From: an uncultured Fusobacteriaceae bacterium
Lineage (GTDB): Bacteria > Fusobacteriota > Fusobacteriia > Fusobacteriales > Fusobacteriaceae
Direction of reading: 5' to 3'
Length of the DNA stretch: 64,000 nt
Assembly: GCA_947038515.1 (NCBI GenBank)
Contig: CAMQWJ010000008.1
Location: 1-64,000, forward strand
Under the pieces are notes generated by a model. The model had not been told where the DNA came from, made no database searches, and worked only from the letters and a program-made list of their open reading frames with translations. Positions 1 through 64,000 of this stretch are shown piece after piece. A program made the position numbers and the translations under genes. The number at the start of each line of letters is the position of its first letter. The first letter of the stretch is position 1.

Positions 1-52
<52 letters not shown>

Positions 53-62
53 AACAAGTATT

Positions 63-91
63 AGAATACCACGTATTCTAATTTTTGTCAA
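63..91 (-). promoter_or_regulatory. Promoter of tRNA-Gly with overlapping dyad
   Basis: On the minus strand there is a perfect -35 TTGACA (86-91), a 17-nt spacer and a -10 TATTCT (63-68), followed within about 10 nt by the tRNA 5' end. A perfect 10-bp inverted repeat ATTAGAATAC/GTATTCTAAT (73-82 and 60-69, 3-nt centre) covers the -10 box. Confidence 0.75.
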
Positions 92-127
92 TTTTTTTAT
101 TATAACTTATAATATAAAATTAAAAAA

Positions 128-469
128 TAGGCATTAAATAAGCCGGGTTTTGTGTTAACTAATCATTTTTCTAGCCCTATAATCGCTTATAGTTTCTAGC
201 AACTTACCCTGAAAGCTGGACGAGTAGCCCTTAACCTTTCCAATTTCGTCTTGCTCCAAAGGGGGTTTACAAAACTAACTTAGTCTCCTAAGCTATTGGT
301 AGTCTCTTACACCACCTTTTCACCCTTACCACGATTAAAAATTATGGCGGTCTATTTTCTGTTGCACTTTCCTTAAGGTTACCCTTAGCAGCCGTTAACT
401 GCCCTCTTACTCTACGGAGCCCGGACTTTCCTCTCCTTGTAAACAAGCAGCGATTAGACCTAATACCTA
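128..469 (-). ncRNA. rnpB: RNase P RNA (bacterial type A)
   Basis: This is the catalytic RNA that trims tRNA 5' leaders. Minus-strand signatures include GAGGAAAGTCCGGGCTCC near the 5' end, AGGGTGAAAAGGTGGTGTAAGAG in pieces through the middle, GGAGCAAGAC, and CACAAAACCCGGCTTA near the 3' end. The ends are set by helix P1: about 10 bp pair between 460-469 (5' strand, UAGGUAUUAG) and 128-137 (3' strand, UUAAUGCCUA). The 3' strand runs straight into UUUUUU, so P1 may double as part of the terminator. The 5' end overlaps the stop codon of the preceding protein gene by 3 bases. Confidence 0.96.
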
Positions 470-1075
470 TTTTTTTTCATTTTTATATTTCTTACCAATT
501 CTAACTAAAATATTAAAAAATGTCAAGAAAAATACAAGAATCAAAACAAATTTCCAAATTTCTTCTTTTGTATATATTTTTTTTTGATCATTTTCTTTAG
601 TTGTTTCTATAATTTTTTCTAATCCATTTATTGATCCAAGTATATACTCTTTAAACTCTTTATTTGTTAAATGTTTTTCTATACTATCCATAAGTTCATT
701 TAACTCTTGGGAAAATTCTTCCATTTCAAGATCCTGAGTAAATTTTTGCTGGATGGAAATTGACTTCATTTTTTTAGAAGACTTCACTTCAGTTTCATTT
801 TTTATGGAACCTCCTTTAATTATATTATTATTGTTATCCTCTAATTTCCAATTCATTTTAATAACTATTGTTCTTATAGGTGGTTCTATTACTATTTCTT
901 CTTCATACTTAGAAGTTTCTATCAAAAATTTTATATTATTATTTTTTTCAAATTGTGCTATTCTTGCGGTAACCTCTTCCAGTTCACTCTTTGAAAATAT
1001 GTTCAAATTATCTTTAACTCCAGAAAAAATTTGAACAAAGCTAAGAGTAAATATAAATAATATTATTTTTTTCAT
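467..1075 (-). CDS. TPM-domain-like membrane protein, function unknown
   Basis: The 202-residue protein has an N-terminal signal peptide (MKKIILFIFTLSFVQIFSG), then an exported segment whose start (FSKSELEEVTARIAQFEKN) resembles the opening of TPM domains. A single C-terminal membrane helix near residues 170-190 is followed by a basic tail. This suggests a protein anchored in the inner membrane with its bulk in the periplasm. The TPM assignment is by pattern only and tentative. SD-like GGGG lies upstream of the ATG. It is the last protein gene of the minus-strand run, and its stop codon TAG falls within rnpB. Confidence 0.6.
   Translation of the reverse strand: MKKIILFIFTLSFVQIFSGVKDNLNIFSKSELEEVTARIAQFEKNNNIKFLIETSKYEEEIVIEPPIRTIVIKMNWKLEDNNNNIIKGGSIKNETEVKSSKKMKSISIQQKFTQDLEMEEFSQELNELMDSIEKHLTNKEFKEYILGSINGLEKIIETTKENDQKKIYTKEEIWKFVLILVFFLTFFNILVRIGKKYKNEKK
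498..526 (-). promoter_or_regulatory. Promoter of rnpB, inside the upstream coding region
   Basis: The minus strand shows TTGACA (521-526), a 17-nt spacer and TAGAAT (498-503). Transcription would begin near 490, about 20 nt before the P1 helix of RNase P RNA. The whole promoter lies within the 3' codons of the TPM-like gene, in its transmembrane segment. Confidence 0.7.
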
Positions 1076-1101
1076 TTTTTTCCCCTTATTTTTATATTAT
1101 G

Positions 1102-1893
1102 TTAATAAATTTCAAACTCTGACTCTTTATAAAATTTTTGAATCTCAATTTCTGATTCCAACTCTTTCAAATCATTCTCAATTAATTCCATAAATAGTTT
1201 TTCACTTGAATAATGACCTAAATCAATCAATGAAATTCCGTTTTCCATTGCCTCTTCAGCTTCATGATACTTTACATCACCAGTTATTAAAAGATCCACT
1301 CCATAATTTTTTGCTTTTTTCCAAAAATTACCTCCTGAACCATTAACCACTGCAATCTTTTTTACTTTAAAAATTTTATTTTTAGAATATAAAATTACTT
1401 TATTTATTTCAAGCTTATCTTTTATCCACCCTATATATTCTTCTAAAGAAATTTCTTCTTTTAAAGAAAAATAACGTCCTATCCCATACTCTACATTTGT
1501 TTTTTTATCATTCAAACACATTTTTTTTGAAGATTCAATACCAATTTTTTTCAAAATATAGTCATTTAATCCTCCGTTACTTCCATCAACATTTGTGTGT
1601 AAAGTATATACTGCAATATCATTTTTTATAATTTTATTTATTTTTTCACCTAAAACAGTAGAATAATCTATATTTTTTAAAGAGGTAAAAATCATTGGAT
1701 GATGCGTTATTATTAAATCAATATTTTTTGCTATTCCCTCTTCAATTGCTTCCATATCACAATCTAATGAGACAAGTATTTTTTTTATATCCTTGCTCAT
1801 ATCTCCAATTTGTAATCCTACATTATCCCAATCTTCAACATTTTTTAAAGGATATTTCTTTTCTAAATATTTTGTTATTTTTTCCAATTTCAT
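1102..1893 (-). CDS. Nif3-like dinuclear metal-centre protein (YbgI family)
   Basis: This 263-residue Nif3/YbgI protein matches the family's short form of about 250-270 residues. Metal-ligand motifs are visible: THHPMIF near residue 63, TLHTNVDGSNGGLND near 100, and GDVKYHEAEEA...LIDLGHYSSE near the C-terminus. These histidines and acidic residues bind two metal ions. The biological substrate is not settled; family members have been annotated as GTP cyclohydrolase-like. It overlaps the upstream sigma-like gene by 4 bases (ATGA-type coupling), so the two are probably cotranslated. The order sigma-like-nif3 downstream of rpoD resembles the rpoD-associated nif3 of Gram-positives. Confidence 0.9.
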   Translation of the reverse strand: MKLEKITKYLEKKYPLKNVEDWDNVGLQIGDMSKDIKKILVSLDCDMEAIEEGIAKNIDLIITHHPMIFTSLKNIDYSTVLGEKINKIIKNDIAVYTLHTNVDGSNGGLNDYILKKIGIESSKKMCLNDKKTNVEYGIGRYFSLKEEISLEEYIGWIKDKLEINKVILYSKNKIFKVKKIAVVNGSGGNFWKKAKNYGVDLLITGDVKYHEAEEAMENGISLIDLGHYSSEKLFMELIENDLKELESEIEIQKFYKESEFEIY

Positions 1894-2651
1894 ATTCTAA
1901 ACAACTCACTTCCAAATCTTGACAACTTATTAATTCCACTTTGAAAAATTTCTTCACCTTTCTCTTTCTCTAGTTCTAATTCTTTTTCAATTTCAAAAAT
2001 TGAAAAACTTTTTTTCCTATCCAAACCATAATAAGAGTTTATAACTTCTACCTCAAGAGGGAAAAGTGTATTCTCCAATTCATGATAATTTTTATTTTTT
2101 ATCTCTGTTATTTTCTTTTGCAACTCTTCTAAAACTTCATCATTATTTTCAAATTCTTCTGCTTTTCCTTGAAAAAAGCACAATATTTCTGACTTTTTAC
2201 TTTCTAAACTTTCATTAATATTAAGAATCATTCTTTTTAAAATTTCTACTTCTAAAAATTTTTTCAAATCAATATATGGACTATTTTTAAATTTTTCAAT
2301 TCCTTCAATCAGGGCAATAGTACCTTCTTGAACTAAATCCATAAAGTCAATTCCCTCTTTAAGAAGCTTCATTCCTAAAAATGATACAAGTCTTAAATTC
2401 ATACTAATCAATGTTTCTGTATCTATAGTTTCATAATCAGATAGATCTTCTTCTAAGTATGGAAGTTTTGAAATTTCTTCTAAATATTCTAGAGTGCTTC
2501 TTTCTATATGTTTAATTTCTACATTTCCAGCATAAGATAGTTCTTCTTTATCAAACTCTATAAATGGCATATTTTCATTTATAAAATTTTCAATTTCTAT
2601 TTTTTTTTCAAAGTTTTCCAAAATAAATTCTTCATACTCTCTTAATCTCAT
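1890..2651 (-). CDS. Divergent sigma-70-family protein next to rpoD
   Basis: The 253 residues align by eye with sigma region 2: LISMNLRLVSFLGMKLLKEG followed by DFMDLVQEGTIALIEGIEKF (about residues 84-125) mirrors the [11 protein letters not shown]...[19 protein letters not shown] of the neighbouring RpoD. The next segment, which in RpoD reads [15 protein letters not shown] and contacts the -10 element, is replaced by YIDLKKFLEVEILKRMI. A weak region-4 echo (EVEVINSYYGLDRK) lacks a clear helix-turn-helix. It could bind core RNA polymerase without ordinary -10/-35 recognition. It lies 75 bp after rpoD and overlaps nif3. Confidence 0.72.
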   Translation of the reverse strand: MRLREYEEFILENFEKKIEIENFINENMPFIEFDKEELSYAGNVEIKHIERSTLEYLEEISKLPYLEEDLSDYETIDTETLISMNLRLVSFLGMKLLKEGIDFMDLVQEGTIALIEGIEKFKNSPYIDLKKFLEVEILKRMILNINESLESKKSEILCFFQGKAEEFENNDEVLEELQKKITEIKNKNYHELENTLFPLEVEVINSYYGLDRKKSFSIFEIEKELELEKEKGEEIFQSGINKLSRFGSELFRI

Positions 2652-2689
2652 TATTTCACCTCTTAATAATTATATTATTTTCTACTATG

Positions 2690-2721
2690 ACTAAGGGGAG
2701 CCTTATTAGGTTCCCCTTAGT
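2690..2721 (-). other. Hairpin between rpoD and the sigma-like gene
   Basis: The 10-bp inverted repeat ACTAAGGGGA/TCCCCTTAGT has an inner GCC/GGT extension. On the minus strand it is followed by CATAGTAG, not by a U run, so it is not a classical terminator. It could be a processing or stability stem that separates rpoD output from the genes downstream. Confidence 0.55.
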
Positions 2722-2726
2722 TAATA

Positions 2727-4101
<1,375 letters not shown>

Positions 4102-4121
<20 letters not shown>

Positions 4122-5943
4122 TCAACGCCTCCCTACTATTCATCAAAAAAAAATTTATTTTTTTATTAAATTCTTCATATATTCTTATCATATCATCACT
4201 GTTTTTGACTTCTCCTAAAGAAATTTCAGAAGATTTTAAAAATAGAGCTAATTGCATTTTAATAATTATAGTCAAATCCTGTTGTTTTATTAAATTTTTA
4301 TAGTTAAAAATATCTTTTCTTAACCATGAAGATAACAGTTCGATAAATAACATTTCTTTAGCTTCTAATTGTGAATATGGATTATAAGAAACTAATGAAA
4401 AATCAATCATCTTTAATTTTTCTTCATCTTCAAAAGTGTCTAATTTAATTATTTCTTCTAATTTCAACACTTTTTTACCATCATAATTTTCCTTGAAATA
4501 ATCAATTATTTTTCTAGCAAATTTCATTTGAAAACTATAATTTTCAAAATATTTAAAATATTTATTTTCATCTAATATTAGCCTAACAGTTAATATTTCT
4601 ACTTCATTATCTGCTTCTTCTTTATTCTCTTTTTCATATTCTTGAACTCTAGGTTTACTATATCTTGGTTTATTTTTATCAACCAATGTCTCCCATAGAA
4701 TTTCTTTTTCTATCCTTACATTTGTAGAAAGTTTATCAATGTATAAAGTTTTTTCTATTTTATCATCTATATTTTGAAAAAATTCCACAAATCTTTTTAT
4801 GAAATTTTGTTTAGAAAACATATCATTTAAATCGTATTCTTTACCGTAATAGCTATATAAAAAATCAAAGCACTCTTCTGAATTTTGAATAGTCTCTAAA
4901 AAACTTTGCTTTCCATATTTTTTTATATATTCATCTGGATCTTTTGCCCCTGTTAAAGTCAATACTCTAATATTAAATCCTTGTTTTTTCAATGTTAATA
5001 TTGTTTTTTCAGTAGCTTTTTGTCCTGCACCATCCATATCAAAAGCTAAAATAATATTTGAAGTGTATTTTTTTAAAAGCATTCCTTGTTCTTCTGTAAA
5101 AGCAGTTCCTAGTGGTGCTAAAGTCACATCAAAGCCCTCTATAACACTAGTAAGCACATCCATGTACCCTTCCATCAATATGGAATAATTCTTCTTTTTT
5201 ATAATTGAACTTCTTTCCCCCAGACCATATAAAATATTACCTTTTTTAAAAATCGGTGTATCTGGAGTATTAATATATTTCGGGACATCTTTCCCCTTTT
5301 CTAATGTTCTTCCACCAAAGGCAATCACTTTCTTTCCAAGAGAATGAATAGGAAACATTATTCTATTTCTAAAAGCATCGTAAATATTGCTTTCCGATGC
5401 TTTTGCTATCCCTAAAGTTATAAGTATATCAGTTCCATACCCTTTGCTCATTAAGTAGTCTACTGCTCCATTATTTGCATAACCTATTCCATTTTTTTTT
5501 ATTTGTTCTGGAGTCAACCCTCTACTAGTTAAATATTCTAATGCGATTCTTCCTGTATTTTTAAAAATTTCTGCTGTATAATACTCGTGAACTAAATTCA
5601 TTACTTCATAATATTCTTTATACTCTACATTCTTCTCTTTTCCTTGATATTCTATCTTAATATCAATATTATATTTTTCAGCTAGTTCTTTTACTGCTTC
5701 GGAAAAAGTTATTTGTTTAAAATCTGAATAAAACTTTATTGGTCCACCGCCACCACCACAAACAAAACATTTACAAATATTCTTATTTGGACTTACCATA
5801 AATGAGGGGTTACTATCAATATGAAAAGGACATAACCCTTTATAATTTGACCCTGATTTTTTTAGTGAAACGACTTCTCCAACAATTTCTTCTATTTTTA
5901 ATTCTCTATTTAATCGTTCTATATCCTCTTCTCTAAACTTCAT
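4102..5943 (-). CDS. dnaG: DNA primase DnaG
   Basis: DnaG makes RNA primers for replication and is recruited by DnaB. The 613 residues carry an N-terminal CHC2 zinc ribbon ([11 protein letters not shown]...CKCFVCG, residues about 38-63) with an extra glycine run after it. The catalytic TOPRIM core follows ([12 protein letters not shown] near 255, [13 protein letters not shown] near 305), then a long divergent C-terminal helicase-binding region. It is translated just ahead of, and overlapping, rpoD. The SD AAGGTGAT lies a few bases before the ATG. Confidence 0.97.
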
Positions 5944-6034
5944 ATATCACCTTACTTTAAATAGATTTTCTAAATAGATTTTTTCAAAAAGTACAATATA
6001 ATTCTATCAACAATAAGCAGAGACTAAAATTAAA

Positions 6035-7345
6035 TTATTTAGTTTTTGCTATATCAATTAATTTTTCCTCTATTATTTCATTTTTATAATCATTTTCAAC
6101 TCTATTTTTAATAGTATTTTCTGAAAATAAAGGTTCTACCTCCTTAGTTTCTCCATTCTTACGATAAATTAAAATTTCATCATTTCCAACTAATAAATTT
6201 ACACTTTTAAGTTTAGAAGCAAATACTTTTTTTAGAAGTTCTTCTTGATTTTTTCCAATATTAGAAAGATAATCTTCTTTTTGTATTGAATTATATTTAT
6301 CAACAGAAAAAATAGCTGGCTCTGTTTCTTTTAATTTATCAAATTCTACTTTGTTTTCCAGTATTTTTTTCATTATTTCTTCCGCTTTTAAAGTCAAAAC
6401 AGCTTCGTTATCTTTTAATTTTATCTTTGCCACTTCAAAATCAACAGTAGCAGGAATTTTATATGTTTTTATATGTTTTTTAAAATATTCCTCTAACTCT
6501 TTCGAATCAATTTTTATTTCTTCACCAATTTTTGTTCTCAGTCCTTTTAAATATTCAGAAAAAGTAGTATTCCAAGTTAAACCTTCTTCAACAATAACAC
6601 CTTTTTCAATAGCTTTTTTAGCTAGTTTCACTCGACTTTCAAACATTCTTTTAACTTCAACTTTTGCATCTTCTGTAGAATTTCCATTCGCCAAAACTGC
6701 ATAAATCACCTTTTGACTATAATCTCCATTCTCCATAGCAAAACCTTCATTTTCCAATGCTGTTTTAGGAACGAATAATTTATATTGCTCACTTACATTA
6801 GAAATTATCATTTCTTTTTTTAATTTATTTATTTCTTTTTCCAATTTAATTCTATTTTCTGGACTTTCAGCTGTTGTTTTTAGAATTTTTGATATTAATA
6901 AACTTTTTGCAATTTCTTTTTTATAGCTACTTTTAGTATGACCTTTAGAACCTAACAATCTTGCTAACTGTTCTTTTCCAAGTTTCTTTTCAAGCACTTT
7001 GTATTCACTATTCACTTCAGAATCTGATACTTTTATTTTATTTTCTTCACTATATTCTTGCATCAAAACTCCATTTACAACTTCAGAGATAGCAAAAACT
7101 TCTATTAATTCCTCATCTATTTGTCCCTTAGTTTGCTGCCCTATATTCATCTGAATATTATTTTTCATTCTTTCGATTTCTATTTTAGAAATCTTTTCAC
7201 CATTTATCTTAAACGCATATTCTTGTCCATTTGATACATTTTTTTTCAACTCTGAAATCGTTACTGCTCCCATAGATAGTACAAATGCTATTGTCATTAC
7301 CCATATAAAAGGTTTTATTTTTTGTCTAAATTTTCTAATCGCCAT
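6035..7345 (-). CDS. Membrane-anchored PpiD/SurA-like periplasmic folding factor
   Basis: The 436 residues begin with one uncleaved membrane helix (about residues 13-30). A SurA-N-like domain follows (FKINGEKISKIEIERMKNN), as in PpiD, the inner-membrane chaperone or peptidyl-prolyl isomerase for proteins leaving the Sec translocon. A clear parvulin (PpiC) signature is not obvious; the later region (TVDFEVAKIKLKDNEAV...LLVGNDEILIYRKNG) may be a degenerate parvulin. A chaperone without isomerase activity is therefore plausible. It is 91 bp upstream of dnaG on the same strand, and the start has SD AGGGGTG. Confidence 0.72.
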   Translation of the reverse strand: MAIRKFRQKIKPFIWVMTIAFVLSMGAVTISELKKNVSNGQEYAFKINGEKISKIEIERMKNNIQMNIGQQTKGQIDEELIEVFAISEVVNGVLMQEYSEENKIKVSDSEVNSEYKVLEKKLGKEQLARLLGSKGHTKSSYKKEIAKSLLISKILKTTAESPENRIKLEKEINKLKKEMIISNVSEQYKLFVPKTALENEGFAMENGDYSQKVIYAVLANGNSTEDAKVEVKRMFESRVKLAKKAIEKGVIVEEGLTWNTTFSEYLKGLRTKIGEEIKIDSKELEEYFKKHIKTYKIPATVDFEVAKIKLKDNEAVLTLKAEEIMKKILENKVEFDKLKETEPAIFSVDKYNSIQKEDYLSNIGKNQEELLKKVFASKLKSVNLLVGNDEILIYRKNGETKEVEPLFSENTIKNRVENDYKNEIIEEKLIDIAKTK

Positions 7346-7479
7346 TTTTCACCCCTATAATAATTTTCATCTACTTTAAATTCACTATCTCTTATAGATT
7401 GTACCACCGCTTTCATCTTATTTCAAGTTTTTTTTCTAATTCTTTTAAATTTTTATTTTATTTTATTTTTCATTTATGG

Positions 7480-7528
7480 TATAATTTTATTAACAATTAT
7501 ATAATATTAAAATTCTATAATTGTTAAT
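7480..7528 (+). promoter_or_regulatory. -10 box and 13-bp dyad upstream of the 7614 gene
   Basis: TATAAT at 7480-7485 is preceded by a poor T/A-rich -35. The expected start point lies in a perfect 13-bp inverted repeat ATTAACAATTATA/TATAATTGTTAAT (7489-7501 and 7516-7528, 14-nt centre). This is either an operator or a leader hairpin. About 85 nt of further leader precede the ATG. Confidence 0.5.
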
Positions 7529-7613
7529 CTCGTATGAATTATCAGATTTTTAAGATTTACCTTAATTAATTTTATATATATTATCATACTAAATATCAAG
7601 GAGAGTACTCATA

Positions 7614-8324
7614 ATGTCTATTGTTAAATCCAAAGAATTAGCATTTTTCAATATATTAGGTCGACTTATTTCAACCACTTCAAATTCTACCAATAACAAT
7701 GGTGTCAAAATAAATTTAGTTGATTTAGAAGATAAAATGTCCCTGGATAAAGCTATAATTTCTAAATTTCTTATTAAGCTTAAAGAAGATAAAATTTTTG
7801 ATATTATTGACCAAGATGAAACTACAATGTCTCTTCATTTTGAAAAAACACATGAAAAACTTGCTGCTTTTGTTCACCCAAAAGAGTTAGACAATATTTT
7901 AATTGAAATAAATAATTTTATTTTTAAATATTCGACTTTCTTTGATTTTTCTAGAACATTTCCTATAATAATAGAAACTGCTCAAAAAGTTTCTATTCTC
8001 CTTCAATCAAATCCAAACTTTAATATTTCTTCGATTATTAGAACAGGAATATTAAAATTATATAATCATCCTCATATCACATTTTTTTACTCTAAATTTT
8101 TCTTTAACATTGCAGAAAAAATTGATGATTGTGATCAGCCTACTTTAGAAAATATTATTTATTATTTTTTCACTTTACCTTATGAAGAGAACCCTTTTAT
8201 TACTTCTGTTTTTCTTTCTCAAGTTGCTATTCAAATGGAATTATTAAAAAAATCTACTACCTTAAAGGCAGAACCAATAACCACTTCCAAAGACAAAAAC
8301 TTAAAAGTTGAATCCAATGATTAA
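7614..8324 (+). CDS. Protein of unknown function with possible N-terminal winged-helix
   Basis: I do not recognise this 236-residue cytosolic protein. Residues about 30-70 (VDLEDKMSLDKAIISKFLIKLK and after) have the spacing of a winged-helix start domain. The rest is helical and hydrophobic-rich, and the C-terminal 25 residues are low-complexity and polar. There is no signal peptide or membrane helix. It has SD AAGGAGAG, overlaps the next gene by 8 bases and so is translationally coupled to the histidine phosphatase. Its promoter region holds a 13-bp dyad, which could be an autoregulatory site. Confidence 0.7.
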   Translation: MSIVKSKELAFFNILGRLISTTSNSTNNNGVKINLVDLEDKMSLDKAIISKFLIKLKEDKIFDIIDQDETTMSLHFEKTHEKLAAFVHPKELDNILIEINNFIFKYSTFFDFSRTFPIIIETAQKVSILLQSNPNFNISSIIRTGILKLYNHPHITFFYSKFFFNIAEKIDDCDQPTLENIIYYFFTLPYEENPFITSVFLSQVAIQMELLKKSTTLKAEPITTSKDKNLKVESND

Positions 8325-8943
8325 ATTTATCTTTGTACGTCATGGTCAAACTGAATGGAATTTAATTCATAAGTTACAAGGTTCTTTAGACTCACCCTTG
8401 ACCCCAATGGGGATTAATCAAGCTCTAAAATTACATGAAAAATTAAAAAAAGATTCTACTAATTTTTCTTATATATATAGTTCTCCACTAGGTCGAGCTT
8501 ATCACACTGCCCAGCTCATAACTAATAATCTTTCTAATATTAGAACTATTCCTGAATTTCAAGAACTTAATCTAGGAAAAATGGAAGGGATGGATTATCA
8601 AACTTTTGAAGCAACTCATCCAATTGAATATTTTGATTTTTTTTATCAACCTGAAAAATATAACCCTAGTGCTCTAAATGGAGAGTCTTTTACTGATTTG
8701 TTACTCCGAATAAAAAAAGGAATCGATTACCTTCTTTCAGTTCATAAAGATGGTGATACAGTTATCGTTGTTACACACGGTATAACTCTTAGAGGAATCG
8801 GTAGTTATCTTTCATCAAAAAGTCTTTCTCTTGAAAACTTTTCAAAATATCCAGTCCCTGAAAATACAAGTATTACAACTGCAACTTATCTTAATGGGCA
8901 TTTTAATATTTTAGATTTTTCCAATATTGAGCATCTCAATTAA
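8317..8943 (+). CDS. Histidine phosphatase family protein (phosphoglycerate mutase-like)
   Basis: The catalytic RHG motif is at the N-terminus (FVRHGQTEWN), with YSSPLGRAYHTAQ near residue 50, the acid residue in LNLGKMEGM, and the second catalytic histidine in VVTHGITLRGI near 150. These enzymes transfer phosphoryl groups through a phosphohistidine. The cofactor-dependent mutase, CobC-type phosphatase and broad phosphatase roles cannot be separated here. I chose ATG at 8317 over an in-frame TTG at 8308 because the family starts directly with M-[hydrophobic]-FVRHG. It ends at a bidirectional terminator. Confidence 0.9.
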   Translation: MIKFIFVRHGQTEWNLIHKLQGSLDSPLTPMGINQALKLHEKLKKDSTNFSYIYSSPLGRAYHTAQLITNNLSNIRTIPEFQELNLGKMEGMDYQTFEATHPIEYFDFFYQPEKYNPSALNGESFTDLLLRIKKGIDYLLSVHKDGDTVIVVTHGITLRGIGSYLSSKSLSLENFSKYPVPENTSITTATYLNGHFNILDFSNIEHLN

Positions 8944-8951
8944 AAACAATA

Positions 8952-8990
8952 AAAAAAGAGTTGAGACAAATTAAATCTCAACTCTTTTTT
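8952..8990. terminator. Bidirectional intrinsic terminator
   Basis: A 15-bp perfect stem AAAAAAGAGTTGAGA/TCTCAACTCTTTTTT has a 9-nt loop and A/T runs on both flanks. It separates the plus-strand phosphatase from the convergent gmhA. Confidence 0.93.
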
Positions 8991-8993
8991 ATT

Positions 8994-9569
8994 TTAATAA
9001 TTTTCAGGGAACATAATTCTTTCTACACCCTCAATTATAATATGTAATATCATCATATGAATTTCTTGGATTCTATCTGAAGTCTCCCCTTCTATTATAA
9101 ACTCATAATCTCCTGTACCCTTTAATTTCCCACCATCTTTCCCTAATAACAAAACAATTGTCATTCCTTCTTCTTTAGATTTTTCTACTGCTTTTATTAT
9201 ATTTTGAGAATTTCCACTTGTTGATATTCCTATAAACATATCCTCTTTTTTTCCATATGCTTCAATACCTTTTGAAAATATATACTCAAACCCATAATCA
9301 TTTCCAACACATGTTATATGAGAAGAATCTGAAATTGCTAATGCTGGCAATGCCCTTCTTTCTTTTCTAAAGCGTCCTGTAAATTCTTCAGCAAAATGCA
9401 GTGCATCACAATTGCTTCCTCCATTTCCTGCAATTAGAACTTTTCCTCCAGCTTGAAAAATAGAAGCTAATTTCTTTGCAACTTCCTCTGTTAACATCTC
9501 TTTTTCTTCTTTCTCTATAAAATTTTTTAATAATTCTTCAGTTTTTTTATATGATTCTATTAGTTTCAT
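8994..9569 (-). CDS. gmhA: Phosphoheptose isomerase (sedoheptulose 7-phosphate isomerase)
   Basis: GmhA converts sedoheptulose 7-phosphate to D-glycero-manno-heptose 7-phosphate, the first step of LPS heptose synthesis. The 191-residue SIS-domain protein shows LIAGNGGSNCDALHFAEEFTG (split here by reading, about residues 45-65), SDSSHITCVGNDYGFE, and the sugar-phosphate loop ISTSGNSQNI, all hallmarks of GmhA. This supports a diderm, LPS-bearing host. It lies 10 bp downstream of a LysR gene on the same strand, so the two are probably cotranscribed. Confidence 0.92.
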   Translation of the reverse strand: MKLIESYKKTEELLKNFIEKEEKEMLTEEVAKKLASIFQAGGKVLIAGNGGSNCDALHFAEEFTGRFRKERRALPALAISDSSHITCVGNDYGFEYIFSKGIEAYGKKEDMFIGISTSGNSQNIIKAVEKSKEEGMTIVLLLGKDGGKLKGTGDYEFIIEGETSDRIQEIHMMILHIIIEGVERIMFPENY

Positions 9570-9579
9570 CTTTACACTC

Positions 9580-10446
9580 CTATATTTTATGATTTTGGAC
9601 GTAGGAAATAAACTTTATTACCTGTAATAAATTCCTTTTATCTTTTGTTATAACTATTTGATAACCATCCTCCACTTCATCAATTTTTTCTAACATTATT
9701 AAATGACCATTTTCTATCTCTTTTTTCACACTATAATATGGGAGGATTGCATTGCCTAACCCTTCTTTTGTCATATTTTTTATTAGCTCAATATTTCCTT
9801 CAACATGAATAATTTTTTCAAACTGAACTCTATTTTTATTTTCTAAATAAATCATCGCCTTATTATTATTATTGATATTTTTTCTAGAAATCAAAGGTTC
9901 CTTTGCTATTTCTTTCATACTAGAATATTTCTTTGCACCTACAAAGACATAGGGAACTGTATCTACTATAAATACTTCTAAATTACTGTCTTTTATTTGC
10001 TCAAAATCAATAATAATAACATCTATTTCCCCTTCTTTTAATTGTCTCAATAAATAATCTTTTGATGAAATAAAAATTTCAAAGTCTATTTCTTTATGTT
10101 TAACTGAAAACCCCTTCATTAATTTAGCTAATAATGGCTCTCCTATAACTGGGCTTGCCCCTATGGATATTTTTATTTTTTCTACTTCTATCATTCTTGA
10201 CATTTCATGTTCTGTTCTTTTCACTTTATCAAAGATATCTTCAGCCATTTTATATAAAGCTTCTCCATAATAGGTTAATTTTATTTGCTTTGTACTTCTA
10301 TCAAATAATTTTATTCTCAATATTTCTTCAAATTTTTTGACTTGTATAGATACAGCAGATTGATTTATAAATAATTTTTGTGAAGCCTTTGTAAAGCTTT
10401 GTTCCTTTGCAACTTCATAAAATATTTTTAAATAATGCAAATCCAA
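9580..10446 (-). CDS. LysR-family transcriptional regulator
   Basis: The 288 residues begin with the canonical LysR winged helix (MDLHYLKIFYEVAKEQSFTKASQKLFINQSAVSIQ is the family start, about residues 1-35). A periplasmic-binding-protein-like effector domain follows (ISIGASPVIGEPLLAKLM...). LysR proteins usually control a divergent neighbour and themselves; here the divergent gene is the exported oligoendopeptidase, 210 bp away. Repeated motifs in that gap (two copies of ATTTTTAGATA at 10483-10493 and 10508-10518) are candidate binding sites. The effector is unknown. Confidence 0.9.
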   Translation of the reverse strand: MDLHYLKIFYEVAKEQSFTKASQKLFINQSAVSIQVKKFEEILRIKLFDRSTKQIKLTYYGEALYKMAEDIFDKVKRTEHEMSRMIEVEKIKISIGASPVIGEPLLAKLMKGFSVKHKEIDFEIFISSKDYLLRQLKEGEIDVIIIDFEQIKDSNLEVFIVDTVPYVFVGAKKYSSMKEIAKEPLISRKNINNNNKAMIYLENKNRVQFEKIIHVEGNIELIKNMTKEGLGNAILPYYSVKKEIENGHLIMLEKIDEVEDGYQIVITKDKRNLLQVIKFISYVQNHKI

Positions 10447-10566
10447 TCTATCACCTCATTTCTTGATATTTATATTATTAATATTTTTAGATATTTATAA
10501 TAGTAGCATTTTTAGATAAAAAAATATAGTCATTTTCACTGTTTTTTGATATTTTTTTATAATAAA

Positions 10567-10609
10567 CTTAAATTCTTTGTAATAATACTTAAATTCTTTT
10601 GTAATAATA
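10567..10609. repeat. Tandem direct repeat (21/22 bp x 2) upstream of the oligoendopeptidase
   Basis: Unit 1 (10567-10587) and unit 2 (10588-10609) are identical, both opening CTTAAATTCTTT and ending GTAATAATA, except for one extra T in the second. They abut with no spacer and lie about 50 bp before the TTG start, between the LysR gene and its divergent neighbour. Confidence 0.8.
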
Positions 10610-10656
10610 TAGAAAATATAGTAAAATATAATAAACAATATTTAGGAGGAACCGTT

Positions 10657-12693
10657 TTGAAAAAAAGAAAAATTATTTTTACTATTCTTATTATTACAGC
10701 GTTAAATGCTACGGCGTTAATAACACATAAAAAGAAACAAAATAATACTTTACCTCTTACCACTGATACTAGTAGTAAGATTTCCACAATTAATAATTCT
10801 GATACAAAAATTTTAAAGGAGAATCCTATGCCTAATACAAAAATTGAAAAACAAGAAAATTTGACTTCTATTACTAAAGTAGACACTAATGAAGTTTGGA
10901 ATCTTTCCGATATTTATCCTAATTGGGAAGCTTGGGAAGCTGATGTTATACTAATGAAACAAATTATGAAAGAAATACCTCTATACAAAGGAAAAATCGG
11001 AGAATCACCTGAAATATTTATTCAATTTACAGAACGTAGTGAAAAATTATCTCGTCTTGTTGATAAAATTTATCTTTATCCTTATCTAATGAAAGATTTA
11101 GACTCTAAAAATCAAGTTGCTTCTGAAAAGCTACAAGAAATAGAGGGTTTATATACTAAGTTTGGAACTGAAACTGCATTTATAACTCCTGAAATCCTTA
11201 AAATTCCTAAAGATAAAATAATGGAATGGGTTTCATTACATCCTATTTTAAAATCACAAAAATTTTCTCTAAATGAACTATATCGGCTACAAGCTCATGT
11301 TTTAGATGAAAAAAGTGAAAAACTATTGTCTTATTTTTCACAATTTAATACTTCTGTTAACGATATCTATCAAGAGCTTTCTACTTCTGACATTGCTTTC
11401 AACACTATCAATATCAATGGAGTTGATACAGAGATAACTAATGGAGCCTATTCTAAAATTACAGCAACAGATAGAAATCAAGAGAACAGAAAAAAGGCTT
11501 TTGAAGCTCTTTATAATTCATATAATATTAATAAAAATACTTATGCCGCTATCTACCGTGGTATTCTTCAAAGAAGTGTTGCTTCTTCAAGGGCAAAAAA
11601 CTATAATTCAACACTTGAAAAATCTCTAGAACCAAAAAATATTTCACCAGAGATTTATCTTACTCTTTTAGCTTCTGCAAAGGAAAACAATGCACCTTTA
11701 CAACGATATATTAATTTACGTAAAAAATATCTTGGACTTGCAGAATATCATTATTATGACAATCAAATTAATATTGTAGAATATAACCGTGATTTTCCTT
11801 ACAATACCTCTAAAGATTTAGTAATTAATTCTGTTAAACCTCTTGGTGCAGAATATCAAGAAAATTTAAAAACTGCCCTAAGTAATGGATGGTTAGACGT
11901 TTCAGAAAAAAGTAATAAGAGAAGTGGAGCATACTCTATTAATATTTTTGATGTTCACCCATATATGTTGCTAAACTATAACAATACAATGAATGCAGCA
12001 TATACTCTTGCACATGAACTTGGACATACTGTTCACAGTATGTATTCAACTAAGTACCAACCTTATGCTACTAGTAACTATACTATTTTCGTAGCAGAAG
12101 TTGCTTCAACTTTTAATGAAAGACTTTTACTGGATCATATGCTTAGTGTAAGCACTGATTCAAAAGAAAAGATTGCTCTTATTGAACAAAGTTTAGGAAA
12201 TATTCTTGGAACTTTCTATATGCAAACACTTTTTGCAGACTATGAGTATCAAGCACATAAATTAGTTGAAAATAATATCCCAGTTACTCCAGAAGCTTTA
12301 GATGGAATAATGTCTAAACTTTTCAAAGAATATTATGGTGATACTGTTGCTACTGATGAATTGCAAAAAATTATTTGGGCTAGAATTCCACATTTCTTTA
12401 ATTCACCATATTATGTTTACCAATATGCTACAAGTTTTGCAGCTTCTGCTACCTTATATGACAAAATAACTAATACAAAATATACTCCTGAAGAAAGAGC
12501 CCTTTCATTAGAAAAATATTTAACATTATTAAAATCTGGTGGTAATGATCAACCTATGAATCAACTTTCTAAAGCTGGTGTTGACCTTACTAATAAAGAT
12601 AGTTTCTCAGGAATTTCAATTGAATTCAATAGACTTTTAGATCTTTTAGAAATAGAACTTGAGAAGGAATTTTCTTCAAAATCTAGCAATTAA
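10657..12693 (+). CDS. pepF: Exported or membrane-anchored oligoendopeptidase F (M3 family)
   Basis: This zinc metallopeptidase of family M3 cleaves oligopeptides. The active site H453-E-L-G-H457 lies in AHELGHTVHSMYS, and the N-terminal M3 domain starts at WNLSDIYPNWEAWEAD. I chose TTG at 10657 because AGGAGG lies 7 nt upstream and the frame before it has no start support; this gives 678 residues. The first 25 residues form a basic-plus-hydrophobic export or anchor signal, unusual since PepF is normally cytosolic. A second in-frame ATG at 10828 has its own AAAGGAG at 10815-10821 and would yield the classical soluble form. Confidence 0.93.
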   Translation: MKKRKIIFTILIITALNATALITHKKKQNNTLPLTTDTSSKISTINNSDTKILKENPMPNTKIEKQENLTSITKVDTNEVWNLSDIYPNWEAWEADVILMKQIMKEIPLYKGKIGESPEIFIQFTERSEKLSRLVDKIYLYPYLMKDLDSKNQVASEKLQEIEGLYTKFGTETAFITPEILKIPKDKIMEWVSLHPILKSQKFSLNELYRLQAHVLDEKSEKLLSYFSQFNTSVNDIYQELSTSDIAFNTININGVDTEITNGAYSKITATDRNQENRKKAFEALYNSYNINKNTYAAIYRGILQRSVASSRAKNYNSTLEKSLEPKNISPEIYLTLLASAKENNAPLQRYINLRKKYLGLAEYHYYDNQINIVEYNRDFPYNTSKDLVINSVKPLGAEYQENLKTALSNGWLDVSEKSNKRSGAYSINIFDVHPYMLLNYNNTMNAAYTLAHELGHTVHSMYSTKYQPYATSNYTIFVAEVASTFNERLLLDHMLSVSTDSKEKIALIEQSLGNILGTFYMQTLFADYEYQAHKLVENNIPVTPEALDGIMSKLFKEYYGDTVATDELQKIIWARIPHFFNSPYYVYQYATSFAASATLYDKITNTKYTPEERALSLEKYLTLLKSGGNDQPMNQLSKAGVDLTNKDSFSGISIEFNRLLDLLEIELEKEFSSKSSN

Positions 12694-12723
12694 AATATAT
12701 ATTTGATTTAAAAAGGGGTACTT

Positions 12724-13212
12724 ATGTTAAAGTTAATTGTCTGTACAGCTAAAAACAATTTAATTGGTGATAAAAATCCACAAGGAAACGGACTTTTATG
12801 GCATTCTAAATCTGAGCTACTTCATTATAAAAATTTAACACTTAATAATATCGTTTTATTTGGAAAAACAACTGCAAATGTTGTTCCAATAGAACTTATG
12901 AAAAAGACTAGAGAAGTAGTAATTTTAGACAGAGATACAGATATTAATAAAATTTTACACCATGGTATCTCAAGCAATAAAGATATTTTCATCTGTGGTG
13001 GTCTCACTATATACGAATATTTTTTAAAATATTTTCAGATTGATGAAATTATAATTTCACGACTAAAAGATCATATAACAGTTGAAAAACCTATTACACC
13101 TCTCTATTTTCCTGATGTTCTAAACTATGGTTATATTCTTAAAAATAGAGCTGAACATGACGATTTTTTTGTTGAAACATATATAAAGGAGGACATTCAT
13201 GTCAAAGTTTGA
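12724..13212 (+). CDS. folA: Dihydrofolate reductase
   Basis: DHFR reduces dihydrofolate to tetrahydrofolate with NADPH. The 162 residues keep the opening strand (LKLIVCTAKNNLIGDKN), the LLWHSKSE helix with Glu in the catalytic acid position (Asp27 in E. coli), and the cofactor motif CGGLTIYEYF near residue 98. The usual GRKT(Y/W) element is FGKTT, so this is a somewhat divergent member. Its 3' end overlaps thyA by 14 bases and carries the thyA SD (AAAGGAGG), coupling the two enzymes of the thymidylate cycle. Confidence 0.88.
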   Translation: MLKLIVCTAKNNLIGDKNPQGNGLLWHSKSELLHYKNLTLNNIVLFGKTTANVVPIELMKKTREVVILDRDTDINKILHHGISSNKDIFICGGLTIYEYFLKYFQIDEIIISRLKDHITVEKPITPLYFPDVLNYGYILKNRAEHDDFFVETYIKEDIHVKV

Positions 13213-14023
13213 TATTATCTACAAAGATATCGTAGAAAAAATAGAAAAAGACGGTATTACTACCAAAGGAGAGGTACGGACTAAATATTTGGATGGTACA
13301 CCTGCACATTACCGTAGTTACATTGGATATCAATTTCGTTTAGACAACAGTGGAGATGAGGCACACCTTTTAACTACTCGGTTCTGTCCAAATAAAGCCC
13401 CCATTCGTGAACTATATTGGATTTGGATTCTCCAATCTAATAATGTTGATACACTTGTTAATCTTGGGTGTAAATTTTGGAATGAATGGAAAATGGAAGA
13501 TGGTACTATTGGACCAGCATATGGAGCTCAAATTAAAACAAAAACATTTGGTTACGAAAGTCAACTACATTACATTATCTCTGAAATAAAAAACAATCCT
13601 AATAGTAGACGAATCATGACAGAGATTTGGATTCCTGAAGCCCTGGATAAAATGGCTTTAACTCCTTGTGTCCATCTAACACAATGGAGTGTTATTGAAG
13701 GAAAACTTTTTCTTGAAGTTAGACAAAGAAGTTGTGATGTTGCACTTGGACTTGTTGCTAATGTTTTTCAATACTCTATTCTTCATAAACTTGTAGCTCT
13801 TGAGTGTGGATTAGAACCTGGTGAAATAATATGGAATATTCATAATATGCACCTTTATGATAGACATCTTGAATCTATAAAAGAACAAATGAAATCTCCA
13901 ATTCTCTCTGCCCCAACTTTCAAAATCAATAATTTCACATCTATTTTTGACTTTAAACCAGATGATCTTGAAATTATTAATTATAAGCATGGAGAAAAAT
14001 ATTCATATGAAATAGCTATCTAA
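13199..14023 (+). CDS. thyA: Thymidylate synthase (ThyA type)
   Basis: ThyA methylates dUMP to dTMP using methylene-tetrahydrofolate and produces dihydrofolate, which the overlapping FolA recycles. In 274 residues the nucleophile Cys157 is in TPCVHLTQWSV. The phosphate-binding RQRSCDVALGLVANVFQY and the dUMP-contacting IWNIHNMHLYDRH follow. The length and spacing fit the folate-dependent, flavin-free class. An efficient terminator at 14031 closes the transcript. Confidence 0.97.
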   Translation: MSKFDIIYKDIVEKIEKDGITTKGEVRTKYLDGTPAHYRSYIGYQFRLDNSGDEAHLLTTRFCPNKAPIRELYWIWILQSNNVDTLVNLGCKFWNEWKMEDGTIGPAYGAQIKTKTFGYESQLHYIISEIKNNPNSRRIMTEIWIPEALDKMALTPCVHLTQWSVIEGKLFLEVRQRSCDVALGLVANVFQYSILHKLVALECGLEPGEIIWNIHNMHLYDRHLESIKEQMKSPILSAPTFKINNFTSIFDFKPDDLEIINYKHGEKYSYEIAI

Positions 14024-14030
14024 ATTTCCA

Positions 14031-14068
14031 AAAAAGGTGTTAGCACTAAAAGTGCTAACACCTTTTTT
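14031..14068 (+). terminator. Intrinsic terminator after thyA
   Basis: A 16-bp stem AAAAAGGTGTTAGCAC/GTGCTAACACCTTTTT has a 5-nt loop and ends in a T run. The flanking A run would also let it work for the opposite strand. Confidence 0.93.
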
Positions 14069-14148
14069 ATATTTTTCTATAATATTTGATATTAGTGCTC
14101 TCAAAAATATATTCTTGTTCACTAGCAGCTTTTTTTTAAAATAAAAAA

Positions 14149-14216
14149 GACAAATAAATATTTTCATTTTATAATTATGAAGTTAATCAAAATTATAAAG
14201 TTACAATTTATTTGTC
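14149..14216. repeat. Nested inverted repeats in the thyA/rlmD convergent gap
   Basis: The outer arms GACAAATAAAT (14149-14159) and ATTTATTTGTC (14206-14216) are perfect complements. Inner arms TTTATAATT and AATTATAAA pair inside them. Together they can form a long interrupted hairpin without a T run. No coding content is seen. Confidence 0.5.
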
Positions 14217-14261
14217 TCAAGTTTACTATAGTAATTTTATACACTGTCTTTGATAATGTTC

Positions 14262-15638
14262 CTATTTTTTTATAAAATCAAATCTAGCTACACACTCAAT
14301 ATGGCTAGTTTGAGGAAACATATCTATAGGTTGTAAACTTTGTAGTTTATAACCTATACTTTCCAATATTTCTGTATCTCTAGCTAATGTAGATGGATTA
14401 CAAGATATATAGACAATCTCTTTTACTCCTAAATTTGCAATACCTTTTAATGCAAGTTCTTCTACCCCTTTTCTAGGTGGATCTAAGACAATTCCATCAA
14501 TTTTAATTTTTTTATTAATAAGCTCCATTATTTTTTTATCAACTGTCCCATTAATAAATTCAATATTTTCAATATTATTTTCTTTAGCAGTAATTTTTCC
14601 ATCTTCTGTAGCTGATTTTGATATTTCAATACAATATACTTTTTTTGCTTTTTTGGAAAGTATCATTCCTATTGTTCCTGTCCCAGAATAAGCATCAACC
14701 ATTACTTTGTTTTCCAAATCCTTACACAAATCAAAAGCAACACTATATAATTTTTCAGTTTGATCTAAATTTATTTGAAAAAAAGAGGTTGGTGAAATAT
14801 TGAACTGAATTCCAAAAAGAGTTTCCTTAAGAGTTTTATCACCCCAAAAATGAAAATTTTCTTGTCCTAAAGCAAAATTAGTTTTTTCTTTATTAAGAGA
14901 AATATATATAGATTTTATTTCTGGAATATCATCTCTTAATTTTGTTAATACTTCTTGAATCTCTTTATTTTGTGGTGTTGAATTTACAATCAATACAACC
15001 ATAGCTTCAGAGTTAGAGTTTGTCCTAACCATAATATGACGTAAAATTCCTTTATGCATAACTTCATCATAAACACTTATTTTTTTATTTTGTCCTTCTT
15101 CATTTAATATTTCTTTCAATCGTACTATTATTCTATTACCTAATTTTGAATTTAAAAAATTTTCTTCAACTTCGAAAATTTCATGTGTTTTTTTTCTAAA
15201 AAACCCTGTAATTATTTTACCCTTTAGACTTGCAAATGGCTCTATTACCTTATTTCTATAGTTATACTCATTATCACTTGATATTATTTTCAGTGAATTT
15301 AAATCTGTTATTTTTCCTATTTTACTCATAACATCCTCAACCATCATTTGTTTATATTTAAGTTGGGCTTCATATTTTAAATGTCCAAAATCACACCCGT
15401 GAAAGTCTTCAAATGTTAGTTTTTCCAACTCGACTCTCTCTTCCCCACGAGTTATTATATCAACAATCAATGCTCTTCCATATGTTTTTTTCAATGATAT
15501 TACCTCAGCATTTACTCTGTCTCCTGGTACACTCATAGGAACAAATATAGCAAAACCATTGTAATAACCTAAACCCTCGCCACCATAAACTATTTTTTCA
15601 ATATCTATCTTTACTATATTCCCTTTTTTCAAGTCCAC
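14262..15638 (-). CDS. 23S rRNA (uracil-C5)-methyltransferase, RlmD/RumA-like, lacking the Fe-S cysteines
   Basis: The 458-residue TrmA/RumA-family SAM methyltransferase has an N-terminal TRAM domain (KGNIVKIDIEKIVYGGEGLGY). The SAM site is MVDAYSGTGTIGMILS, then LDPPRKG, and the catalytic cysteine is in YISCNPSTLARD. RumA enzymes normally hold a 4Fe-4S cluster through C-x5-C-G-G-C; here that region reads HGCDFGHLKYEAQ, with a single cysteine, so the cluster is probably absent. Start is GTG at 15638 with AAGGAG 7 nt upstream. Which rRNA uridine it methylates cannot be decided. Confidence 0.88.
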   Translation of the reverse strand: MDLKKGNIVKIDIEKIVYGGEGLGYYNGFAIFVPMSVPGDRVNAEVISLKKTYGRALIVDIITRGEERVELEKLTFEDFHGCDFGHLKYEAQLKYKQMMVEDVMSKIGKITDLNSLKIISSDNEYNYRNKVIEPFASLKGKIITGFFRKKTHEIFEVEENFLNSKLGNRIIVRLKEILNEEGQNKKISVYDEVMHKGILRHIMVRTNSNSEAMVVLIVNSTPQNKEIQEVLTKLRDDIPEIKSIYISLNKEKTNFALGQENFHFWGDKTLKETLFGIQFNISPTSFFQINLDQTEKLYSVAFDLCKDLENKVMVDAYSGTGTIGMILSKKAKKVYCIEISKSATEDGKITAKENNIENIEFINGTVDKKIMELINKKIKIDGIVLDPPRKGVEELALKGIANLGVKEIVYISCNPSTLARDTEILESIGYKLQSLQPIDMFPQTSHIECVARFDFIKK

Positions 15639-15676
15639 AAGTAACTCCTTTTTTTTAGAAATCTCTTACTAAAAAT

Positions 15677-15946
15677 TTAAATTTCTTTTATTTTTTCTCT
15701 TTCAGTTGAAAAGTATTCAATATATCTTGTTGGTTTCAACCCCTGTTTTTCTAGCTCTTTTTTTATTTTTTCTAAATCAATAGCTCTGTCATATTCCATC
15801 ATTTTATTATTATTTTTTTTATTAATTTTTTCTAAGTTCTTTTCTTTCTTGGAAAGTTCTTTTTCTTTTTGTGAAACTTGATTTAATAAGTAATTATTAT
15901 AAAACCAGATAACCAATATGCTAATTACCACTAAAATTTTCTTCAT
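15677..15946 (-). CDS. Small bitopic coiled-coil protein, FtsL-like by position and architecture
   Basis: The 89 residues show one N-terminal membrane helix (about residues 3-18), then a heptad-rich charged stretch (VSQKEKELSKKEKNLEKINK) and a short soluble tail. That is the architecture of the divisome protein FtsL, and the gene begins 3 bp after rsmH, exactly where ftsL sits in division-cell-wall clusters. Sequence identity in FtsL is too low for a firm call by eye. No other dcw gene follows; the next gene is rlmD-like. Confidence 0.6.
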   Translation of the reverse strand: MKKILVVISILVIWFYNNYLLNQVSQKEKELSKKEKNLEKINKKNNNKMMEYDRAIDLEKIKKELEKQGLKPTRYIEYFSTEREKIKEI

Positions 15947-15949
15947 ATT

Positions 15950-16885
15950 CTACACCTTTTCTACTACACGTAATTTTGAAGATCGTGATCTATTATTTAT
16001 TTCTAACTCCTCTTTTGAAGGGGTTATAGGTTTTTTTGTTATAAGTCGTATTGTCGGTTTATGATTACAAATACAAATAGGAAGTCTTGGAGGACATATA
16101 CAACCAGTAGAAAAATTTTTAAACATAGTTTTAACAATTCTATCCTCTAAAGAGTGGAAAGTTATTACGCTTAATCTTCCTCCAACTTTCAAGAGATCGA
16201 TAGATTTATTAATTGCATTTTCTAAAACTTCCAGTTCTTTATTAACTTCTATTCGTAATGCCTGAAATGTTTTTTTAGCAGGATGTTTTTCACTTCTACC
16301 TGGATAAGCCCTTTTAATAATTGTAACTAAATCACCTGTTGTTTCAATAGGTTTTTCACTTCTAGTCTGACAAATAATACGAGATATTTTTCTAGCAAAA
16401 CGTTCTTCACCATACTCAAAAAGTATTTTAGAAATACTACCTTCATCATAAGTATTTACTATTTCATAGGCTGAAATTCCTGAACTATTATTCATTCTCA
16501 TATCTAATCTCGCTTCATATCTATAAGAAAAACCTCGTTCAGGGTCATCCAATTGATTTGAAGAAACGCCTATATCCATTAATATTCCATCAACTTTATC
16601 GTACCCTGCCATATAGATTACTTTTTCTAAATTTTCAAAATTACTTTTAAATACTTTCCAATTTTTATATCCTTCAAGACGCTTTTTAGCATATTCTATT
16701 GCTGCATCATCTTGATCTATGGAGATTAAAACTCCCTTTTCAGAAAGTTTTTTTAATATCCCTTCTGAATGTCCGCCTCCACCTAAAGTACAATCAACAT
16801 AGACTCCATCTGGATTCAATACTAAAGTTTCTAAAGTTTCAGAATATAAAACTGGTATATGATAATCTTCAAATTTATTTTCCAT
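15950..16885 (-). CDS. rsmH: 16S rRNA (cytosine1402-N4)-methyltransferase RsmH (MraW)
   Basis: RsmH methylates C1402 in the ribosomal P site. Family blocks are intact: YHIPVLYSETL at the start, VDCTLGGGGHSEGIL (SAM motif I), GILMDIGVSSNQLDDPERGFS, KKTFQALRIEVNKEL, and VITFHSLEDRIVK. I chose ATG at 16885 (MENKFEDYHIPV, 311 residues) because the family begins a few residues before YHIPVL. An upstream in-frame ATG at 16912 lies only 2 nt from the SD and inside a hairpin. The SD-hairpin-ATG leader is described separately. Confidence 0.95.
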   Translation of the reverse strand: MENKFEDYHIPVLYSETLETLVLNPDGVYVDCTLGGGGHSEGILKKLSEKGVLISIDQDDAAIEYAKKRLEGYKNWKVFKSNFENLEKVIYMAGYDKVDGILMDIGVSSNQLDDPERGFSYRYEARLDMRMNNSSGISAYEIVNTYDEGSISKILFEYGEERFARKISRIICQTRSEKPIETTGDLVTIIKRAYPGRSEKHPAKKTFQALRIEVNKELEVLENAINKSIDLLKVGGRLSVITFHSLEDRIVKTMFKNFSTGCICPPRLPICICNHKPTIRLITKKPITPSKEELEINNRSRSSKLRVVEKV

Positions 16886-16920
16886 TTTACATGTATGATA
16901 TTTTTGTATCATACCCTCCT
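16886..16920 (-). promoter_or_regulatory. SD-hairpin-ATG translation-initiation element of rsmH
   Basis: Minus strand: AGGAGG (16915-16920) is directly followed by an 8-bp perfect hairpin GTATGATA-CAAAAA-TATCATAC (16893-16914), then 7 nt, then the ATG at 16885. The linear SD-ATG gap is 29 nt; with the hairpin folded it is 7 nt. The same layout occurs before dnaB and exbB. Confidence 0.7.
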
Positions 16921-16980
16921 CGCCGAATAAAAGTTATTAAACTTTTATCAATTTTTTCTTATTTAAGTCTCACTTTTTAA

Positions 16981-17018
16981 CCTAAAGATAGAGAAGCTAT
17001 AGCTTCTCTATCTTTAGG
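16981..17018. repeat. 38-bp perfect palindrome between yggT and rsmH
   Basis: Positions 16981-16999 are the exact reverse complement of 17000-17018 (arms begin CCTAAAGATAGAGAAGC). The minus strand continues TTAAAAAG, so there is no strong U run for the upstream yggT transcript. On the plus strand it is followed by TATTTTAATT. It may be a weak terminator, an RNase III-type stem or a protein site. Confidence 0.75.
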
Positions 17019-17026
17019 TATTTTAA

Positions 17027-17302
17027 TTACATAAAAAAATTTCTAACAACAAAATATATTGCTGATTTACTCATTCTAAGTATAAAGTAGACAACTAGTG
17101 GACTTAAATCAATATACCTACCACCAATTGGAATTACTACTCGAAACAGCCTTAAAACTGGTTCTGTCAAAGCATAGACTAAATCAGTAAATTCATTTTT
17201 ACTATTTGGAGCTATCCAAGATAACAATATATTTATAAATAAAATAATCATATAAAGATCTATAATTTTATCAAAAAAAAGTAAAAAATAACCTCCTATC
17301 AT
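17027..17302 (-). CDS. YggT-family inner-membrane protein
   Basis: The 91-residue protein has two hydrophobic helices (about 3-27 and 66-88) around the family signature LLSWIAPNSKNEFTDLVYAL...PVLRLFRVVIPIGGRYIDLSPLV, read in pieces. YggT/YlmG proteins are linked to membrane organisation, osmotic stress and division, with no defined enzymatic role. It lies 33 bp downstream of pgsA on the same strand. Start: the second ATG after GGAGG, since the first runs into a stop after one codon. Confidence 0.88.
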   Translation of the reverse strand: MIGGYFLLFFDKIIDLYMIILFINILLSWIAPNSKNEFTDLVYALTEPVLRLFRVVIPIGGRYIDLSPLVVYFILRMSKSAIYFVVRNFFM

Positions 17303-17334
17303 CTCATGCCTCCTTATTCATTTATTAAATTTAT

Positions 17335-17865
17335 TTAATTATGATTCAAAAAATAATGTTTTGCAGCAACACTATATTGCCATCCTGACCAAACTGTTAA
17401 GACCACTGGAATTAACATAAGATATGTATTCCAATCATTTTTTCCAAAAGTTAACATTATTATTATTACAATCATTTGAGCTGTTGTTTTGTATTTCCCT
17501 AATTTCCCTGCTGGAATTATCTCTCCATTGGCTGCTGCCAGTGTTCTAATTCCACTAATTAAGAACTCACGAGCAATTACAACTATGGACATCCAAGAAG
17601 GTAACCAACCATTTCCAACAAAAATTACCATAGCAGATATAACTAAAATTTTATCTGCTAAAGGGTCCATCAATTTCCCAAAATCTGTTATTAAATTATG
17701 CTTTCTAGCTAAATATCCATCCAACCAATCAGTCAATGCTGCAATGACAAATATTCCCAGTGAAATATATCTAAATATAGCATTATTTACACTACTTTCT
17801 AAAAAATATACAAATGGAACTGCCAATAAAATTCTAGATATCGTTATTTTATTTGGTAAATTCAT
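17335..17865 (-). CDS. pgsA: CDP-diacylglycerol-glycerol-3-phosphate 3-phosphatidyltransferase
   Basis: PgsA makes phosphatidylglycerol phosphate, committing CDP-diacylglycerol to PG and cardiolipin. The 176 residues include the CDP-alcohol phosphotransferase motif D-G-x2-A-R-x8-G-x3-D-x3-D (ALTDWLDGYLARKHNLITDF followed by GKLMDPLADKIL, about residues 42-72). Four to five membrane helices follow the family pattern. It lies 19 bp downstream of rimO, with SD GGAGG. Confidence 0.95.
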   Translation of the reverse strand: MNLPNKITISRILLAVPFVYFLESSVNNAIFRYISLGIFVIAALTDWLDGYLARKHNLITDFGKLMDPLADKILVISAMVIFVGNGWLPSWMSIVVIAREFLISGIRTLAAANGEIIPAGKLGKYKTTAQMIVIIIMLTFGKNDWNTYLMLIPVVLTVWSGWQYSVAAKHYFLNHN

Positions 17866-17883
17866 TTCCCCTCCTAAATAATT

Positions 17884-19212
17884 TTATTTTATTATTGGAC
17901 CTAAAAAATCATAATCAAAATTTTGTTCCACAAGGACTTTAACAATATCTCCAGGCTGTGCTGTACCATCATTTGTAAGTACTTTTCCATCAATTTCCAA
18001 AGCTTGTCCTTGAGTTCTTCCTTCTAGCATATAGTCACTTTCATCAGAAATAGAATCAATCATCACTTCTAATTCAGTACCAATAAGAGAACGATTTCTC
18101 ATTTCAACAAGATTAGATTGTAAATTAGTAAGCTCCACCCATCTCTTCTCTTTTATCTCTTCAGAAACTTGATTGGGTAGACTATAAGCTACAGTATCTT
18201 CCTCTTGAGAATATTTAAATATTCCAACATAATTAAAGTTGAACTCTTTAATAAATTCTTTTAATTCCTGAAATTCTTCCTCAGTCTCTCCTGGAAAGCC
18301 AACTATTACAGTTGTTCTAATTGTTGAATCAGGGATTTCTTTTCTAATTTTTTTCAAAATTTCTTTTATTTGTTCGCCAGAATTTGCTCTTTTCATATTT
18401 TTTAAAATATTAGATGAAATATGTTGAATTGGAACATCAAAATAATTACAAATTTTATCTTCATTTTTAATCACTTCAATCATTTCTTCAGTCAAAGAGT
18501 TTGGAAACATATAATAGCATCTAATCCATTTTATCCCTTCCACTTTCACTAATTCTCTCAGCAAATCAGGTAAGGCTTTTTTCAAATATAAATCTAATCC
18601 ATATTCAGTAATTTCCTGAGCTAATAGATTTATTTCTTTAACCCCTGCTTTTGCCAGTAAGGTAGCTTCTTCTACAATGTCTTCTATTTTTCTACTTCGC
18701 AACTCTCCACGAAGTTGAGGAATTATACAATATGTACACCGTCTATTACACCCTTCTGCTATTTTCAAATAAGCTGTATGTGGATTAGTTGTTAATATTC
18801 TTGGAGTTTTTGAGTTTCCTAAGAAGTCTAATTTTTCAACTTTTGTTACTTTTTTCTCTTGAAAAACTTCATCTACAAGTTCTAAAATTTTATCAATTTC
18901 TCCTGTTCCTATAACTCCATCTACTTCTGGCATTTCTTTTATAATTTCATCTGAATATCTTTGAGCAAGACATCCTGCAACTATTAATTTTTTCAAATTA
19001 CCTGATTTTTTATATTCAGAAATTTCTAATATATTTTGAATGGACTCTTCTTTAGCATCACCAATAAATCCACAAGTATTGATTATAATCACTTCTGCTT
19101 CTTCTAATAAATTTGTGATTTCAAATTTATTACTATTTACTAGCATTCCTATAAGATACTCACTATCTACAAGATTTTTACTACATCCTAAACTTACAAT
19201 TGAAAGTTTCAT
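17884..19212 (-). CDS. rimO: Ribosomal protein S12 methylthiotransferase RimO
   Basis: This radical-SAM enzyme adds a methylthio group to Asp88 of ribosomal protein S12. The N-terminal UPF0004 domain holds the auxiliary-cluster cysteines (LGCSKNLVDSE, NTCGFI, AGCLAQRY). The radical-SAM cluster is CNRRCTYCIIPQLRG, and a TRAM domain closes the protein (ELEVMIDSISDE...LGPIIK). I prefer ATG at 19212 (442 residues, GAGGTG 3-6 nt upstream) over a GTG two codons earlier. It is 26 bp from pnp and continues into pgsA-yggT. Confidence 0.95.
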   Translation of the reverse strand: MKLSIVSLGCSKNLVDSEYLIGMLVNSNKFEITNLLEEAEVIIINTCGFIGDAKEESIQNILEISEYKKSGNLKKLIVAGCLAQRYSDEIIKEMPEVDGVIGTGEIDKILELVDEVFQEKKVTKVEKLDFLGNSKTPRILTTNPHTAYLKIAEGCNRRCTYCIIPQLRGELRSRKIEDIVEEATLLAKAGVKEINLLAQEITEYGLDLYLKKALPDLLRELVKVEGIKWIRCYYMFPNSLTEEMIEVIKNEDKICNYFDVPIQHISSNILKNMKRANSGEQIKEILKKIRKEIPDSTIRTTVIVGFPGETEEEFQELKEFIKEFNFNYVGIFKYSQEEDTVAYSLPNQVSEEIKEKRWVELTNLQSNLVEMRNRSLIGTELEVMIDSISDESDYMLEGRTQGQALEIDGKVLTNDGTAQPGDIVKVLVEQNFDYDFLGPIIK

Positions 19213-19238
19213 TTTCACCTCATTTAAAAATACCTTTT

Positions 19239-21335
19239 TTAAATACCTTTTTTAGTTAAACTAATTTTTCCGTTTTCAATTCCTTTAACTTTAACTTTAA
19301 ATATTTCTCCAACTTTAAGAACATCTTCAACATTAGCAACTCTTTCAGTTGAAATTTCAGAAATATGAAGTAATCCCTCTTTTCCTGGTAATATCTCCAT
19401 AAATGCTCCAAACTTTTGAATTCCTACTACTTTTCCATCAAAAATTTCTCCTATCTCTACATCTTTTACAAAATTATTAATAAGAGTTATTGTCATATCT
19501 AATATTTCAGTATTTATAGCAAATACACTTACTTTTCCTGTATCATCTATATCAACAGTTGCTCCTGTTGTCTCAATAATTCCCTTGATATTTTTTCCAC
19601 CTGGTCCTATTAGAGCAGATATTTTATCTTTTGGTATTGTCATTTGATAAATTTTTGGTGCATTATCTTTTAATCCATTTGGTGTTGGGATTGTATTATT
19701 CATAACAACCAAAATTTCTTTTCTTGCCTTTAATGCTTGATCCAAAGCTTCTTTCAAAATCCCTTCGTTTATTCCAGATATTTTCATATCCATTTGAATA
19801 GCAGTAATTCCTTTTGAAGTTCCAGCAACTTTAAAGTCCATATCTCCAATATGATCTTCAAGACCCATTATATCTGTTAATACAACATAGTCTTCTCCCT
19901 CTTTAATAAGACCCATTGCTATTCCTGCCACATGCTCACGAATAGGCACTCCTGCATGCATAAGTGCTAATGAACCTCCACAAACAGATGCTTGAGAAGA
20001 TGAACCATTTGATTCAGTTATTTCAGACACTACTCTAATTGTATATGGGAATGCTTCTTCTGAAGGTAATACATAACTTAAAGCTCTCTCTGCCAAAGCT
20101 CCATGTCCTAATTCTCTTCTTCCTGGTGCACCCATTCTTCCAGTTTCTCCAACTGAATATGGTGGGAAATTATAGTGAAGATAGAACTTCTTATAATGCT
20201 CACTTTCTAAAGAATCAATTAATTGCTCATCATGTTTAGTTCCTAATGTCGCTATTACAACAGCTTGAGTTTCTCCTCTTGTAAACATAGCTGAACCATG
20301 TGGGATAGGTAGAGTCCCAACTTCTGCAAACAATTCTCTTATTTCTTCTGTTTTTCTTCCATCTACTCTATGTTTATTGAAAACAATAGCTTCTCTTACT
20401 AGTTGTTTCATAAGATCATGATAATAGTTAGCAAACTCTTTCTTTATATCTTCTGGAATTACTTCTTCCTCTCCAGCAAATTTAGCATTTTTAAACTCTT
20501 CTAATAATATTTCTTCTAAAGAATTTACTGCATCTTCTCTAGCATGTTTTCCTGTTGTTAATACTGCTTCTTTTAATCTTGCAGTTCCATTAGTATCAAT
20601 GAATTCTTTTACAATTTCCATAGGAATAGGAGAAACAAATTCCATTTTTTCTTTTCCTACTAATTTTTGAAACTCTTTTTGGAAAGCACATAGTTTTTTT
20701 ATATTTTCATGTGCGAACATCATTCCTTTTAATATTATTTCTTCAGAAAGCTCTGAAGCACCTGCTTCAACCATATTAATAGCTGTTTCTGTTCCTGCAA
20801 CTACTAAATCTAGTTCACTCTCTTCTAACTCTTCTGGTGTTGGGTTAAGTATATACTCACCATTTTTATACCCTACAACAACTCCTGCCACTGGTCCCAT
20901 AAATGGAAGATCAGAAATCATTAATGCCAATGATGACATTGTAATTCCTATACTATTAATCGTATTCTTCCCATCATATGATAGTGCAGTGTTAACTATT
21001 TGAACATCATAATTAAATCCTTCTGGGAACATTGGACGTATTGGTCTATCTATAAGTCTTGAACTCAAAATAGCATTTGTTGAAGGTCTACTTTCTCTCT
21101 TCATAAATCCACCTGGAAATTTTCCAGCTGCATAAAACTTTTCAACATACTCTATTGTTAATGGAAAAAAATTCAATCCAAGTTTTGGTGCTTTACTACG
21201 ATTAACCGTAGTTAAAAAAACTGATTCACCATATTCAGCCATTATAGAACCATTTGATTGTCTTGCGATTTTTCCGTTACTTACTGTTAGTGTTCTACCA
21301 CCAAGTTCTATTGATAATTTTACTTCTTTAAACAT
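19239..21335 (-). CDS. pnp: Polyribonucleotide nucleotidyltransferase (PNPase)
   Basis: PNPase degrades RNA 3' to 5' phosphorolytically. The 698 residues contain two RNase PH domains ([19 protein letters not shown] at the start; [20 protein letters not shown] and [15 protein letters not shown] in the second). A KH domain ([21 protein letters not shown]) and an S1 domain ([21 protein letters not shown]) follow. Start at 21335: the earlier in-frame ATG at 21347 is part of the SD context ATGGAGGT. The promoter is at 21454-21482, and the roughly 110-nt leader contains a G/A-rich imperfect stem, as in the autoregulated pnp leaders of other bacteria. Confidence 0.97.
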
Positions 21336-21453
21336 TTTTACCTCCATATTTTCTATTTTAGTATTTCTTAGAAAATAATAAGGGAGAAATAAAATATTAA
21401 GAATTATTATTTTTCTTCCCTCTTACTACTTTTCTAAAAGTCCTATTTGGTTT

Positions 21454-21482
21454 ATTATACCACTAAACAATAAAAAAATCAA
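21454..21482 (-). promoter_or_regulatory. Promoter of the pnp-rimO-pgsA-yggT run
   Basis: Minus strand: -35 TTGATT (21477-21482), 17-nt spacer, -10 TATAAT (21454-21459). Transcription would start near 21447 and leave a leader of about 110 nt. That leader holds an imperfect stem between AAGAGGGAAGAAAAATA and TATTTTATTTCTCCCTT. Confidence 0.75.
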
Positions 21483-21611
21483 AACAATCTCTAACTTATA
21501 TATTGACTAATATAATGAATTCCTGTATCCTTAAATATACTATTTATATATTAATAAAATTAATATACTTTACCAATCTTTAACACTTTAATTTTTAGAG
21601 AAGGAGAATAT

Positions 21612-22259
21612 ATGTATTTTAAATATGGGATTGAAGAAATAGAACACCTTAAAAACAATGATAAACTACTTGGAGAGGCAATTGATAAAATTGGACCTAT
21701 CCAAAGACCACTTAATAAAGACCTTTTCTCTTCCCTTATTCATCTTATTATTGGACAACAAATTTCAACAATAGCACAAAAAACAATTTGGGAAAGGCTC
21801 CTTGTCAGAGTTGGAGAAGTCAATGTCAAAAACATCTGTTCCCTGAATAGAGAAGAGCTTCAAAAGTTGGGAATGACATTTAGAAAATCAGACTATATCA
21901 AAAGCTTTGCTGATAAGGTTTTTTCTAATGAATTTGATATTAATACTCTTAATGCCATGACAGATGAAGAGGTAATTAAAAAACTTTCTACACTGAAAGG
22001 TATTGGTCCGTGGACTGCCGAAATGCTGCTAATATTTTGCATGCAACGGCCAAATGTAATAAGCTTTGGAGATCTTGCAATCCTTCGTGGAATGCGTATG
22101 CTTTATCAATATCAAGAGATTGATAAAGTAGAATTTAAAAAACTCTCAAAAGTATATTCACCCTATTCTACTGTAGCAAGCCTTTATTTATGGGCTATTG
22201 CTGGTGGTGCTATTCCTGAATTATCTGACCCTGCACCTAAAAAAACAAAAAAAATATAA
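21612..22259 (+). CDS. DNA-3-methyladenine glycosylase (AlkA-type, HhH-GPD)
   Basis: The glycosylase excises alkylated purines. The 215 residues show a base-excision helix-hairpin-helix (LKGIGPWTAEMLLIF, about residues 126-140) followed by the catalytic aspartate in ISFGDLAILRGM. Upstream SSLIHLIIGQQISTIAQKTI is the family entry motif. It lacks the N-terminal domain of E. coli AlkA, as is common outside Proteobacteria. It heads a plus-strand cluster with ogt, a beta-lactamase and an AlkD-like gene, and has SD AGAAGGAG. Confidence 0.9.
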   Translation: MYFKYGIEEIEHLKNNDKLLGEAIDKIGPIQRPLNKDLFSSLIHLIIGQQISTIAQKTIWERLLVRVGEVNVKNICSLNREELQKLGMTFRKSDYIKSFADKVFSNEFDINTLNAMTDEEVIKKLSTLKGIGPWTAEMLLIFCMQRPNVISFGDLAILRGMRMLYQYQEIDKVEFKKLSKVYSPYSTVASLYLWAIAGGAIPELSDPAPKKTKKI

Positions 22260-22287
22260 CATTTATATTCTATAAAAAGGAGACCCC

Positions 22288-22749
22288 ATGTATAAATATG
22301 CTTTTTACAATTTTGAACTTGGTATTTTAAAAATCACATACACAGACACTGCTGTTACTGCTCTAAAAAGAATGGATAATATTGATGAGAAAAATGAACA
22401 TTCTTCTCTTTCTGATATAGTTTTTTTACAAATCCAAGAATATTTTTCTGGAAAAAGAACAACCTTTAATTTTCCTTATGAACTTCACGGTACAGAGTTT
22501 CAAAAAAAAATATGGAGTGCCCTTTGTGAAATTCCATATGGGGAAACTTGTACATATAAGAGTATCGCCATATCTATTGGGAACCCAAAAGCAAGTAGAG
22601 CTGTTGGCATGGCAAACAGTAAAAATCCTATTGGCATTGTTGTTCCTTGCCACAGAGTAATTGGAGCCAGTGGAAAGCTTGTTGGATATGCTGGAGGACT
22701 TGATATGAAAAAGACTTTAATCGACCTTGAGAATAAGTATAAAAAATAA
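22288..22749 (+). CDS. ogt: Methylated-DNA-protein cysteine methyltransferase (Ogt/MGMT)
   Basis: This suicide enzyme repairs O6-alkylguanine. In 153 residues the acceptor Cys121 lies in the diagnostic P-C-H-R (IVVPCHRVIGASGKLVGYAGG). The recognition helix (GETCTYKSIAISIGNPKASRAVG) precedes it. There is no Ada-type regulatory domain. It lies 28 bp after the AlkA-like gene with SD AAAAGGAG, so the two were probably transcribed as one unit. Confidence 0.96.
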   Translation: MYKYAFYNFELGILKITYTDTAVTALKRMDNIDEKNEHSSLSDIVFLQIQEYFSGKRTTFNFPYELHGTEFQKKIWSALCEIPYGETCTYKSIAISIGNPKASRAVGMANSKNPIGIVVPCHRVIGASGKLVGYAGGLDMKKTLIDLENKYKK

Positions 22750-22796
22750 ATTTAATATAAAAAAATAATAAATATAAAATGGAGTGAATAAAAAAC

Positions 22797-23609
22797 ATGA
22801 AAAAATTACTTGTTATTACATCAATTTTAGGATTCCTTAACTTTTCAAACCTTATGGCTTTAGAATTAAAACAAAACAATACTCAAATTGAAAAAATTTT
22901 TAAAGAAAATAATATCAATGGAACTTTTATACTTTATGATATAGAAAAAGACAAAGTTATCGGATACAATCCAGAACGTAGTAAACTTCAGTTTCCACCT
23001 GCCTCAACGTTTAAAATATTTAATAGTTTGATAGCCTTATCCAGTGGTACTGTGAAAAATGTTGATGACTATTTCTATGAATATGATGGTTCTAAAATGT
23101 ATTTAAAAACTTGGGAAAATGATATGAATTTAAGAAAGGCAATAAAAGTTTCTCAGGTTCCCGCTTATCAGAAACTTGCAACTTTAATTGGATATAAGAA
23201 TATGAAGCAAAATATTACTAATCTTAAATTTGGAAATAGTGATATTGGTACAGAAGAAAATTTAACCACATTTTGGTTGGAAGGTCCTTTAAAAGTATCC
23301 GCTATTGAACAAGCTAATATTTTAGGGAAATTAGCTACTAATACACTTCCTTATTCAAAAAAAGACCAAGAAGAAGTCTTAGAAATTATTAAATTAGAAA
23401 GTGGTAAAAATTGGACTCTTTATGGTAAAACTGGTTGGGGAACAAAAAATGTTAAAACTCCAATAGGATGGTTTATTGGTATACTTAGAGAAAATGAAAA
23501 ATTCTATAGCTTTGCCATAAATATGGACACAAAAGATGCAAAATCTCTTCCACTACGTGAAGATATTGCAAAAAAATCTTTAAAAGCTCTAGGATTATTA
23601 AAAAATTAA
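22797..23609 (+). CDS. Class D (OXA-type) beta-lactamase
   Basis: A serine hydrolase that inactivates beta-lactams. Class D landmarks are all present: S70-T-F-K73 (acylated serine plus carboxylatable lysine), S119-Q-V121, F145-G-N147, FWLEGP at 159-164 and K211-T-G213. A signal peptide covers residues 1-22 and sends it to the periplasm. The 270 residues match the family. SxV is followed by P-A-Y-Q, as in FWLEGPL-type OXAs of Gram-negative anaerobes. Base composition matches the neighbours and no mobile element flanks it, which suggests a resident gene. The sequence does not show the substrate spectrum. Confidence 0.95.
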   Translation: MKKLLVITSILGFLNFSNLMALELKQNNTQIEKIFKENNINGTFILYDIEKDKVIGYNPERSKLQFPPASTFKIFNSLIALSSGTVKNVDDYFYEYDGSKMYLKTWENDMNLRKAIKVSQVPAYQKLATLIGYKNMKQNITNLKFGNSDIGTEENLTTFWLEGPLKVSAIEQANILGKLATNTLPYSKKDQEEVLEIIKLESGKNWTLYGKTGWGTKNVKTPIGWFIGILRENEKFYSFAINMDTKDAKSLPLREDIAKKSLKALGLLKN

Positions 23610-23654
23610 ATATAAATAACTATAATTAAACTTTTACTTTAAAAGGAGTTGAAC

Positions 23655-24338
23655 ATGACTATACTTCAAGAATTAGCAACCCTTTCAGAAGAAAACTATA
23701 AAGTTTTCAACTTGAGAATAATTCCAACTAACCATAACGTGTTAGGAGTTAGAATACCATTATTAAAACAAATAGCCAAACGAATCACTAAAGAATCTCC
23801 ATATGAATTTCTAACTTTAGATAAAAAAAATAATTATGAAATGATTCTACTAGAAGGACTAGTTATTTCATCACTTAAAGTTCCTTTTTCTAATCTTGTA
23901 CCATATATTGAAACTTATATGACTAAAATTGATAATTGGGCTCAAGTTGATTCCTTTGTTATGAATTTTAAGGGAATAAAAAAAGAAAAAGAACATGTTT
24001 ACAACATCTTAACACATTGGTTAAATTCTAAAGAAGAATTCACAGTTAGAATAGCTCTTATTATACTTCTTAGTTACTACGTAGAAAAGGAATACCTTGA
24101 AAATATATTTGATATTTCTAACAAAATAAAACATAAAGGTTATTATGTCTTCATGGGAAATAGTTGGCTTATTTCAGTATGTATGGCTAAGTTTCCAGAA
24201 GAAACTATTAAATTTCTTAAAGTTAATACATTAGATGAAATTACTCACAACAAGTCTATTCAAAAATCATGTGAAAGTAACCGAGTAAGCAAGGAACATA
24301 AAGAAATTTTGAGAACTCTAAAAAGAAAGAGTAAATAA
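23655..24338 (+). CDS. AlkD-like DNA alkylation repair protein
   Basis: The 227-residue all-helical ALK/HEAT-repeat protein carries the typical opening (VLGVRIPLLKQIAKRI), INDWAQVDSF-like block (IDNWAQVDSFVMNF) and C-terminal IQKSCESNRVSKEHKEIL. AlkD proteins remove bulky or cationic N3/N7 alkylpurines without base flipping. Start: ATG at 23655 rather than the in-frame TTG at 23649, because AAAAGGAG lies 6 nt before the ATG. It closes the alkylation-repair cluster at a terminator. Confidence 0.88.
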   Translation: MTILQELATLSEENYKVFNLRIIPTNHNVLGVRIPLLKQIAKRITKESPYEFLTLDKKNNYEMILLEGLVISSLKVPFSNLVPYIETYMTKIDNWAQVDSFVMNFKGIKKEKEHVYNILTHWLNSKEEFTVRIALIILLSYYVEKEYLENIFDISNKIKHKGYYVFMGNSWLISVCMAKFPEETIKFLKVNTLDEITHNKSIQKSCESNRVSKEHKEILRTLKRKSK

Positions 24339-24375
24339 AATGAGGACGTACCTAATTGTACGTCCTCATTTTTTA
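24338..24375. terminator. Bidirectional intrinsic terminator after the AlkD-like gene
   Basis: A 15-bp stem AAAATGAGGACGTAC/GTACGTCCTCATTTT has a 6-nt loop and flanking A/T runs. It separates the plus-strand repair cluster from the convergent secreted-protein gene. Confidence 0.92.
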
Positions 24376-24394
24376 TTTACTCTTTCTTTTTTAT

Positions 24395-24865
24395 TTATTT
24401 TCTCTTATATGTTTCTGCTATCCCTAAATTTTCTTTCAACATATTTGTAGGACCTTCAAACGTTAAAAGATGAATGTTTCCATTAACTTTAAAAACATAT
24501 GAGACGATCGTATTTTTAGAATTATTATATTTCCCATAGATTTGAAGACATTGATATTTTTTTGTAAAGTTAATTGTAGCACCTTGTATATCTTTTATAC
24601 CCATTCTCTCAAAATTTGCAGCTGTAGAATTGGCTGCTGTTTCTAATGTATGATTTTTATCTTGAAATATATTTAAAGTGAATATTGTTGCTCCATTACT
24701 ATATTGAATATCCCCACTTGGAATCTTCGTAACATCTGTAAACTTCATAAATCCTTGTGGCAAATATATATATCCTACTCTTCTATCACCCATTTTTTTC
24801 TCCATTGAGTATCCTGTTGTTCCTATTAATAATAAAATAAAAAAAATCTTTACTATTGTTTTCAT
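24395..24865 (-). CDS. Small secreted protein of unknown function
   Basis: The 156 residues start with a clear signal peptide (MKTIVKIFFILLLIGTTGYS). The mature part is a small beta-rich domain (VGYIYLPQGFMKFTDVT..., IVSYVFKVNGNIHLLTFEG). It resembles the general layout of small PsbP/DUF1795-like periplasmic proteins, but I cannot assign a family. It is transcribed divergently from the PerR-like regulator, and a 17-bp inverted repeat covers its -10 box, so it is a likely regulon member. Confidence 0.75.
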   Translation of the reverse strand: MKTIVKIFFILLLIGTTGYSMEKKMGDRRVGYIYLPQGFMKFTDVTKIPSGDIQYSNGATIFTLNIFQDKNHTLETAANSTAANFERMGIKDIQGATINFTKKYQCLQIYGKYNNSKNTIVSYVFKVNGNIHLLTFEGPTNMLKENLGIAETYKRK

Positions 24866-24899
24866 TTTTCCTCCTTATATATTAAAATAATCTTAATTT

Positions 24900-24916
24900 C
24901 ATTATATCATATAATG
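24900..24916 (-). promoter_or_regulatory. Candidate Fur-family operator over the -10 of the secreted-protein gene
   Basis: CATTATATCATATAATG is a perfect 8-1-8 inverted repeat. On the minus strand its first-read arm contains TATAAT (24901-24906), positioned as the -10 for the gene starting at 24865. The -35 is poor (ATTTTA). The 7-1-7 dyad geometry matches Fur/PerR/Zur boxes, although the half-site differs from the B. subtilis PerR consensus. Confidence 0.55.
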
Positions 24917-24934
24917 AAAAAATTAAAATAAGTA

Positions 24935-24963
24935 TTGACAATTTTTATTTAATGAGATATAAT
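24935..24963 (+). promoter_or_regulatory. Distal promoter P1 of the PerR-like gene
   Basis: Perfect consensus: TTGACA (24935-24940), 17-nt spacer, TATAAT (24958-24963). Transcripts would carry a leader of about 155 nt containing short hairpins, such as AGAAC-TATG-GTTCT. Confidence 0.8.
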
Positions 24964-25060
24964 ACTATTAAGAACTTTGTACTGTTAGCTGTTTTTATAA
25001 AATTAATAGCTGCTATTTAAAGAACTATGGTTCTAAATACTAAAAACAAGTTGAAGTACA

Positions 25061-25089
25061 TTGACAAAAAAACTCTACTAGTATATAAT
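25061..25089 (+). promoter_or_regulatory. Proximal promoter P2 of the PerR-like gene
   Basis: A second perfect consensus: TTGACA (25061-25066), 17-nt spacer, TATAAT (25084-25089). The palindrome TCCTAATTAGGA starts on the last base of the -10 and spans the expected start site, so it is a candidate autoregulatory operator. Confidence 0.82.
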
Positions 25090-25124
25090 CCTAATTAGGA
25101 CAATATTTATAACAGGAGAATTTT

Positions 25125-25514
25125 ATGACAATTAAAAGAAATACCATTCAACGAACACTAGTTTTAGATACTGTAAAAAAGTTAAAAAACCATGCTACTG
25201 CAGATGAAATATATGATGAAATAGTGAGAACACATTCAAGTGTTAGCCGAGGGACTGTCTATCGAAACCTAAATCAACTTGTGGAAAGTGGAGATATTGG
25301 AAAGATTGAAGTTCCAAATGCAGCTGACTGTTTTGACCATATAGCTTCTAAACATTATCACACAAAATGTTCTATTTGCGGTAAGGTTTTGGATGTTGAG
25401 ATGGAATATATTAAAGATTTAGAAAAATCCATCAAAAATTCCAGTAACTTTGAGTTCAGCGGTCATGATATCATGTTTAGAGGTATTTGCTCTAAGTGTA
25501 AGATATCAAATTAA
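25125..25514 (+). CDS. Fur-family regulator, PerR-like
   Basis: The 129 residues have a winged helix (SVSRGTVYRNLNQLVESG) and a dimerisation domain with two CxxC zinc pairs (CSICG and CSKC). All five residues equivalent to the PerR regulatory metal site can be matched to B. subtilis PerR: His in NHATADEI, Asp in CFDHI, both His in HYH, and Asp in VLDVEM. A peroxide-sensing repressor is the best guess; a Zur-like role cannot be excluded. It has two consensus promoters, and the divergent gene carries a Fur-type dyad. A QueD-like gene follows 57 bp later. Confidence 0.88.
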   Translation: MTIKRNTIQRTLVLDTVKKLKNHATADEIYDEIVRTHSSVSRGTVYRNLNQLVESGDIGKIEVPNAADCFDHIASKHYHTKCSICGKVLDVEMEYIKDLEKSIKNSSNFEFSGHDIMFRGICSKCKISN

Positions 25515-25571
25515 GATTTAGACGGGAGCTTAAAACCCGTAATTATATTATATTCTAAGGAGGAAACAATT

Positions 25572-26135
25572 ATGAGAAGTATTACAAAATTAGATTTACA
25601 ATATGCACACAGATTTTATGGCTTTAAAGGTGAGGCACAATATTTACATGGACATACTGGAATTTTAACTATCGAAGTTGAAGATTCTGTTAATGAGGGT
25701 GTTAATATGGTATTCCCTTGTGGCGAAATCCAAAAAACAGCTTGGGAAGTTTTAAAGAACTTTGATCATTCGTTAATTTTAAGAGAAGATGATCCATTAC
25801 TTCCTGCTATACTTAAAGTTTATGAAGAAACAGGTCTTAAAAATGGTACACCTCAAAACCAAATGAAAGGTGAAGCTTTTAAAACAGAACTTGCAACAGC
25901 ATATCCAGATTCTCGTTTAGTTGTTACAAAAGAAACTATGACAGTTGAAGGAATGATTAAAATTGTTTATAGCCTACTAAAAGACAAGTTAAATATAGTT
26001 AAACTTACTTTTACAAGTGGTGTAAATGTAGCCTCTGCAGAGTTTGAAACAAAAAATAATATTGATCGTTGCCCTCTTTGTGGAATAGCAATGAATGAAA
26101 ATGGTATTTGCTCTAAATGTGGATATAAGCATTAA
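25572..26135 (+). CDS. QueD/PTPS-like protein with a C-terminal zinc ribbon and no catalytic cysteine
   Basis: The 187 residues carry the T-fold landmarks of 6-pyruvoyl/6-carboxy-tetrahydropterin synthases: AHRF (first zinc His) and YLHGHTG (second and third), then NFDHSLIL and the C-terminal glutamate segment (ASAEFETKN). QueD has a catalytic Cys shortly before HGH; here the segment is KGEAQYLHGH, without one. The last 25 residues add a CPLCG...CSKCG ribbon. It is probably not an ordinary QueD. It is cotranscribed with the PerR-like gene; a small ACGGG/CCCGT hairpin lies in the gap. Confidence 0.78.
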   Translation: MRSITKLDLQYAHRFYGFKGEAQYLHGHTGILTIEVEDSVNEGVNMVFPCGEIQKTAWEVLKNFDHSLILREDDPLLPAILKVYEETGLKNGTPQNQMKGEAFKTELATAYPDSRLVVTKETMTVEGMIKIVYSLLKDKLNIVKLTFTSGVNVASAEFETKNNIDRCPLCGIAMNENGICSKCGYKH

Positions 26136-26155
26136 TATATTTATATAAATCAACT

Positions 26156-26196
26156 AAAAAAGTACTCAATACGTTATGTATTGGGTACTTTTTTTA
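26156..26196 (+). terminator. Intrinsic terminator after the QueD-like gene
   Basis: Stem AAAAAAGTACTCAATAC/GTATTGGGTACTTTTTTT has one G-U pair and a 5-nt loop, followed by T7. No further feature is seen between it and the convergent gene at 26330. Confidence 0.92.
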
Positions 26197-26329
26197 TATT
26201 AAAACTTATAGACTGAAGTAAATACTTTATACTCTTTAAGCCTCGTAAAAAACAATATCAAGACTCACAACAAAAATAAATTTACTCCTTTTATGTTATG
26301 TAATAAATATAGTATAGTCTTTAAAGAGG

Positions 26330-26968
26330 TTAATTTTTAGAGCTTATAAGTCCGACGCCGTCTCCAAAAGGTAATAAGACGAAGTCGTGCTCTTCATAAA
26401 GATAATCAATAAATTTATCTAATTTCGTCACAATCGTCTTAAATCTCTTAGGGTATTCATTATATAGATATCCTCTAAACATTATGTTATCAATAAAAAT
26501 CATTCCATCTTTTTCAAGCATTTTATATGCTACTTCAAAAAATTTCTGATATTGTCCCTTAGAAGCATCAATAAAAATAAAATCATATTTTTCTTCTTTT
26601 TTTTCTAATATAGGAAGAATATCATTTGCATCCCCTAAATATTGCTGTACTCCATCATGAGAAGTTTTCTTAAAATTTTCTTCTGCTTGATTATATCTTT
26701 CTTGATCTATTTCTATAGTTGTAAGGTTTCCATCTCTACCCATTGCATTCAAAATAAGAATCCCAGAGTATCCAATAGCTGTTCCTATTTCAAGTGCTTT
26801 TTTAACTTTTTGAGTTCTTACCAAAAACTCTAAATATTTTGCTACTTCTTTAGTTACAATCGGAACATTATTTTCTAAAGCAAACTTCTCCATTTCTAAT
26901 ATATGGCTATCATTTTCAGATATTTTGCTTACAATATATTCATTAGCTTTCTTTAATTCTTCTAACAA
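26330..26968 (-). CDS. TrmR-like SAM O-methyltransferase (tRNA 5-hydroxyuridine methylation)
   Basis: The 212 residues of the catechol/caffeoyl-CoA OMT fold show the SAM motif ALEIGTAIGYSGILI, then LTTIEIDQERYNQAEENF and the metal/SAM segment YDFIFIDASKGQYQKF, with IFIDNIMFRGYL. This matches the YrrM/TrmR group, which methylates 5-hydroxyuridine at tRNA wobble position 34 to 5-methoxyuridine. The hydroxylating U32 partners appear to be the pair at 51.0-53.2 kb. It lies 12 bp downstream of rsmB, in one minus-strand run with topB. Confidence 0.82.
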   Translation of the reverse strand: MLEELKKANEYIVSKISENDSHILEMEKFALENNVPIVTKEVAKYLEFLVRTQKVKKALEIGTAIGYSGILILNAMGRDGNLTTIEIDQERYNQAEENFKKTSHDGVQQYLGDANDILPILEKKEEKYDFIFIDASKGQYQKFFEVAYKMLEKDGMIFIDNIMFRGYLYNEYPKRFKTIVTKLDKFIDYLYEEHDFVLLPFGDGVGLISSKN

Positions 26969-26980
26969 AAATTTTTCCTC

Positions 26981-28279
26981 CTAAGCATTTTTATGTAATT
27001 TTATTATATAAAAACTATCTAAAATTTCCTCTGTATAATCTATTTGAAATCCTCCAACTTCATCATATGTTCCACAAACATTTGTTGGAATTTCTACTTT
27101 TATAACTTCAAAATTTGGGTGTTCTTTTAAAAACTTAGAAACATTATCTATATTCTCTTCTTTTGTAATTGTACAAGTACTATAAACCATATCTCCACCT
27201 ATTTTTAAAACTTCGGCAGCAGACTTTAAAATTTCATACTGTAAAGCTGAAAGCTCGTCAATATTCTCTTGATTTTTATTATATAATACTTCAGGTTTCT
27301 TTCTCAATACCCCATACCCTGAACAAGGTGCATCTATAAGAATTTTATCAAATTTTTTCCCTTGATGAACAAGTTTTCTTGCATCCATTTTAACAGCTTT
27401 AACTATTTCAACTCCAAGTTTTTTACAATTCTCTTCTATTAGTTTAATTTTGTGTGTATGAATATCAAAAGCTAAAACTTCCCCTTTATTCTCCATAAAC
27501 TCTGCTAAAACTGCACTTTTTCCACCAGGAGCAGAACAAGTATCTATAACAGTTTCTCCAGGTAAAACTCCTAAATTTTTTGCCGATAAATATGAAGCTG
27601 CATCTTGTACAGTTATTTTTCCTTCAATAAATTCTGGTGAACTAAGAAGAATAGCTGAATCTACATAATATATAGTATCTATTTTTTTTATTATATTAAT
27701 ATTTTCACGAATTAAAAGAGCTTCAAATTCATCTTCTGTATATTTAAGTTTATTAATACGAAAACTCATATATGGAACTTTTTTTATTGATTTAAGAAAT
27801 TTTTCACTATTTTCCCCATAATTTTTTTTGACAACAGAATAAAACCAAGGTGGACAAGAATATAAGATGTCTAGTTTTTCTTCCTCTTTTAGCTTCTTTA
27901 TTTCATTTTCTTTTTCTCTAATAAAAGTTCTTAAAACTCCATTTATAAATTTACCAACAGGAACTCCATATTTTTTTTTCCCTAATTCTGATGCTTCCCA
28001 AACTACACCTGCATCGTCACTATCCATAAAAGTCAATTGATATATAGAAATTCTAAATAGCTCTCTAATCCAATCTTTCTTTATTGAATTTACACGCTTA
28101 TTTATTACATAATCTAAAAATATTTCATTTCTTATTACACCATAAAAAATTTCAGTTAAAAACTTCTTTTCTCCTAAAGGTAATTTATTTTTTTTCAAAT
28201 AATCTCCTAAAATCAAATTTGAATATTTACCATTTCTATACTCTCTTAATAACTCTATCCCACGCAATTTAATATTCAT
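26981..28279 (-). CDS. rsmB: 16S rRNA (cytosine967-C5)-methyltransferase RsmB
   Basis: The 432 residues combine an N-terminal NusB-like RNA-binding domain (about 1-130) with a Nol1/Nop2/Sun catalytic domain. Visible motifs are VIDTCSAPGGKSAVLAEFM (SAM), ILIDAPCSGYGVLRKKPE (first catalytic Cys) and MVYSTCTITKEEN (second Cys). It methylates C967 in the small-subunit rRNA. The N-terminus (IKLRGIELLREYRNGKYSN) is typical. It lies between an orphan PurM-fold gene and the TrmR-like gene, spaced by about 10 bp. Confidence 0.95.
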   Translation of the reverse strand: MNIKLRGIELLREYRNGKYSNLILGDYLKKNKLPLGEKKFLTEIFYGVIRNEIFLDYVINKRVNSIKKDWIRELFRISIYQLTFMDSDDAGVVWEASELGKKKYGVPVGKFINGVLRTFIREKENEIKKLKEEEKLDILYSCPPWFYSVVKKNYGENSEKFLKSIKKVPYMSFRINKLKYTEDEFEALLIRENINIIKKIDTIYYVDSAILLSSPEFIEGKITVQDAASYLSAKNLGVLPGETVIDTCSAPGGKSAVLAEFMENKGEVLAFDIHTHKIKLIEENCKKLGVEIVKAVKMDARKLVHQGKKFDKILIDAPCSGYGVLRKKPEVLYNKNQENIDELSALQYEILKSAAEVLKIGGDMVYSTCTITKEENIDNVSKFLKEHPNFEVIKVEIPTNVCGTYDEVGGFQIDYTEEILDSFYIIKLHKNA

Positions 28280-28288
28280 ATTACTCTC

Positions 28289-29296
28289 CTATACTACTTT
28301 ATATAGTTCATCACTTTCAGGCTCAGCTATAACTATTCTTTCTTCTTTGAACCCTTTTTTTTCTCCACATTTTTTCAATATAATTTTATCTTTTTTTTCA
28401 GTCAAGGTACCGATTTCAAAACTTTCAATATTTTCTTCTAATAATTTTTTTTGTAATAACTCTATATCTTTTTCTCCAACGATTATTAACATAGTTCCGC
28501 TAGAAATTAATCGTAGTGGATCTAGTTTATAGTAATCACAAATTTTTTGAGTCACTTCAGAAATTTTAAGTTTAGAACCTTCTATCTCAGCTCCTAAATT
28601 AAATAGTTCGCAAACTTCCCAAATAGCTCCTAAAATACCACCTTCTGTAACATCATGCATTACTTTTGCAACATCTTTTGTTATCTCTGCATCTTTTACT
28701 ACACTAATTTTTTTCAAATATTTTTGCCCTTCTTCTATAATTTCTTTTCCAAATATTTCTTCCAACTCTTTGCATTTTTCAGTGCAAATTATACCTGTTC
28801 CTTCGATTCCAATTCCTTTGGTTATCAAAATTTTATCTCCTAATCCAGGTTTTTTTCTGTTGTTAAAATCTTTTTTTTCACCAATACCAACCACTGTTCC
28901 AGAAACAACAATTCTATTAACAGCATCTGTTATTTCAGTATGTCCACCTAATATTTCCATATTTAAAATATCACATTCTTTCTGTGCTTCTTGTATAATC
29001 AAAGATAATTCTTTTTTTTCAGTTCCTGGTGGTGCCAAAATAGTTAGCATAATTCCTACTAGTGTACTCCCAGAAGTTGCGATATCATTTGCATTAATAT
29101 TAACTATTAATGATCCTATCTTCTCTGTTGCACCTGTTATAGGATCACTTGATAAATATAGTAGTTTATCTCCTACTTCAATTATAGCACAATCTCCACC
29201 AATTTCAGGGTTAGTTAATATTTCTTTTCTATTTTTTTTTATATTGTTTAAAATTAAATTTTTAAGATTTTCTATTGTTAATTTTCCTATTTTCAT
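28289..29296 (-). CDS. PurM/AIR-synthase-fold protein, HypE/ThiL-like, specific role unknown
   Basis: The 335 residues follow the PurM-like ATPase layout: acidic ATP/metal segments (GGDCAIIEVGDKLLYLSSDP, NINANDIATSGSTLVGIML), GGHTEITDAVNRIVVSGTVVG, and HDVTEGGILGAIWEVCEL near residue 215. It lacks the C-terminal PRIC of HypE and the catalytic Cys/Sec-Lys segment of selenophosphate synthetase. No hydrogenase or thiamin genes are nearby; neighbours are topB (10 bp upstream) and rsmB. The substrate is unknown. Confidence 0.8.
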   Translation of the reverse strand: MKIGKLTIENLKNLILNNIKKNRKEILTNPEIGGDCAIIEVGDKLLYLSSDPITGATEKIGSLIVNINANDIATSGSTLVGIMLTILAPPGTEKKELSLIIQEAQKECDILNMEILGGHTEITDAVNRIVVSGTVVGIGEKKDFNNRKKPGLGDKILITKGIGIEGTGIICTEKCKELEEIFGKEIIEEGQKYLKKISVVKDAEITKDVAKVMHDVTEGGILGAIWEVCELFNLGAEIEGSKLKISEVTQKICDYYKLDPLRLISSGTMLIIVGEKDIELLQKKLLEENIESFEIGTLTEKKDKIILKKCGEKKGFKEERIVIAEPESDELYKVV

Positions 29297-29306
29297 ATTA
29301 GCCTTC

Positions 29307-31400
29307 CTATTTTTTTTCTTTTTCTTTTTCTGATGTTTCTAATTTAAAATTAACATATCGACCTTTTACATCAATGGAATAGAGACCATTCAAATTTTCT
29401 TTTACTGTTTCAAAAAAAACTTTTTCTCCTTTTATTAACTTTAGAGCCTGTTCTAATGTAATAGTCATTTCTGGATATTTATTTTCTTTCCAAATAGAGA
29501 ATGTACACTTGGGATCTTTCATATATCCTATACAATAAAGACTTTTATCATTTTCATAAATATCTTCACCACATTTGGGGCATACTGCTACTGGAGGTTT
29601 TTTAGGCTTAAATTGGCTTATATCTTTCGCAATATGAATTTGCTTACTCACTATTTCTTCAAGCTCTTTCCTTATTACATTTACAACTCTTCCCAGTGGA
29701 AAATCTTTATTATATACCTCTTTAAGCATCTTAGAAAACTCAACTGTTTTTTCTTTATATAAATTAATTTGTAATTTATCCAAACATTCTATTGCTGTTT
29801 TCCCTAACTCTTCTACAGAAAAAGATGAAGCTTTTTGAGAGATATATCCAATCATTTTAGCTTTTTCCACAATTCCAGTTCGAGTAGCTTCAGTTCCTAT
29901 CTCTACCCCATCTAACATGGCCTTATATTCCTCTTCCTCTGTTTGTTTTTCTTTTCTAAATGGGTTTTTTAAATGATTAGACAATTCTTCTTCTGTTACT
30001 TTCTTAGGAGGTTGTGTTTCTTTTTTTATAGGTTTAAAATCTACTTTTATTCTTTCCTCAACTGTAAAAGTAGGTAAATTATTTTTGATTTCTTCTGGTT
30101 CATACTTATAAAAACCTATATTTTTTATTGTTTCTCCGTTCAATACAAATTTTTCTTCCCCTACTCTTATTTCTACTGTAACTTTTTCAGTAGTTGTTTC
30201 CTCATTTAAAAAATTAGAAATAAATCTATTTAATATAGTATTATAAACTATTTGCTCTTTTTCTGGCAAAGAGTTCTCTTTTGGAATTTTCTCTGTTGGA
30301 GTTATTGCACTATGACTTTCTATTTTGCTGTCATCAAAGATTCTTTTTCCATCTTTAAATTTTAAGTTATGGTTATTTGACAACTTAGAAATAATATTTT
30401 TAACCTTATTTTTTTCATTTTCACTTAGAAATTCAGTATTTGTTCTTGGATAAGTAATATATCCCGCTTCATATAATTTTTGTATAATTTCTTCTGAAGC
30501 TTTAAAATTTATTTTAGCTTTCTTTGATAATTGAGATTGTAATTTTGATAAAGAAAATAATTTTCCTGGCTGCTTTTTTATCTCTTTTTTTTCTGTTTTT
30601 TCAACAATTCCATCTAAACTATTTAATATTTTACAATATTCTTGCCCTTCTTCCAAAGTTTTATATTTTTTTTTGACTGTTAACGGTACAACTATTCCAC
30701 TTTTTTCTGTTTTACTCTCAAGCTGATAATATTCTTCTCGAACAAATTCAGAAATTTCTTTATCCCGATCATAAATAAATTTTAATATTGGAATAAGAAC
30801 TCTTCCCACTGGAAGATATTTTCCTGTTTTTACTGAAACATAAATAGTTAAATTTATACCTAATAGCCAGTCCATAAGAGTTCTTGCATATCCCTCATTG
30901 GCTAAATTTTTATATTCAATATTTTTTTTCATTTTTTCTATTTCTTCTTGAATTGTTTTATCCGTTTGGTCAGGAAGCCAAAGTCTATATACAGGTTTTT
31001 CTATATCAAATTTAGAGATTATTATATCTGCTATAATTTGCCCTTCTCTGTCAGCATCGCCACAATTTACTATTGCTTCTACGTCCTCTCTTGAGGATAA
31101 TTTATTCAATATATCAAATTGTTTTTTTACTCCTGGATCTGTTACTTTTTCTTTTCCTTTTTTCACTTGTCTCAATAAAAATTGAAATTTTTTTGGAACA
31201 AATGGAAGTTGAATATTTCTCCAAGCTTTTTTTTCACCTTGATATACTTCTACATCTGCTAAGGAAAACAGATGTCCAAATGCCCAAGAAATAATGTAGT
31301 TATCTCCTTCTAAATAACCATCACTTCTTTTATCTGCCCCCAATGCTTTTGCTAAGTTTTTGGCTAAACTTGGTTTTTCAGCAATAATCAATTTTTTCAT
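29307..31400 (-). CDS. topB: DNA topoisomerase III (type IA)
   Basis: TopB relaxes and decatenates DNA through a 5'-phosphotyrosine link. The 697 residues begin with the TOPRIM domain (KKLIIAEKPSLAKNLAKALG; acidic NCGDADREGQIIAD). The active-site tyrosine is in AGYITYPRTNTEFL near residue 318. The C-terminus has a zinc-ribbon remnant (CPKCGED...CIGYMKDPKC) and a charged tail. The alternative reading as TopA is less likely because the N-terminus and ordering follow TopB. Its start is divergent from the grd operon across a 428-bp gap. Confidence 0.92.
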   Translation of the reverse strand: MKKLIIAEKPSLAKNLAKALGADKRSDGYLEGDNYIISWAFGHLFSLADVEVYQGEKKAWRNIQLPFVPKKFQFLLRQVKKGKEKVTDPGVKKQFDILNKLSSREDVEAIVNCGDADREGQIIADIIISKFDIEKPVYRLWLPDQTDKTIQEEIEKMKKNIEYKNLANEGYARTLMDWLLGINLTIYVSVKTGKYLPVGRVLIPILKFIYDRDKEISEFVREEYYQLESKTEKSGIVVPLTVKKKYKTLEEGQEYCKILNSLDGIVEKTEKKEIKKQPGKLFSLSKLQSQLSKKAKINFKASEEIIQKLYEAGYITYPRTNTEFLSENEKNKVKNIISKLSNNHNLKFKDGKRIFDDSKIESHSAITPTEKIPKENSLPEKEQIVYNTILNRFISNFLNEETTTEKVTVEIRVGEEKFVLNGETIKNIGFYKYEPEEIKNNLPTFTVEERIKVDFKPIKKETQPPKKVTEEELSNHLKNPFRKEKQTEEEEYKAMLDGVEIGTEATRTGIVEKAKMIGYISQKASSFSVEELGKTAIECLDKLQINLYKEKTVEFSKMLKEVYNKDFPLGRVVNVIRKELEEIVSKQIHIAKDISQFKPKKPPVAVCPKCGEDIYENDKSLYCIGYMKDPKCTFSIWKENKYPEMTITLEQALKLIKGEKVFFETVKENLNGLYSIDVKGRYVNFKLETSEKEKEKK

Positions 31401-31828
31401 TTATTCTCCTAATAATAATAATTTTCACTATATTTTCTTTATTCTCTATCTATAAATTATTACGTTATTTTTTTCTCTATATTATATAATTTTTAAGAGA
31501 TAATTGCAAGGTAACTTCATTTTTTATCTTAGTTTTTATTTCAAAATAAATTTTTAATATGAACACTAAATTTATTATAGTTCATAAAAAATTAATTTCC
31601 ATTTATATTTTTATGCCTTTTTCCTTTAAAATATAGATTATTTTTATAACATTTTGTTTTGTTTTTTATTTTGATTACTCTTTATTCTTTTTTTGATTAA
31701 AAATAAGACAAAAGTAATGTACAAAAAGTAAGATAAAACTATTGACTTTTTACCAAATAAAGGTTATATCTTAGGTATAGATATATTTTTATATTTATAC
31801 CTAATTTCAAAGAAAATTAAGGAGAATA
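31401..31828. other. 428-bp intergenic region between topB and the grd operon
   Basis: No protein-coding or RNA gene is evident. The topB-proximal part is plain A/T-rich sequence; the last 90 bp hold the grd promoter and a dyad (listed separately). I searched for the paired aptamer signatures of a glycine riboswitch, and they are not visible. Confidence 0.6.
31742..31804 (+). promoter_or_regulatory. Promoter and operator-like dyad of the grd operon
   Basis: TTGACT (31742-31747), 17-nt spacer, TATATC (31765-31770). Immediately after the -10, a perfect 9-bp inverted repeat TTAGGTATA/TATACCTAA (31771-31779 and 31796-31804) spans the likely start site. It would act as an operator or as a hairpin at the 5' end of the mRNA. 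Confidence 0.65.
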
Positions 31829-32218
31829 ATGAAAACACTATTAGTTACAAATAACCCTATGGTCAATAAAGAAATTTTAAATTTCAATATTCTTTATTTA
31901 GAAGATAAAACTTATCTAGAACTTCTTTTAAAAATTCGAGATTTTGTACATAAAGGTTACACTTTATTAACACATCCTTTAACTAGTAGTATTAAGCCCA
32001 ACGAAACACCTTTTAAAAGTATCCTTATTCAAGAAGGAAATGGAGAAATAAATTTTTCTTCCTTAGAGCTAATCGAAAATGCTCTTTCTTTACTGAATTC
32101 TTTTAAAGAAAATATTTATATCAAACAATATTCACAAAAAATAATTGAGGATTTTCAACTGATTGATTATTCTGTTATTAAAAGTGGAATTGAAAATACA
32201 GGAGGAAAAAGATTATGA
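31829..32218 (+). CDS. grdX: GrdX protein of the glycine reductase operon
   Basis: This 129-residue protein of unknown biochemical function is the usual first gene of glycine/betaine reductase operons. The start (MKTLLVTNNPMVNKE) and the mid-region with HPLTSSIKPNETPFKSILI fit GrdX. It overlaps trxB by 4 bases. No membrane segments or metal motifs are visible. SD AAGGAG lies 6 nt before the ATG, and the operon promoter is about 60 nt upstream. Confidence 0.88.
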   Translation: MKTLLVTNNPMVNKEILNFNILYLEDKTYLELLLKIRDFVHKGYTLLTHPLTSSIKPNETPFKSILIQEGNGEINFSSLELIENALSLLNSFKENIYIKQYSQKIIEDFQLIDYSVIKSGIENTGGKRL

Positions 32219-33174
32219 GTAAAATTTATGATTTATTAGTTATTGGTGGAGGACCTGCTGGTCTAGCTGCTGGTCTATATGCTTCAAGAAGTAGAATGTC
32301 TACTATGATTTTTGAAAAAGCTAGAATGGGTGGTCAAATTGTTATAACTCATGAAATAGCTAACTATCCTGGTTCTGTGAAAAATGGAGAAAAAGAGCCT
32401 AGTGGTCCACAACTAGTTGCTAGAATGGTTGAACAAGCTGAACACTTTGGTGCTGAACGTACAATGAAAGAGATAAAAAAAGTTAATCTTGAAGGAAAAA
32501 TTAAAACTATTGAGACTACTGATGGAGAAATTTTCCAAGGAAAGTCAATTATTCTTGCCAATGGTGCTGTTCCTAGAAAATTAGGATGTATAGGAGAAAA
32601 AGAATTTACTGGTAAAGGTGTTTCTTATTGTGCCACTTGTGATGCTGACTTTTTCACTGATTTTGAAGTATTCGTTGTTGGTGGAGGAGACTCTGCAGTA
32701 GAAGAAGCTATCTACCTATCAAATTTTGCTAGAAAAGTTACCATTTTAGTAAGAAAACCTGCATTTAGATGTGCTAAATCAATAGAAGAAAAAGCTGTTA
32801 AGAATCCAAAGATAGAGATTCAATACAATACTGAAATTCTTGAAATAAAAGGTGATGGAATGGTTGAATCAGCTATTCTAAAAAACAATGTTACTGGTGA
32901 AACTACAGAATTTTTCGCTCATGAAGATGATGGAACATTTGGTATCTTTATGTTTGTTGGTTACGATCCTAACACAGAATTATTCAATGGTATTATCACA
33001 ATGGAAAATGGTTTTATTCCAACAAATGATCTTCTAGAAACTAATATCAAAGGTGTTTTTGCTGCAGGAGATTTAAGAGTTAAGTCACTTAGACAAGTTG
33101 TTACTGCCACTGCTGATGGTGCTATCGCCGCAACTACTGCATATAAATATGTTGAAGAAGAGTTCAACGACTAA
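32215..33174 (+). CDS. trxB: Thioredoxin reductase of the glycine reductase system
   Basis: TrxB passes electrons from NAD(P)H through FAD to thioredoxin, which re-reduces glycine reductase. The 319 residues contain the FAD site VIGGGPAGLAAGLYASRSRM, the redox pair C-A-T-C (SYCATCDADFF, about residues 138-141), the pyridine-nucleotide site VVGGGDSAVEEAIYL, and the C-terminal FAD motif GVFAAGDLRVKSLRQVVTA. It lies in the operon between grdX and its thioredoxin. HRRR-type NADPH residues are not obvious, leaving NADH/NADPH preference open. Confidence 0.95.
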   Translation: MSKIYDLLVIGGGPAGLAAGLYASRSRMSTMIFEKARMGGQIVITHEIANYPGSVKNGEKEPSGPQLVARMVEQAEHFGAERTMKEIKKVNLEGKIKTIETTDGEIFQGKSIILANGAVPRKLGCIGEKEFTGKGVSYCATCDADFFTDFEVFVVGGGDSAVEEAIYLSNFARKVTILVRKPAFRCAKSIEEKAVKNPKIEIQYNTEILEIKGDGMVESAILKNNVTGETTEFFAHEDDGTFGIFMFVGYDPNTELFNGIITMENGFIPTNDLLETNIKGVFAAGDLRVKSLRQVVTATADGAIAATTAYKYVEEEFND

Positions 33175-33231
33175 ATTACATTCACAATTTAATTTAAAAA
33201 TAATTCAATATCTTAAGGAGGTGAATATACA

Positions 33232-33549
33232 ATGATAGAAATAACAAAAGATAATTACGATGAATTAGTAATTGAAAGCAAAAAATTGGTTCTTGTAGAT
33301 TTTTTTAGTGATGGATGTGAGCCTTGTAAGGCACTTCTTCCTCACATGGAAGATTTAGACAAAATTTATGGTGAAAAAATTAGTTTTTACAAATTCAACA
33401 CTTCAAAAGCTAGAAGACTTGCTATAAGAGAAAAAGTTTTAGGTTTACCAACTATTCTTATTTATGAAAATGGTGTAAAAAAAGATGAGTTAACTAAAGA
33501 CGATGCTACTAAAGAGAACATTGAAGCAATGATAAAAAGAGCTCTGTGA
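33232..33549 (+). CDS. trxA: Thioredoxin with a GCEPC active site, grd-associated
   Basis: The 105-residue thioredoxin fold has its redox motif as D-G-C-E-P-C-K, instead of W-C-G-P-C-K. The Trp-to-Gly and Gly-to-Glu changes are those seen in thioredoxins encoded with glycine reductases and tune the partner and potential. It receives electrons from TrxB and reduces the selenenylsulfide of GrdA and the product complex. The start follows AAGGAGGTG by 8 nt, and the cis-proline is in LGLPTILIY. Confidence 0.95.
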   Translation: MIEITKDNYDELVIESKKLVLVDFFSDGCEPCKALLPHMEDLDKIYGEKISFYKFNTSKARRLAIREKVLGLPTILIYENGVKKDELTKDDATKENIEAMIKRAL

Positions 33550-33586
33550 TTTTTTTTGTAACTTTATAAGGTAAGGAGGAAATGAA

Positions 33587-34873
33587 TTGCGTTTAGAGTT
33601 AGGTGAAATTAGAATAAAAGATATCCAATTTAGTACTGTTTCAAAAATTGAAAAGGGTGTTCTTTTCATTAATAAAGATGATATCACTTCTTTAGTTTTA
33701 GAAGATGAAAAAATTCAATCTTTAAATCTTGAAATTGCAAAACCTGGTGACTCTACTAGAATAACTCCTGTTAAAGATGTTATTGAACCTAGAGTTAAAG
33801 TGTCTGGTAACGGTGGAATTTTCCCTGGTATCTTACAAAAAGTTGACACTGTTGGAGAAGGAAGAACTCATGCATTGAAAGATATGGGAGTTGTTACTTG
33901 TGGAAAAATAGTTGGTTTCCAAGAAGGAATAATTGACATGAGTGGAGTTGGAGCAGATTATAGTCCATTCTCAAAATTAAATAATTTATGTCTTGTTATT
34001 GAACCTATTGAAGGTTTAAAGCAATATGATTATGAATATTCTGCAAGAATGGCTGGTTTAAAAACTGCTGAATTCATTGGAAAGTTAGCTGAAACTGTAA
34101 CTCCTGATGAAGTTATCACTTATGAAACTAAACCTCTTTTACAACAAGCAGCTGAATATCCAGATTTACCAAAAATAGGTTATATCTATATGTTACAAAC
34201 TCAAGGATTACTACACGATACTTATGTTTATGGTGTAGATGCAAAAAAAATAATTCCTACATTCTTATATCCAACAGAAATCATGGATGGTGCTATTATC
34301 AGTGGAAACTGTGTATCAGCTTGTGATAAAAACACAACTTTCCATCATCTAAATAACCCAATCATAAAATCTTTATATGCTAAACATGGAAAAGAAATCA
34401 ACTTTATGGGTGTTATTATCACCAATGAAAATGTTTTCCTTGCAGATAAAATGAGATCCTCTGATATGACTGCTAAATTAGCTGAGTATTATGGTTTTGA
34501 TGGTGTTATCATTTCTCAAGAAGGCTTCGGAAATCCTGATACTGACTTGATTATGAACTGTAAAAAAATAGAAATGAAAAATATTAAGACTGTTATAGTA
34601 ACAGATGAATATGCTGGAAGAGATGGTTCTTCTCAATCACTTGCAGATGCTGACAAATTAGCTACTGCTGTTGTTACTGGCGGTAATGCTAATGAAACAA
34701 TTTTATTACCACCAATGGATAAAATTATTGGTACTGTTGGTTTCACTGATAAAATTGCAGGAGGATTTGATGGTTCTCTTCGGGAAGATGGAAGTATCTT
34801 TGCTGAAATTCAAGTTCTTACAGGAGCTACAAATGAGTTAGGTTTCAACAAATTAACAGCAAAAAGTTTCTAA
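33587..34873 (+). CDS. grdE: Glycine reductase protein B precursor, subunits alpha and beta (pyruvoyl)
   Basis: GrdE is a proprotein that self-cleaves at an Asn-Cys bond. The Cys becomes the pyruvoyl group that binds the glycine amine as a Schiff base in protein B. The cleavage motif is SGNCVSACDKN, with Cys at residue 242 by codon count, the position described for clostridial GrdE. The 428 residues start at TTG 33587 (SD AGGAGG 7 nt upstream); an ATG 6 bases earlier reads straight into a stop. The glycine-type GrdE pairs with GrdB, encoded two genes on. Confidence 0.96.
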   Translation: MRLELGEIRIKDIQFSTVSKIEKGVLFINKDDITSLVLEDEKIQSLNLEIAKPGDSTRITPVKDVIEPRVKVSGNGGIFPGILQKVDTVGEGRTHALKDMGVVTCGKIVGFQEGIIDMSGVGADYSPFSKLNNLCLVIEPIEGLKQYDYEYSARMAGLKTAEFIGKLAETVTPDEVITYETKPLLQQAAEYPDLPKIGYIYMLQTQGLLHDTYVYGVDAKKIIPTFLYPTEIMDGAIISGNCVSACDKNTTFHHLNNPIIKSLYAKHGKEINFMGVIITNENVFLADKMRSSDMTAKLAEYYGFDGVIISQEGFGNPDTDLIMNCKKIEMKNIKTVIVTDEYAGRDGSSQSLADADKLATAVVTGGNANETILLPPMDKIIGTVGFTDKIAGGFDGSLREDGSIFAEIQVLTGATNELGFNKLTAKSF

Positions 34874-34918
34874 TTAATTAAACAATAAAATATAATAAAA
34901 CAATAGGAGGATTTAAAA

Positions 34919-35392
34919 ATGAGTATTCTTGAAAACAAGAAATTAATCATTATTGGAGACCGTGACGGTATTCCTGGCGAAGCTATTAAAGCGTGCGTTG
35001 ATCAAATTGAAAACGTACAAGTTTTATTCGCAGCAACTGAATGTTTTGTCTGAACGGCGGCAGGAGCTATGGATTTGGAAAATCAAAAGAGAATCGATTC
35101 TTTGGCAGGAGAATACGGTGCTGAAAATATTGTAGTTTTATTAGGTGCAGCAGAAGCAGAAGCTTCTGGTCTTGCAGCTGAAACTGTAACGATAGGAGAT
35201 CCTACATACGCAGGAGTTCTTGCAGGAGTAGAGTTAGGTCTTACAGTTTATCATGTTCTTGAAGAAGAGTTCAAAAGTGCAGTTAGCCCAGAACTATTTG
35301 AAGAACAAATCGGTATGATGGAAATGGTTTTAGACGTTCCAGCAATTACTGAAGAAATGGTAACTGTTAGAAAAAATTGTAAGTATCTATAA
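34919..35392 (+). CDS. grdA: Glycine/sarcosine/betaine reductase selenoprotein A (in-frame UGA = selenocysteine)
   Basis: The small selenoprotein shuttles the carboxymethyl group from protein B to protein C as a Se-carboxymethyl selenoether. The frame from ATG 34919 runs through TGA at 35051-35053 (residue 45) to a stop at 35390, giving 157 residues. The UGA sits in the invariant context [12 protein letters not shown]. Codons after it (ACG GCG GCA) are unusually GC-rich for this genome. A small stem GATTT-GGA-AAATC (35072-35084) with GG in the loop is a candidate SECIS apex. SD AGGAGG precedes the start. Confidence 0.97.
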
Positions 35393-35452
35393 ACTATAAC
35401 TATAAATAAACAAAATTAATTAAACTGCTATCTACAAATCCAAAATCCAATT

Positions 35453-35503
35453 GAACCTAGGTTAGGTTCTATACTTTATTTTAAAATGTTTCAAGTTTGA
35501 AAC
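35453..35503 (+). other. Two small hairpins in the grdA-grdB gap
   Basis: The 140-nt gap holds GAACCT-AGGTT-AGGTTC (35453-35469) and GTTTCAA-GT-TTGAAAC (35488-35503). TATAAT follows at 35504, without a convincing -35. They could stabilise mRNA ends or mark an internal promoter between the two selenoprotein genes. Confidence 0.45.
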
Positions 35504-35532
35504 TATAATATAATAGATTAAAGGAGCATTCA

Positions 35533-36822
35533 ATGTCAAAATTAAGAATTGTTCATTATGTTAATCAGTTCTTTGCTAATCTTGGTGGAGAAGAAATGGC
35601 ACATATTTCTCCTGAAAAAAAAGTTGGCAAAATTGGACCTGGTCTTGGTCTAGAAAAAGAATTTGGAGCTGAAGCTGAAATAGTTGCAACTATAATATGT
35701 GGTGACTCTTATTTCAACGAAAACCTTGAAGCTGCAAAAAAAGAGATTCTTGAATTAATTAAAGCAGAAAAACCAGACTTATTTGTTGCTGGACCTGCTT
35801 TTAATGCTGGAAGATATGGTGTTGCTTGTGGTACAATTTGTAAATTGGTTCAAGAAGAGCTTGGCATACCTGCTATTACTGGAATGTACATTGAAAATCC
35901 AGGTGCTGATATGTTTAAAAAAGATTTATACATAGTTGAAACTAAGAATTCAGCTGCTGATATGAGATCTGCACTTCCACTTATGGCAACTTTAGCTAAG
36001 AAGCTTCTTAATAAAGAAAAACTTGGTACGCCAGCAGAAGAACATTATATTCTAAGAGGAATCAGACGTAACTATTTTGCTGAAAAATGTGGTGCTGAAA
36101 GAGCTGTTGATATGCTTGTTAAAAAATTATCTAACAAACCTTTTGAAACTGAGTACCCTATGCCTACTTTTGATAGAGTTGAGCCTGGAAAAGCTATTCT
36201 TGATATGAAAAAAGCTAAAATAGCTCTTGTTACATCTGGTGGAATAGTTCCAACAGGTAATCCTGATAGAATTGAATCATCTTCAGCATCAAAATATGGT
36301 GAATACTCTATAGATAATATGGGTGAAACTGCACATGGAGGATATGATCCTACTTATGCAAATGAAAATCCAAATAGAGTTCTTCCAGTTGATGTATTAA
36401 AAGACTTAGAAGCAGAAGGTAAAATAGGTTCTATTTTCCCTTACTACTATACTACTGTTGGTAATGGTACTTCTGTTAAAAGTTCTGATGCATTTGCTAC
36501 TGAATTTGCTGCTAAACTAGTCTCTGAAGGGGTTGATGGTGTTATTCTAACATCTACTTGAGGAACTTGTACTCGTTGCGGTGCAACGATGGTAAAAGCA
36601 ATAGAAAGAACAGGAATTCCAGTAGTGCATATATGTACAGTTGTACCTATATCTCTTACTGTTGGAGCTAATAGAATTGTTCCAGCCTTTGCAATTCCTT
36701 ATCCTCTTGGGAATCCTTTAATTGATGCTACAGAAGAAAAACTAATGAGAAGACATATGGTTGAAAAAGCTTTAGTAGCTTTAGAAACTGAAGTTGATAC
36801 TCAAACTGTTTTTGAGAAGTAA
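35533..36822 (+). CDS. grdB: Glycine reductase protein B, selenoprotein subunit gamma (in-frame UGA)
   Basis: GrdB is the substrate-specific selenoprotein subunit that, with pyruvoyl GrdE, splits glycine's C-N bond and hands the carboxymethyl group to GrdA. The frame from ATG 35533 continues through TGA at 36559-36561 (residue 343) to 36822, 429 residues in all. Its motif T-S-T-U-G-T-C-T-R-C-G-A is the family signature. Annotation software will usually split it into 342- and 77-residue pieces. A SECIS-like hairpin follows the UGA. SD AAAGGAG precedes the start. Confidence 0.97.
36559..36588 (+). promoter_or_regulatory. SECIS-like element of grdB
   Basis: After UGA (36559-36561) come 12 nt and then the hairpin CGTTGC-GGT-GCAACG (36574-36588). 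The GGU loop begins 18 nt after the UGA, the same distance and loop as in the E. coli fdhF SECIS that binds SelB. Confidence 0.85.
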
Positions 36823-36828
36823 AAATTT

Positions 36829-36868
36829 AGCTGGAGAGTAAGAAGTGTCTTACACTTCAGCTTTTTTT
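36829..36868 (+). terminator. Terminator-like hairpin inside the grd operon, between grdB and grdC
   Basis: AGCTGGAGAGTAAG (36829-36842) pairs with CTTACACTTCAGCT (36849-36862), 14 positions with one mismatch and one G-U. The loop is 6 nt and T7 follows. Expression of grdC/grdD must read through it. Confidence 0.85.
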
Positions 36869-36902
36869 CTATAATTTTCTATAAATTTAGGAGGTTTTAA
36901 TA

Positions 36903-38438
36903 ATGAGTTATGCTGTTCTTAAAAGTGCTGGGTATGCATTAGTTCATACTCCAGAAATGATTTTACACAATGGAGCTACACAAAGTACAGAAAAATTGAC
37001 TAATCCAGATTCTGACTATTTAAAAAATATAAGAGATTCTTATAGAAGTTATGAAGAAGTTATTAGCTATGCACCTAATCAAGTTTATATTGGTAACTTA
37101 ACTCCTGAAGAATTAAAAGAAATCCCTGAGCCTTGGTACAATAATAAAATTGAAGCTAAGCGTGAAGGAAAATTTGGTGAAATTCTTCCAGAAGATGAGT
37201 TTTTAATTTTGATTAAAATATGTGATAAATTTGATTTAGTTCTTTTAGAGGAATCTTTTTTAAAGACAGCTTCTGAAAAATATAATCAAAATCCAGTTGC
37301 ACTTCCAGATGAAACTGCAACATTAACTGGTACGACTCTTGAGATTATTACTAACTTTGTTAATAATGAAGGAAGTGAAGGGTTATATCACAATAATAAA
37401 TTAGTTGGTTGTATCAAAAAAGCACATGATATTGATATTAATCTTTCTTCTCATACTATTTTAGAAAATCTTGTTGTAAAAGCTTCTGGTGTTTTAGCTT
37501 TTAAACATCTTTTACATAAAAATTCTATTTCACCTACTTCTATTGACTACATTATCGAATGTTCTGAAGAGGCTTGTGGAGATATTAATCAAAGAGGTGG
37601 AGGAAATTTTGCCAAAGCGATTGGAGAGATGGTTGGTACACTTAATGCAACAGGTTCTGACCTTAGAGGTTTCTGTGCTGCACCTACTCATGCTCTAATA
37701 TCTGCTGCTTCTCTTGTTAAAGCTGGTACTTATGATAATGTTGTTATTGTAGCCGGTGGAGCAACTGCTAAACTTGGAATGAATGGTAAAGATCACGTAA
37801 AAAAAGGGCTTCCTATATTAGAAGATGTCTTAGGGGCTTTTGCTATTTTAGTTTCTAGAAATGATGGTGTTTCTCCAATTATTAGAACTGATTTAGTTGG
37901 TAAACATACTGTTGGTACTGGTTCTTCACCTCAAGGTGTAATCATGGCCCTTATCAGTGCTCCCCTTGACAAAGCAGGATTAAAAGTAACTGATATAGAT
38001 AAATATTCTGTAGAAATGCAAAATCCTGATATTACAAAACCAGCTGGTGCTGGAGATGTTCCAGAAGGTAACTATAAAATGATAGGTGCTATTGGAGTTA
38101 AGAGAGGAGAATTAGAAAGAACTGGAATTATACCATTTATTGAAACACATGGTATGAAAGGTTGGGCACCTACACAAGGACATATTCCTTCTGGAGTTCC
38201 GTATTGTGGATTTGCTATCTCTGATTTAACTACTGGCTCTCTTAATCGAGCTATGATTGTTGGAAAAGGTTCTTTATTCCTTGGTAGAATGACTAACCTA
38301 TTTGATGGAGTTTCTGTTATTTTAGAAAGAAATAATGGAACAACTGAAAAGAATTCTTCTGTTTCTCAAGAAGAAATTAATAAAATGATTGCAAATGCTA
38401 TGAGAGATTTTGCAAATAATTTTTTATCTAAAGAATAA
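36903..38438 (+). CDS. grdC: Glycine reductase protein C, beta subunit
   Basis: Protein C receives the carboxymethyl group from Se-carboxymethyl GrdA and converts it to an acetyl thioester, then to acetyl phosphate. GrdC (511 residues) is related to 3-oxoacyl-ACP synthase III folds (FCAAPTHALISAASLVKAGTYDNVVIVAGG, read in parts). Conserved IIECSEEACGDINQRGGGNF is a GrdC block. It has SD AGGAGG. It lies after the intra-operon terminator and 10 bp before grdD. Confidence 0.95.
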   Translation: MSYAVLKSAGYALVHTPEMILHNGATQSTEKLTNPDSDYLKNIRDSYRSYEEVISYAPNQVYIGNLTPEELKEIPEPWYNNKIEAKREGKFGEILPEDEFLILIKICDKFDLVLLEESFLKTASEKYNQNPVALPDETATLTGTTLEIITNFVNNEGSEGLYHNNKLVGCIKKAHDIDINLSSHTILENLVVKASGVLAFKHLLHKNSISPTSIDYIIECSEEACGDINQRGGGNFAKAIGEMVGTLNATGSDLRGFCAAPTHALISAASLVKAGTYDNVVIVAGGATAKLGMNGKDHVKKGLPILEDVLGAFAILVSRNDGVSPIIRTDLVGKHTVGTGSSPQGVIMALISAPLDKAGLKVTDIDKYSVEMQNPDITKPAGAGDVPEGNYKMIGAIGVKRGELERTGIIPFIETHGMKGWAPTQGHIPSGVPYCGFAISDLTTGSLNRAMIVGKGSLFLGRMTNLFDGVSVILERNNGTTEKNSSVSQEEINKMIANAMRDFANNFLSKE

Positions 38439-38448
38439 GGAGGAAGGT

Positions 38449-39591
38449 ATGAACCAAGAATTAAATTCATTTATCGGTAATACCTTTCTGAGCCTAGCCG
38501 ATGAATTAGAAAAAAAAGGTTTTGGTAAAAAAATAAATATAGGTGTTACACTTTTAGGAAGTGAACTTGGAGTTGATAACGTACTTGCTGGAGCTGAACT
38601 TGCTGCTAAAAAAACTGGTGTTACTGTTACTCTTATTGGTCCTAAAGTTGAAACAAACCTACCTTTAATTGAAGTAAATACTGAGTCTGAAGCCCATCAA
38701 AAACTTGATGAACTTCTTGATTCTAAATTTTTAGATGCAGTAGTAACTATGCATTATCCTTTTCCTATAGGTGTTGCAACAGTTGGAAAAGTAATAACAC
38801 CTACAGGAAAAGAGATGTTTATTACTACTACTACTGGTACTTCTTCTACTAATAGAATTGAAGGAATGTTAAAAAATGCTGTTTATGGGAATATAGTTGC
38901 TAAAGCTTCTGGAATTTCAAAACCAACTATTGCTATACTCAATGTTGATGGTGCAAATGAAGTTGAAAAGCATCTACGAAAATTAGCTAGTAATGGTTAT
39001 GATATCACTTTTGGAGAATCTCAAAGAAGTGATAAAGGTACTATTCTTAGAGGGAATGATCTGATTTTAGGTAGTTCTGATGTTGTTGTTACAGATTCTC
39101 TAACTGGAAATATTCTTATGAAATTATTCTCTTCTTTCAACAGTGGAGGAAAAGAAGAAGTTTTAGGATATGGATATGGTCCTGGAATTGGTTTTGGATA
39201 TAGCAAGAAAATTTTTATTGTTTCAAGAGCTTCAGGTCCTAAAGTTATTGCTGGTGGAATTGAATATGCAGTTGATATGGTAAAAGGTAATCTTACTACA
39301 GTTCTAAATGATGAAGAAAAAATGTTAACTAATTCTGGATTTAAAGACCTTTTAAGTTTGTTTAAAAAAGAAGTTTCAAGCTCTGTCAAAACAAAAGAAG
39401 TAAAAAAAGAAGTTGTAACTTCTCAAATTTCTGGTGTTGATATTATGGAACTTGAAAATGCAGTTGCTTACCTACTTGAAAATGATTTATATGCAGAAGC
39501 TGGAATGGGATGTACTGGTCCTATTGTAATGGTTAACGAAAGAAATGAGGCAAAAGCAAAAGATCTATTAGTGAAAAAAGACTATATTTAG
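38449..39591 (+). CDS. grdD: Glycine reductase protein C, alpha subunit
   Basis: GrdD (380 residues) is PlsX-related and carries the acetyl-phosphate-forming active site. The late cysteine in GMGCTGPIVMVNE is residue 355 by codon count, equivalent to the reactive Cys359 described in clostridia. Start: ATG 38449 after AGGAGG; an upstream in-frame ATG at 38410 lies deep inside grdC and has no SD. The product acetyl phosphate feeds acetate kinase, which is not in this window. Confidence 0.95.
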   Translation: MNQELNSFIGNTFLSLADELEKKGFGKKINIGVTLLGSELGVDNVLAGAELAAKKTGVTVTLIGPKVETNLPLIEVNTESEAHQKLDELLDSKFLDAVVTMHYPFPIGVATVGKVITPTGKEMFITTTTGTSSTNRIEGMLKNAVYGNIVAKASGISKPTIAILNVDGANEVEKHLRKLASNGYDITFGESQRSDKGTILRGNDLILGSSDVVVTDSLTGNILMKLFSSFNSGGKEEVLGYGYGPGIGFGYSKKIFIVSRASGPKVIAGGIEYAVDMVKGNLTTVLNDEEKMLTNSGFKDLLSLFKKEVSSSVKTKEVKKEVVTSQISGVDIMELENAVAYLLENDLYAEAGMGCTGPIVMVNERNEAKAKDLLVKKDYI

Positions 39592-39641
39592 TTATTTTTC
39601 AATCTTTAATCTTTAATAATTCGTATATAAGAGAGGACAAT

Positions 39642-41942
39642 ATGTTTAAGATTTTAAATAAAAAATGGTTAAGTGAAAAAATTTGTTTAATGGATATTGA
39701 GGCAAAAGCTCTTGCTTCTTCTGCTAAACCTGGTCAATTTTTGATTGTAAAAATAGATGAGAGAGGGGAAAGAATTCCTTTAACTATTTGTGATTTTGAT
39801 ATCTCAAAGGGAACTGTTACTATTATTTTCTTAGTACTTGGAGAAAGTACTAGAAGAATGGGAACTTTGGAAATTGGTGACTATTTTCAAGATGTTATGG
39901 GTCCACTTGGTCAACCTAGTGAATTTTTACATGAAGATATGAGTACTTTAAGAAACAAAAAAATTCTTTTTGTTGCTGGTGGTATTGGAGCTGCTCCTGT
40001 TTATCCACAAGTTAAGTGGTTTAAAGAAAACGGTATTGATGTCGATGTTATTACTGGTGCTAAAACTAAAAATATTATCATTTTAGAAGAAGAAATGAAA
40101 AAAGTAGCAGCAAATTATTATCCTTGTACTGATGACGGTAGTCATGGTTTTCATGGTTTAGTAACTAATAAAATTGATAACCTAATCAATAATGAAAAAA
40201 AGCACTATGACCATATAGTTGCTATTGGACCTATGATTATGATGAAATTTGCAGTTTTAAAAGCTAAAGAATACAATATTCCAACAACAGTAAGTTTAAA
40301 TCCTTTAATGATTGATGGTACTGGTATGTGTGGAGCTTGTAGAGTTACTATAGACAATACTATTAAATTTGCTTGTGTTGATGGTCCTGAGTTTGATGGC
40401 TACAAAGTTGATTTTGATGAAGCAATGAGAAGACAAGAAGTTTTTAGAACTGAAGAAGGTAAAGCTTATTTAGAGAAAGTTGAAAAAGAAACTCATCATT
40501 CTCCTAAATGTGAGTGCCATGAAGACGTTAAAGTATCAGTGGAACCTAAAAAAATTATTGTTGATCGAATGAAAAAAGTTCCTATAAAGGAGCAGCCTCC
40601 TTTGGAAAGAGCAAAAAATTTCAAAGAAGTTACTCTTAATTATTCATTAGAAGAAGCAATGGCAGAAGCTAGTCGATGTCTTGAATGTAAAAATCCACTT
40701 TGTGTTAAAGGGTGTCCTGTCTCTATTGATATTCCTGGTTTTATTTCTAAAATAAAAACTGGAAATGTAATAGAAGCTGGTAAAATTTTAAAAAAATATA
40801 CTTCTTTACCAGCTATTTGTGGTAGAGTTTGTCCACAGGAAACACAATGTGAAGAGAAATGTGTTCTTGGAATAAAAGGTGAAGCTGTTGCCATTGGAAA
40901 ATTAGAAAAATTCATTGGGGATTACTTACTTGAAAACCCATTACCTCTTGAACCCATTGTTAAAAATGGTCATAAAGTAGCCGTTGTAGGAAGTGGTCCT
41001 GGTGGACTTACTGCTGCTGGAGATTTAGCAAAAATGGGCTATGATGTTGTAGTATTTGAGGCTCTTCATAAACTTGGTGGAGTTTTAACTTATGGAATTC
41101 CTGAATTTAGACTTCCAAAAGATATCATTGTACAAAAAGAGATAGATAGTATTAAAAATTTAGGTGTTCAATTTATTACTAATATTGTCATTGGTAAAAC
41201 AATAACTGTTGATGAATTACTTGAAAAAGAAGGATTCAAATCTGTCTTTATAGCTAGTGGAGCAGGACTACCTAAATTTATGGGAATTCCTGGTGAAAAT
41301 TTAAATGGTGTATACTCTGCAAATGAATTTTTAACTAGAGTAAACCTTATGAAATCTTACTTACCTGGTTACGACACTCCATTAAAAATTGGTAAAACTA
41401 TCGCTGTAATTGGTGGTGGAAATGTTGCTATGGATGCTGTAAGAACTAGTAAAAGACTTGGTTTTGATGCACATATCCTGTATAGAAGAGGAGAAAAAGA
41501 TTTCCCTGCTAGACTTGAGGAAGTTCATCATGCTAAAGAGGAAGGAATTATTATTAATGATCTTACACTTCCTAAAGAAATTATTGGTGATGAAAAAGGA
41601 AATGTTATTGCTTTAAGATGTGTAAAAACTTCTATGGGCGAACCTGATGCAAGTGGAAGAAGACAATTTAATGAAGTTGAAAACTCTGAATTTATAATGT
41701 CGGTTGATACTGTTGTAATGTCTATTGGTACTTCTCCTAATCCTTTAATATCTCAAACTACAAAAAATTTAGATATTAACAAATGGAAATGTATAGTTGC
41801 AGACGAATGGGGAGCGACTAGCAAAAATGGTGTTTTTGCTGGTGGTGATGCTGTTTCTGGTGCTTCTACAGTTATTTTAGCTATGGAAGCTGGTAAAAAA
41901 TCTGCTATTGCTATTGATAAATTTATAAAAGAAAAATTTTAA
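39642..41942 (+). CDS. Nfn-like fusion: ferredoxin-NAD(P) flavoprotein plus GltD-type small subunit
   Basis: A single 766-residue chain joins two normally separate subunits. Residues about 1-285 are a PyrK/NfnA-like FAD/NAD module with a 2Fe-2S cysteine set (GTGMCGACRV...FACVDGPEFDG). From about 320, a GltD/NfnB-like module has 4Fe-4S cysteines (CLECKNPLCVKGCPV, CGRVCPQETQCEEKC), an FAD site (AVVGSGPGGLTAAGDLAKMG) and an NADP site (AVIGGGNVAMDAVRTSKRLG). It probably performs NADH-dependent ferredoxin:NADP oxidoreduction or a sulfide-dehydrogenase-like role. Lying 50 bp after grdD, it may supply reductant to TrxB. Confidence 0.9.
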   Translation: MFKILNKKWLSEKICLMDIEAKALASSAKPGQFLIVKIDERGERIPLTICDFDISKGTVTIIFLVLGESTRRMGTLEIGDYFQDVMGPLGQPSEFLHEDMSTLRNKKILFVAGGIGAAPVYPQVKWFKENGIDVDVITGAKTKNIIILEEEMKKVAANYYPCTDDGSHGFHGLVTNKIDNLINNEKKHYDHIVAIGPMIMMKFAVLKAKEYNIPTTVSLNPLMIDGTGMCGACRVTIDNTIKFACVDGPEFDGYKVDFDEAMRRQEVFRTEEGKAYLEKVEKETHHSPKCECHEDVKVSVEPKKIIVDRMKKVPIKEQPPLERAKNFKEVTLNYSLEEAMAEASRCLECKNPLCVKGCPVSIDIPGFISKIKTGNVIEAGKILKKYTSLPAICGRVCPQETQCEEKCVLGIKGEAVAIGKLEKFIGDYLLENPLPLEPIVKNGHKVAVVGSGPGGLTAAGDLAKMGYDVVVFEALHKLGGVLTYGIPEFRLPKDIIVQKEIDSIKNLGVQFITNIVIGKTITVDELLEKEGFKSVFIASGAGLPKFMGIPGENLNGVYSANEFLTRVNLMKSYLPGYDTPLKIGKTIAVIGGGNVAMDAVRTSKRLGFDAHILYRRGEKDFPARLEEVHHAKEEGIIINDLTLPKEIIGDEKGNVIALRCVKTSMGEPDASGRRQFNEVENSEFIMSVDTVVMSIGTSPNPLISQTTKNLDINKWKCIVADEWGATSKNGVFAGGDAVSGASTVILAMEAGKKSAIAIDKFIKEKF

Positions 41943-42074
41943 TATAATTAATTAGAATATATCATCAATATTTTTTTGTACAGTTTCACATATAAACTTA
42001 TTTGTTCCAAATAATAATTTAAATAAAAATAATATTTATTTTTATATTTATATTTTTAAGGAGGAGAAAATATT

Positions 42075-43466
42075 ATGGAAGCTTTTACTCTATTTATTGA
42101 AAAATTAAGTGGTTTTGTTTGGAACTCAGTACTAATCTTTTTACTACTGGGAACTGGAATATTCTATACTATAAAATTAAACTTTGTACAAATTAGAAAA
42201 TTTAAAGAAGGTTATTTACGAGTTGTAAAAGGTGCTACACTAAATGGTAAAGCTGCTGGAGAAGATGGAATGAGTTCTTTCCAATCTTTGGCAACAGCTA
42301 TTGCTGCACAAGTTGGTACTGGTAACCTTGCTGGTGCTGCCACTGCCATAGCTGCTGGTGGACCTGGAGCTATCTTTTGGATGTGGTTAAGTGCTTTTTT
42401 TGGAATGGCAACCGTCTATTCCGAAGCTGTTCTTGGTCAACTATTTAAAAGAAAAGTTGAAGGTCAAATGACAGGAGGTCCTGCATATTATATTAGTGAA
42501 GGACTTGGAAATACTAAATTTAGTAAAGCTCTTGCTGCTTTTTTTGGAATAATGTGTATTTTAGCACTTGCCTTCATGGGAAATGCTGTACAATCTAACT
42601 CCATTGCAATTGCTTTTCATAATGTTATTCCTTCCGTTAGTACAGGAGTATTTGGGGCTATCATTGCAATACTAGCAGGATTCATTTTTCTAGGTGGAGT
42701 TAAGAGAATTGCTTCCTTCACAGAAAAAGTTGTTCCTGTTATGGCAGGAACATATGTATTGGCTACTATTATAATAATTTTATTTAATCTATCAGAAATT
42801 GTACCTGCATTAAAAATGATAGTTGTTGGAGCTTTTAATCCTTCTGCAATTTTTGGAGGTGCTTTAGGAGTTACAATAAAACAAGCAATTAGATTTGGAG
42901 TTGCCCGTGGAGTTTTCTCTAATGAGGCTGGTATGGGATCTACTCCACATGCACATGCAGTTGCTAAAGTTAAACATCCTTGTGAACAAGGAGCAGTTGC
43001 CATTCTAACAGTTTTTATAGATACATTTATCGTCCTTACTTGTACGGCTGTGGTTATCATTATGAAAGGTGACTTAGCAAATACTAAGCTTACTGGTATT
43101 GAACTTACTCAAGCAGCTTTTGTTGGGGCTATGGGGCGTCATGGAGCTATCTTTATTGCTATCTGTCTTCTATTCTTTGCCTTCTCAACTATTGTTGGTT
43201 GGTACTATTTTGGAGAAACTAATATAAAATATCTTTTTGGGATAAAAGCTTTAACACCTTATCGATTAATTGTTGTTGCTTGTATCTTTTTAGGTTCTTT
43301 AGCTAAAGTTGATTTAGTTTGGGTTTTATCCGATTTCTTTAATGGATTAATGGCTTTTCCAAACTTAGTTGCACTATTAATTTTATATAAATATGTAAAA
43401 AAATCTAGTGATGAATATGAAGTTATTTCAGCAGTTGAAAGAGAAAATTTAAAAAAAGAAGTTTAA
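42075..43466 (+). CDS. Sodium:alanine/glycine symporter (AGCS family)
   Basis: A 463-residue inner-membrane transporter with about ten to eleven helices. Family motifs are clear: SSFQSLATAIAAQVGTGNLAG, AAGGPGAIFWMWLSAFFGMA, and GVARGVFSNEAGMGSTPHAHA. AGCS carriers import alanine or glycine with Na+. Placed directly after the glycine reductase genes, glycine is the most likely substrate. SD AAGGAGGAG. A terminator follows, so it may be the last gene of the grd transcript or a separate unit. Confidence 0.95.
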   Translation: MEAFTLFIEKLSGFVWNSVLIFLLLGTGIFYTIKLNFVQIRKFKEGYLRVVKGATLNGKAAGEDGMSSFQSLATAIAAQVGTGNLAGAATAIAAGGPGAIFWMWLSAFFGMATVYSEAVLGQLFKRKVEGQMTGGPAYYISEGLGNTKFSKALAAFFGIMCILALAFMGNAVQSNSIAIAFHNVIPSVSTGVFGAIIAILAGFIFLGGVKRIASFTEKVVPVMAGTYVLATIIIILFNLSEIVPALKMIVVGAFNPSAIFGGALGVTIKQAIRFGVARGVFSNEAGMGSTPHAHAVAKVKHPCEQGAVAILTVFIDTFIVLTCTAVVIIMKGDLANTKLTGIELTQAAFVGAMGRHGAIFIAICLLFFAFSTIVGWYYFGETNIKYLFGIKALTPYRLIVVACIFLGSLAKVDLVWVLSDFFNGLMAFPNLVALLILYKYVKKSSDEYEVISAVERENLKKEV

Positions 43467-43474
43467 CAATTTCT

Positions 43475-43503
43475 AAAAAAGAAGTCCTAAAGGCTTCTTT
43501 TTT
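43475..43503 (+). terminator. Intrinsic terminator after the AGCS transporter
   Basis: AAAAAAGAAG-T-CC-TAAA-GG-CTTCTTTTTT: a 12-bp stem with one bulged T and a 4-nt loop, ending in a T run. Confidence 0.85.
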
Positions 43504-43645
43504 AGAGTAATCATTAATTGAACCTAACATGCCAACTTATATAAAACCTTTTATTAACATGATGAAACTTTGAAATTATATGAAATAACAAAAACTACTT
43601 TAAAATCTATATTACAAAATAAACTTTATACAGGAGGTAGTATCT

Positions 43646-45154
43646 ATGAATAAAAATTCACGACCTAATTATTTTTTATTTACAGTTCCAATGACTGTTA
43701 TCATAGCAATTTTCGCCGTTCTATTCCCTAATAACTTTTCTAAGACTTTAGAAACTTTAATGGTTTTTTTCTTTACAATGTTTGATTGGTTTATTATTTG
43801 GTTGCCTTTTGCTGCTATTTTACTTATAGGATATCTTGCTTTTCATCCTAAGATTGGTAAATATCGTCTTGGTGGAGTAGATTCCGTGCCTGAATACCGA
43901 ACTTTTTCATGGCTTTCAATGCTCTTTACTGCTGGAATTGGAGTCGGAATTGTTTTTTTCGGACCTATTGAAGGTGTTCTTGAATATCTAAATTCTAATT
44001 TGGCACAAAGAGCTTATTTTTCACCATCTGAAGCACAAAATGCTGCTATGGGGATCACAGTATGGCTTTGGGGAATTCCTGCTTGGGGATTCTATTCTAT
44101 AGGAGGACTTATAGTAGCTTACTTTGCTTATCGTCACAACACAGAGTTTATTACTTCAGCAGCTATCGAAAAAGCTTTTAGTAAGAAAAAATGGGCTAAG
44201 AAAGTTGCAATAGTATCTACAACTCTTATTATTATTGCAACAGCTATCTCAATAGCAGCCTCTTATACGATGTCTGCTCAACAAGTTAATGCTGGAATCA
44301 ACTATCTCTTAGGAACAAATTATGATATCAAAATTTATATTTTAATTATTTCTTCAATTTTAATAGCACTTTTCTCAATTTTACCTATTAGTAAAGGAAT
44401 GAAACTTTTAGGAGATTTTACAGTTTATATAACAATATTCATTTTGGCTATTATTTTTCTATTCGGACCAACACGATATTTTATGATGGTAATTATAGAA
44501 AATATTGGAAATGTTATTACTTCAACTGTTAAATATAGTTTTAATCTTTGGATTTATGAAGATAGAAAATGGATGGTATGGTATGCTATATTTTATTGGG
44601 TATATTGGATTACATGGACACCATTTGTTGGTACTTTTTTGGCAAAAATTTCCAAAGGGAGAACAATAAAAGAGTTTTTACTCGCTTCTACTCTAGTCCC
44701 ATCTGGATTTTTATTAGTGTGGTTTTCTGTATTTAGTGGATACGCTCTGCTTGATACTATTAATGGTAGTGGAACTATTATGAAAGTTGCCAGTTCACCA
44801 CAATATGAAGGAACAGTATATCAATTACTTGATTTAATGCCATTTTCAGGTTTTACCAAAATTGTTGTAGTTATATTATTTACAGCCTTTGTAATAACTA
44901 CTGCAGTTAGTGGAGCTATTTCTTTAGGAATGATGACAAGTAAAGACGGTATAACAATCACTAAAAAAAACACTCTCATTTGGGCAATTATTATGCCTTG
45001 TATAGGCTTCGCCGCTCTTGTTAGTGGAAAAATTGAAGGAATAAAAGCTTTAGGAACATTCTCTGGATTTCCTGGTATGTTTTTCCTTTTACTTTGTGTA
45101 GCCGGACTACTAAAACAACTGCGGAAAGATTTTAAAAATAAAGGAGATGAGTAG
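43646..45154 (+). CDS. BCCT-family transporter (betaine/carnitine/choline type)
   Basis: A 502-residue, twelve-helix secondary transporter. The BCCT signature in helix 8 reads FYWVYWITWTPFVGTFLAKISKGRTIKEF in pieces, and AGIGVGIVFFGPIEGVLEYL replaces the usual unwound-helix motif with its GxGxG. It imports quaternary amines. Which one is unknown, but the downstream carnitine/choline acyltransferase suggests carnitine or choline. There are no long N- or C-terminal regulatory tails as in osmosensing BetP. It opens a three-gene unit; SD AGGAGGT. Confidence 0.93.
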   Translation: MNKNSRPNYFLFTVPMTVIIAIFAVLFPNNFSKTLETLMVFFFTMFDWFIIWLPFAAILLIGYLAFHPKIGKYRLGGVDSVPEYRTFSWLSMLFTAGIGVGIVFFGPIEGVLEYLNSNLAQRAYFSPSEAQNAAMGITVWLWGIPAWGFYSIGGLIVAYFAYRHNTEFITSAAIEKAFSKKKWAKKVAIVSTTLIIIATAISIAASYTMSAQQVNAGINYLLGTNYDIKIYILIISSILIALFSILPISKGMKLLGDFTVYITIFILAIIFLFGPTRYFMMVIIENIGNVITSTVKYSFNLWIYEDRKWMVWYAIFYWVYWITWTPFVGTFLAKISKGRTIKEFLLASTLVPSGFLLVWFSVFSGYALLDTINGSGTIMKVASSPQYEGTVYQLLDLMPFSGFTKIVVVILFTAFVITTAVSGAISLGMMTSKDGITITKKNTLIWAIIMPCIGFAALVSGKIEGIKALGTFSGFPGMFFLLLCVAGLLKQLRKDFKNKGDE

Positions 45155-45157
45155 ATT

Positions 45158-45295
45158 ATGTTAAAAACAATTATCAATTCTCAAGGAATATATTTAAATC
45201 AACCAATAATATATAATATTGTTGAAACAATTTGTATAGTATCTAGCCTTTGTTTTTTAGTTTGGATAATAAAACTAATTTTTGAGGATGATTAA
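45158..45295 (+). CDS. 45-residue single-pass membrane peptide between transporter and acyltransferase
   Basis: ATG 45158, stop TAA 45293-45295. SD AAGGAG lies 11 nt upstream, inside the last codons of the BCCT gene. The peptide has a polar N-terminus (MLKTIINSQGIYLNQP), a hydrophobic helix over about residues 22-40 (IVETICIVSSLCFLVWIIKLI) in pieces, and an acidic end (FEDD). It starts 4 bp after the BCCT stop, and its own stop is 1 bp from the acyltransferase start. Position and size suggest a transporter accessory subunit; no family is recognised. Confidence 0.7.
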   Translation: MLKTIINSQGIYLNQPIIYNIVETICIVSSLCFLVWIIKLIFEDD

Positions 45296-45296
45296 A

Positions 45297-47030
45297 ATGA
45301 ATAAAAAAATATTATATTTAAATCAAGAACTCGTTCCAGACTTACCTATTCCTTCTCTTGAAGAAACACAAAATACTTTTCTTAAATGGTGTGAACCTTT
45401 TTTATCTGAAGAAGAATTTAAAAATACAAAAAAAATTAGTAACCATTTTTTTGAAAATGATGGAAAAAAAAGACAAGAAAAATTATTAAAATTTAAAGAG
45501 AGTATTGGAAAAAAAAGTTGGCTTATTGATAATTGGCATAAATATGCTTATCTATCTGTGAGAGAACCTATTGTATATTCAGGAAATTTTGGAATGAAAT
45601 TTAAAAAATTAACTAATTCAGACTCTTATACTCAAGAACAATATTCAGGAATTCTCATTTTTAAAGTAGCAGAACTTTATAAAGAAATTGCGCTTGAAAC
45701 TCTAACTCCAATTGTTGAAAAAGGAAATACTATATGTATGAAACAAGTTAAAGGAGTTTTTGGTTCTTCTAGAATTCCCGGAAAAGATTTTGATGATTTT
45801 AGAATTTATAAACCATTTGAAGAGGTTCATAGTGTTGGTATTTTTTATAAAAATAATTTTTATACAATTAGAATCTTTGACGAAAATCAAAATATCATAG
45901 AACTTTCTAAAATTATTGCTAACATAAGAGAGATCAAAAAAATTTCAACACCAGAATTGCAGCCCACTTTTTCCGTTATACCATTCGCTGGTGGAAACAA
46001 AGCAACAGAATTAATTGAAATATTATCTTTGGATAAAAATAATATTTCGAATCTCGAATCTCTAAATAAAACAATATTTAATCTCTCACTTTATGATGAG
46101 AAAGAAACAGAAAACTATAATGACTCAATACAAAATATTTTATATACAAATGCTAAAAATGTTTGGATTTATAAACCTTGGTCATTTTCAATTTTTAAAG
46201 AAAATACTCTTTGTATAAATTATGAACATACTTATATTGATGGTTTTACAAATATGTATCTTATTGATTATATTATAAAAGGAATTGAAAATTTTAACTC
46301 TTCATTTAAAGTAGTCGATAATTCTAATTTTATAACTTATAAATGGAATTATAGTTCTCTTCTTAAAAAAGAATTTAAACTAATCTACAATAACTATATT
46401 CTTGATAAGCAAAAGTTTGAGCATTCATATTTTGAAATTAGAGAACTTAATCTTGAAAATTTTATTAACAATAAAATTAGCTTAGATACAATCATTCAAA
46501 CTAGTTTCCAATATGGATATTATAAAACTTACAATAAAATTGATTCAATCTACGAATCTGTAAATCTTTCTAATTTTTATGAAGGACGTACAGAGTGTCT
46601 TAGACCAGTTTCTAAAGAATCTATTTTATTTGTAAAAAAATTATTATTAAATAATGCAACCATGGAAGATCTAATTTTAGTGAATATTGAACATAAAAAA
46701 AGAATAAAATTAACTAAAACTGCTCATGGAGTTATGAGGCATTTAATGGGACTTAAACTAATAGAAAAAGAATCCTCTGATTTTTTTTCTGACCTAGGGT
46801 TTTTAAAATTATCAAATGATCAAATATCCACTTCAACATTAGGAAATACTTTTAATTATATTAATGCCTTTACCTTTGCACCTGTGATTCAAGATGGTAT
46901 TGGAATTGGATATTCAATAGATAAAGAAAAAGTTATTTTATATCTATCTTTTTATAAAAAAAATGAAAAAGATATAACAATATTTACAGAAAATATTCGT
47001 GAATTTTTTACTAAAATTAAATTATTTTAA
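45297..47030 (+). CDS. Choline/carnitine O-acyltransferase family enzyme
   Basis: The 577 residues match the carnitine acyltransferase fold known mainly from eukaryotes. The catalytic histidine is His311 in NYEHTYIDGF (CrAT: YEHAAAEG). The substrate loop YESVNLSNFYEGRTECLRPVS matches CrAT YESAS...GRTDTIRSAS. The C-terminal STST and FAPVIQDGIGIGYSI match the CrAT STSQ and PDGYGICY segments. The N-terminal LPDLPIPSLEETQNTFLKW is also typical. It would transfer acyl groups between CoA and a quaternary alcohol. I chose ATG 45297, with GAGG 9 nt upstream. There is no targeting signal. Confidence 0.93.
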   Translation: MNKKILYLNQELVPDLPIPSLEETQNTFLKWCEPFLSEEEFKNTKKISNHFFENDGKKRQEKLLKFKESIGKKSWLIDNWHKYAYLSVREPIVYSGNFGMKFKKLTNSDSYTQEQYSGILIFKVAELYKEIALETLTPIVEKGNTICMKQVKGVFGSSRIPGKDFDDFRIYKPFEEVHSVGIFYKNNFYTIRIFDENQNIIELSKIIANIREIKKISTPELQPTFSVIPFAGGNKATELIEILSLDKNNISNLESLNKTIFNLSLYDEKETENYNDSIQNILYTNAKNVWIYKPWSFSIFKENTLCINYEHTYIDGFTNMYLIDYIIKGIENFNSSFKVVDNSNFITYKWNYSSLLKKEFKLIYNNYILDKQKFEHSYFEIRELNLENFINNKISLDTIIQTSFQYGYYKTYNKIDSIYESVNLSNFYEGRTECLRPVSKESILFVKKLLLNNATMEDLILVNIEHKKRIKLTKTAHGVMRHLMGLKLIEKESSDFFSDLGFLKLSNDQISTSTLGNTFNYINAFTFAPVIQDGIGIGYSIDKEKVILYLSFYKKNEKDITIFTENIREFFTKIKLF

Positions 47031-47256
47031 AAAATAGATTTAAATGTAAAAATAAAAAAATTTTTTCAAAGAATATTTATTATTTATACTTATTGGTATT
47101 CTAATGGTGTTTTTGACAATATCAATTCAGATATAGATTTTGATATATGTATCTTATGAGGGAAAAATGGTAGTCTATAGCCTAATCCACTATAACATTC
47201 CTCTACTTTTAATCATATATTTTATTTATTTAACCAACATCATTTGATAAAGAGCC

Positions 47257-47306
47257 AAAAAAGAAGATCCAATTTCCTTAACTAGGAAACTGAATCTTCT
47301 TTTTTA
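47257..47306. terminator. Bidirectional terminator between the acyltransferase and HU genes
   Basis: Stem AAAAAAGAAGATCCAATTTCC/GGAAACTGAATCTTCTTTTTT (first arm 47257-47277, read in two pieces) has two mismatches and a 7-nt loop, with A/T runs on both sides. The 225 bp between 47031 and 47256 hold no gene that I can see. Confidence 0.85.
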
Positions 47307-47320
47307 TTATTAAATTTAAA

Positions 47321-47626
47321 CTACTTTTTTTTACACTTACCTTTAGTTACACATGCGATTTTTTCAGAAAGATTTTTTCCTACTCTGAACTTTACTACTT
47401 TTTTAGCAGCAACTTTCATTTTATCTCCTGTTTGTGGATTTCTAACTTCTCTTGCTTCTCTTTTTATAACTTCCCATTTTCCCCATCCAACAAATGCTAC
47501 AGGCTCTCCTGCTACTAATGACTCTTCAACAGTTTCTAAGAAAGCTCCTAAAAATCTCTCTGCATCTTTTTTAGTAATATCTCCAATTTTTGCTGCATAC
47601 TTGTCTACAAATTCTTTTTTTGTCAT
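47321..47626 (-). CDS. hup: HU-family DNA-binding protein
   Basis: A 101-residue nucleoid protein of the HU/IHF fold: N-terminal helices (MTKKEFVDKYAAKIGDITKK), the glycine-rich turn VAFVGWGKWEVIKRE, and the DNA-wrapping arm REVRNPQTGDKMKVAAKKVVKFRVGKNL in parts. It is longer than standard HU (about 90), with a C-terminal tail CVTKGKCKKK holding two cysteines and six lysines, which could add DNA contacts or a disulfide. Single gene with SD GGAGG, bounded by a terminator. Confidence 0.94.
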   Translation of the reverse strand: MTKKEFVDKYAAKIGDITKKDAERFLGAFLETVEESLVAGEPVAFVGWGKWEVIKREAREVRNPQTGDKMKVAAKKVVKFRVGKNLSEKIACVTKGKCKKK

Positions 47627-47685
47627 TTAATTTCCTCCATATATTTTATTTTATTGTTGCTTAATTAATTAATATTAAGATTCAT

Positions 47686-48225
47686 TTACTTAATACTATT
47701 AGCACCTTTCTCAATTGCTTCTTTATTCATAGGTACAAATTTTGCTTTGTTTTCACCAAAAACTTTTGGAAAAGCAAGCAAAATAGACTCTGTTTTCACA
47801 ATCGGTAACACTTTTAATAAAGCACCTAACATAACCATATTTGCAATTTTTAAATTCCCTAATTCTCCAGCAATATCATTAGCTGGGATATAATATGCAT
47901 CAATATCAGTTCTTGAAGTTTTTCTTTCAATTAATGAGCTATTTATAAAAATTTTAGCCCCTGGTAGTAAAGAATCTTCAAACTTTAGTAATGAAGGTAA
48001 GTTCATAGCTACTACAACTGTAGCATCATTACTTATTACTGGTGATCCTACTTGTACATCTGATATAACAACTGAACAATTTGCTGTTCCACCACGCATT
48101 TCTGCACCATAAGATGGACACCAAGAAACTTCTTTATTTTCTAACATTCCTGCATATGTAAGTAGCATCCCAAGACTCATTAAACCTTGACCACCAAAAC
48201 CTGCACATATAATTTTATTTGTCAT
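47686..48225 (-). CDS. 2-oxoacid:ferredoxin oxidoreductase, gamma subunit (VOR/KOR type)
   Basis: The 179-residue gamma domain starts with the Rossmann-like CAGFGGQGLMSLGMLL, then SWCPSYGAEMRGGTANCSVVIS. It belongs to the heterotetrameric ketoacid:ferredoxin oxidoreductases that oxidatively decarboxylate branched-chain 2-oxoacids or 2-oxoglutarate to acyl-CoA and reduced ferredoxin. It is the last gene in the order delta-alpha-beta-gamma, 1 bp after beta. In an amino-acid fermenter, branched-chain oxoacids are the likely substrates. Confidence 0.92.
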   Translation of the reverse strand: MTNKIICAGFGGQGLMSLGMLLTYAGMLENKEVSWCPSYGAEMRGGTANCSVVISDVQVGSPVISNDATVVVAMNLPSLLKFEDSLLPGAKIFINSSLIERKTSRTDIDAYYIPANDIAGELGNLKIANMVMLGALLKVLPIVKTESILLAFPKVFGENKAKFVPMNKEAIEKGANSIK

Positions 48226-48226
48226 C

Positions 48227-48964
48227 TTACTTACCTCCCTTCATGTTTCCAAGAGGATAGTGTGGTATCATGTTTTTTTCCAACCACTCTAAAGATTCTA
48301 GAGGTGGAATACCCCAATTTGTAGGACAAGTAGATAAAACTTCTACTATTGAGAACCCTGTTCCATTTATTTGATTTTCAAAAGCTTTTTTTATAATTGT
48401 TTTTGCTTTTCTAACTGCTGCTGGATTATGAACTGAAACTCTTTCTACAAATTTTGCACCATCAAGTGTTGCAAGCATCTCAGACATACGAATTGGACTT
48501 CCTGATATTTCCAATTTTCTACCTGCTTGAGTTGTTGTAGATTTTTGTCCTAGAAGTGTTGTTGGGGCCATTTGACCACCAGTCATTCCATAGATACAAT
48601 TATTTACAAATATTGTTGTTATTTTTTCTCCACGTGCTGCTGCATGAACTATTTCTGCAGTTCCAATAGAAGCTAAATCTCCATCACCTTGATAAGTAAA
48701 TACTACTTTATCAGGAAGAACTCGCTTTACACCTGTAGCCACTGCTGGTGCCCGTCCATGAGAAGCTTGTTGTACATCACAATTAAAATAATTATATGCA
48801 AGAACAGCACATCCAACTGGCACTATTCCAATTGTTTTTCCTGTTATTTCTAATTCCTCTAATACTTCTCCAACTAGTCTATGAATTATTCCATGAGTAC
48901 AACCTGGACAATAATGAGTCTCTTTCTCTGTTAAACCTGTAGTTTTTTTAAAAACTGTTTCCAT
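48227..48964 (-). CDS. 2-oxoacid:ferredoxin oxidoreductase, beta (TPP-binding) subunit
   Basis: The 245-residue subunit holds the thiamine-diphosphate site: TYQGDGDLASIGTAEIVHAA (G-D-G) and VNNCIYGMTGGQMAPTT. The N-terminal CPGCTHGIIHRLVGEV is typical of KOR/VOR beta subunits. It catalyses decarboxylation to the hydroxyalkyl-TPP radical, with electrons leaving through the delta ferredoxin subunit. It overlaps the alpha gene by one base (TAATG). Confidence 0.94.
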   Translation of the reverse strand: METVFKKTTGLTEKETHYCPGCTHGIIHRLVGEVLEELEITGKTIGIVPVGCAVLAYNYFNCDVQQASHGRAPAVATGVKRVLPDKVVFTYQGDGDLASIGTAEIVHAAARGEKITTIFVNNCIYGMTGGQMAPTTLLGQKSTTTQAGRKLEISGSPIRMSEMLATLDGAKFVERVSVHNPAAVRKAKTIIKKAFENQINGTGFSIVEVLSTCPTNWGIPPLESLEWLEKNMIPHYPLGNMKGGK

Positions 48965-50019
48965 TATTTCCCTCCTAAAATTTCTTTAGATTTCTTTAAA
49001 ATTTCATCAGGTGTTGGAATTATACCACCAGTTCTTCCATAGAAAGAAACTGGATATTTACATTCAGAGTATAATTTAATATCCTCTACCATTTGTCCCA
49101 TGCTCATCTCAACAACAAGTAATTTTGTTCCTTCTTTTATAGTGTTTAAAGCCACTTTTGGAAAAGGCCATAGTGTTATAGGACGGAACATTCCTACTTT
49201 ACATCCTAGTTCTCTAAGACTATCTACAACATTTCTACAAATTCTTGAAGTTGTACCATAAGCCACAAGAACAAGTTCTGCATCTTCTATTTTATATGAT
49301 TCTGATTTTTGCTCATTAGCTATAATTTTATCATATTTTTTAAATAAGTTAATATTATGTACTTCTAAATCTTCAGCTGCTAAATATAAAGAATTTATTA
49401 TATTTGGTTCTCTTAAATTATTTGTACCGACAGTAGCCCATTTTTTTTCAGGAATTTCTATTTTATTTTTTTTATCAAAATCCACTGGCTCCATCATTTG
49501 ACCAATAATACCATCTGAAAGTATCATTACAGGAGTTCTATATTTATCTGCAAGATCAAAAGAATCCATAGTTATATCCACTGCTTCTTGAACTGAGGCT
49601 GGTGCCAAAGTAAGGACTCTATAATCACCATTTCCTCCACCTTTTACGCACATATTATAATCTGATTGAGCTGGTTGAATTCCTCCAAGACCAGGTCCAC
49701 CTCTCATCATATTTACTATTACTGCTGGAAGCTCTGCTCCTGCTAAGTAAGTTATTCCTTCCTGCTTTAATGCAATTCCTGGAGACGACGATGAAGTTAA
49801 ACATCTAGTTCCTGTTCCTGCTGCACCATAAATCATATTTATTGCTGCAACTTCTGATTCAGCTTGTACAAAAGCTCCACCAACTTCAGGAAGAGCATGA
49901 GACATATATTCTGGTATCTCATTTTGTGGTGTTATAGGATATCCAAAAAAGCCTCTACAACCTGCTACTATTGCTGCTTTCCCTATAGCTTCGTTACCTT
50001 TCATTAAAACCTTAGCCAT
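48964..50019 (-). CDS. vorB: 2-oxoacid:ferredoxin oxidoreductase, alpha subunit (VorB-like)
   Basis: The 351 residues include the pyrimidine-binding domain (AAIVAGCRGFFGYPITPQNEIPEYM and AESEVAAINMIYGAAGTGTRCLTSSSSPGI in parts). The domain II fold ends with LLVVEMSMGQMVEDI, and GRTGGIIPTPDEIL is typical of KorA/VorB. It pairs with beta to bind CoA and the oxoacid. The best family match by pattern is 3-methyl-2-oxobutanoate dehydrogenase VorB; 2-oxoglutarate specificity cannot be excluded. It lies 12 bp after the ferredoxin subunit. Confidence 0.9.
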   Translation of the reverse strand: MAKVLMKGNEAIGKAAIVAGCRGFFGYPITPQNEIPEYMSHALPEVGGAFVQAESEVAAINMIYGAAGTGTRCLTSSSSPGIALKQEGITYLAGAELPAVIVNMMRGGPGLGGIQPAQSDYNMCVKGGGNGDYRVLTLAPASVQEAVDITMDSFDLADKYRTPVMILSDGIIGQMMEPVDFDKKNKIEIPEKKWATVGTNNLREPNIINSLYLAAEDLEVHNINLFKKYDKIIANEQKSESYKIEDAELVLVAYGTTSRICRNVVDSLRELGCKVGMFRPITLWPFPKVALNTIKEGTKLLVVEMSMGQMVEDIKLYSECKYPVSFYGRTGGIIPTPDEILKKSKEILGGK

Positions 50020-50031
50020 TTAGTAATCCTC

Positions 50032-50250
50032 CTAATTTCCTTTCTCTACAGTTATAACATAATCGGGACACATAATTCCACAATTTCCACAACCAATACA
50101 TTTATCCATGTCCATAACCCTAGAAGGATTATACCCTTTGTTATTAATTCTACTAATATCTAAACTTATTATTTTCATCGGACAAGCAGCAACACATAAA
50201 CCACAGCCTTTACATCTTTCTTCATCAAATGTAACTTTTCCCTTAGCCAT
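50032..50250 (-). CDS. 2-oxoacid:ferredoxin oxidoreductase, delta subunit (2x 4Fe-4S ferredoxin)
   Basis: The 72-residue ferredoxin has two clusters: CKGCGLCVAACPMKI and CIGCGNCGIMCPDYV. It relays electrons from the TPP site to free ferredoxin. Start ATG 50250 (MAKGKVTFDEERCKGC) follows GGGAGG by 4-5 nt; an in-frame start at 50274 would overlap the upstream ATPase gene and lacks an SD. It is the first of the four VOR genes, 14 bp after the P-loop ATPase. Confidence 0.93.
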   Translation of the reverse strand: MAKGKVTFDEERCKGCGLCVAACPMKIISLDISRINNKGYNPSRVMDMDKCIGCGNCGIMCPDYVITVEKGN

Positions 50251-50264
50251 TCTTCCTCCCAATT

Positions 50265-50933
50265 TTATAACCAATTTTTTCTTTTAATTATATCTAAAGG
50301 GAATAAATCCCCTGATACCTCTTGAAAAACTTCCTCTAATATCTCTCTTTTAGCAACAGTATATCTTATCGGTATTCCTGTTTTTATTGAAACTTCTTTT
50401 GCTAATTTATCACCACATAAAACATCTTCTTTTGTTGTTTCCCAAATAAGATGAGTGTTATTAACTATTCCTGTTATCTTAAGATCCAGAGTATTTTCTA
50501 TCTCTTCAATAACGTTTATAGCTCCTTTTAAGTCTGAAGTTTCTGGTCTATTGGCATTTAATACCAATAACACCTCACATTGTTCTGGATCTATCCTATT
50601 TCTAAAACTGCTAAATGCTCTAGCACCTCCACCATTTCCACCCAAATCTATAACACACTGATAAGAGGGGTCATTAATAGGTTTCATTAAATTTCCAGAA
50701 ACTGCAGGTAAATCCATTCCTTCCTCTTTAATTATAAATCCTAATAGTTCAATATTTTTTTGAGTAAGTAAATCGCTCCATTCTCTACTCCTAAAGTATG
50801 GATTAACAACGTCTAAATCAACTATTGCTACTTTTTCATATGTCTTTTTTAACTCTAAGCAATAGCTCAGTGCAAATTCAGTTTTTCCACTTCCATAATG
50901 CCCAACAATGACCTTTATTCTACGGTTTTTCAT
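50265..50933 (-). CDS. P-loop ATPase (MinD/CobQ-like) leading the VOR operon
   Basis: The 222 residues begin with a Walker A (VIVGHYGSGKTEFALSY). A deviant-Walker-type VAIVDLDVVNPYFRSREW, the switch CVIDLGGNGGGARAFSSF and the base-binding TGIVNNTHLIWE follow. This is a SIMIBI-class nucleotide-binding protein. It is 14 bp before the ferredoxin subunit and clearly in the VOR operon. A role in cluster insertion or assembly of the oxidoreductase is an inference from position; no direct function is known to me. Confidence 0.82.
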   Translation of the reverse strand: MKNRRIKVIVGHYGSGKTEFALSYCLELKKTYEKVAIVDLDVVNPYFRSREWSDLLTQKNIELLGFIIKEEGMDLPAVSGNLMKPINDPSYQCVIDLGGNGGGARAFSSFRNRIDPEQCEVLLVLNANRPETSDLKGAINVIEEIENTLDLKITGIVNNTHLIWETTKEDVLCGDKLAKEVSIKTGIPIRYTVAKREILEEVFQEVSGDLFPLDIIKRKNWL

Positions 50934-51009
50934 TTTAAAAGCACCTCTAGTTAAATATACTACATCAAATATATAATGTCAATATATTTTCTATAGTATT
51001 TTCTTTTTT

Positions 51010-52206
51010 TTAATATATTTTTCTTATCATATCAAATTTTTCAAGATTAGCATCAATATAGATTTTTACAATAGAATTTGGATTAGCAAATTCTACTTCT
51101 GATTCAATTCCTTTATTAACAAGAGTCAACTTAGGTAATACTATCTCTTTTATTCCAAAAGTAGGGTTTATAACTTCTAATTTTTCTCCAGTTAATATTC
51201 TATTTCTCACTTCTAATATATAGTGATTATCTTCTAATTTTTCTATTACTTTAGCAACCAACTGATGGGTTTGACTATATGAATTTCTATCAACATAGTT
51301 CATCCCTTCTGGACCTGGAATATTTTCTAAAAATCCTGTTGAGTATGATCTATGAGAAGTAGATTCTAATTCTTTTATCCATTGAGGATTAAATTTATAA
51401 GCCCCTGTATCATAAGAGTCAATTGCATCACGATATACTTTCACTACATTGGCTACATAATATATCCCTTTCATTCGTCCTTCAATTTTTACTGAATCAA
51501 TACCTATTTTTAAAATTTTATCAATAATATTAATTGTACATAAATCTTTCGAATTAAATAAAAATGATTTTTCTTTTTCTTCATTTTTTTCAATATTTAA
51601 AGAATAGTTCCATCTACAAGATTGAGCACAATCTCCTCTATTTGCATCACGAGATATCATTTGATTACTTAAAAGACATCTTCCAGAAATTGCCATACAC
51701 ATGGCTCCATGTATAAAAACTTCAATTTCTATATCTGGAACTTTTTCTTTTATTTTAATTATATTTTCAAGTGAGACTTCCCTAGCCAATACAACCCGAC
51801 TTGCCCCCATACTTTTCCACATTTTTACAGAACGCCAATTTGTATTACTAGATTGAGTACTTATGCTTATTTTCAAATTACTATTCTCTTTTACAATTTG
51901 AAATACCCCTAAATCTGCCACAATGACTCCATCAACTCTTATTTTGTCCAAAAACTTGACATAATCTGGTAATAATTCAAATTCATTATTATGCGGAATA
52001 ATATTTAAAGCTACATATACTTTTTTTCCTAATTCATGTGCATATTTCACTGATTTTTCCAGTTGTTCATTATTAAAATTATGACTTCCAGCACGTAGGC
52101 TAAACATATCTCCACCTAAAAATACTGCATCAGCACCATAATGAAATGCCATTTCTAATTTTTCTACATTTCCTGCTGGTGCTAAAAGTTCTACTTTCTT
52201 TAGCAT
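51010..52206 (-). CDS. U32-family protein with cluster cysteines, TrhP-like (tRNA hydroxylation)
   Basis: The 398 residues of the peptidase-U32 family start ELLAPAGNVEKLEMAFHYGADAVFLGG. The Fe-S block HGAMCMAISGRCLLSNQMIS...RGDCAQSCRWNY has four cysteines. TrhP/RlhA relatives hydroxylate tRNA or rRNA bases using prephenate-derived chemistry rather than acting as peptidases. Length and the C-terminal half (SYSTGFLENIPGPEGMNYVD) resemble B. subtilis YrrO (TrhP2). A shorter cysteine-less paralogue lies directly upstream. Confidence 0.85.
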   Translation of the reverse strand: MLKKVELLAPAGNVEKLEMAFHYGADAVFLGGDMFSLRAGSHNFNNEQLEKSVKYAHELGKKVYVALNIIPHNNEFELLPDYVKFLDKIRVDGVIVADLGVFQIVKENSNLKISISTQSSNTNWRSVKMWKSMGASRVVLAREVSLENIIKIKEKVPDIEIEVFIHGAMCMAISGRCLLSNQMISRDANRGDCAQSCRWNYSLNIEKNEEKEKSFLFNSKDLCTINIIDKILKIGIDSVKIEGRMKGIYYVANVVKVYRDAIDSYDTGAYKFNPQWIKELESTSHRSYSTGFLENIPGPEGMNYVDRNSYSQTHQLVAKVIEKLEDNHYILEVRNRILTGEKLEVINPTFGIKEIVLPKLTLVNKGIESEVEFANPNSIVKIYIDANLEKFDMIRKIY

Positions 52207-52264
52207 TTACTATCTCCTTATTACTTAAGTTATTAAGTTTAATTATAATAAAATAATAAATTTT

Positions 52265-53155
52265 TTAAAATATATCAATAAAAGGTTTTTCAGATATTTC
52301 TTTCAACCTTTCTAGCCAAGAGGGATCAATTTTAGGATTTTCATTATTTTGATACTCATCTAAAGCTTCTCTATATACTTTTGTTACTATTTTCAAATAA
52401 TTTATATCTTTCATTCCACCTTGAATTTTTATTTTATCTATTCCTACTTCTAAAAGATTAAACAAGCTACTTATCCCACAAATATCTCTTCCTGAAAATA
52501 TTGAAGTACCATATTTATCCTGAAATATAGGCATATATTCTCCTGGTCTTGTTTCTTCAGTAATAGTAAAGTCATCTCGTTTTGCATCTTCTTTTAGATT
52601 CTTAGCTGTAATATAGTTACTAATCAATGGTCTACCAGAAATTGCCATATTAATAGGTCCATGTATTGCCACTTCCAATTTTATGTTAGGCACTTTTTGT
52701 CTAATTTCATTCATATTTTCCAAAGTAACATCTCTATGTATAACTATTGTATCTGCTCCCAAATCTCTCCACATTTTTACAGAGTACCAATTTGTATTAC
52801 TACTATGTGTTTCTACTGTTATTAGTAATTCAGAAAACTCTTTCACACATTGAAATACTCCTAAATCTGAAACAATAACACCATCAACCTGTGATTTTTC
52901 TAAAAAACCTATATATTCTGGTAATATTTCTATTTCATCATTATGAGGTACAGCATTTAAAGATACATATATTTTTTTACCAAGACTATGAACATAATGA
53001 ACACTTTCTAATAAATCTTCATCTGAAAAATTTTCTGTTCCAAACTTCATATTTACTATTTTTCCACCGATATGTACTATATCTGCTCCAAGCTCCATTA
53101 CAACTTTTAATTTTTCTATATTTCCTGCTGGTGCAACCAACTCTATTTTATTCAC
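52265..53155 (-). CDS. U32-family paralogue without the Fe-S cysteines, YrrN/TrhP1-like
   Basis: The 296-residue protein is closely similar to its neighbour over the first 150 residues (ELVAPAGNIEKLKVVMELGADIVHIGG). Where the partner has four cluster cysteines, this one reads HGPINMAISGRPLISNYITA and then NLKEDAKRDDFTI, with none. The C-terminal beta domain is missing. B. subtilis has a similar short/long pair (YrrN/YrrO). It probably acts as a non-catalytic partner in a heteromer. It is 58 bp upstream of the catalytic gene. Confidence 0.82.
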   Translation of the reverse strand: MNKIELVAPAGNIEKLKVVMELGADIVHIGGKIVNMKFGTENFSDEDLLESVHYVHSLGKKIYVSLNAVPHNDEIEILPEYIGFLEKSQVDGVIVSDLGVFQCVKEFSELLITVETHSSNTNWYSVKMWRDLGADTIVIHRDVTLENMNEIRQKVPNIKLEVAIHGPINMAISGRPLISNYITAKNLKEDAKRDDFTITEETRPGEYMPIFQDKYGTSIFSGRDICGISSLFNLLEVGIDKIKIQGGMKDINYLKIVTKVYREALDEYQNNENPKIDPSWLERLKEISEKPFIDIF

Positions 53156-53191
53156 TGTTTTTCCTTTTTATATCCAATATTTTATGTTAAA

Positions 53192-54529
53192 TTAGTTAAC
53201 TCTATCCGTATAATCTGCAAATTTAGTCAACTCATGGAAGAATCGCAACTGTGCCATTCCAACAGGTCCATTTCTATGTTTACCTATAATTACTTCAGTT
53301 ATACCCTTATCTGGACTATCTTCATTATAATAATCATCTCTATATAAAAACAGCACTATATCTGCATCCTGCTCAATAGCTCCTGATTCTCTAAGGTCTG
53401 AAAGCATTGGTCTTCTATCAGCTCTAAGTTCTGGTGCTCTTGATAGCTGTGACAATGCAATTACTGGAATATCTAACTCTCTTGCTATTCCTTTTAGTGA
53501 TCGTGAAATATCAGATATTTCTTGTTGTCTATTATCAGATTTTCCACTTCCATTTATAAGTTGTAAATAGTCAATTACAATCATATCAAGCTTATTCGCA
53601 GCTTTTAGTCTTCTTGCAATTGCACGGATTTCAAGAACATTTACATTAGGTGTATCAGCAATACTAATATTTGCACCTGCTAGTCTACCTGATGCAATTC
53701 CTAACTTTCCCCATTCTTCCTCTTGTAAGAAACCGTTTCTAACTTTTTGAAGTGGTACTCCTGATTCAACAGCTAAAAGTCTTTGTAATAATTGAGAGGT
53801 TCCCATCTCTAAACTGAAAATTAGAACACCTTTTTTAGAAGTTACCGCAGCATTCAAAGCTAAATTTAGAGCAAGGGCTGTTTTTCCCATTGCTGGTCTA
53901 GCTGCTAATATAATTAAATCAGAAGGATGAAACCCATTTGTCATTGCATCATAATTTTTAAATCCTGAAGAAATTCCTGTTGTTTCACCTTTATTTTCTG
54001 AAGCTTTTTGTAGTCTTTCAAATTCCAATTCAATTATATCTTTAATATCTAAAATATCTTTTGATGTTTTAGTCTCAGCAATTTTAAAAATCAAACCTTC
54101 AGCTTTATCAAGTATTGTATCTACATCTTCATATCCTTCATATGCTAATTCAACGATTTTTGTTCCAACTTCTCCCAGCTTTCGTAAAATAGATTTTTCT
54201 TTTACAATATTTGCATAATTTAATATATTCGCAGCTGTTGGAGTATCCTCTATTATTTCAAAAAGAATTTTTTCTCCTCCAACTTCATCAAATTTTCCAT
54301 TTTTTTTCAAAGATTCCATAATCAGTATTGGATCAATAACTTCACTTTTTCCATATAGTTCTAGCATTGATTCAAATATTGTTTTATATGCATTTCTATA
54401 AAAATATTCTGGTCGTAAAATCTCTACAACATCACTAAAAACTTCAGGCTTTAAAAACACTCCACCTAAAACTGCTTTTTCTGATTCCATACTGCTTGGT
54501 ATTTTTCTTAGATTTTCAATATCATTCAT
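53192..54529 (-). CDS. dnaB: Replicative DNA helicase DnaB
   Basis: This hexameric 5'-3' helicase of the replication fork has 445 residues. The N-terminal primase-interacting domain (SSMESEKAVLGGVFLKPEVF) precedes the RecA-like motor: Walker A LAARPAMGKTALALNLA near 209, Walker B DMIVIDYLQLI, and SQLSRAPELRADRRPMLSDL. The partner primase gene is at 4.1 kb. It lies 58 bp after rplI. Its start codon sits 30 nt from a perfect SD, separated by a hairpin (listed separately). Confidence 0.97.
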   Translation of the reverse strand: MNDIENLRKIPSSMESEKAVLGGVFLKPEVFSDVVEILRPEYFYRNAYKTIFESMLELYGKSEVIDPILIMESLKKNGKFDEVGGEKILFEIIEDTPTAANILNYANIVKEKSILRKLGEVGTKIVELAYEGYEDVDTILDKAEGLIFKIAETKTSKDILDIKDIIELEFERLQKASENKGETTGISSGFKNYDAMTNGFHPSDLIILAARPAMGKTALALNLALNAAVTSKKGVLIFSLEMGTSQLLQRLLAVESGVPLQKVRNGFLQEEEWGKLGIASGRLAGANISIADTPNVNVLEIRAIARRLKAANKLDMIVIDYLQLINGSGKSDNRQQEISDISRSLKGIARELDIPVIALSQLSRAPELRADRRPMLSDLRESGAIEQDADIVLFLYRDDYYNEDSPDKGITEVIIGKHRNGPVGMAQLRFFHELTKFADYTDRVN

Positions 54530-54565
54530 TTTAATTATATATGATATTTTATATCATATCCTCCT
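54530..54565 (-). promoter_or_regulatory. SD-hairpin-ATG translation-initiation element of dnaB
   Basis: Minus strand: AGGAGG (54560-54565) abuts a 9-bp perfect hairpin ATATGATAT-AAA-ATATCATAT (54539-54559), then 9 nt, then ATG at 54529. The linear gap is 30 nt and the folded gap 9 nt. The ATG inside the 5' arm opens a two-codon frame (M-I-stop). Confidence 0.7.
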
Positions 54566-54587
54566 ATTGATTCGACACTATAATTTT

Positions 54588-55037
54588 TTATTTAGCCTTA
54601 ATCACTACTTTTATTTCTGCTTTTACTTCTGTATGTAATTTTATAGTGGCTATATTTTCACCAACTGTTTTTATATTACATTCTATTTTTTTCTTATCGA
54701 TTTCTACTCCAAAAACTTCTTTAATATCTACTGATAGCTCTTTATTTGTTATTGCTCCAAACATTTTACCATTTTCTCCAACTTTCACAGCAATTACAAT
54801 TTCTTTACTTTCTAGCATTTTTTTCAATTCTAAACACTTTTCTTTCTCTTCTTCAGCATATTTTTTAGCTTTCTTCTTTTGATTTTCTATTTTTTTCAAT
54901 TCCTCAGGAGTTGCTACTATCGCTTTGTTTCCTTTTAAAAGAAAATTTCTTGCATACCCCTCTGAAACATTTACTATTTCCCCTTTTCTTCCTTGACCTG
55001 CTACATCTTCCTTTAAAATCATTTGTAATTTAGACAT
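54588..55037 (-). CDS. rplI: 50S ribosomal protein L9
   Basis: A 149-residue L9 with the N-terminal domain signature MQMILKEDVAGQGRKGEIVNVSEGYARNFLLKGNKA (here starting MSKLQMILKEDV), the long connecting helix (EELKKIENQKKKAKKYAEEEK), and the C-terminal domain. It binds 23S rRNA near the L1 stalk. The order membrane protein-rplI-dnaB is the conserved one of Gram-positive bacteria. SD GGGAGG. Confidence 0.97.
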   Translation of the reverse strand: MSKLQMILKEDVAGQGRKGEIVNVSEGYARNFLLKGNKAIVATPEELKKIENQKKKAKKYAEEEKEKCLELKKMLESKEIVIAVKVGENGKMFGAITNKELSVDIKEVFGVEIDKKKIECNIKTVGENIATIKLHTEVKAEIKVVIKAK

Positions 55038-55066
55038 TTTTTCCTCCCTGTTTTTTTTATTTATTT

Positions 55067-55861
55067 TTATTTATTTTCTTCATTTTTTAACGTTTTTATA
55101 ACTCCATAAATAAAAAATGCTGTACTAAATAGTAGTCCCCCTATTATCACAACTAATCTTGATAATATCGTATTTTCTATTTTTTTGTTCACATTTTTAT
55201 AAATACATATCATTCCAAAAAATATAAATATAACTTTAGATATATTCATAATATTTCCCACTATATATCCATCTAATATCCCCATTTTTTTCATGAAAAA
55301 CATTATTAAGTAAGGTAATATCCATAAATAGCTTAACTTCCAACTTTTAATGCTTTTACTTTCCATTTTCAAATAAAGTATAGCATTCATTATATAAATA
55401 TAAATAAAAGATAATAAATATCCATTATCTTTTAAAATATTAAAAACCATTTCTATCTCTTCAATTTTTACAGTCGTCTTAGTTAGATAAATTTCTTTCA
55501 TACTTTCAAAATTTACTCCACTTTGTTTTATTACCACTAATAATATTCCAAATAAAATTGTTGATGAAACTATACTTGAAATATTTATTTTATCCACAAC
55601 CCCTAAATTTAAAAACCTACTTTTTAAGAAAAAGTATAAAAGTTCCACTATCAAAAATGGTAAATAAAGTATTAAAAAACTATACTGAAAAATTAGTATT
55701 AATACTATTATCATAATATTAGCTATTACTACTTTATTTAACGGAACTTTTGACATGGTTTTTATTTTTATTATTGGAAGAAATAGTCCAATTGGAGGAA
55801 CATATAGAGTAGCTATAAATAAGATAAAAATAGTAAATCCATAATCAAATTTAAATTTCAT
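55067..55861 (-). CDS. Polytopic membrane protein, YybS/DUF2232-like by position
   Basis: The 264 residues contain about seven to eight hydrophobic helices, with a short soluble loop around residues 110-135 (SGVNFESMKEIYLTKTTVK). No catalytic motif is visible. In many low-GC bacteria a YybS (DUF2232) membrane protein precedes rplI and dnaB/dnaC; this gene holds that place, with the usual GdpP gene missing. Assignment rests on topology and context only. Confidence 0.55.
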   Translation of the reverse strand: MKFKFDYGFTIFILFIATLYVPPIGLFLPIIKIKTMSKVPLNKVVIANIMIIVLILIFQYSFLILYLPFLIVELLYFFLKSRFLNLGVVDKINISSIVSSTILFGILLVVIKQSGVNFESMKEIYLTKTTVKIEEIEMVFNILKDNGYLLSFIYIYIMNAILYLKMESKSIKSWKLSYLWILPYLIMFFMKKMGILDGYIVGNIMNISKVIFIFFGMICIYKNVNKKIENTILSRLVVIIGGLLFSTAFFIYGVIKTLKNEENK

Positions 55862-55899
55862 TCCTTAAACCTCCATATTTTCTTTAAAACTAATTTTTT

Positions 55900-57342
55900 C
55901 TATTTCCCACCAAAAAAACTCATAATTTGTTCTGATAAATCATCATTATCATTTTTATTTTCTTTTTTCACCTTGTTTTTAAGAACAAATTTTAAGGTCA
56001 CTTTTGTTTCCAACATTTTTTCTAAAGCGTTTTTCAATATTTCACTATTGTCTTTTTTAGTCATTTGCTCTTGTTGAAAACTATTTTCATTATCAAAGAT
56101 TATTTCTATAACATTTTTCTCAACCTTTTTAGGGTATCCACTTATCAAGAAAGACATTAATGATATTTTTTCTTTCTTTACCAGTTTTAGTGCATTATCC
56201 CAAACTTTTTTTACTTCTTCTAATGTTATCTCTTTTCCTATATCATATTTTATTATATCTTTAGGTTCTTCACTTCTTTCTTGTATTGCTTCGCTCTTTT
56301 GGGTTATAACCTCTACCTTTTGAAAATTATTTCTATATAAATCATTAATTAGAACATACCCTACCAATCTTTTATCTTCTTCAAATTTAAATTTTGATAA
56401 TGTTTCATAAATTGAACCAATTATTTTTATTCCCTCTTCTATAAAATTCTTTTCTTTTATCATAAGGTCTTTACAAGCTTTTCCTAAGTCTTTAAAGAAA
56501 AGCTCTATATCTAAACCATCTTGATATATTTTATTTAGTTCCTGAATCAAATCTTCTTTTTTAGATTCTCTAATAAGACTTAAAAATTTTTCTAATCTCT
56601 TTGTTGGTGTAATTCCAAGAACAAATCCCACTTTTTCTTCGTCTATTTCCTCGTTTAAGTAATTGATTGAAATTCTTTCTAAAATAGATATTCCATCTCT
56701 CATACTTCCACCAGAAGATTCAAAAATCATTTCTAATCCTTTGTCAGATATTTGTATTTTCTCTTCCTTTGAAATATATCGGAGTCTTGCAACCATATCA
56801 TTTAAAGAAAAAGTTCTAAAGTCATATCTTTGACATCTTGATATAATAGTTGGAATTATTTTTTCAGGCTCTGTTGTTGCCAATATAAAAATAACATGTT
56901 CCGGAGGCTCTTCCAATGTTTTTAAAAGAGCATTAAAAGCTTCTTTTGTTAACATATGAACCTCATCTATTATATACACTTTCTTTCTTCCCTTAGAAGG
57001 CTTATAATTAATTTTATCTTTTAAATTTCTTATTTCATCTATTCCACGATTGGAAGCTGCATCTATCTCTATCATATCCATGAAATTTCCCTCTGTAATA
57101 GCAAGACAATTCTCACACTCATTACACGGGGTGTCTGTCACTCCATTTTTTAAACAATTTGTCCCTTTGGCTATTAATCTTGCAATAGTTGTCTTTCCTA
57201 ATCCTCTTGGACCTGAAAAAAGATAGGCGTGAGACATTTTATTCATGCTTAGTGAAGCTTTTATTGTTTTTACAATATCTTGTTCTCCTGCAACTTCTTC
57301 AAAATCTTTAGGTCTATATTTCCTATACAGTGCTATATGCAT
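55900..57342 (-). CDS. dnaX: DNA polymerase III subunit gamma/tau
   Basis: The clamp-loader ATPase of the replisome. In 480 residues: start MHIALYRKYRPKDFEEVAGE, Walker A AYLFSGPRGLGKTTIARLIA, zinc site CLKNGVTDTPCNECENC, Walker B KKVYIIDEVHMLTKEAFNAL, and sensor ATTEPEKIIPTIISRCQRYD. The tau-specific C-terminus is short and lysine/asparagine-rich. I see no convincing slippery site for a gamma frameshift product. It lies between the NtrC-like gene (17 bp upstream) and the membrane-protein gene. Confidence 0.96.
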   Translation of the reverse strand: MHIALYRKYRPKDFEEVAGEQDIVKTIKASLSMNKMSHAYLFSGPRGLGKTTIARLIAKGTNCLKNGVTDTPCNECENCLAITEGNFMDMIEIDAASNRGIDEIRNLKDKINYKPSKGRKKVYIIDEVHMLTKEAFNALLKTLEEPPEHVIFILATTEPEKIIPTIISRCQRYDFRTFSLNDMVARLRYISKEEKIQISDKGLEMIFESSGGSMRDGISILERISINYLNEEIDEEKVGFVLGITPTKRLEKFLSLIRESKKEDLIQELNKIYQDGLDIELFFKDLGKACKDLMIKEKNFIEEGIKIIGSIYETLSKFKFEEDKRLVGYVLINDLYRNNFQKVEVITQKSEAIQERSEEPKDIIKYDIGKEITLEEVKKVWDNALKLVKKEKISLMSFLISGYPKKVEKNVIEIIFDNENSFQQEQMTKKDNSEILKNALEKMLETKVTLKFVLKNKVKKENKNDNDDLSEQIMSFFGGK

Positions 57343-57359
57343 TTTTCTCCCTATCTTAC

Positions 57360-58751
57360 CTATTTCAAATTATAATTATTCATTTTTGTCCTTAAAGTAT
57401 TTCTTGTAATTCCTAATATTTCAGCACTTTCACTTTTTTTACCGTTTGTTCTTTCTAATATTTGTGTAATTAATTCTTTCTCAATTTTTGCTATAATTTG
57501 CTCATAATAATCTCGGTTATTTCTTTTTTTCAAAATTTCCATTTCATTTCTAATCCATTCTTTTAAGTTAATAATTTGAGAATCAGAAGAAGTTTTTATT
57601 ATTCCACTTCCTTGAACATCATTTGGTAAGTCTTCTAGTAAAATACTGGAATTTCTAGAAACTGCCACTGCTGTTTTAACTGCATTTTTAAGTTCATATA
57701 CATTCCCAGGCCAATCATACCGTAAAATTCTTTTTAATGCTGGTTTACTCACACCTTTTACATTAGCATTTAAATCTTGATTACACTGTTTGATATAGTG
57801 ATCTATTATTAATGGAATATCATTTTTCCTTTCTCGAAGAGGTGGAATTATAATCTCTAATACCCTTAACCGTGAATATAATTCACTTATAAATAGTTTC
57901 CCTATAATTTGTGTATCTAAATTTTCACTTGTTGAAGCTATTATTCTTACATCACTTTTAACGGCAGTAGCACTCCCCATGGGAAAATATTCTCCTGTTT
58001 GAACAAAATATAAAATTTTAGATTGCATATCAAGACCTAAGGCTTCTATACTTCCTATATGTAATGTTCCACCATCAATTTTTTTTAAATCTCCTATTTG
58101 AGATAAAATAGCTCCTTTAAAAGCACCTCTCTCATATCCAAATAATTTTCTTTCAATTAGCTCATTTCCTAACGACAAACAATCTATTGTCATAAAAGGA
58201 TTATTGCTATTATTACTAAATTCATGTATAGCTGTTGCTACACTAGTTTTCCCAGTTCCTTTTTCTCCAACAACTAGAACTGGCAACATATTTTTAGCCA
58301 CCTTTCCTATTTGTTTATATAGTTCAACAATCTCTCTACTTTGACCAATGAGTTTATCACCTTTATTTTTGGTTCTATTAACTCTTTCTGCCATTAAACT
58401 CTGATCCTTAACAGATTTTTCAATATTACTTATCAAATCTTTTGATGAAATAGGCTTTAAAATATAATCATATGCTCCGGCTTTCAAACTCCCAGCAACA
58501 ACATTAAGGTTTGACCTTTCACCAATAATGATTATGATACATTTCTTTTGATATTCCACTGCTTTTTTTATCAAATTAATTAAAGCTTCCTCTTGAAGAT
58601 TAAACTCTTCCATTAAAATGATATCGAACTTTTTACCTTTAAGTTTCTCAAGAAAATTTGGAACATTATCAGAAAAATGTAAGTCATATTCCAAATTTTT
58701 TTCAAGTTCTTTCTTTAAACTTTCTTCTAACTTAAATCCTAAAAATTTCAT
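57360..58751 (-). CDS. Degenerate NtrC-family regulator (receiver-AAA+-Fis HTH)
   Basis: The 463 residues keep the NtrC order, but key residues are altered. The receiver phospho-Asp position is Glu48 (FDIILMEEF), and the upstream acidic pair is missing. Walker A is intact (GEKGTGKTS). The sigma-54-contact loop is GAFKGA instead of GAFTGA, and Walker B reads GGTLHIGSIEAL where D-E is expected. The C-terminus has a sound Fis-type HTH (ESAEILGITRNTLRTKM). It is probably a phosphorylation-independent DNA-binding regulator that neither hydrolyses ATP normally nor activates sigma-54. It is in the tonB/exb run. Confidence 0.85.
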   Translation of the reverse strand: MKFLGFKLEESLKKELEKNLEYDLHFSDNVPNFLEKLKGKKFDIILMEEFNLQEEALINLIKKAVEYQKKCIIIIIGERSNLNVVAGSLKAGAYDYILKPISSKDLISNIEKSVKDQSLMAERVNRTKNKGDKLIGQSREIVELYKQIGKVAKNMLPVLVVGEKGTGKTSVATAIHEFSNNSNNPFMTIDCLSLGNELIERKLFGYERGAFKGAILSQIGDLKKIDGGTLHIGSIEALGLDMQSKILYFVQTGEYFPMGSATAVKSDVRIIASTSENLDTQIIGKLFISELYSRLRVLEIIIPPLRERKNDIPLIIDHYIKQCNQDLNANVKGVSKPALKRILRYDWPGNVYELKNAVKTAVAVSRNSSILLEDLPNDVQGSGIIKTSSDSQIINLKEWIRNEMEILKKRNNRDYYEQIIAKIEKELITQILERTNGKKSESAEILGITRNTLRTKMNNYNLK

Positions 58752-58790
58752 ATTTATTCTCCCATTTTTTCTACTTAATTATATTTTTCC

Positions 58791-59495
58791 TTAATTACTT
58801 GCAGTTAATTTAAAATTATATTCAAGAATTACTTCTCCTCTCACAACTGTGGAATTTTTCTTCAAATAAATCTTCCATGTTCTAGCAACTTTCTCAATAG
58901 AAAGATTAATTTCTGGAACTCCACTTCCTTTTTGAAAATCTATTTTTTTAATATTTCCATACTCATCAATATTCAACCTCAAGGTTACAGTTCCATTTAA
59001 CCCTCTTAATTGTGCACTTTCAGGATATTTTGGTTCTTTATTCTTTGGATCCCAAGTTGCTACTATATCTCCATCCACAGCCCCTAATTTATATCCTTGA
59101 GATGCACCTTCAGCTTTTTCTAAATTTACTTCATTACTTTTAAAAGTTTCATTAAAAACTTGTTCAGTTCTTTTAGGCGCCTTAATCTTTTTCTTATTTA
59201 AAACATCTAGTTTAGGTGCAGTAATTTCTATTGCATCTAAATTTAAAACTTTCTTTTTATTAACTTCTTTGACTCTCTCTTCTTTCTTTTCTATCTTTTC
59301 TTCTTTCTTTTCTACCAAGGGTTCAGTTTGTTTATTTTCAATTGATTTACTATTATTTTTTTTATTCTCCATTGTTACTAGACCAACTTTAATCTTTCCT
59401 ACAACCTCTTGATTACTAAAATTTGAAATTATTAGTAATAATAATATGTTAATCAGTAAAGAGAGAGAGAAAGCAAAAATATCCACTCTTTTCAT
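58791..59495 (-). CDS. tonB: TonB-family energy transducer
   Basis: The 234 residues have one N-terminal membrane anchor (about 8-25). A Lys/Glu-rich periplasmic spacer (LVEKKEEKIEKKEERVKEVNK in parts) replaces the usual proline-rich one. A C-terminal TonB domain (YPESAQLRGLNGTVTLRLNIDEYGNI...) completes it. It transmits proton-motive force from ExbB/ExbD to outer-membrane receptors. It lies 10 bp after exbD. No TonB-dependent receptor is in the window. Confidence 0.9.
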   Translation of the reverse strand: MKRVDIFAFSLSLLINILLLLIISNFSNQEVVGKIKVGLVTMENKKNNSKSIENKQTEPLVEKKEEKIEKKEERVKEVNKKKVLNLDAIEITAPKLDVLNKKKIKAPKRTEQVFNETFKSNEVNLEKAEGASQGYKLGAVDGDIVATWDPKNKEPKYPESAQLRGLNGTVTLRLNIDEYGNIKKIDFQKGSGVPEINLSIEKVARTWKIYLKKNSTVVRGEVILEYNFKLTASN

Positions 59496-59505
59496 TTTCC
59501 CCTCC

Positions 59506-59940
59506 CTATTGACCTAATGTTGTATCTATATCCAAAGATGTTGCACCAGCTTCCTTTACAATCGTCATGATTTTAACTATGTTTCCATAATCTACATTTT
59601 TATCTCCACTTATCATAACGTTTTTTTCCTTACTTTTAGAAAGTTTTTCACTCAATATTTTTTTCAAATTGTTTTTTGTTACTTTTTTTTCTACCATTTG
59701 TCCATTGTCTCTATAATTTAATATAATTTCTTTATTCTTTGTTATCAAAACTTGAATCTCTTTAACTTCTTGAAGTTCCATTATTGTAGAAGTTGGAAGT
59801 TCTATTTTTATTCCAGTTTTACTATCTTCAAAAGTTGTTGCAACTAAGAAAAAAATGAGAAGTAAAAACACGATATCTACAAGAGGAGTCATTTCTAAAA
59901 TTAAAGGACCTCTTTTCTTTTTTATTCTATTTAGTTTCAT
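59506..59940 (-). CDS. exbD: ExbD/TolR biopolymer transport protein
   Basis: A 144-residue single-pass protein. Its membrane helix carries the essential aspartate (LEMTPLVDIVFLLLIFFLVA). The periplasmic domain (ELPTSTIMELQEVKEIQVLI..., VMISGDKNVDYGNIVKIM) has the ExbD/TolR fold. With ExbB it forms the proton-driven motor for TonB. It is 9 bp from exbB and 10 bp from tonB, so they are translated from one mRNA. Confidence 0.94.
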   Translation of the reverse strand: MKLNRIKKKRGPLILEMTPLVDIVFLLLIFFLVATTFEDSKTGIKIELPTSTIMELQEVKEIQVLITKNKEIILNYRDNGQMVEKKVTKNNLKKILSEKLSKSKEKNVMISGDKNVDYGNIVKIMTIVKEAGATSLDIDTTLGQ

Positions 59941-59949
59941 ATTTTACTC

Positions 59950-60561
59950 CTATTTTCTATATAAATTAATAAGTTCTGTACTAGTTTTCTCCATTAAATT
60001 TACTGAAGAATCGCTTTTTTGATTAAAATAATTATAAAAAATTAATGCTGGTATGGCAACTATAAGTCCACCTGCTGTTGTATATAGAGCTTGTGAAATT
60101 CCATTTGCTAAAACTGCAGGATCTCCAGTACCGTGAAGCGCTACTGCCTTAAAGGCTTGTATCATTCCTGTAACAGTTCCTAAAAGTCCTAATAAAGGTG
60201 TTGCATGGGCAACAATTGCTAAAACCCACATATTTCTCTCTAAATTAGGAATTTGTCCCAATCCAGACTCCCTTGCTTTTTCTTCTAGTAAGTTTACATC
60301 TACTATATTATTTATATATGCATAAGCAAGAACATCTTTTGCTACTCTTGATGCAGCTGATTTATTTTCATTTAAAGCAATTATTGCAGCTTTTATTTCT
60401 TTAGCTTCAATTTTTTGTTTTATTTCAGCTCTAATTTTAGAATAATCACCTTTTTCATTTATTTTAAAATATAAAAATCTTTCTATAACTACACCTAATC
60501 CAACTATTGACATAATTAGAATACAATACATTAACGCTCCACCTTTAACTAACCATTCCAT
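59950..60561 (-). CDS. exbB: ExbB/TolQ proton channel protein
   Basis: A 203-residue protein with three membrane helices: an N-terminal one (ALMYCILIMSIVGLGVVIERF) and a C-terminal pair (ILAIVAHATPLLGLLGTVTGMIQAF-like and ISQALYTTAGGLIVAIPALIFYNYF). The motif PLLGLLGTVTGMI is diagnostic. ExbB forms the pentameric channel around ExbD. Its start codon is separated from its AGGAGG by a hairpin (listed separately), an arrangement shared with rsmH and dnaB. Confidence 0.95.
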   Translation of the reverse strand: MEWLVKGGALMYCILIMSIVGLGVVIERFLYFKINEKGDYSKIRAEIKQKIEAKEIKAAIIALNENKSAASRVAKDVLAYAYINNIVDVNLLEEKARESGLGQIPNLERNMWVLAIVAHATPLLGLLGTVTGMIQAFKAVALHGTGDPAVLANGISQALYTTAGGLIVAIPALIFYNYFNQKSDSSVNLMEKTSTELINLYRK

Positions 60562-60601
60562 TTTTTATTTGTATAGTATACCTTATATACCATACCCTCC
60601 T
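60562..60601 (-). promoter_or_regulatory. SD-hairpin-ATG translation-initiation element of exbB
   Basis: Minus strand: AGGAGG (60596-60601) abuts a 10-bp hairpin GTATGGTATA-UAAGG-TATACTATAC (60571-60595, one G-U), then 9 nt, then ATG at 60561. The linear gap is 34 nt and the folded gap 9 nt. Confidence 0.7.
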
Positions 60602-60615
60602 TTTCTCTTATTTTA

Positions 60616-60912
60616 TTAAAAAATACCTAAAAACTTCTTATTTTTCCCTTCTTTAAGTTCTTCTTTTAAAGAAAGAGAATCTGTCTGAACTATCTTTATT
60701 CTCTGTTTCTGTCTTTTCAAAGTATCACTAACTATTTCCATATTAGTTGATTCTATTTTTTGATTTTTTAAATTTTCATTAGTATTTGAAATCTTTTTAT
60801 ATTCCAATTGTTGTAAATTTACTCCTTGCACTTCCTGTCCAATTACGGGTGAATTTTCAGCTGAAAAAAGTAAACTTGAAAACACTAAAAATAATAAACA
60901 TTTTTTTTTCAT
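60616..60912 (-). CDS. Small exported protein between the TPR gene and exbB
   Basis: The 98 residues have a signal peptide of about 17 residues (MKKKCLLFLVFSSLLFSA) and a polar, probably helical mature part (LQQLEYKKISNTNENLKNQK, IVSDTLKRQKQRIKI). No family is recognised. The cysteine is in the n-region, so it is not a lipobox. It lies 21 bp after the TPR gene and 55 bp before exbB. It may be a periplasmic partner of the TPR/TonB system. Confidence 0.7.
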   Translation of the reverse strand: MKKKCLLFLVFSSLLFSAENSPVIGQEVQGVNLQQLEYKKISNTNENLKNQKIESTNMEIVSDTLKRQKQRIKIVQTDSLSLKEELKEGKNKKFLGIF

Positions 60913-60933
60913 TTTATTCTCCTTTACTAATTT

Positions 60934-63759
60934 TTAGAAATATCCTTCATATTTTTTAGCTGTATTATTATCTGATTTTTTTAAATTCTCATAATATTTT
61001 TTAGCCGTCTCAGTTTGTTTTGATTTTAAATTTATAAATATTAATTTTTCATAAGCAAAAATTTTATACTCTTTATTTTTAGTTTTTTTAGCTATTTCAT
61101 TGTATAATTTTGCCGATGTATTTAAGTCAACATTTTCATTTAAAGTTGCTGCCTTTAACTTAGCTTCCTCTGCATACGAACTATTGGGATACTTTTTAAA
61201 AATATTTGTATAATTTTTTATCGCCTCTTTATTTTTTTGTTCAACCTCATTAATAGCTCCTAATTGGAACATTGCTAAATCCTTATATGTACTTTTCATT
61301 TTTAAAATATCATTGTAATATTTTTTTGATTTTTTATAATCTTTTTTAAAATTATAGTATTTAGCTAAGTTAATCGTTCCATATTCCTTATATTTAGCAT
61401 TATTCAACAACTTCAAATACTCTTTACTTGCTAAATCTAATTTATTTAATTTTTCATAATTTTGAGCAAGTAACAATGATTTTTTAGACTTGTCTAATAA
61501 TTGATTTGAATATTTTATACTTGTATTATATTGCTTTTTCTCAAAACTAGCTTGTGCTAATTTTTCTATAGCATTTTGCTTAACATGCTCTTCGCTACTA
61601 TTTTCATAAATTGTTTTATAAGTTGTTATAATTTCATTTTTACTCTTGATTTTTTCTCCTGCATTTGAATATATTGAAATCATATTCTCTTTATACTCAC
61701 TTTCTGGATACTCTTTTAAAAACCTTTTACTAATTTTATTCAATTCTCCAATTTTATTGCTTAACCCTGCAACTTTAGCTAGAGAATATAAAGCTATTTC
61801 TTTTTGCTTTTCATTTGTTGTTTCATCATATGCTTCTTGATATATTTTCTTTGCACCATTATAATCTTTTTCAAAAATATAGGTTTCTCCTATTTGGAAT
61901 TTTGTTTCTATTTTTTTAGTCTCTATCTCCAAAAGCTTAGAAAAGTATTCACGACTTTTGTCCATTTTATCCATTCTAAAATAGCTCAACCCTATTTTTT
62001 CAATTACATCTTCCTTGTTAGGGCTATTGGAAATTTTAAGATACTCTTCTCCAAATTCTATAGTTTTTTGATATTTACCTTCTAAGAAGCTATTATTTAT
62101 CCTATTTAACTTCACCTTCAAGTAAAGTTCATTGGTTGGATCATTATTTATCATATTTAAAATTTTATTATATAATTCTTCTGCTACGACATATTCTCCA
62201 ATACCTGTAGCTGCAACCGCTTTTAAATAAAAATTTTCCATGGTGGGCTCTTGATTTTCAAGCATTTTACTAGCTTCACCATATTTTTTTTCATTTATTA
62301 AAAGAGCGGTTAAGTAGTTCTCAATATCTTTATCTGGTTCTGAAGTCAAATATTCTTTATATGCTTTTTCAGCTAAATCACTTCGTTGATTATTATAAAA
62401 AGCTTCTCCTGCTGCTATATATATTCTCTTTTTATACTTAGTGTCTTTAGGATATTTTCTTTTATATTCTTCAAATCGTGCTTCAACATCATTTATTTCT
62501 TTTAGCTTACCACTCATGGTTATTACACGGAAAAAATTATCTTTACTTGGTGTATGTAAACTAAGCCTAGAGTAATAATCTTTAGCCAACGAATAATTTT
62601 TCATTTCATAGGCAGAATTTGCAATCAAGATATTAATATTATCATTATCTTGCTGAGTTACAACTATTTTCTTAGCTTCTCCTCTCTCTTTCAAAATTTG
62701 TGAATATTTTCTTTGGTTATAATAAATTGCAAATTTATAATAAATTGCTTGATTATAATAAACTGATTTTTCTAATTTTTTAAAATATGGGAGAGCTTCT
62801 GCATATTTCCCTTCTTGATAAAAAGAGTATCCATAGCCATAAATAGCTCTATAATTATTTTCTAATCCTGCTTTTTTATAATTTTCTTTTGCTTCTTTAT
62901 ATTTTTTTATTGAAACATAATAATCTCCCAATGTGGCAAAAGCTTCTTTTTCTTCCTCTGTCCCCTCTAACATCTCTGAATACTTTCTTACCATTTCAAA
63001 ATCTTTTTTATTAGCATAGATTTCGATTAATGTGATTATGGCTTTCTTACCATAAGGAGTGTCGTCATATTTTTCAGCTAGTTTACTTAAATATTTAATC
63101 GCATTTTTTTCATCATCTGTTTTATAATATGAGGTTCCATAAATATATGCAATTACACTTTCGTCACGATTTTTGTCCTTTAACACTACATATCTATTCA
63201 GCACCTCAATGGCCATTGAATAATTTTCATCATTATATGCTGTTAAAACCATATTAAAAATAGCAGAATTTTTCAATTCTTTTCCTATTTTTGTCAGTAT
63301 CTGAAATGATTTGAACGCCTTCTCATATTCATCTCGTCCCAAATATATAACCCCTCTATCATATACGAGTCTCTCATAATATGAATTAATTTTAGGGATT
63401 TTTTTTAAATAAATTTCAGAATTTTTTTCATCTCCAATAAGTAAATATGATTTTCCTATATAATAATAATATTCATCTCTTTCTTTAGTTGTCAGTTGAT
63501 ATTTCTCAACAATTTTTTGTAACATTTCTATTGTTTCTTTATAATTTTTTTTTAGATAATATGTTTTGGCTATTCTTTCTTCTATCTCTTTTCTTTTTTT
63601 TGACTCAGGATATCTCAACAATATTTTCTTTCCTTGTTCTATTGCCATATCATAATTTTGTTTTTCATATATTTCATCTAAAAGTTTAATATTTTCTTTT
63701 TCACTTGCAAAGAGTGTTCCAGTTAAAAATATAAAACTTAGAATATATTTTTTAATCAT
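60934..63759 (-). CDS. Large exported tetratricopeptide-repeat protein
   Basis: The 941 residues have a signal peptide (MIKKYILSFIFLTGTLFAS), then about 25 TPR-like helix pairs throughout. Examples are YYYIGKSYLLIGDEKNSEIYLKKIP, YGYSFYQEGKYAEALPYFKKLE and FQIGETYIFEKDYNGAKKIYQEA. TPR superhelices are protein-binding scaffolds. As the first gene of a tpr-small protein-exbB-exbD-tonB run, it may serve in the periplasm as CpoB/YbgF does for Tol-Pal. It has its own promoter at 63818-63846. SD AGGAGG. Confidence 0.88.
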   Translation of the reverse strand: MIKKYILSFIFLTGTLFASEKENIKLLDEIYEKQNYDMAIEQGKKILLRYPESKKRKEIEERIAKTYYLKKNYKETIEMLQKIVEKYQLTTKERDEYYYYIGKSYLLIGDEKNSEIYLKKIPKINSYYERLVYDRGVIYLGRDEYEKAFKSFQILTKIGKELKNSAIFNMVLTAYNDENYSMAIEVLNRYVVLKDKNRDESVIAYIYGTSYYKTDDEKNAIKYLSKLAEKYDDTPYGKKAIITLIEIYANKKDFEMVRKYSEMLEGTEEEKEAFATLGDYYVSIKKYKEAKENYKKAGLENNYRAIYGYGYSFYQEGKYAEALPYFKKLEKSVYYNQAIYYKFAIYYNQRKYSQILKERGEAKKIVVTQQDNDNINILIANSAYEMKNYSLAKDYYSRLSLHTPSKDNFFRVITMSGKLKEINDVEARFEEYKRKYPKDTKYKKRIYIAAGEAFYNNQRSDLAEKAYKEYLTSEPDKDIENYLTALLINEKKYGEASKMLENQEPTMENFYLKAVAATGIGEYVVAEELYNKILNMINNDPTNELYLKVKLNRINNSFLEGKYQKTIEFGEEYLKISNSPNKEDVIEKIGLSYFRMDKMDKSREYFSKLLEIETKKIETKFQIGETYIFEKDYNGAKKIYQEAYDETTNEKQKEIALYSLAKVAGLSNKIGELNKISKRFLKEYPESEYKENMISIYSNAGEKIKSKNEIITTYKTIYENSSEEHVKQNAIEKLAQASFEKKQYNTSIKYSNQLLDKSKKSLLLAQNYEKLNKLDLASKEYLKLLNNAKYKEYGTINLAKYYNFKKDYKKSKKYYNDILKMKSTYKDLAMFQLGAINEVEQKNKEAIKNYTNIFKKYPNSSYAEEAKLKAATLNENVDLNTSAKLYNEIAKKTKNKEYKIFAYEKLIFINLKSKQTETAKKYYENLKKSDNNTAKKYEGYF

Positions 63760-63817
63760 TCTCTTGCCTCCTACTTTTGAGCACTTCTTTTTTTAATTTT
63801 GCTCTTTTATTAACCGT

Positions 63818-63846
63818 ATTATAACATGTTTTAGTAATAAAGGTAA
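63818..63846 (-). promoter_or_regulatory. Promoter of the TPR-exbBD-tonB operon
   Basis: Minus strand: TTACCT (63841-63846), 17-nt spacer, TATAAT (63818-63823), placed about 60 nt before the ATG at 63759. Confidence 0.65.
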
Positions 63847-63875
63847 GTAGTTTAAATTTATAAAGTTTTAAGTCC

Positions 63876-63950
63876 ATTATATTTATAACACACCTTTTTA
63901 TAAATATAATTCCAGCAAAGATAAAATATTTGTTGGAATTTTCTTTTTTA
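63876..63950 (+). other. 12-bp dyad followed by a plus-strand terminator-like hairpin
   Basis: ATTATATTTATA (63876-63887) pairs perfectly with TATAAATATAAT (63899-63910). Directly after it, TTCCAGCAAA (63910-63919) pairs with TTTGTTGGAA (63929-63938, one G-U) and is followed by a T-rich run TTTTCTTTTTTAT. No plus-strand gene precedes it, so the terminator has no evident client. Confidence 0.6.
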
Positions 63951-64000
63951 TCTGTTATTATTTATAGATAATACTAAAAAAATTTTTAAATATAAGGGGG

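What the first reader, a model, noticed from the sequence alone, without database searches (positions are those of the whole stretch)
16886..16920. Recurring SD-hairpin-ATG leader: rsmH instance and consensus
Seen directly: three unrelated minus-strand genes (rsmH, dnaB, exbB) have a perfect AGGAGG directly abutted by an 8-10 bp hairpin, with the start codon 7, 9 and 9 nt past the hairpin. The 5' arms share a core: GTATGATA, ATATGATAT, GTATGGTATA. The 3' arms mirror them: TATCATAC, ATATCATAT, TATACTATAC. Linear SD-ATG gaps are 29, 30 and 34 nt, too long for initiation by established rules, but folding restores normal spacing. Arm bases vary between genes while pairing is kept, including a G-U in exbB. 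Inference: a family of spacer hairpins that gate or time translation, perhaps in response to temperature, an RNA helicase, or a protein that reads the TATGRTA stem. I know of no described element with this layout. Here the rsmH hairpin also contains an in-frame ATG 2 nt from the SD.
Basis: partly seen in the sequence, partly recalled or inferred. Interest (0 to 1): 0.85.

Follow-up and report, generated by a model that had tools for sequence, protein, structure and literature searches.

The report
Transposon-end hairpins inside ribosome-binding sites
In Fusobacteria a small RNA hairpin sits between the ribosome-docking sequence and the start codon of a set of unrelated genes, and it looks like the leftover end of jumping genes (IS110 type) that insert into that docking sequence and bring a replacement docking site plus a foldable spacer with them.

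Summary
In detail: rsmH, dnaB and exbB each have AGGAGG, then an 8-10 bp hairpin, then the start codon 7, 9 and 9 nt later. The genome holds 12 such leaders (reversed-pattern control 1), all at real gene starts; the phylum has 54 against 5. The stem core is specific (RTGRTA...TAYCAY), and the same palindrome away from an SD is at chance level. Same-genus orthologues keep the start codon but have a normal short SD and no hairpin, so the hairpins are lineage-specific insertions. Their source is very probably IS110-family elements. Full IS110 copies in seven related genomes insert inside the Shine-Dalgarno (AGG^AG), and their gene-facing end is AGGAG(G)-hairpin-TATCATACA-AG, which gives the interrupted gene a new SD plus a hairpin spacer. 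The guide segment of the element's non-coding region matches the split SD. A sister IS110 that leaves the SD intact has no such hairpin. The solitary hairpins are best read as remnants after deletion of the IS body (inferred). Pairing persists through compensatory change and hairpin-excised spacing is constant (9.4 +/- 1.4 nt), so the hairpin works as a folding spacer, as in phage T4 genes 25/38. Temperature, helicase or protein gating is not supported.

The parts
16915..16920 (-). Shine-Dalgarno AGGAGG of rsmH
   Evidence: sequence
16893..16914 (-). rsmH spacer hairpin GTATGATA-CAAAAA-TATCATAC; the end TATCATACA (16900-16892) equals the conserved gene-facing end of IS110 elements in related genomes
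   Evidence: fold -7.9 kcal/mol at 37 C; same end in IS110 copies; only TATCATACA in the window, although 0.7 are expected by chance
16886..16892 (-). 7-nt spacer between hairpin and start codon (its first A belongs to TATCATACA)
15950..16885 (-). rsmH (16S rRNA methyltransferase), start ATG at 16885; upstream in-frame ATG at 16912 lies inside the hairpin
   Evidence: PF01795 E=2.5e-121; orthologues have 7-24 residues before YHIPVLY
54560..54565 (-). Shine-Dalgarno AGGAGG of dnaB
54539..54559 (-). dnaB spacer hairpin ATATGATAT-AAA-ATATCATAT, then 9 nt to the ATG at 54529
   Evidence: fold -5.8 kcal/mol; G001 orthologue has the same start and a short SD without hairpin
53192..54529 (-). dnaB (replicative helicase)
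   Evidence: PF03796 E=2e-106
60596..60601 (-). Shine-Dalgarno AGGAGG of exbB
60571..60595 (-). exbB spacer hairpin GTATGGTATA-TAAGG-TATACTATAC (one G-U), followed by AAA; TATACA is the IS110-like end; 9 nt to the ATG at 60561
   Evidence: fold -10.8 kcal/mol; G002 orthologue has the same start, short SD, no hairpin
59950..60561 (-). exbB (MotA/TolQ/ExbB proton channel)
   Evidence: PF01618 E=2.8e-29

Best explanation
The three leaders, and nine others in this genome, are solitary left-end remnants of IS110-family (DEDD recombinase, bridge/seek-RNA guided) insertion sequences that target the Shine-Dalgarno. Shown in related genomes: the element inserts inside the SD at the core dinucleotide AG (TAGG^AG-G...ATG) with its transposase antisense to the gene. 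Its gene-facing end reads AGGAG(G)-hairpin-TATCATACA-[AG], so the interrupted gene receives a new SD and a hairpin that folds away the extra nucleotides and leaves a normal spacer before the ATG. Inferred: a deletion between the split host AGGAG at the far end and the element's own AGGAGG removes the IS body, reconnects the gene to its promoter and leaves SD-hairpin-spacer-ATG. Selection then keeps the pairing, because opening the stem would leave about 30-40 nt between SD and AUG. On the ribosome the hairpin acts as a folded spacer, like the split RBS of T4 genes 25/38. The 3' arm (TATCATACA) keeps its sequence because it was the IS donor end; the 5' arm is constrained to pair with it.
For: IS110 copies: three identical 1552-bp copies in G059 (PF01548 E=6.7e-39) end exactly at AGGAGG-hairpin-CATACAAG before unrelated sequence. 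The same end layout, in seven distinct end sequences, occurs in G057, G059, G006, G018, G027/G037 and G092. Empty sites: MerR in G060 TAGGAGGTAATAAT-ATG against G059 TAGGAG^[IS]^G; coaBC AAGGAG^ATATATCA-ATG in G075/G072 (G024 similar) against AAGGAG[GGTATGATA..TATCATACAA]ATATATCT-ATG in G013/G073. Guide match: NCR TTAAGGAG (G006), TAAAGGAG (G018), CTAGGAG (G059) against split sites CTCCTTA, CTCCTT(A/T), CTCCTA. A different G075 IS110 inserts at the first AG of AGGAGG, leaves the SD intact and has no such hairpin. Solitary hairpins of G023 (L119, L144) are nearly identical to IS110 end hairpins. Orthologues share start codons but lack hairpins. Pairing outside the search pattern exceeds shuffles (P about 2e-4, 2e-4, 2e-3); hairpin-excised gap 9.4 +/- 1.4 nt. 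Orthologues L097/L117 show a G-C to C-G double change; OCD orthologues A-U to G-U.
Against: The window's own genome has no IS110 gene and no copy of the IS110 NCR motif, so the source element there must be gone or unseen. Only rsmH and exbB of the 12 keep the ACA end, and loops in this genome resemble no known IS110 end. TATCATACA alone in the window is within chance. No locus was found with a full IS110 in one genome and a solitary hairpin in another at the same gene. The coaBC junction differs by 1 nt from the predicted product. In genus g12 some solitary copies carry about 45 bp of shared upstream sequence, so other routes of spread are possible. Translation was not measured.
Confidence: 0.78

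Rival explanations
1. A host-encoded regulatory hairpin that gates translation of a regulon (thermosensor, helicase- or protein-responsive); the IS110 elements later captured it.
For: Specific conserved core; pairing maintained in orthologous pairs.
Against: Genes are unrelated; aligned same-genus orthologues lack the hairpin. Core constancy on the 3' side is explained by the IS donor end. Melting on heating would lengthen the SD-AUG gap, the opposite of usual thermosensors; stems remain the predicted fold at 45 C.
Confidence: 0.1
2. An autonomous tiny mobile palindrome (REP/MITE-like) that inserts 3' of GGAG, independent of IS110.
For: Clean insertion into an SD (coaBC); near-identical 27-29 nt hairpins before unrelated genes in genus g12, with about 45 bp of shared upstream sequence; REP elements are known to have a GGAG/GTAG foot (own knowledge).
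Against: The palindrome is at chance away from SDs; the 3' end and target match IS110 ends, core and guide.
Confidence: 0.08
3. Initiation occurs at the RTG inside the hairpin (N-terminal extension or leader peptide).
For: RTG is part of nearly every copy, 2-4 nt after AGGAGG; in rsmH it is in frame and open.
Against: In frame in 2 of 12 genes; spacing 2 nt; orthologous proteins start at the downstream ATG; the RTG is explained as the complement of the IS end CAT/CAC.
Confidence: 0.03
4. Chance palindromes in an AT-rich genome.
For: GC 28.7%; short palindromes are common.
Against: 12 against 1 in the genome and 54 against 5 in the phylum; 12/12 at gene starts; 0 of 80 viral loci examined have the layout.
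Confidence: 0.01

Closest known systems
Split ribosome-binding sites of bacteriophage T4 genes 25 and 38 (Nivinskas 1999; Malys and Nivinskas 2009, reviewed in PMC3014915)
   Same: A hairpin between SD and AUG brings a 27- or 22-nt linear gap to 11 or 5 nt and enhances translation
   Different: Two phage genes; no recurring core, no mobile-element origin, no dispersal over unrelated bacterial genes
IS900 of Mycobacterium avium subsp. paratuberculosis (IS110 family; Doran 1997, cited in PMC8141618)
   Same: IS110-family element that targets translation initiation signals of host genes
   Different: By its title and the citing paper, IS900 uses host signals to express its own hed gene; here the element end gives the host gene a new RBS with a hairpin spacer and leaves hairpin remnants
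IS621 and other bridge/seek-RNA IS110 elements (PMC11208160, PMC11187229)
   Same: DEDD recombinase, long non-coding left end with guide segment, CT core (AG on the gene strand), short ATA/TAT subterminal repeat
   Different: IS621 targets REP elements; an RBS encoded in the element end is not mentioned in the passages read
REP elements / RAYTs
   Same: GGAG-like foot followed by a short hairpin, dispersed copies (own knowledge)
   Different: REPs are intergenic and not tied to start codons; here copies above chance occur only at SDs

Membership tests
IS110-family element (window loci as members) | Encodes DEDD / Transposase_20 recombinase | tested here: not met
   No PF01548 match in the window's genome; the loci are at most end remnants
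IS110-family element end (origin of the hairpin) | Terminus with the layout of the ends of full IS110 copies: AGGAG(G)-hairpin-ATACA-core AG | tested here: inconclusive
   Met fully by many solitary copies in relatives (L097, L098, L117, L162, L300) and by rsmH and exbB up to ATACA, without the core AG; the other own copies, dnaB included, are diverged
IS110-family element end (origin of the hairpin) | Insertion at the target recognised by the element's guide | tested here: met
   Guide and split SD agree for G006, G018, G059; empty sites for MerR and coaBC. Not testable for the window loci, where no element remains
T4 gene 25-type split RBS | Stem-loop between SD and AUG brings a long linear gap to functional spacing | tested here: met
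   36.5 to 9.4 nt on average, by sequence and predicted pairing
T4 gene 25-type split RBS | Disrupting the stem lowers translation | not testable with these tools
   needs reporter assay
REP element | Dispersed intergenic copies independent of RBS | tested here: not met
   SD-free copies at chance
Known Rfam cis-regulatory family | Match at gathering score | tested here: not met
   20 loci scanned; only an unrelated cobalamin riboswitch upstream in L091
RNA thermometer | Stem sequesters the SD and melts on heating to allow translation | tested here: not met
   SD lies outside the stem in the layout and predicted folds

The most novel reading that the evidence does not exclude
A lineage of IS110 elements has evolved an end that rebuilds the ribosome-binding site it cuts: its own SD plus a hairpin that removes the donor sequence from the spacing. 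Essential genes can then tolerate insertion, and after loss of the element body the end persists as the gene's working RBS, a start-site counterpart of an intron that is folded out rather than spliced.
Probability: 0.65. Interest if true: 0.85.

Novelty: new variant of a known kind. Interest (0 to 1): 0.76.

Why it matters
It links two isolated observations (hairpin-split RBSs in phage T4; IS110 elements that target translation starts) into one mechanism. It shows how an RNA-guided mobile element can aim at the Shine-Dalgarno, a motif shared by most genes, without killing them, and it gives dozens of natural test cases of initiation across a folded spacer in essential genes. It also matters for start-site annotation and RBS models, which miss SDs 30-40 nt from the AUG, and for choosing benign landing sites for bridge-RNA recombinases.

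Tried and rejected
Rfam scan: no relevant family. Dispersed REP-like repeat: rejected for this genome because SD-free palindromes are at chance. Clostridial relatives: 2 matches in 18 genomes, below the control count and not in the SD-hairpin-ATG layout. Leader peptide or alternative start: frame random, orthologues disagree. A MAFFT alignment of IS ends put the 5' arms out of register, so no covariance model was built; pairing was tested on core-anchored arms instead. The core positions of that test are fixed by the search pattern, so only pairs outside it count as evidence; the 3' arm was chosen to maximise the stem, which inflates the inner pairs somewhat. Orthologue hits for cbiN, for secD in G000 and for pulD could not be aligned from the start codon.

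Full report
OBSERVATION. The three leaders are in the sequence as described: AGGAGG, a hairpin starting at once, and the ATG 7 (rsmH), 9 (dnaB) and 9 (exbB) nt after it; linear gaps are 29, 30 and 34. The proteins are RsmH, DnaB and an ExbB-type channel. The window is G000:C8 of a 1.78-Mb genome; the closest rsmH matches are Fusobacteriaceae MAGs.

A SPECIFIC FAMILY. AGGAGG-N0-4-RTGRTA-N2-18-TAYYAY occurs 12 times in this genome and once in the reversed-pattern control. All 12 precede the ATG of a real gene: products resembling a peptidase-like protein, an M20 peptidase, an FprA-like flavoprotein, ThiD, a sugar epimerase, FabH, RsmH, DnaB, ExbB, CbiN, FabZ and AroC (names other than RsmH, DnaB and ExbB are from reading the translations). 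Removing the SD requirement leaves a chance-level palindrome (24 places against 18 in control, 8 of the 24 being SD cases). Hairpins with other sequences after AGGAGG are close to shuffled expectation in the 80 contexts listed. Across 98 Fusobacteriota genomes the strict pattern gives 54 against 5; in 18 clostridia 2 against 5, neither in the SD-hairpin-ATG layout; of the 80 viral-contig loci examined none has the layout.

LINEAGE-SPECIFIC INSERTIONS. A chimeric protein query located orthologues of 15 hairpin genes. Where the start could be aligned, the orthologue in the same genus keeps the start and has an ordinary short SD without hairpin; rsmH, whose N terminus varies, also has a short SD without hairpin. 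In coaBC of genus g12 the empty site AAGGAG^ATATATCA-ATG (G075, G072; G024 similar) faces AAGGAG[GGTATGATAAAAATATATTTATTTATCATACAA]ATATATCT-ATG (G013, with G073 similar): a clean insertion inside the SD.

THE SOURCE. In G059 one of these leaders exists in three identical copies whose identity continues through a 1552-bp IS110-family element (Pfam PF01548) and stops right after TATCATACAAG. The element lies antisense to the downstream gene and has split an SD: MerR in G060 reads TAGGAGGTAATAAT-ATG, while in G059 TAGGAG is on one side of the element and GTAATGAT-ATG on the other. Other IS110 copies, in G057, G006, G018, G027, G037 and G092, end the same way with different internal sequences: AGGAG(G or TG), a hairpin, TATCATACA, core AG (one G006 copy reads GG), a few nt, and in most cases the ATG. 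In element orientation this is core CT followed by TGTATGATA; IS621 also has a CT core, and IS110 donors carry a short ATA/TAT subterminal repeat (PMC11208160). The non-coding region holds TTAAGGAG (G006), TAAAGGAG (G018) and CTAGGAG (G059), the complements expected of a right target guide for the observed split sites CTCCTTA, CTCCTT(A/T) and CTCCTA. These segments were identified by eye; the bridge RNA itself was not modelled.

A NATURAL CONTROL. A different IS110 in G075 inserts at the first AG of AGGAGGAA (its NCR has TTCTTCCTCCT), so the gene keeps its own SD; its end has no such hairpin. The elements that cut through the SD carry a replacement SD and hairpin; the one that spares the SD does not. 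The sparing geometry rests on this single element, so this is an association, not a test.

FROM ELEMENT TO SOLITARY HAIRPIN (INFERRED). After insertion the host gene is flanked by TAGGAG-[far end of IS] ... AGGAGG-hairpin-[AG]-spacer-ATG. A deletion between the two AGGAG copies gives flank-AGGAGG-hairpin-spacer-ATG, the solitary form. It predicts native sequence up to the SD, as in the epimerase locus L086, where the upstream reading frame appears to stop 3 nt before AGGAGG (similar upstream sequence in the orthologue). Solitary hairpins L119 and L144 in G023 are nearly identical to IS110 end hairpins. The window's genome has no IS110 gene or NCR motif now, its loops have diverged, and only rsmH and exbB keep ATACA, so the link for this genome is by family resemblance. 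In genus g12 about 45 bp upstream is also shared between copies, which the simple deletion does not explain.

FUNCTION. In 40 non-redundant leaders the SD-ATG distance is 36.5 +/- 4.5 nt, but with the hairpin excised it is 9.4 +/- 1.4 nt, like ordinary genes in the window. Pairing at positions not fixed by the search pattern exceeds partner shuffles: outer pair -2, 28/40 against 16.2; inner pair 7, 36/40 against 20.8; inner pair 8, 29/40 against 21.8 (related sequences and the choice of the 3' arm lean this test somewhat upward). Orthologous pairs show a G-C to C-G double change (L097/L117) and an A-U to G-U change (L378/L389). The stems are therefore probably kept under selection, which fits a folding spacer as in T4 genes 25 and 38 (PMC3014915). 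No result supports gating by temperature, helicase or protein; predicted stems remain folded at 45 C and the SD lies outside them.

NOVELTY. IS110 elements that target translation starts (IS900, Doran 1997, cited in PMC8141618) and hairpin-split RBSs (T4) are known. An element end that supplies a replacement RBS with a built-in folding spacer, and its persistence as the RBS of essential genes, I did not find in the literature searched, which covers open-access papers only.

Noticed in passing
window 16981-17018: Perfect 19-bp inverted repeat CCTAAAGATAGAGAAGCTATAGCTTCTCTATCTTTAGG about 60 nt upstream of the rsmH SD, probably a terminator of the upstream gene.
   Followed up: no
L091:451-617: Cobalamin riboswitch (RF00174, 102 bits) upstream in the locus of the cbiN-type gene that also carries a spacer hairpin.
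   Followed up: no
L315, L321, L325 (G075): A second IS110 subgroup aims at the SD with a different geometry: NCR segment TTCTTCCTCCT, insertion at the first AG of AGGAGGAA, SD left intact 4 nt before the ATG.
   Followed up: partly
L311, L312, L313 NCR: The presumed target guide of these elements is itself Shine-Dalgarno-like (UAAGGAG); whether this RNA could pair with the 16S anti-SD is an open question.
   Followed up: no
L104, L145, L147, L165, L300 (genus g12): About 80-bp similar units (AAAAATATTTATAGGATATTTAAAATAAATAAGA-AGGAGG-hairpin-ACAAG in the best preserved) before unrelated genes; may include a promoter or be a short internally deleted element.
   Followed up: partly
L114, L148, L150, L151, L167, L168, L169: A paralogous family of secreted or surface proteins in one genus carries a near-invariant short SD-hairpin leader (ATTATGATATTTTTATCATAA in six of seven).
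   Followed up: no
L111, L112, L113, L166: Permease-type genes with a 5-6 bp GTGATA-TATCAC hairpin between SD and start, conserved among four genomes; may be an old member or an independent case.
   Followed up: no
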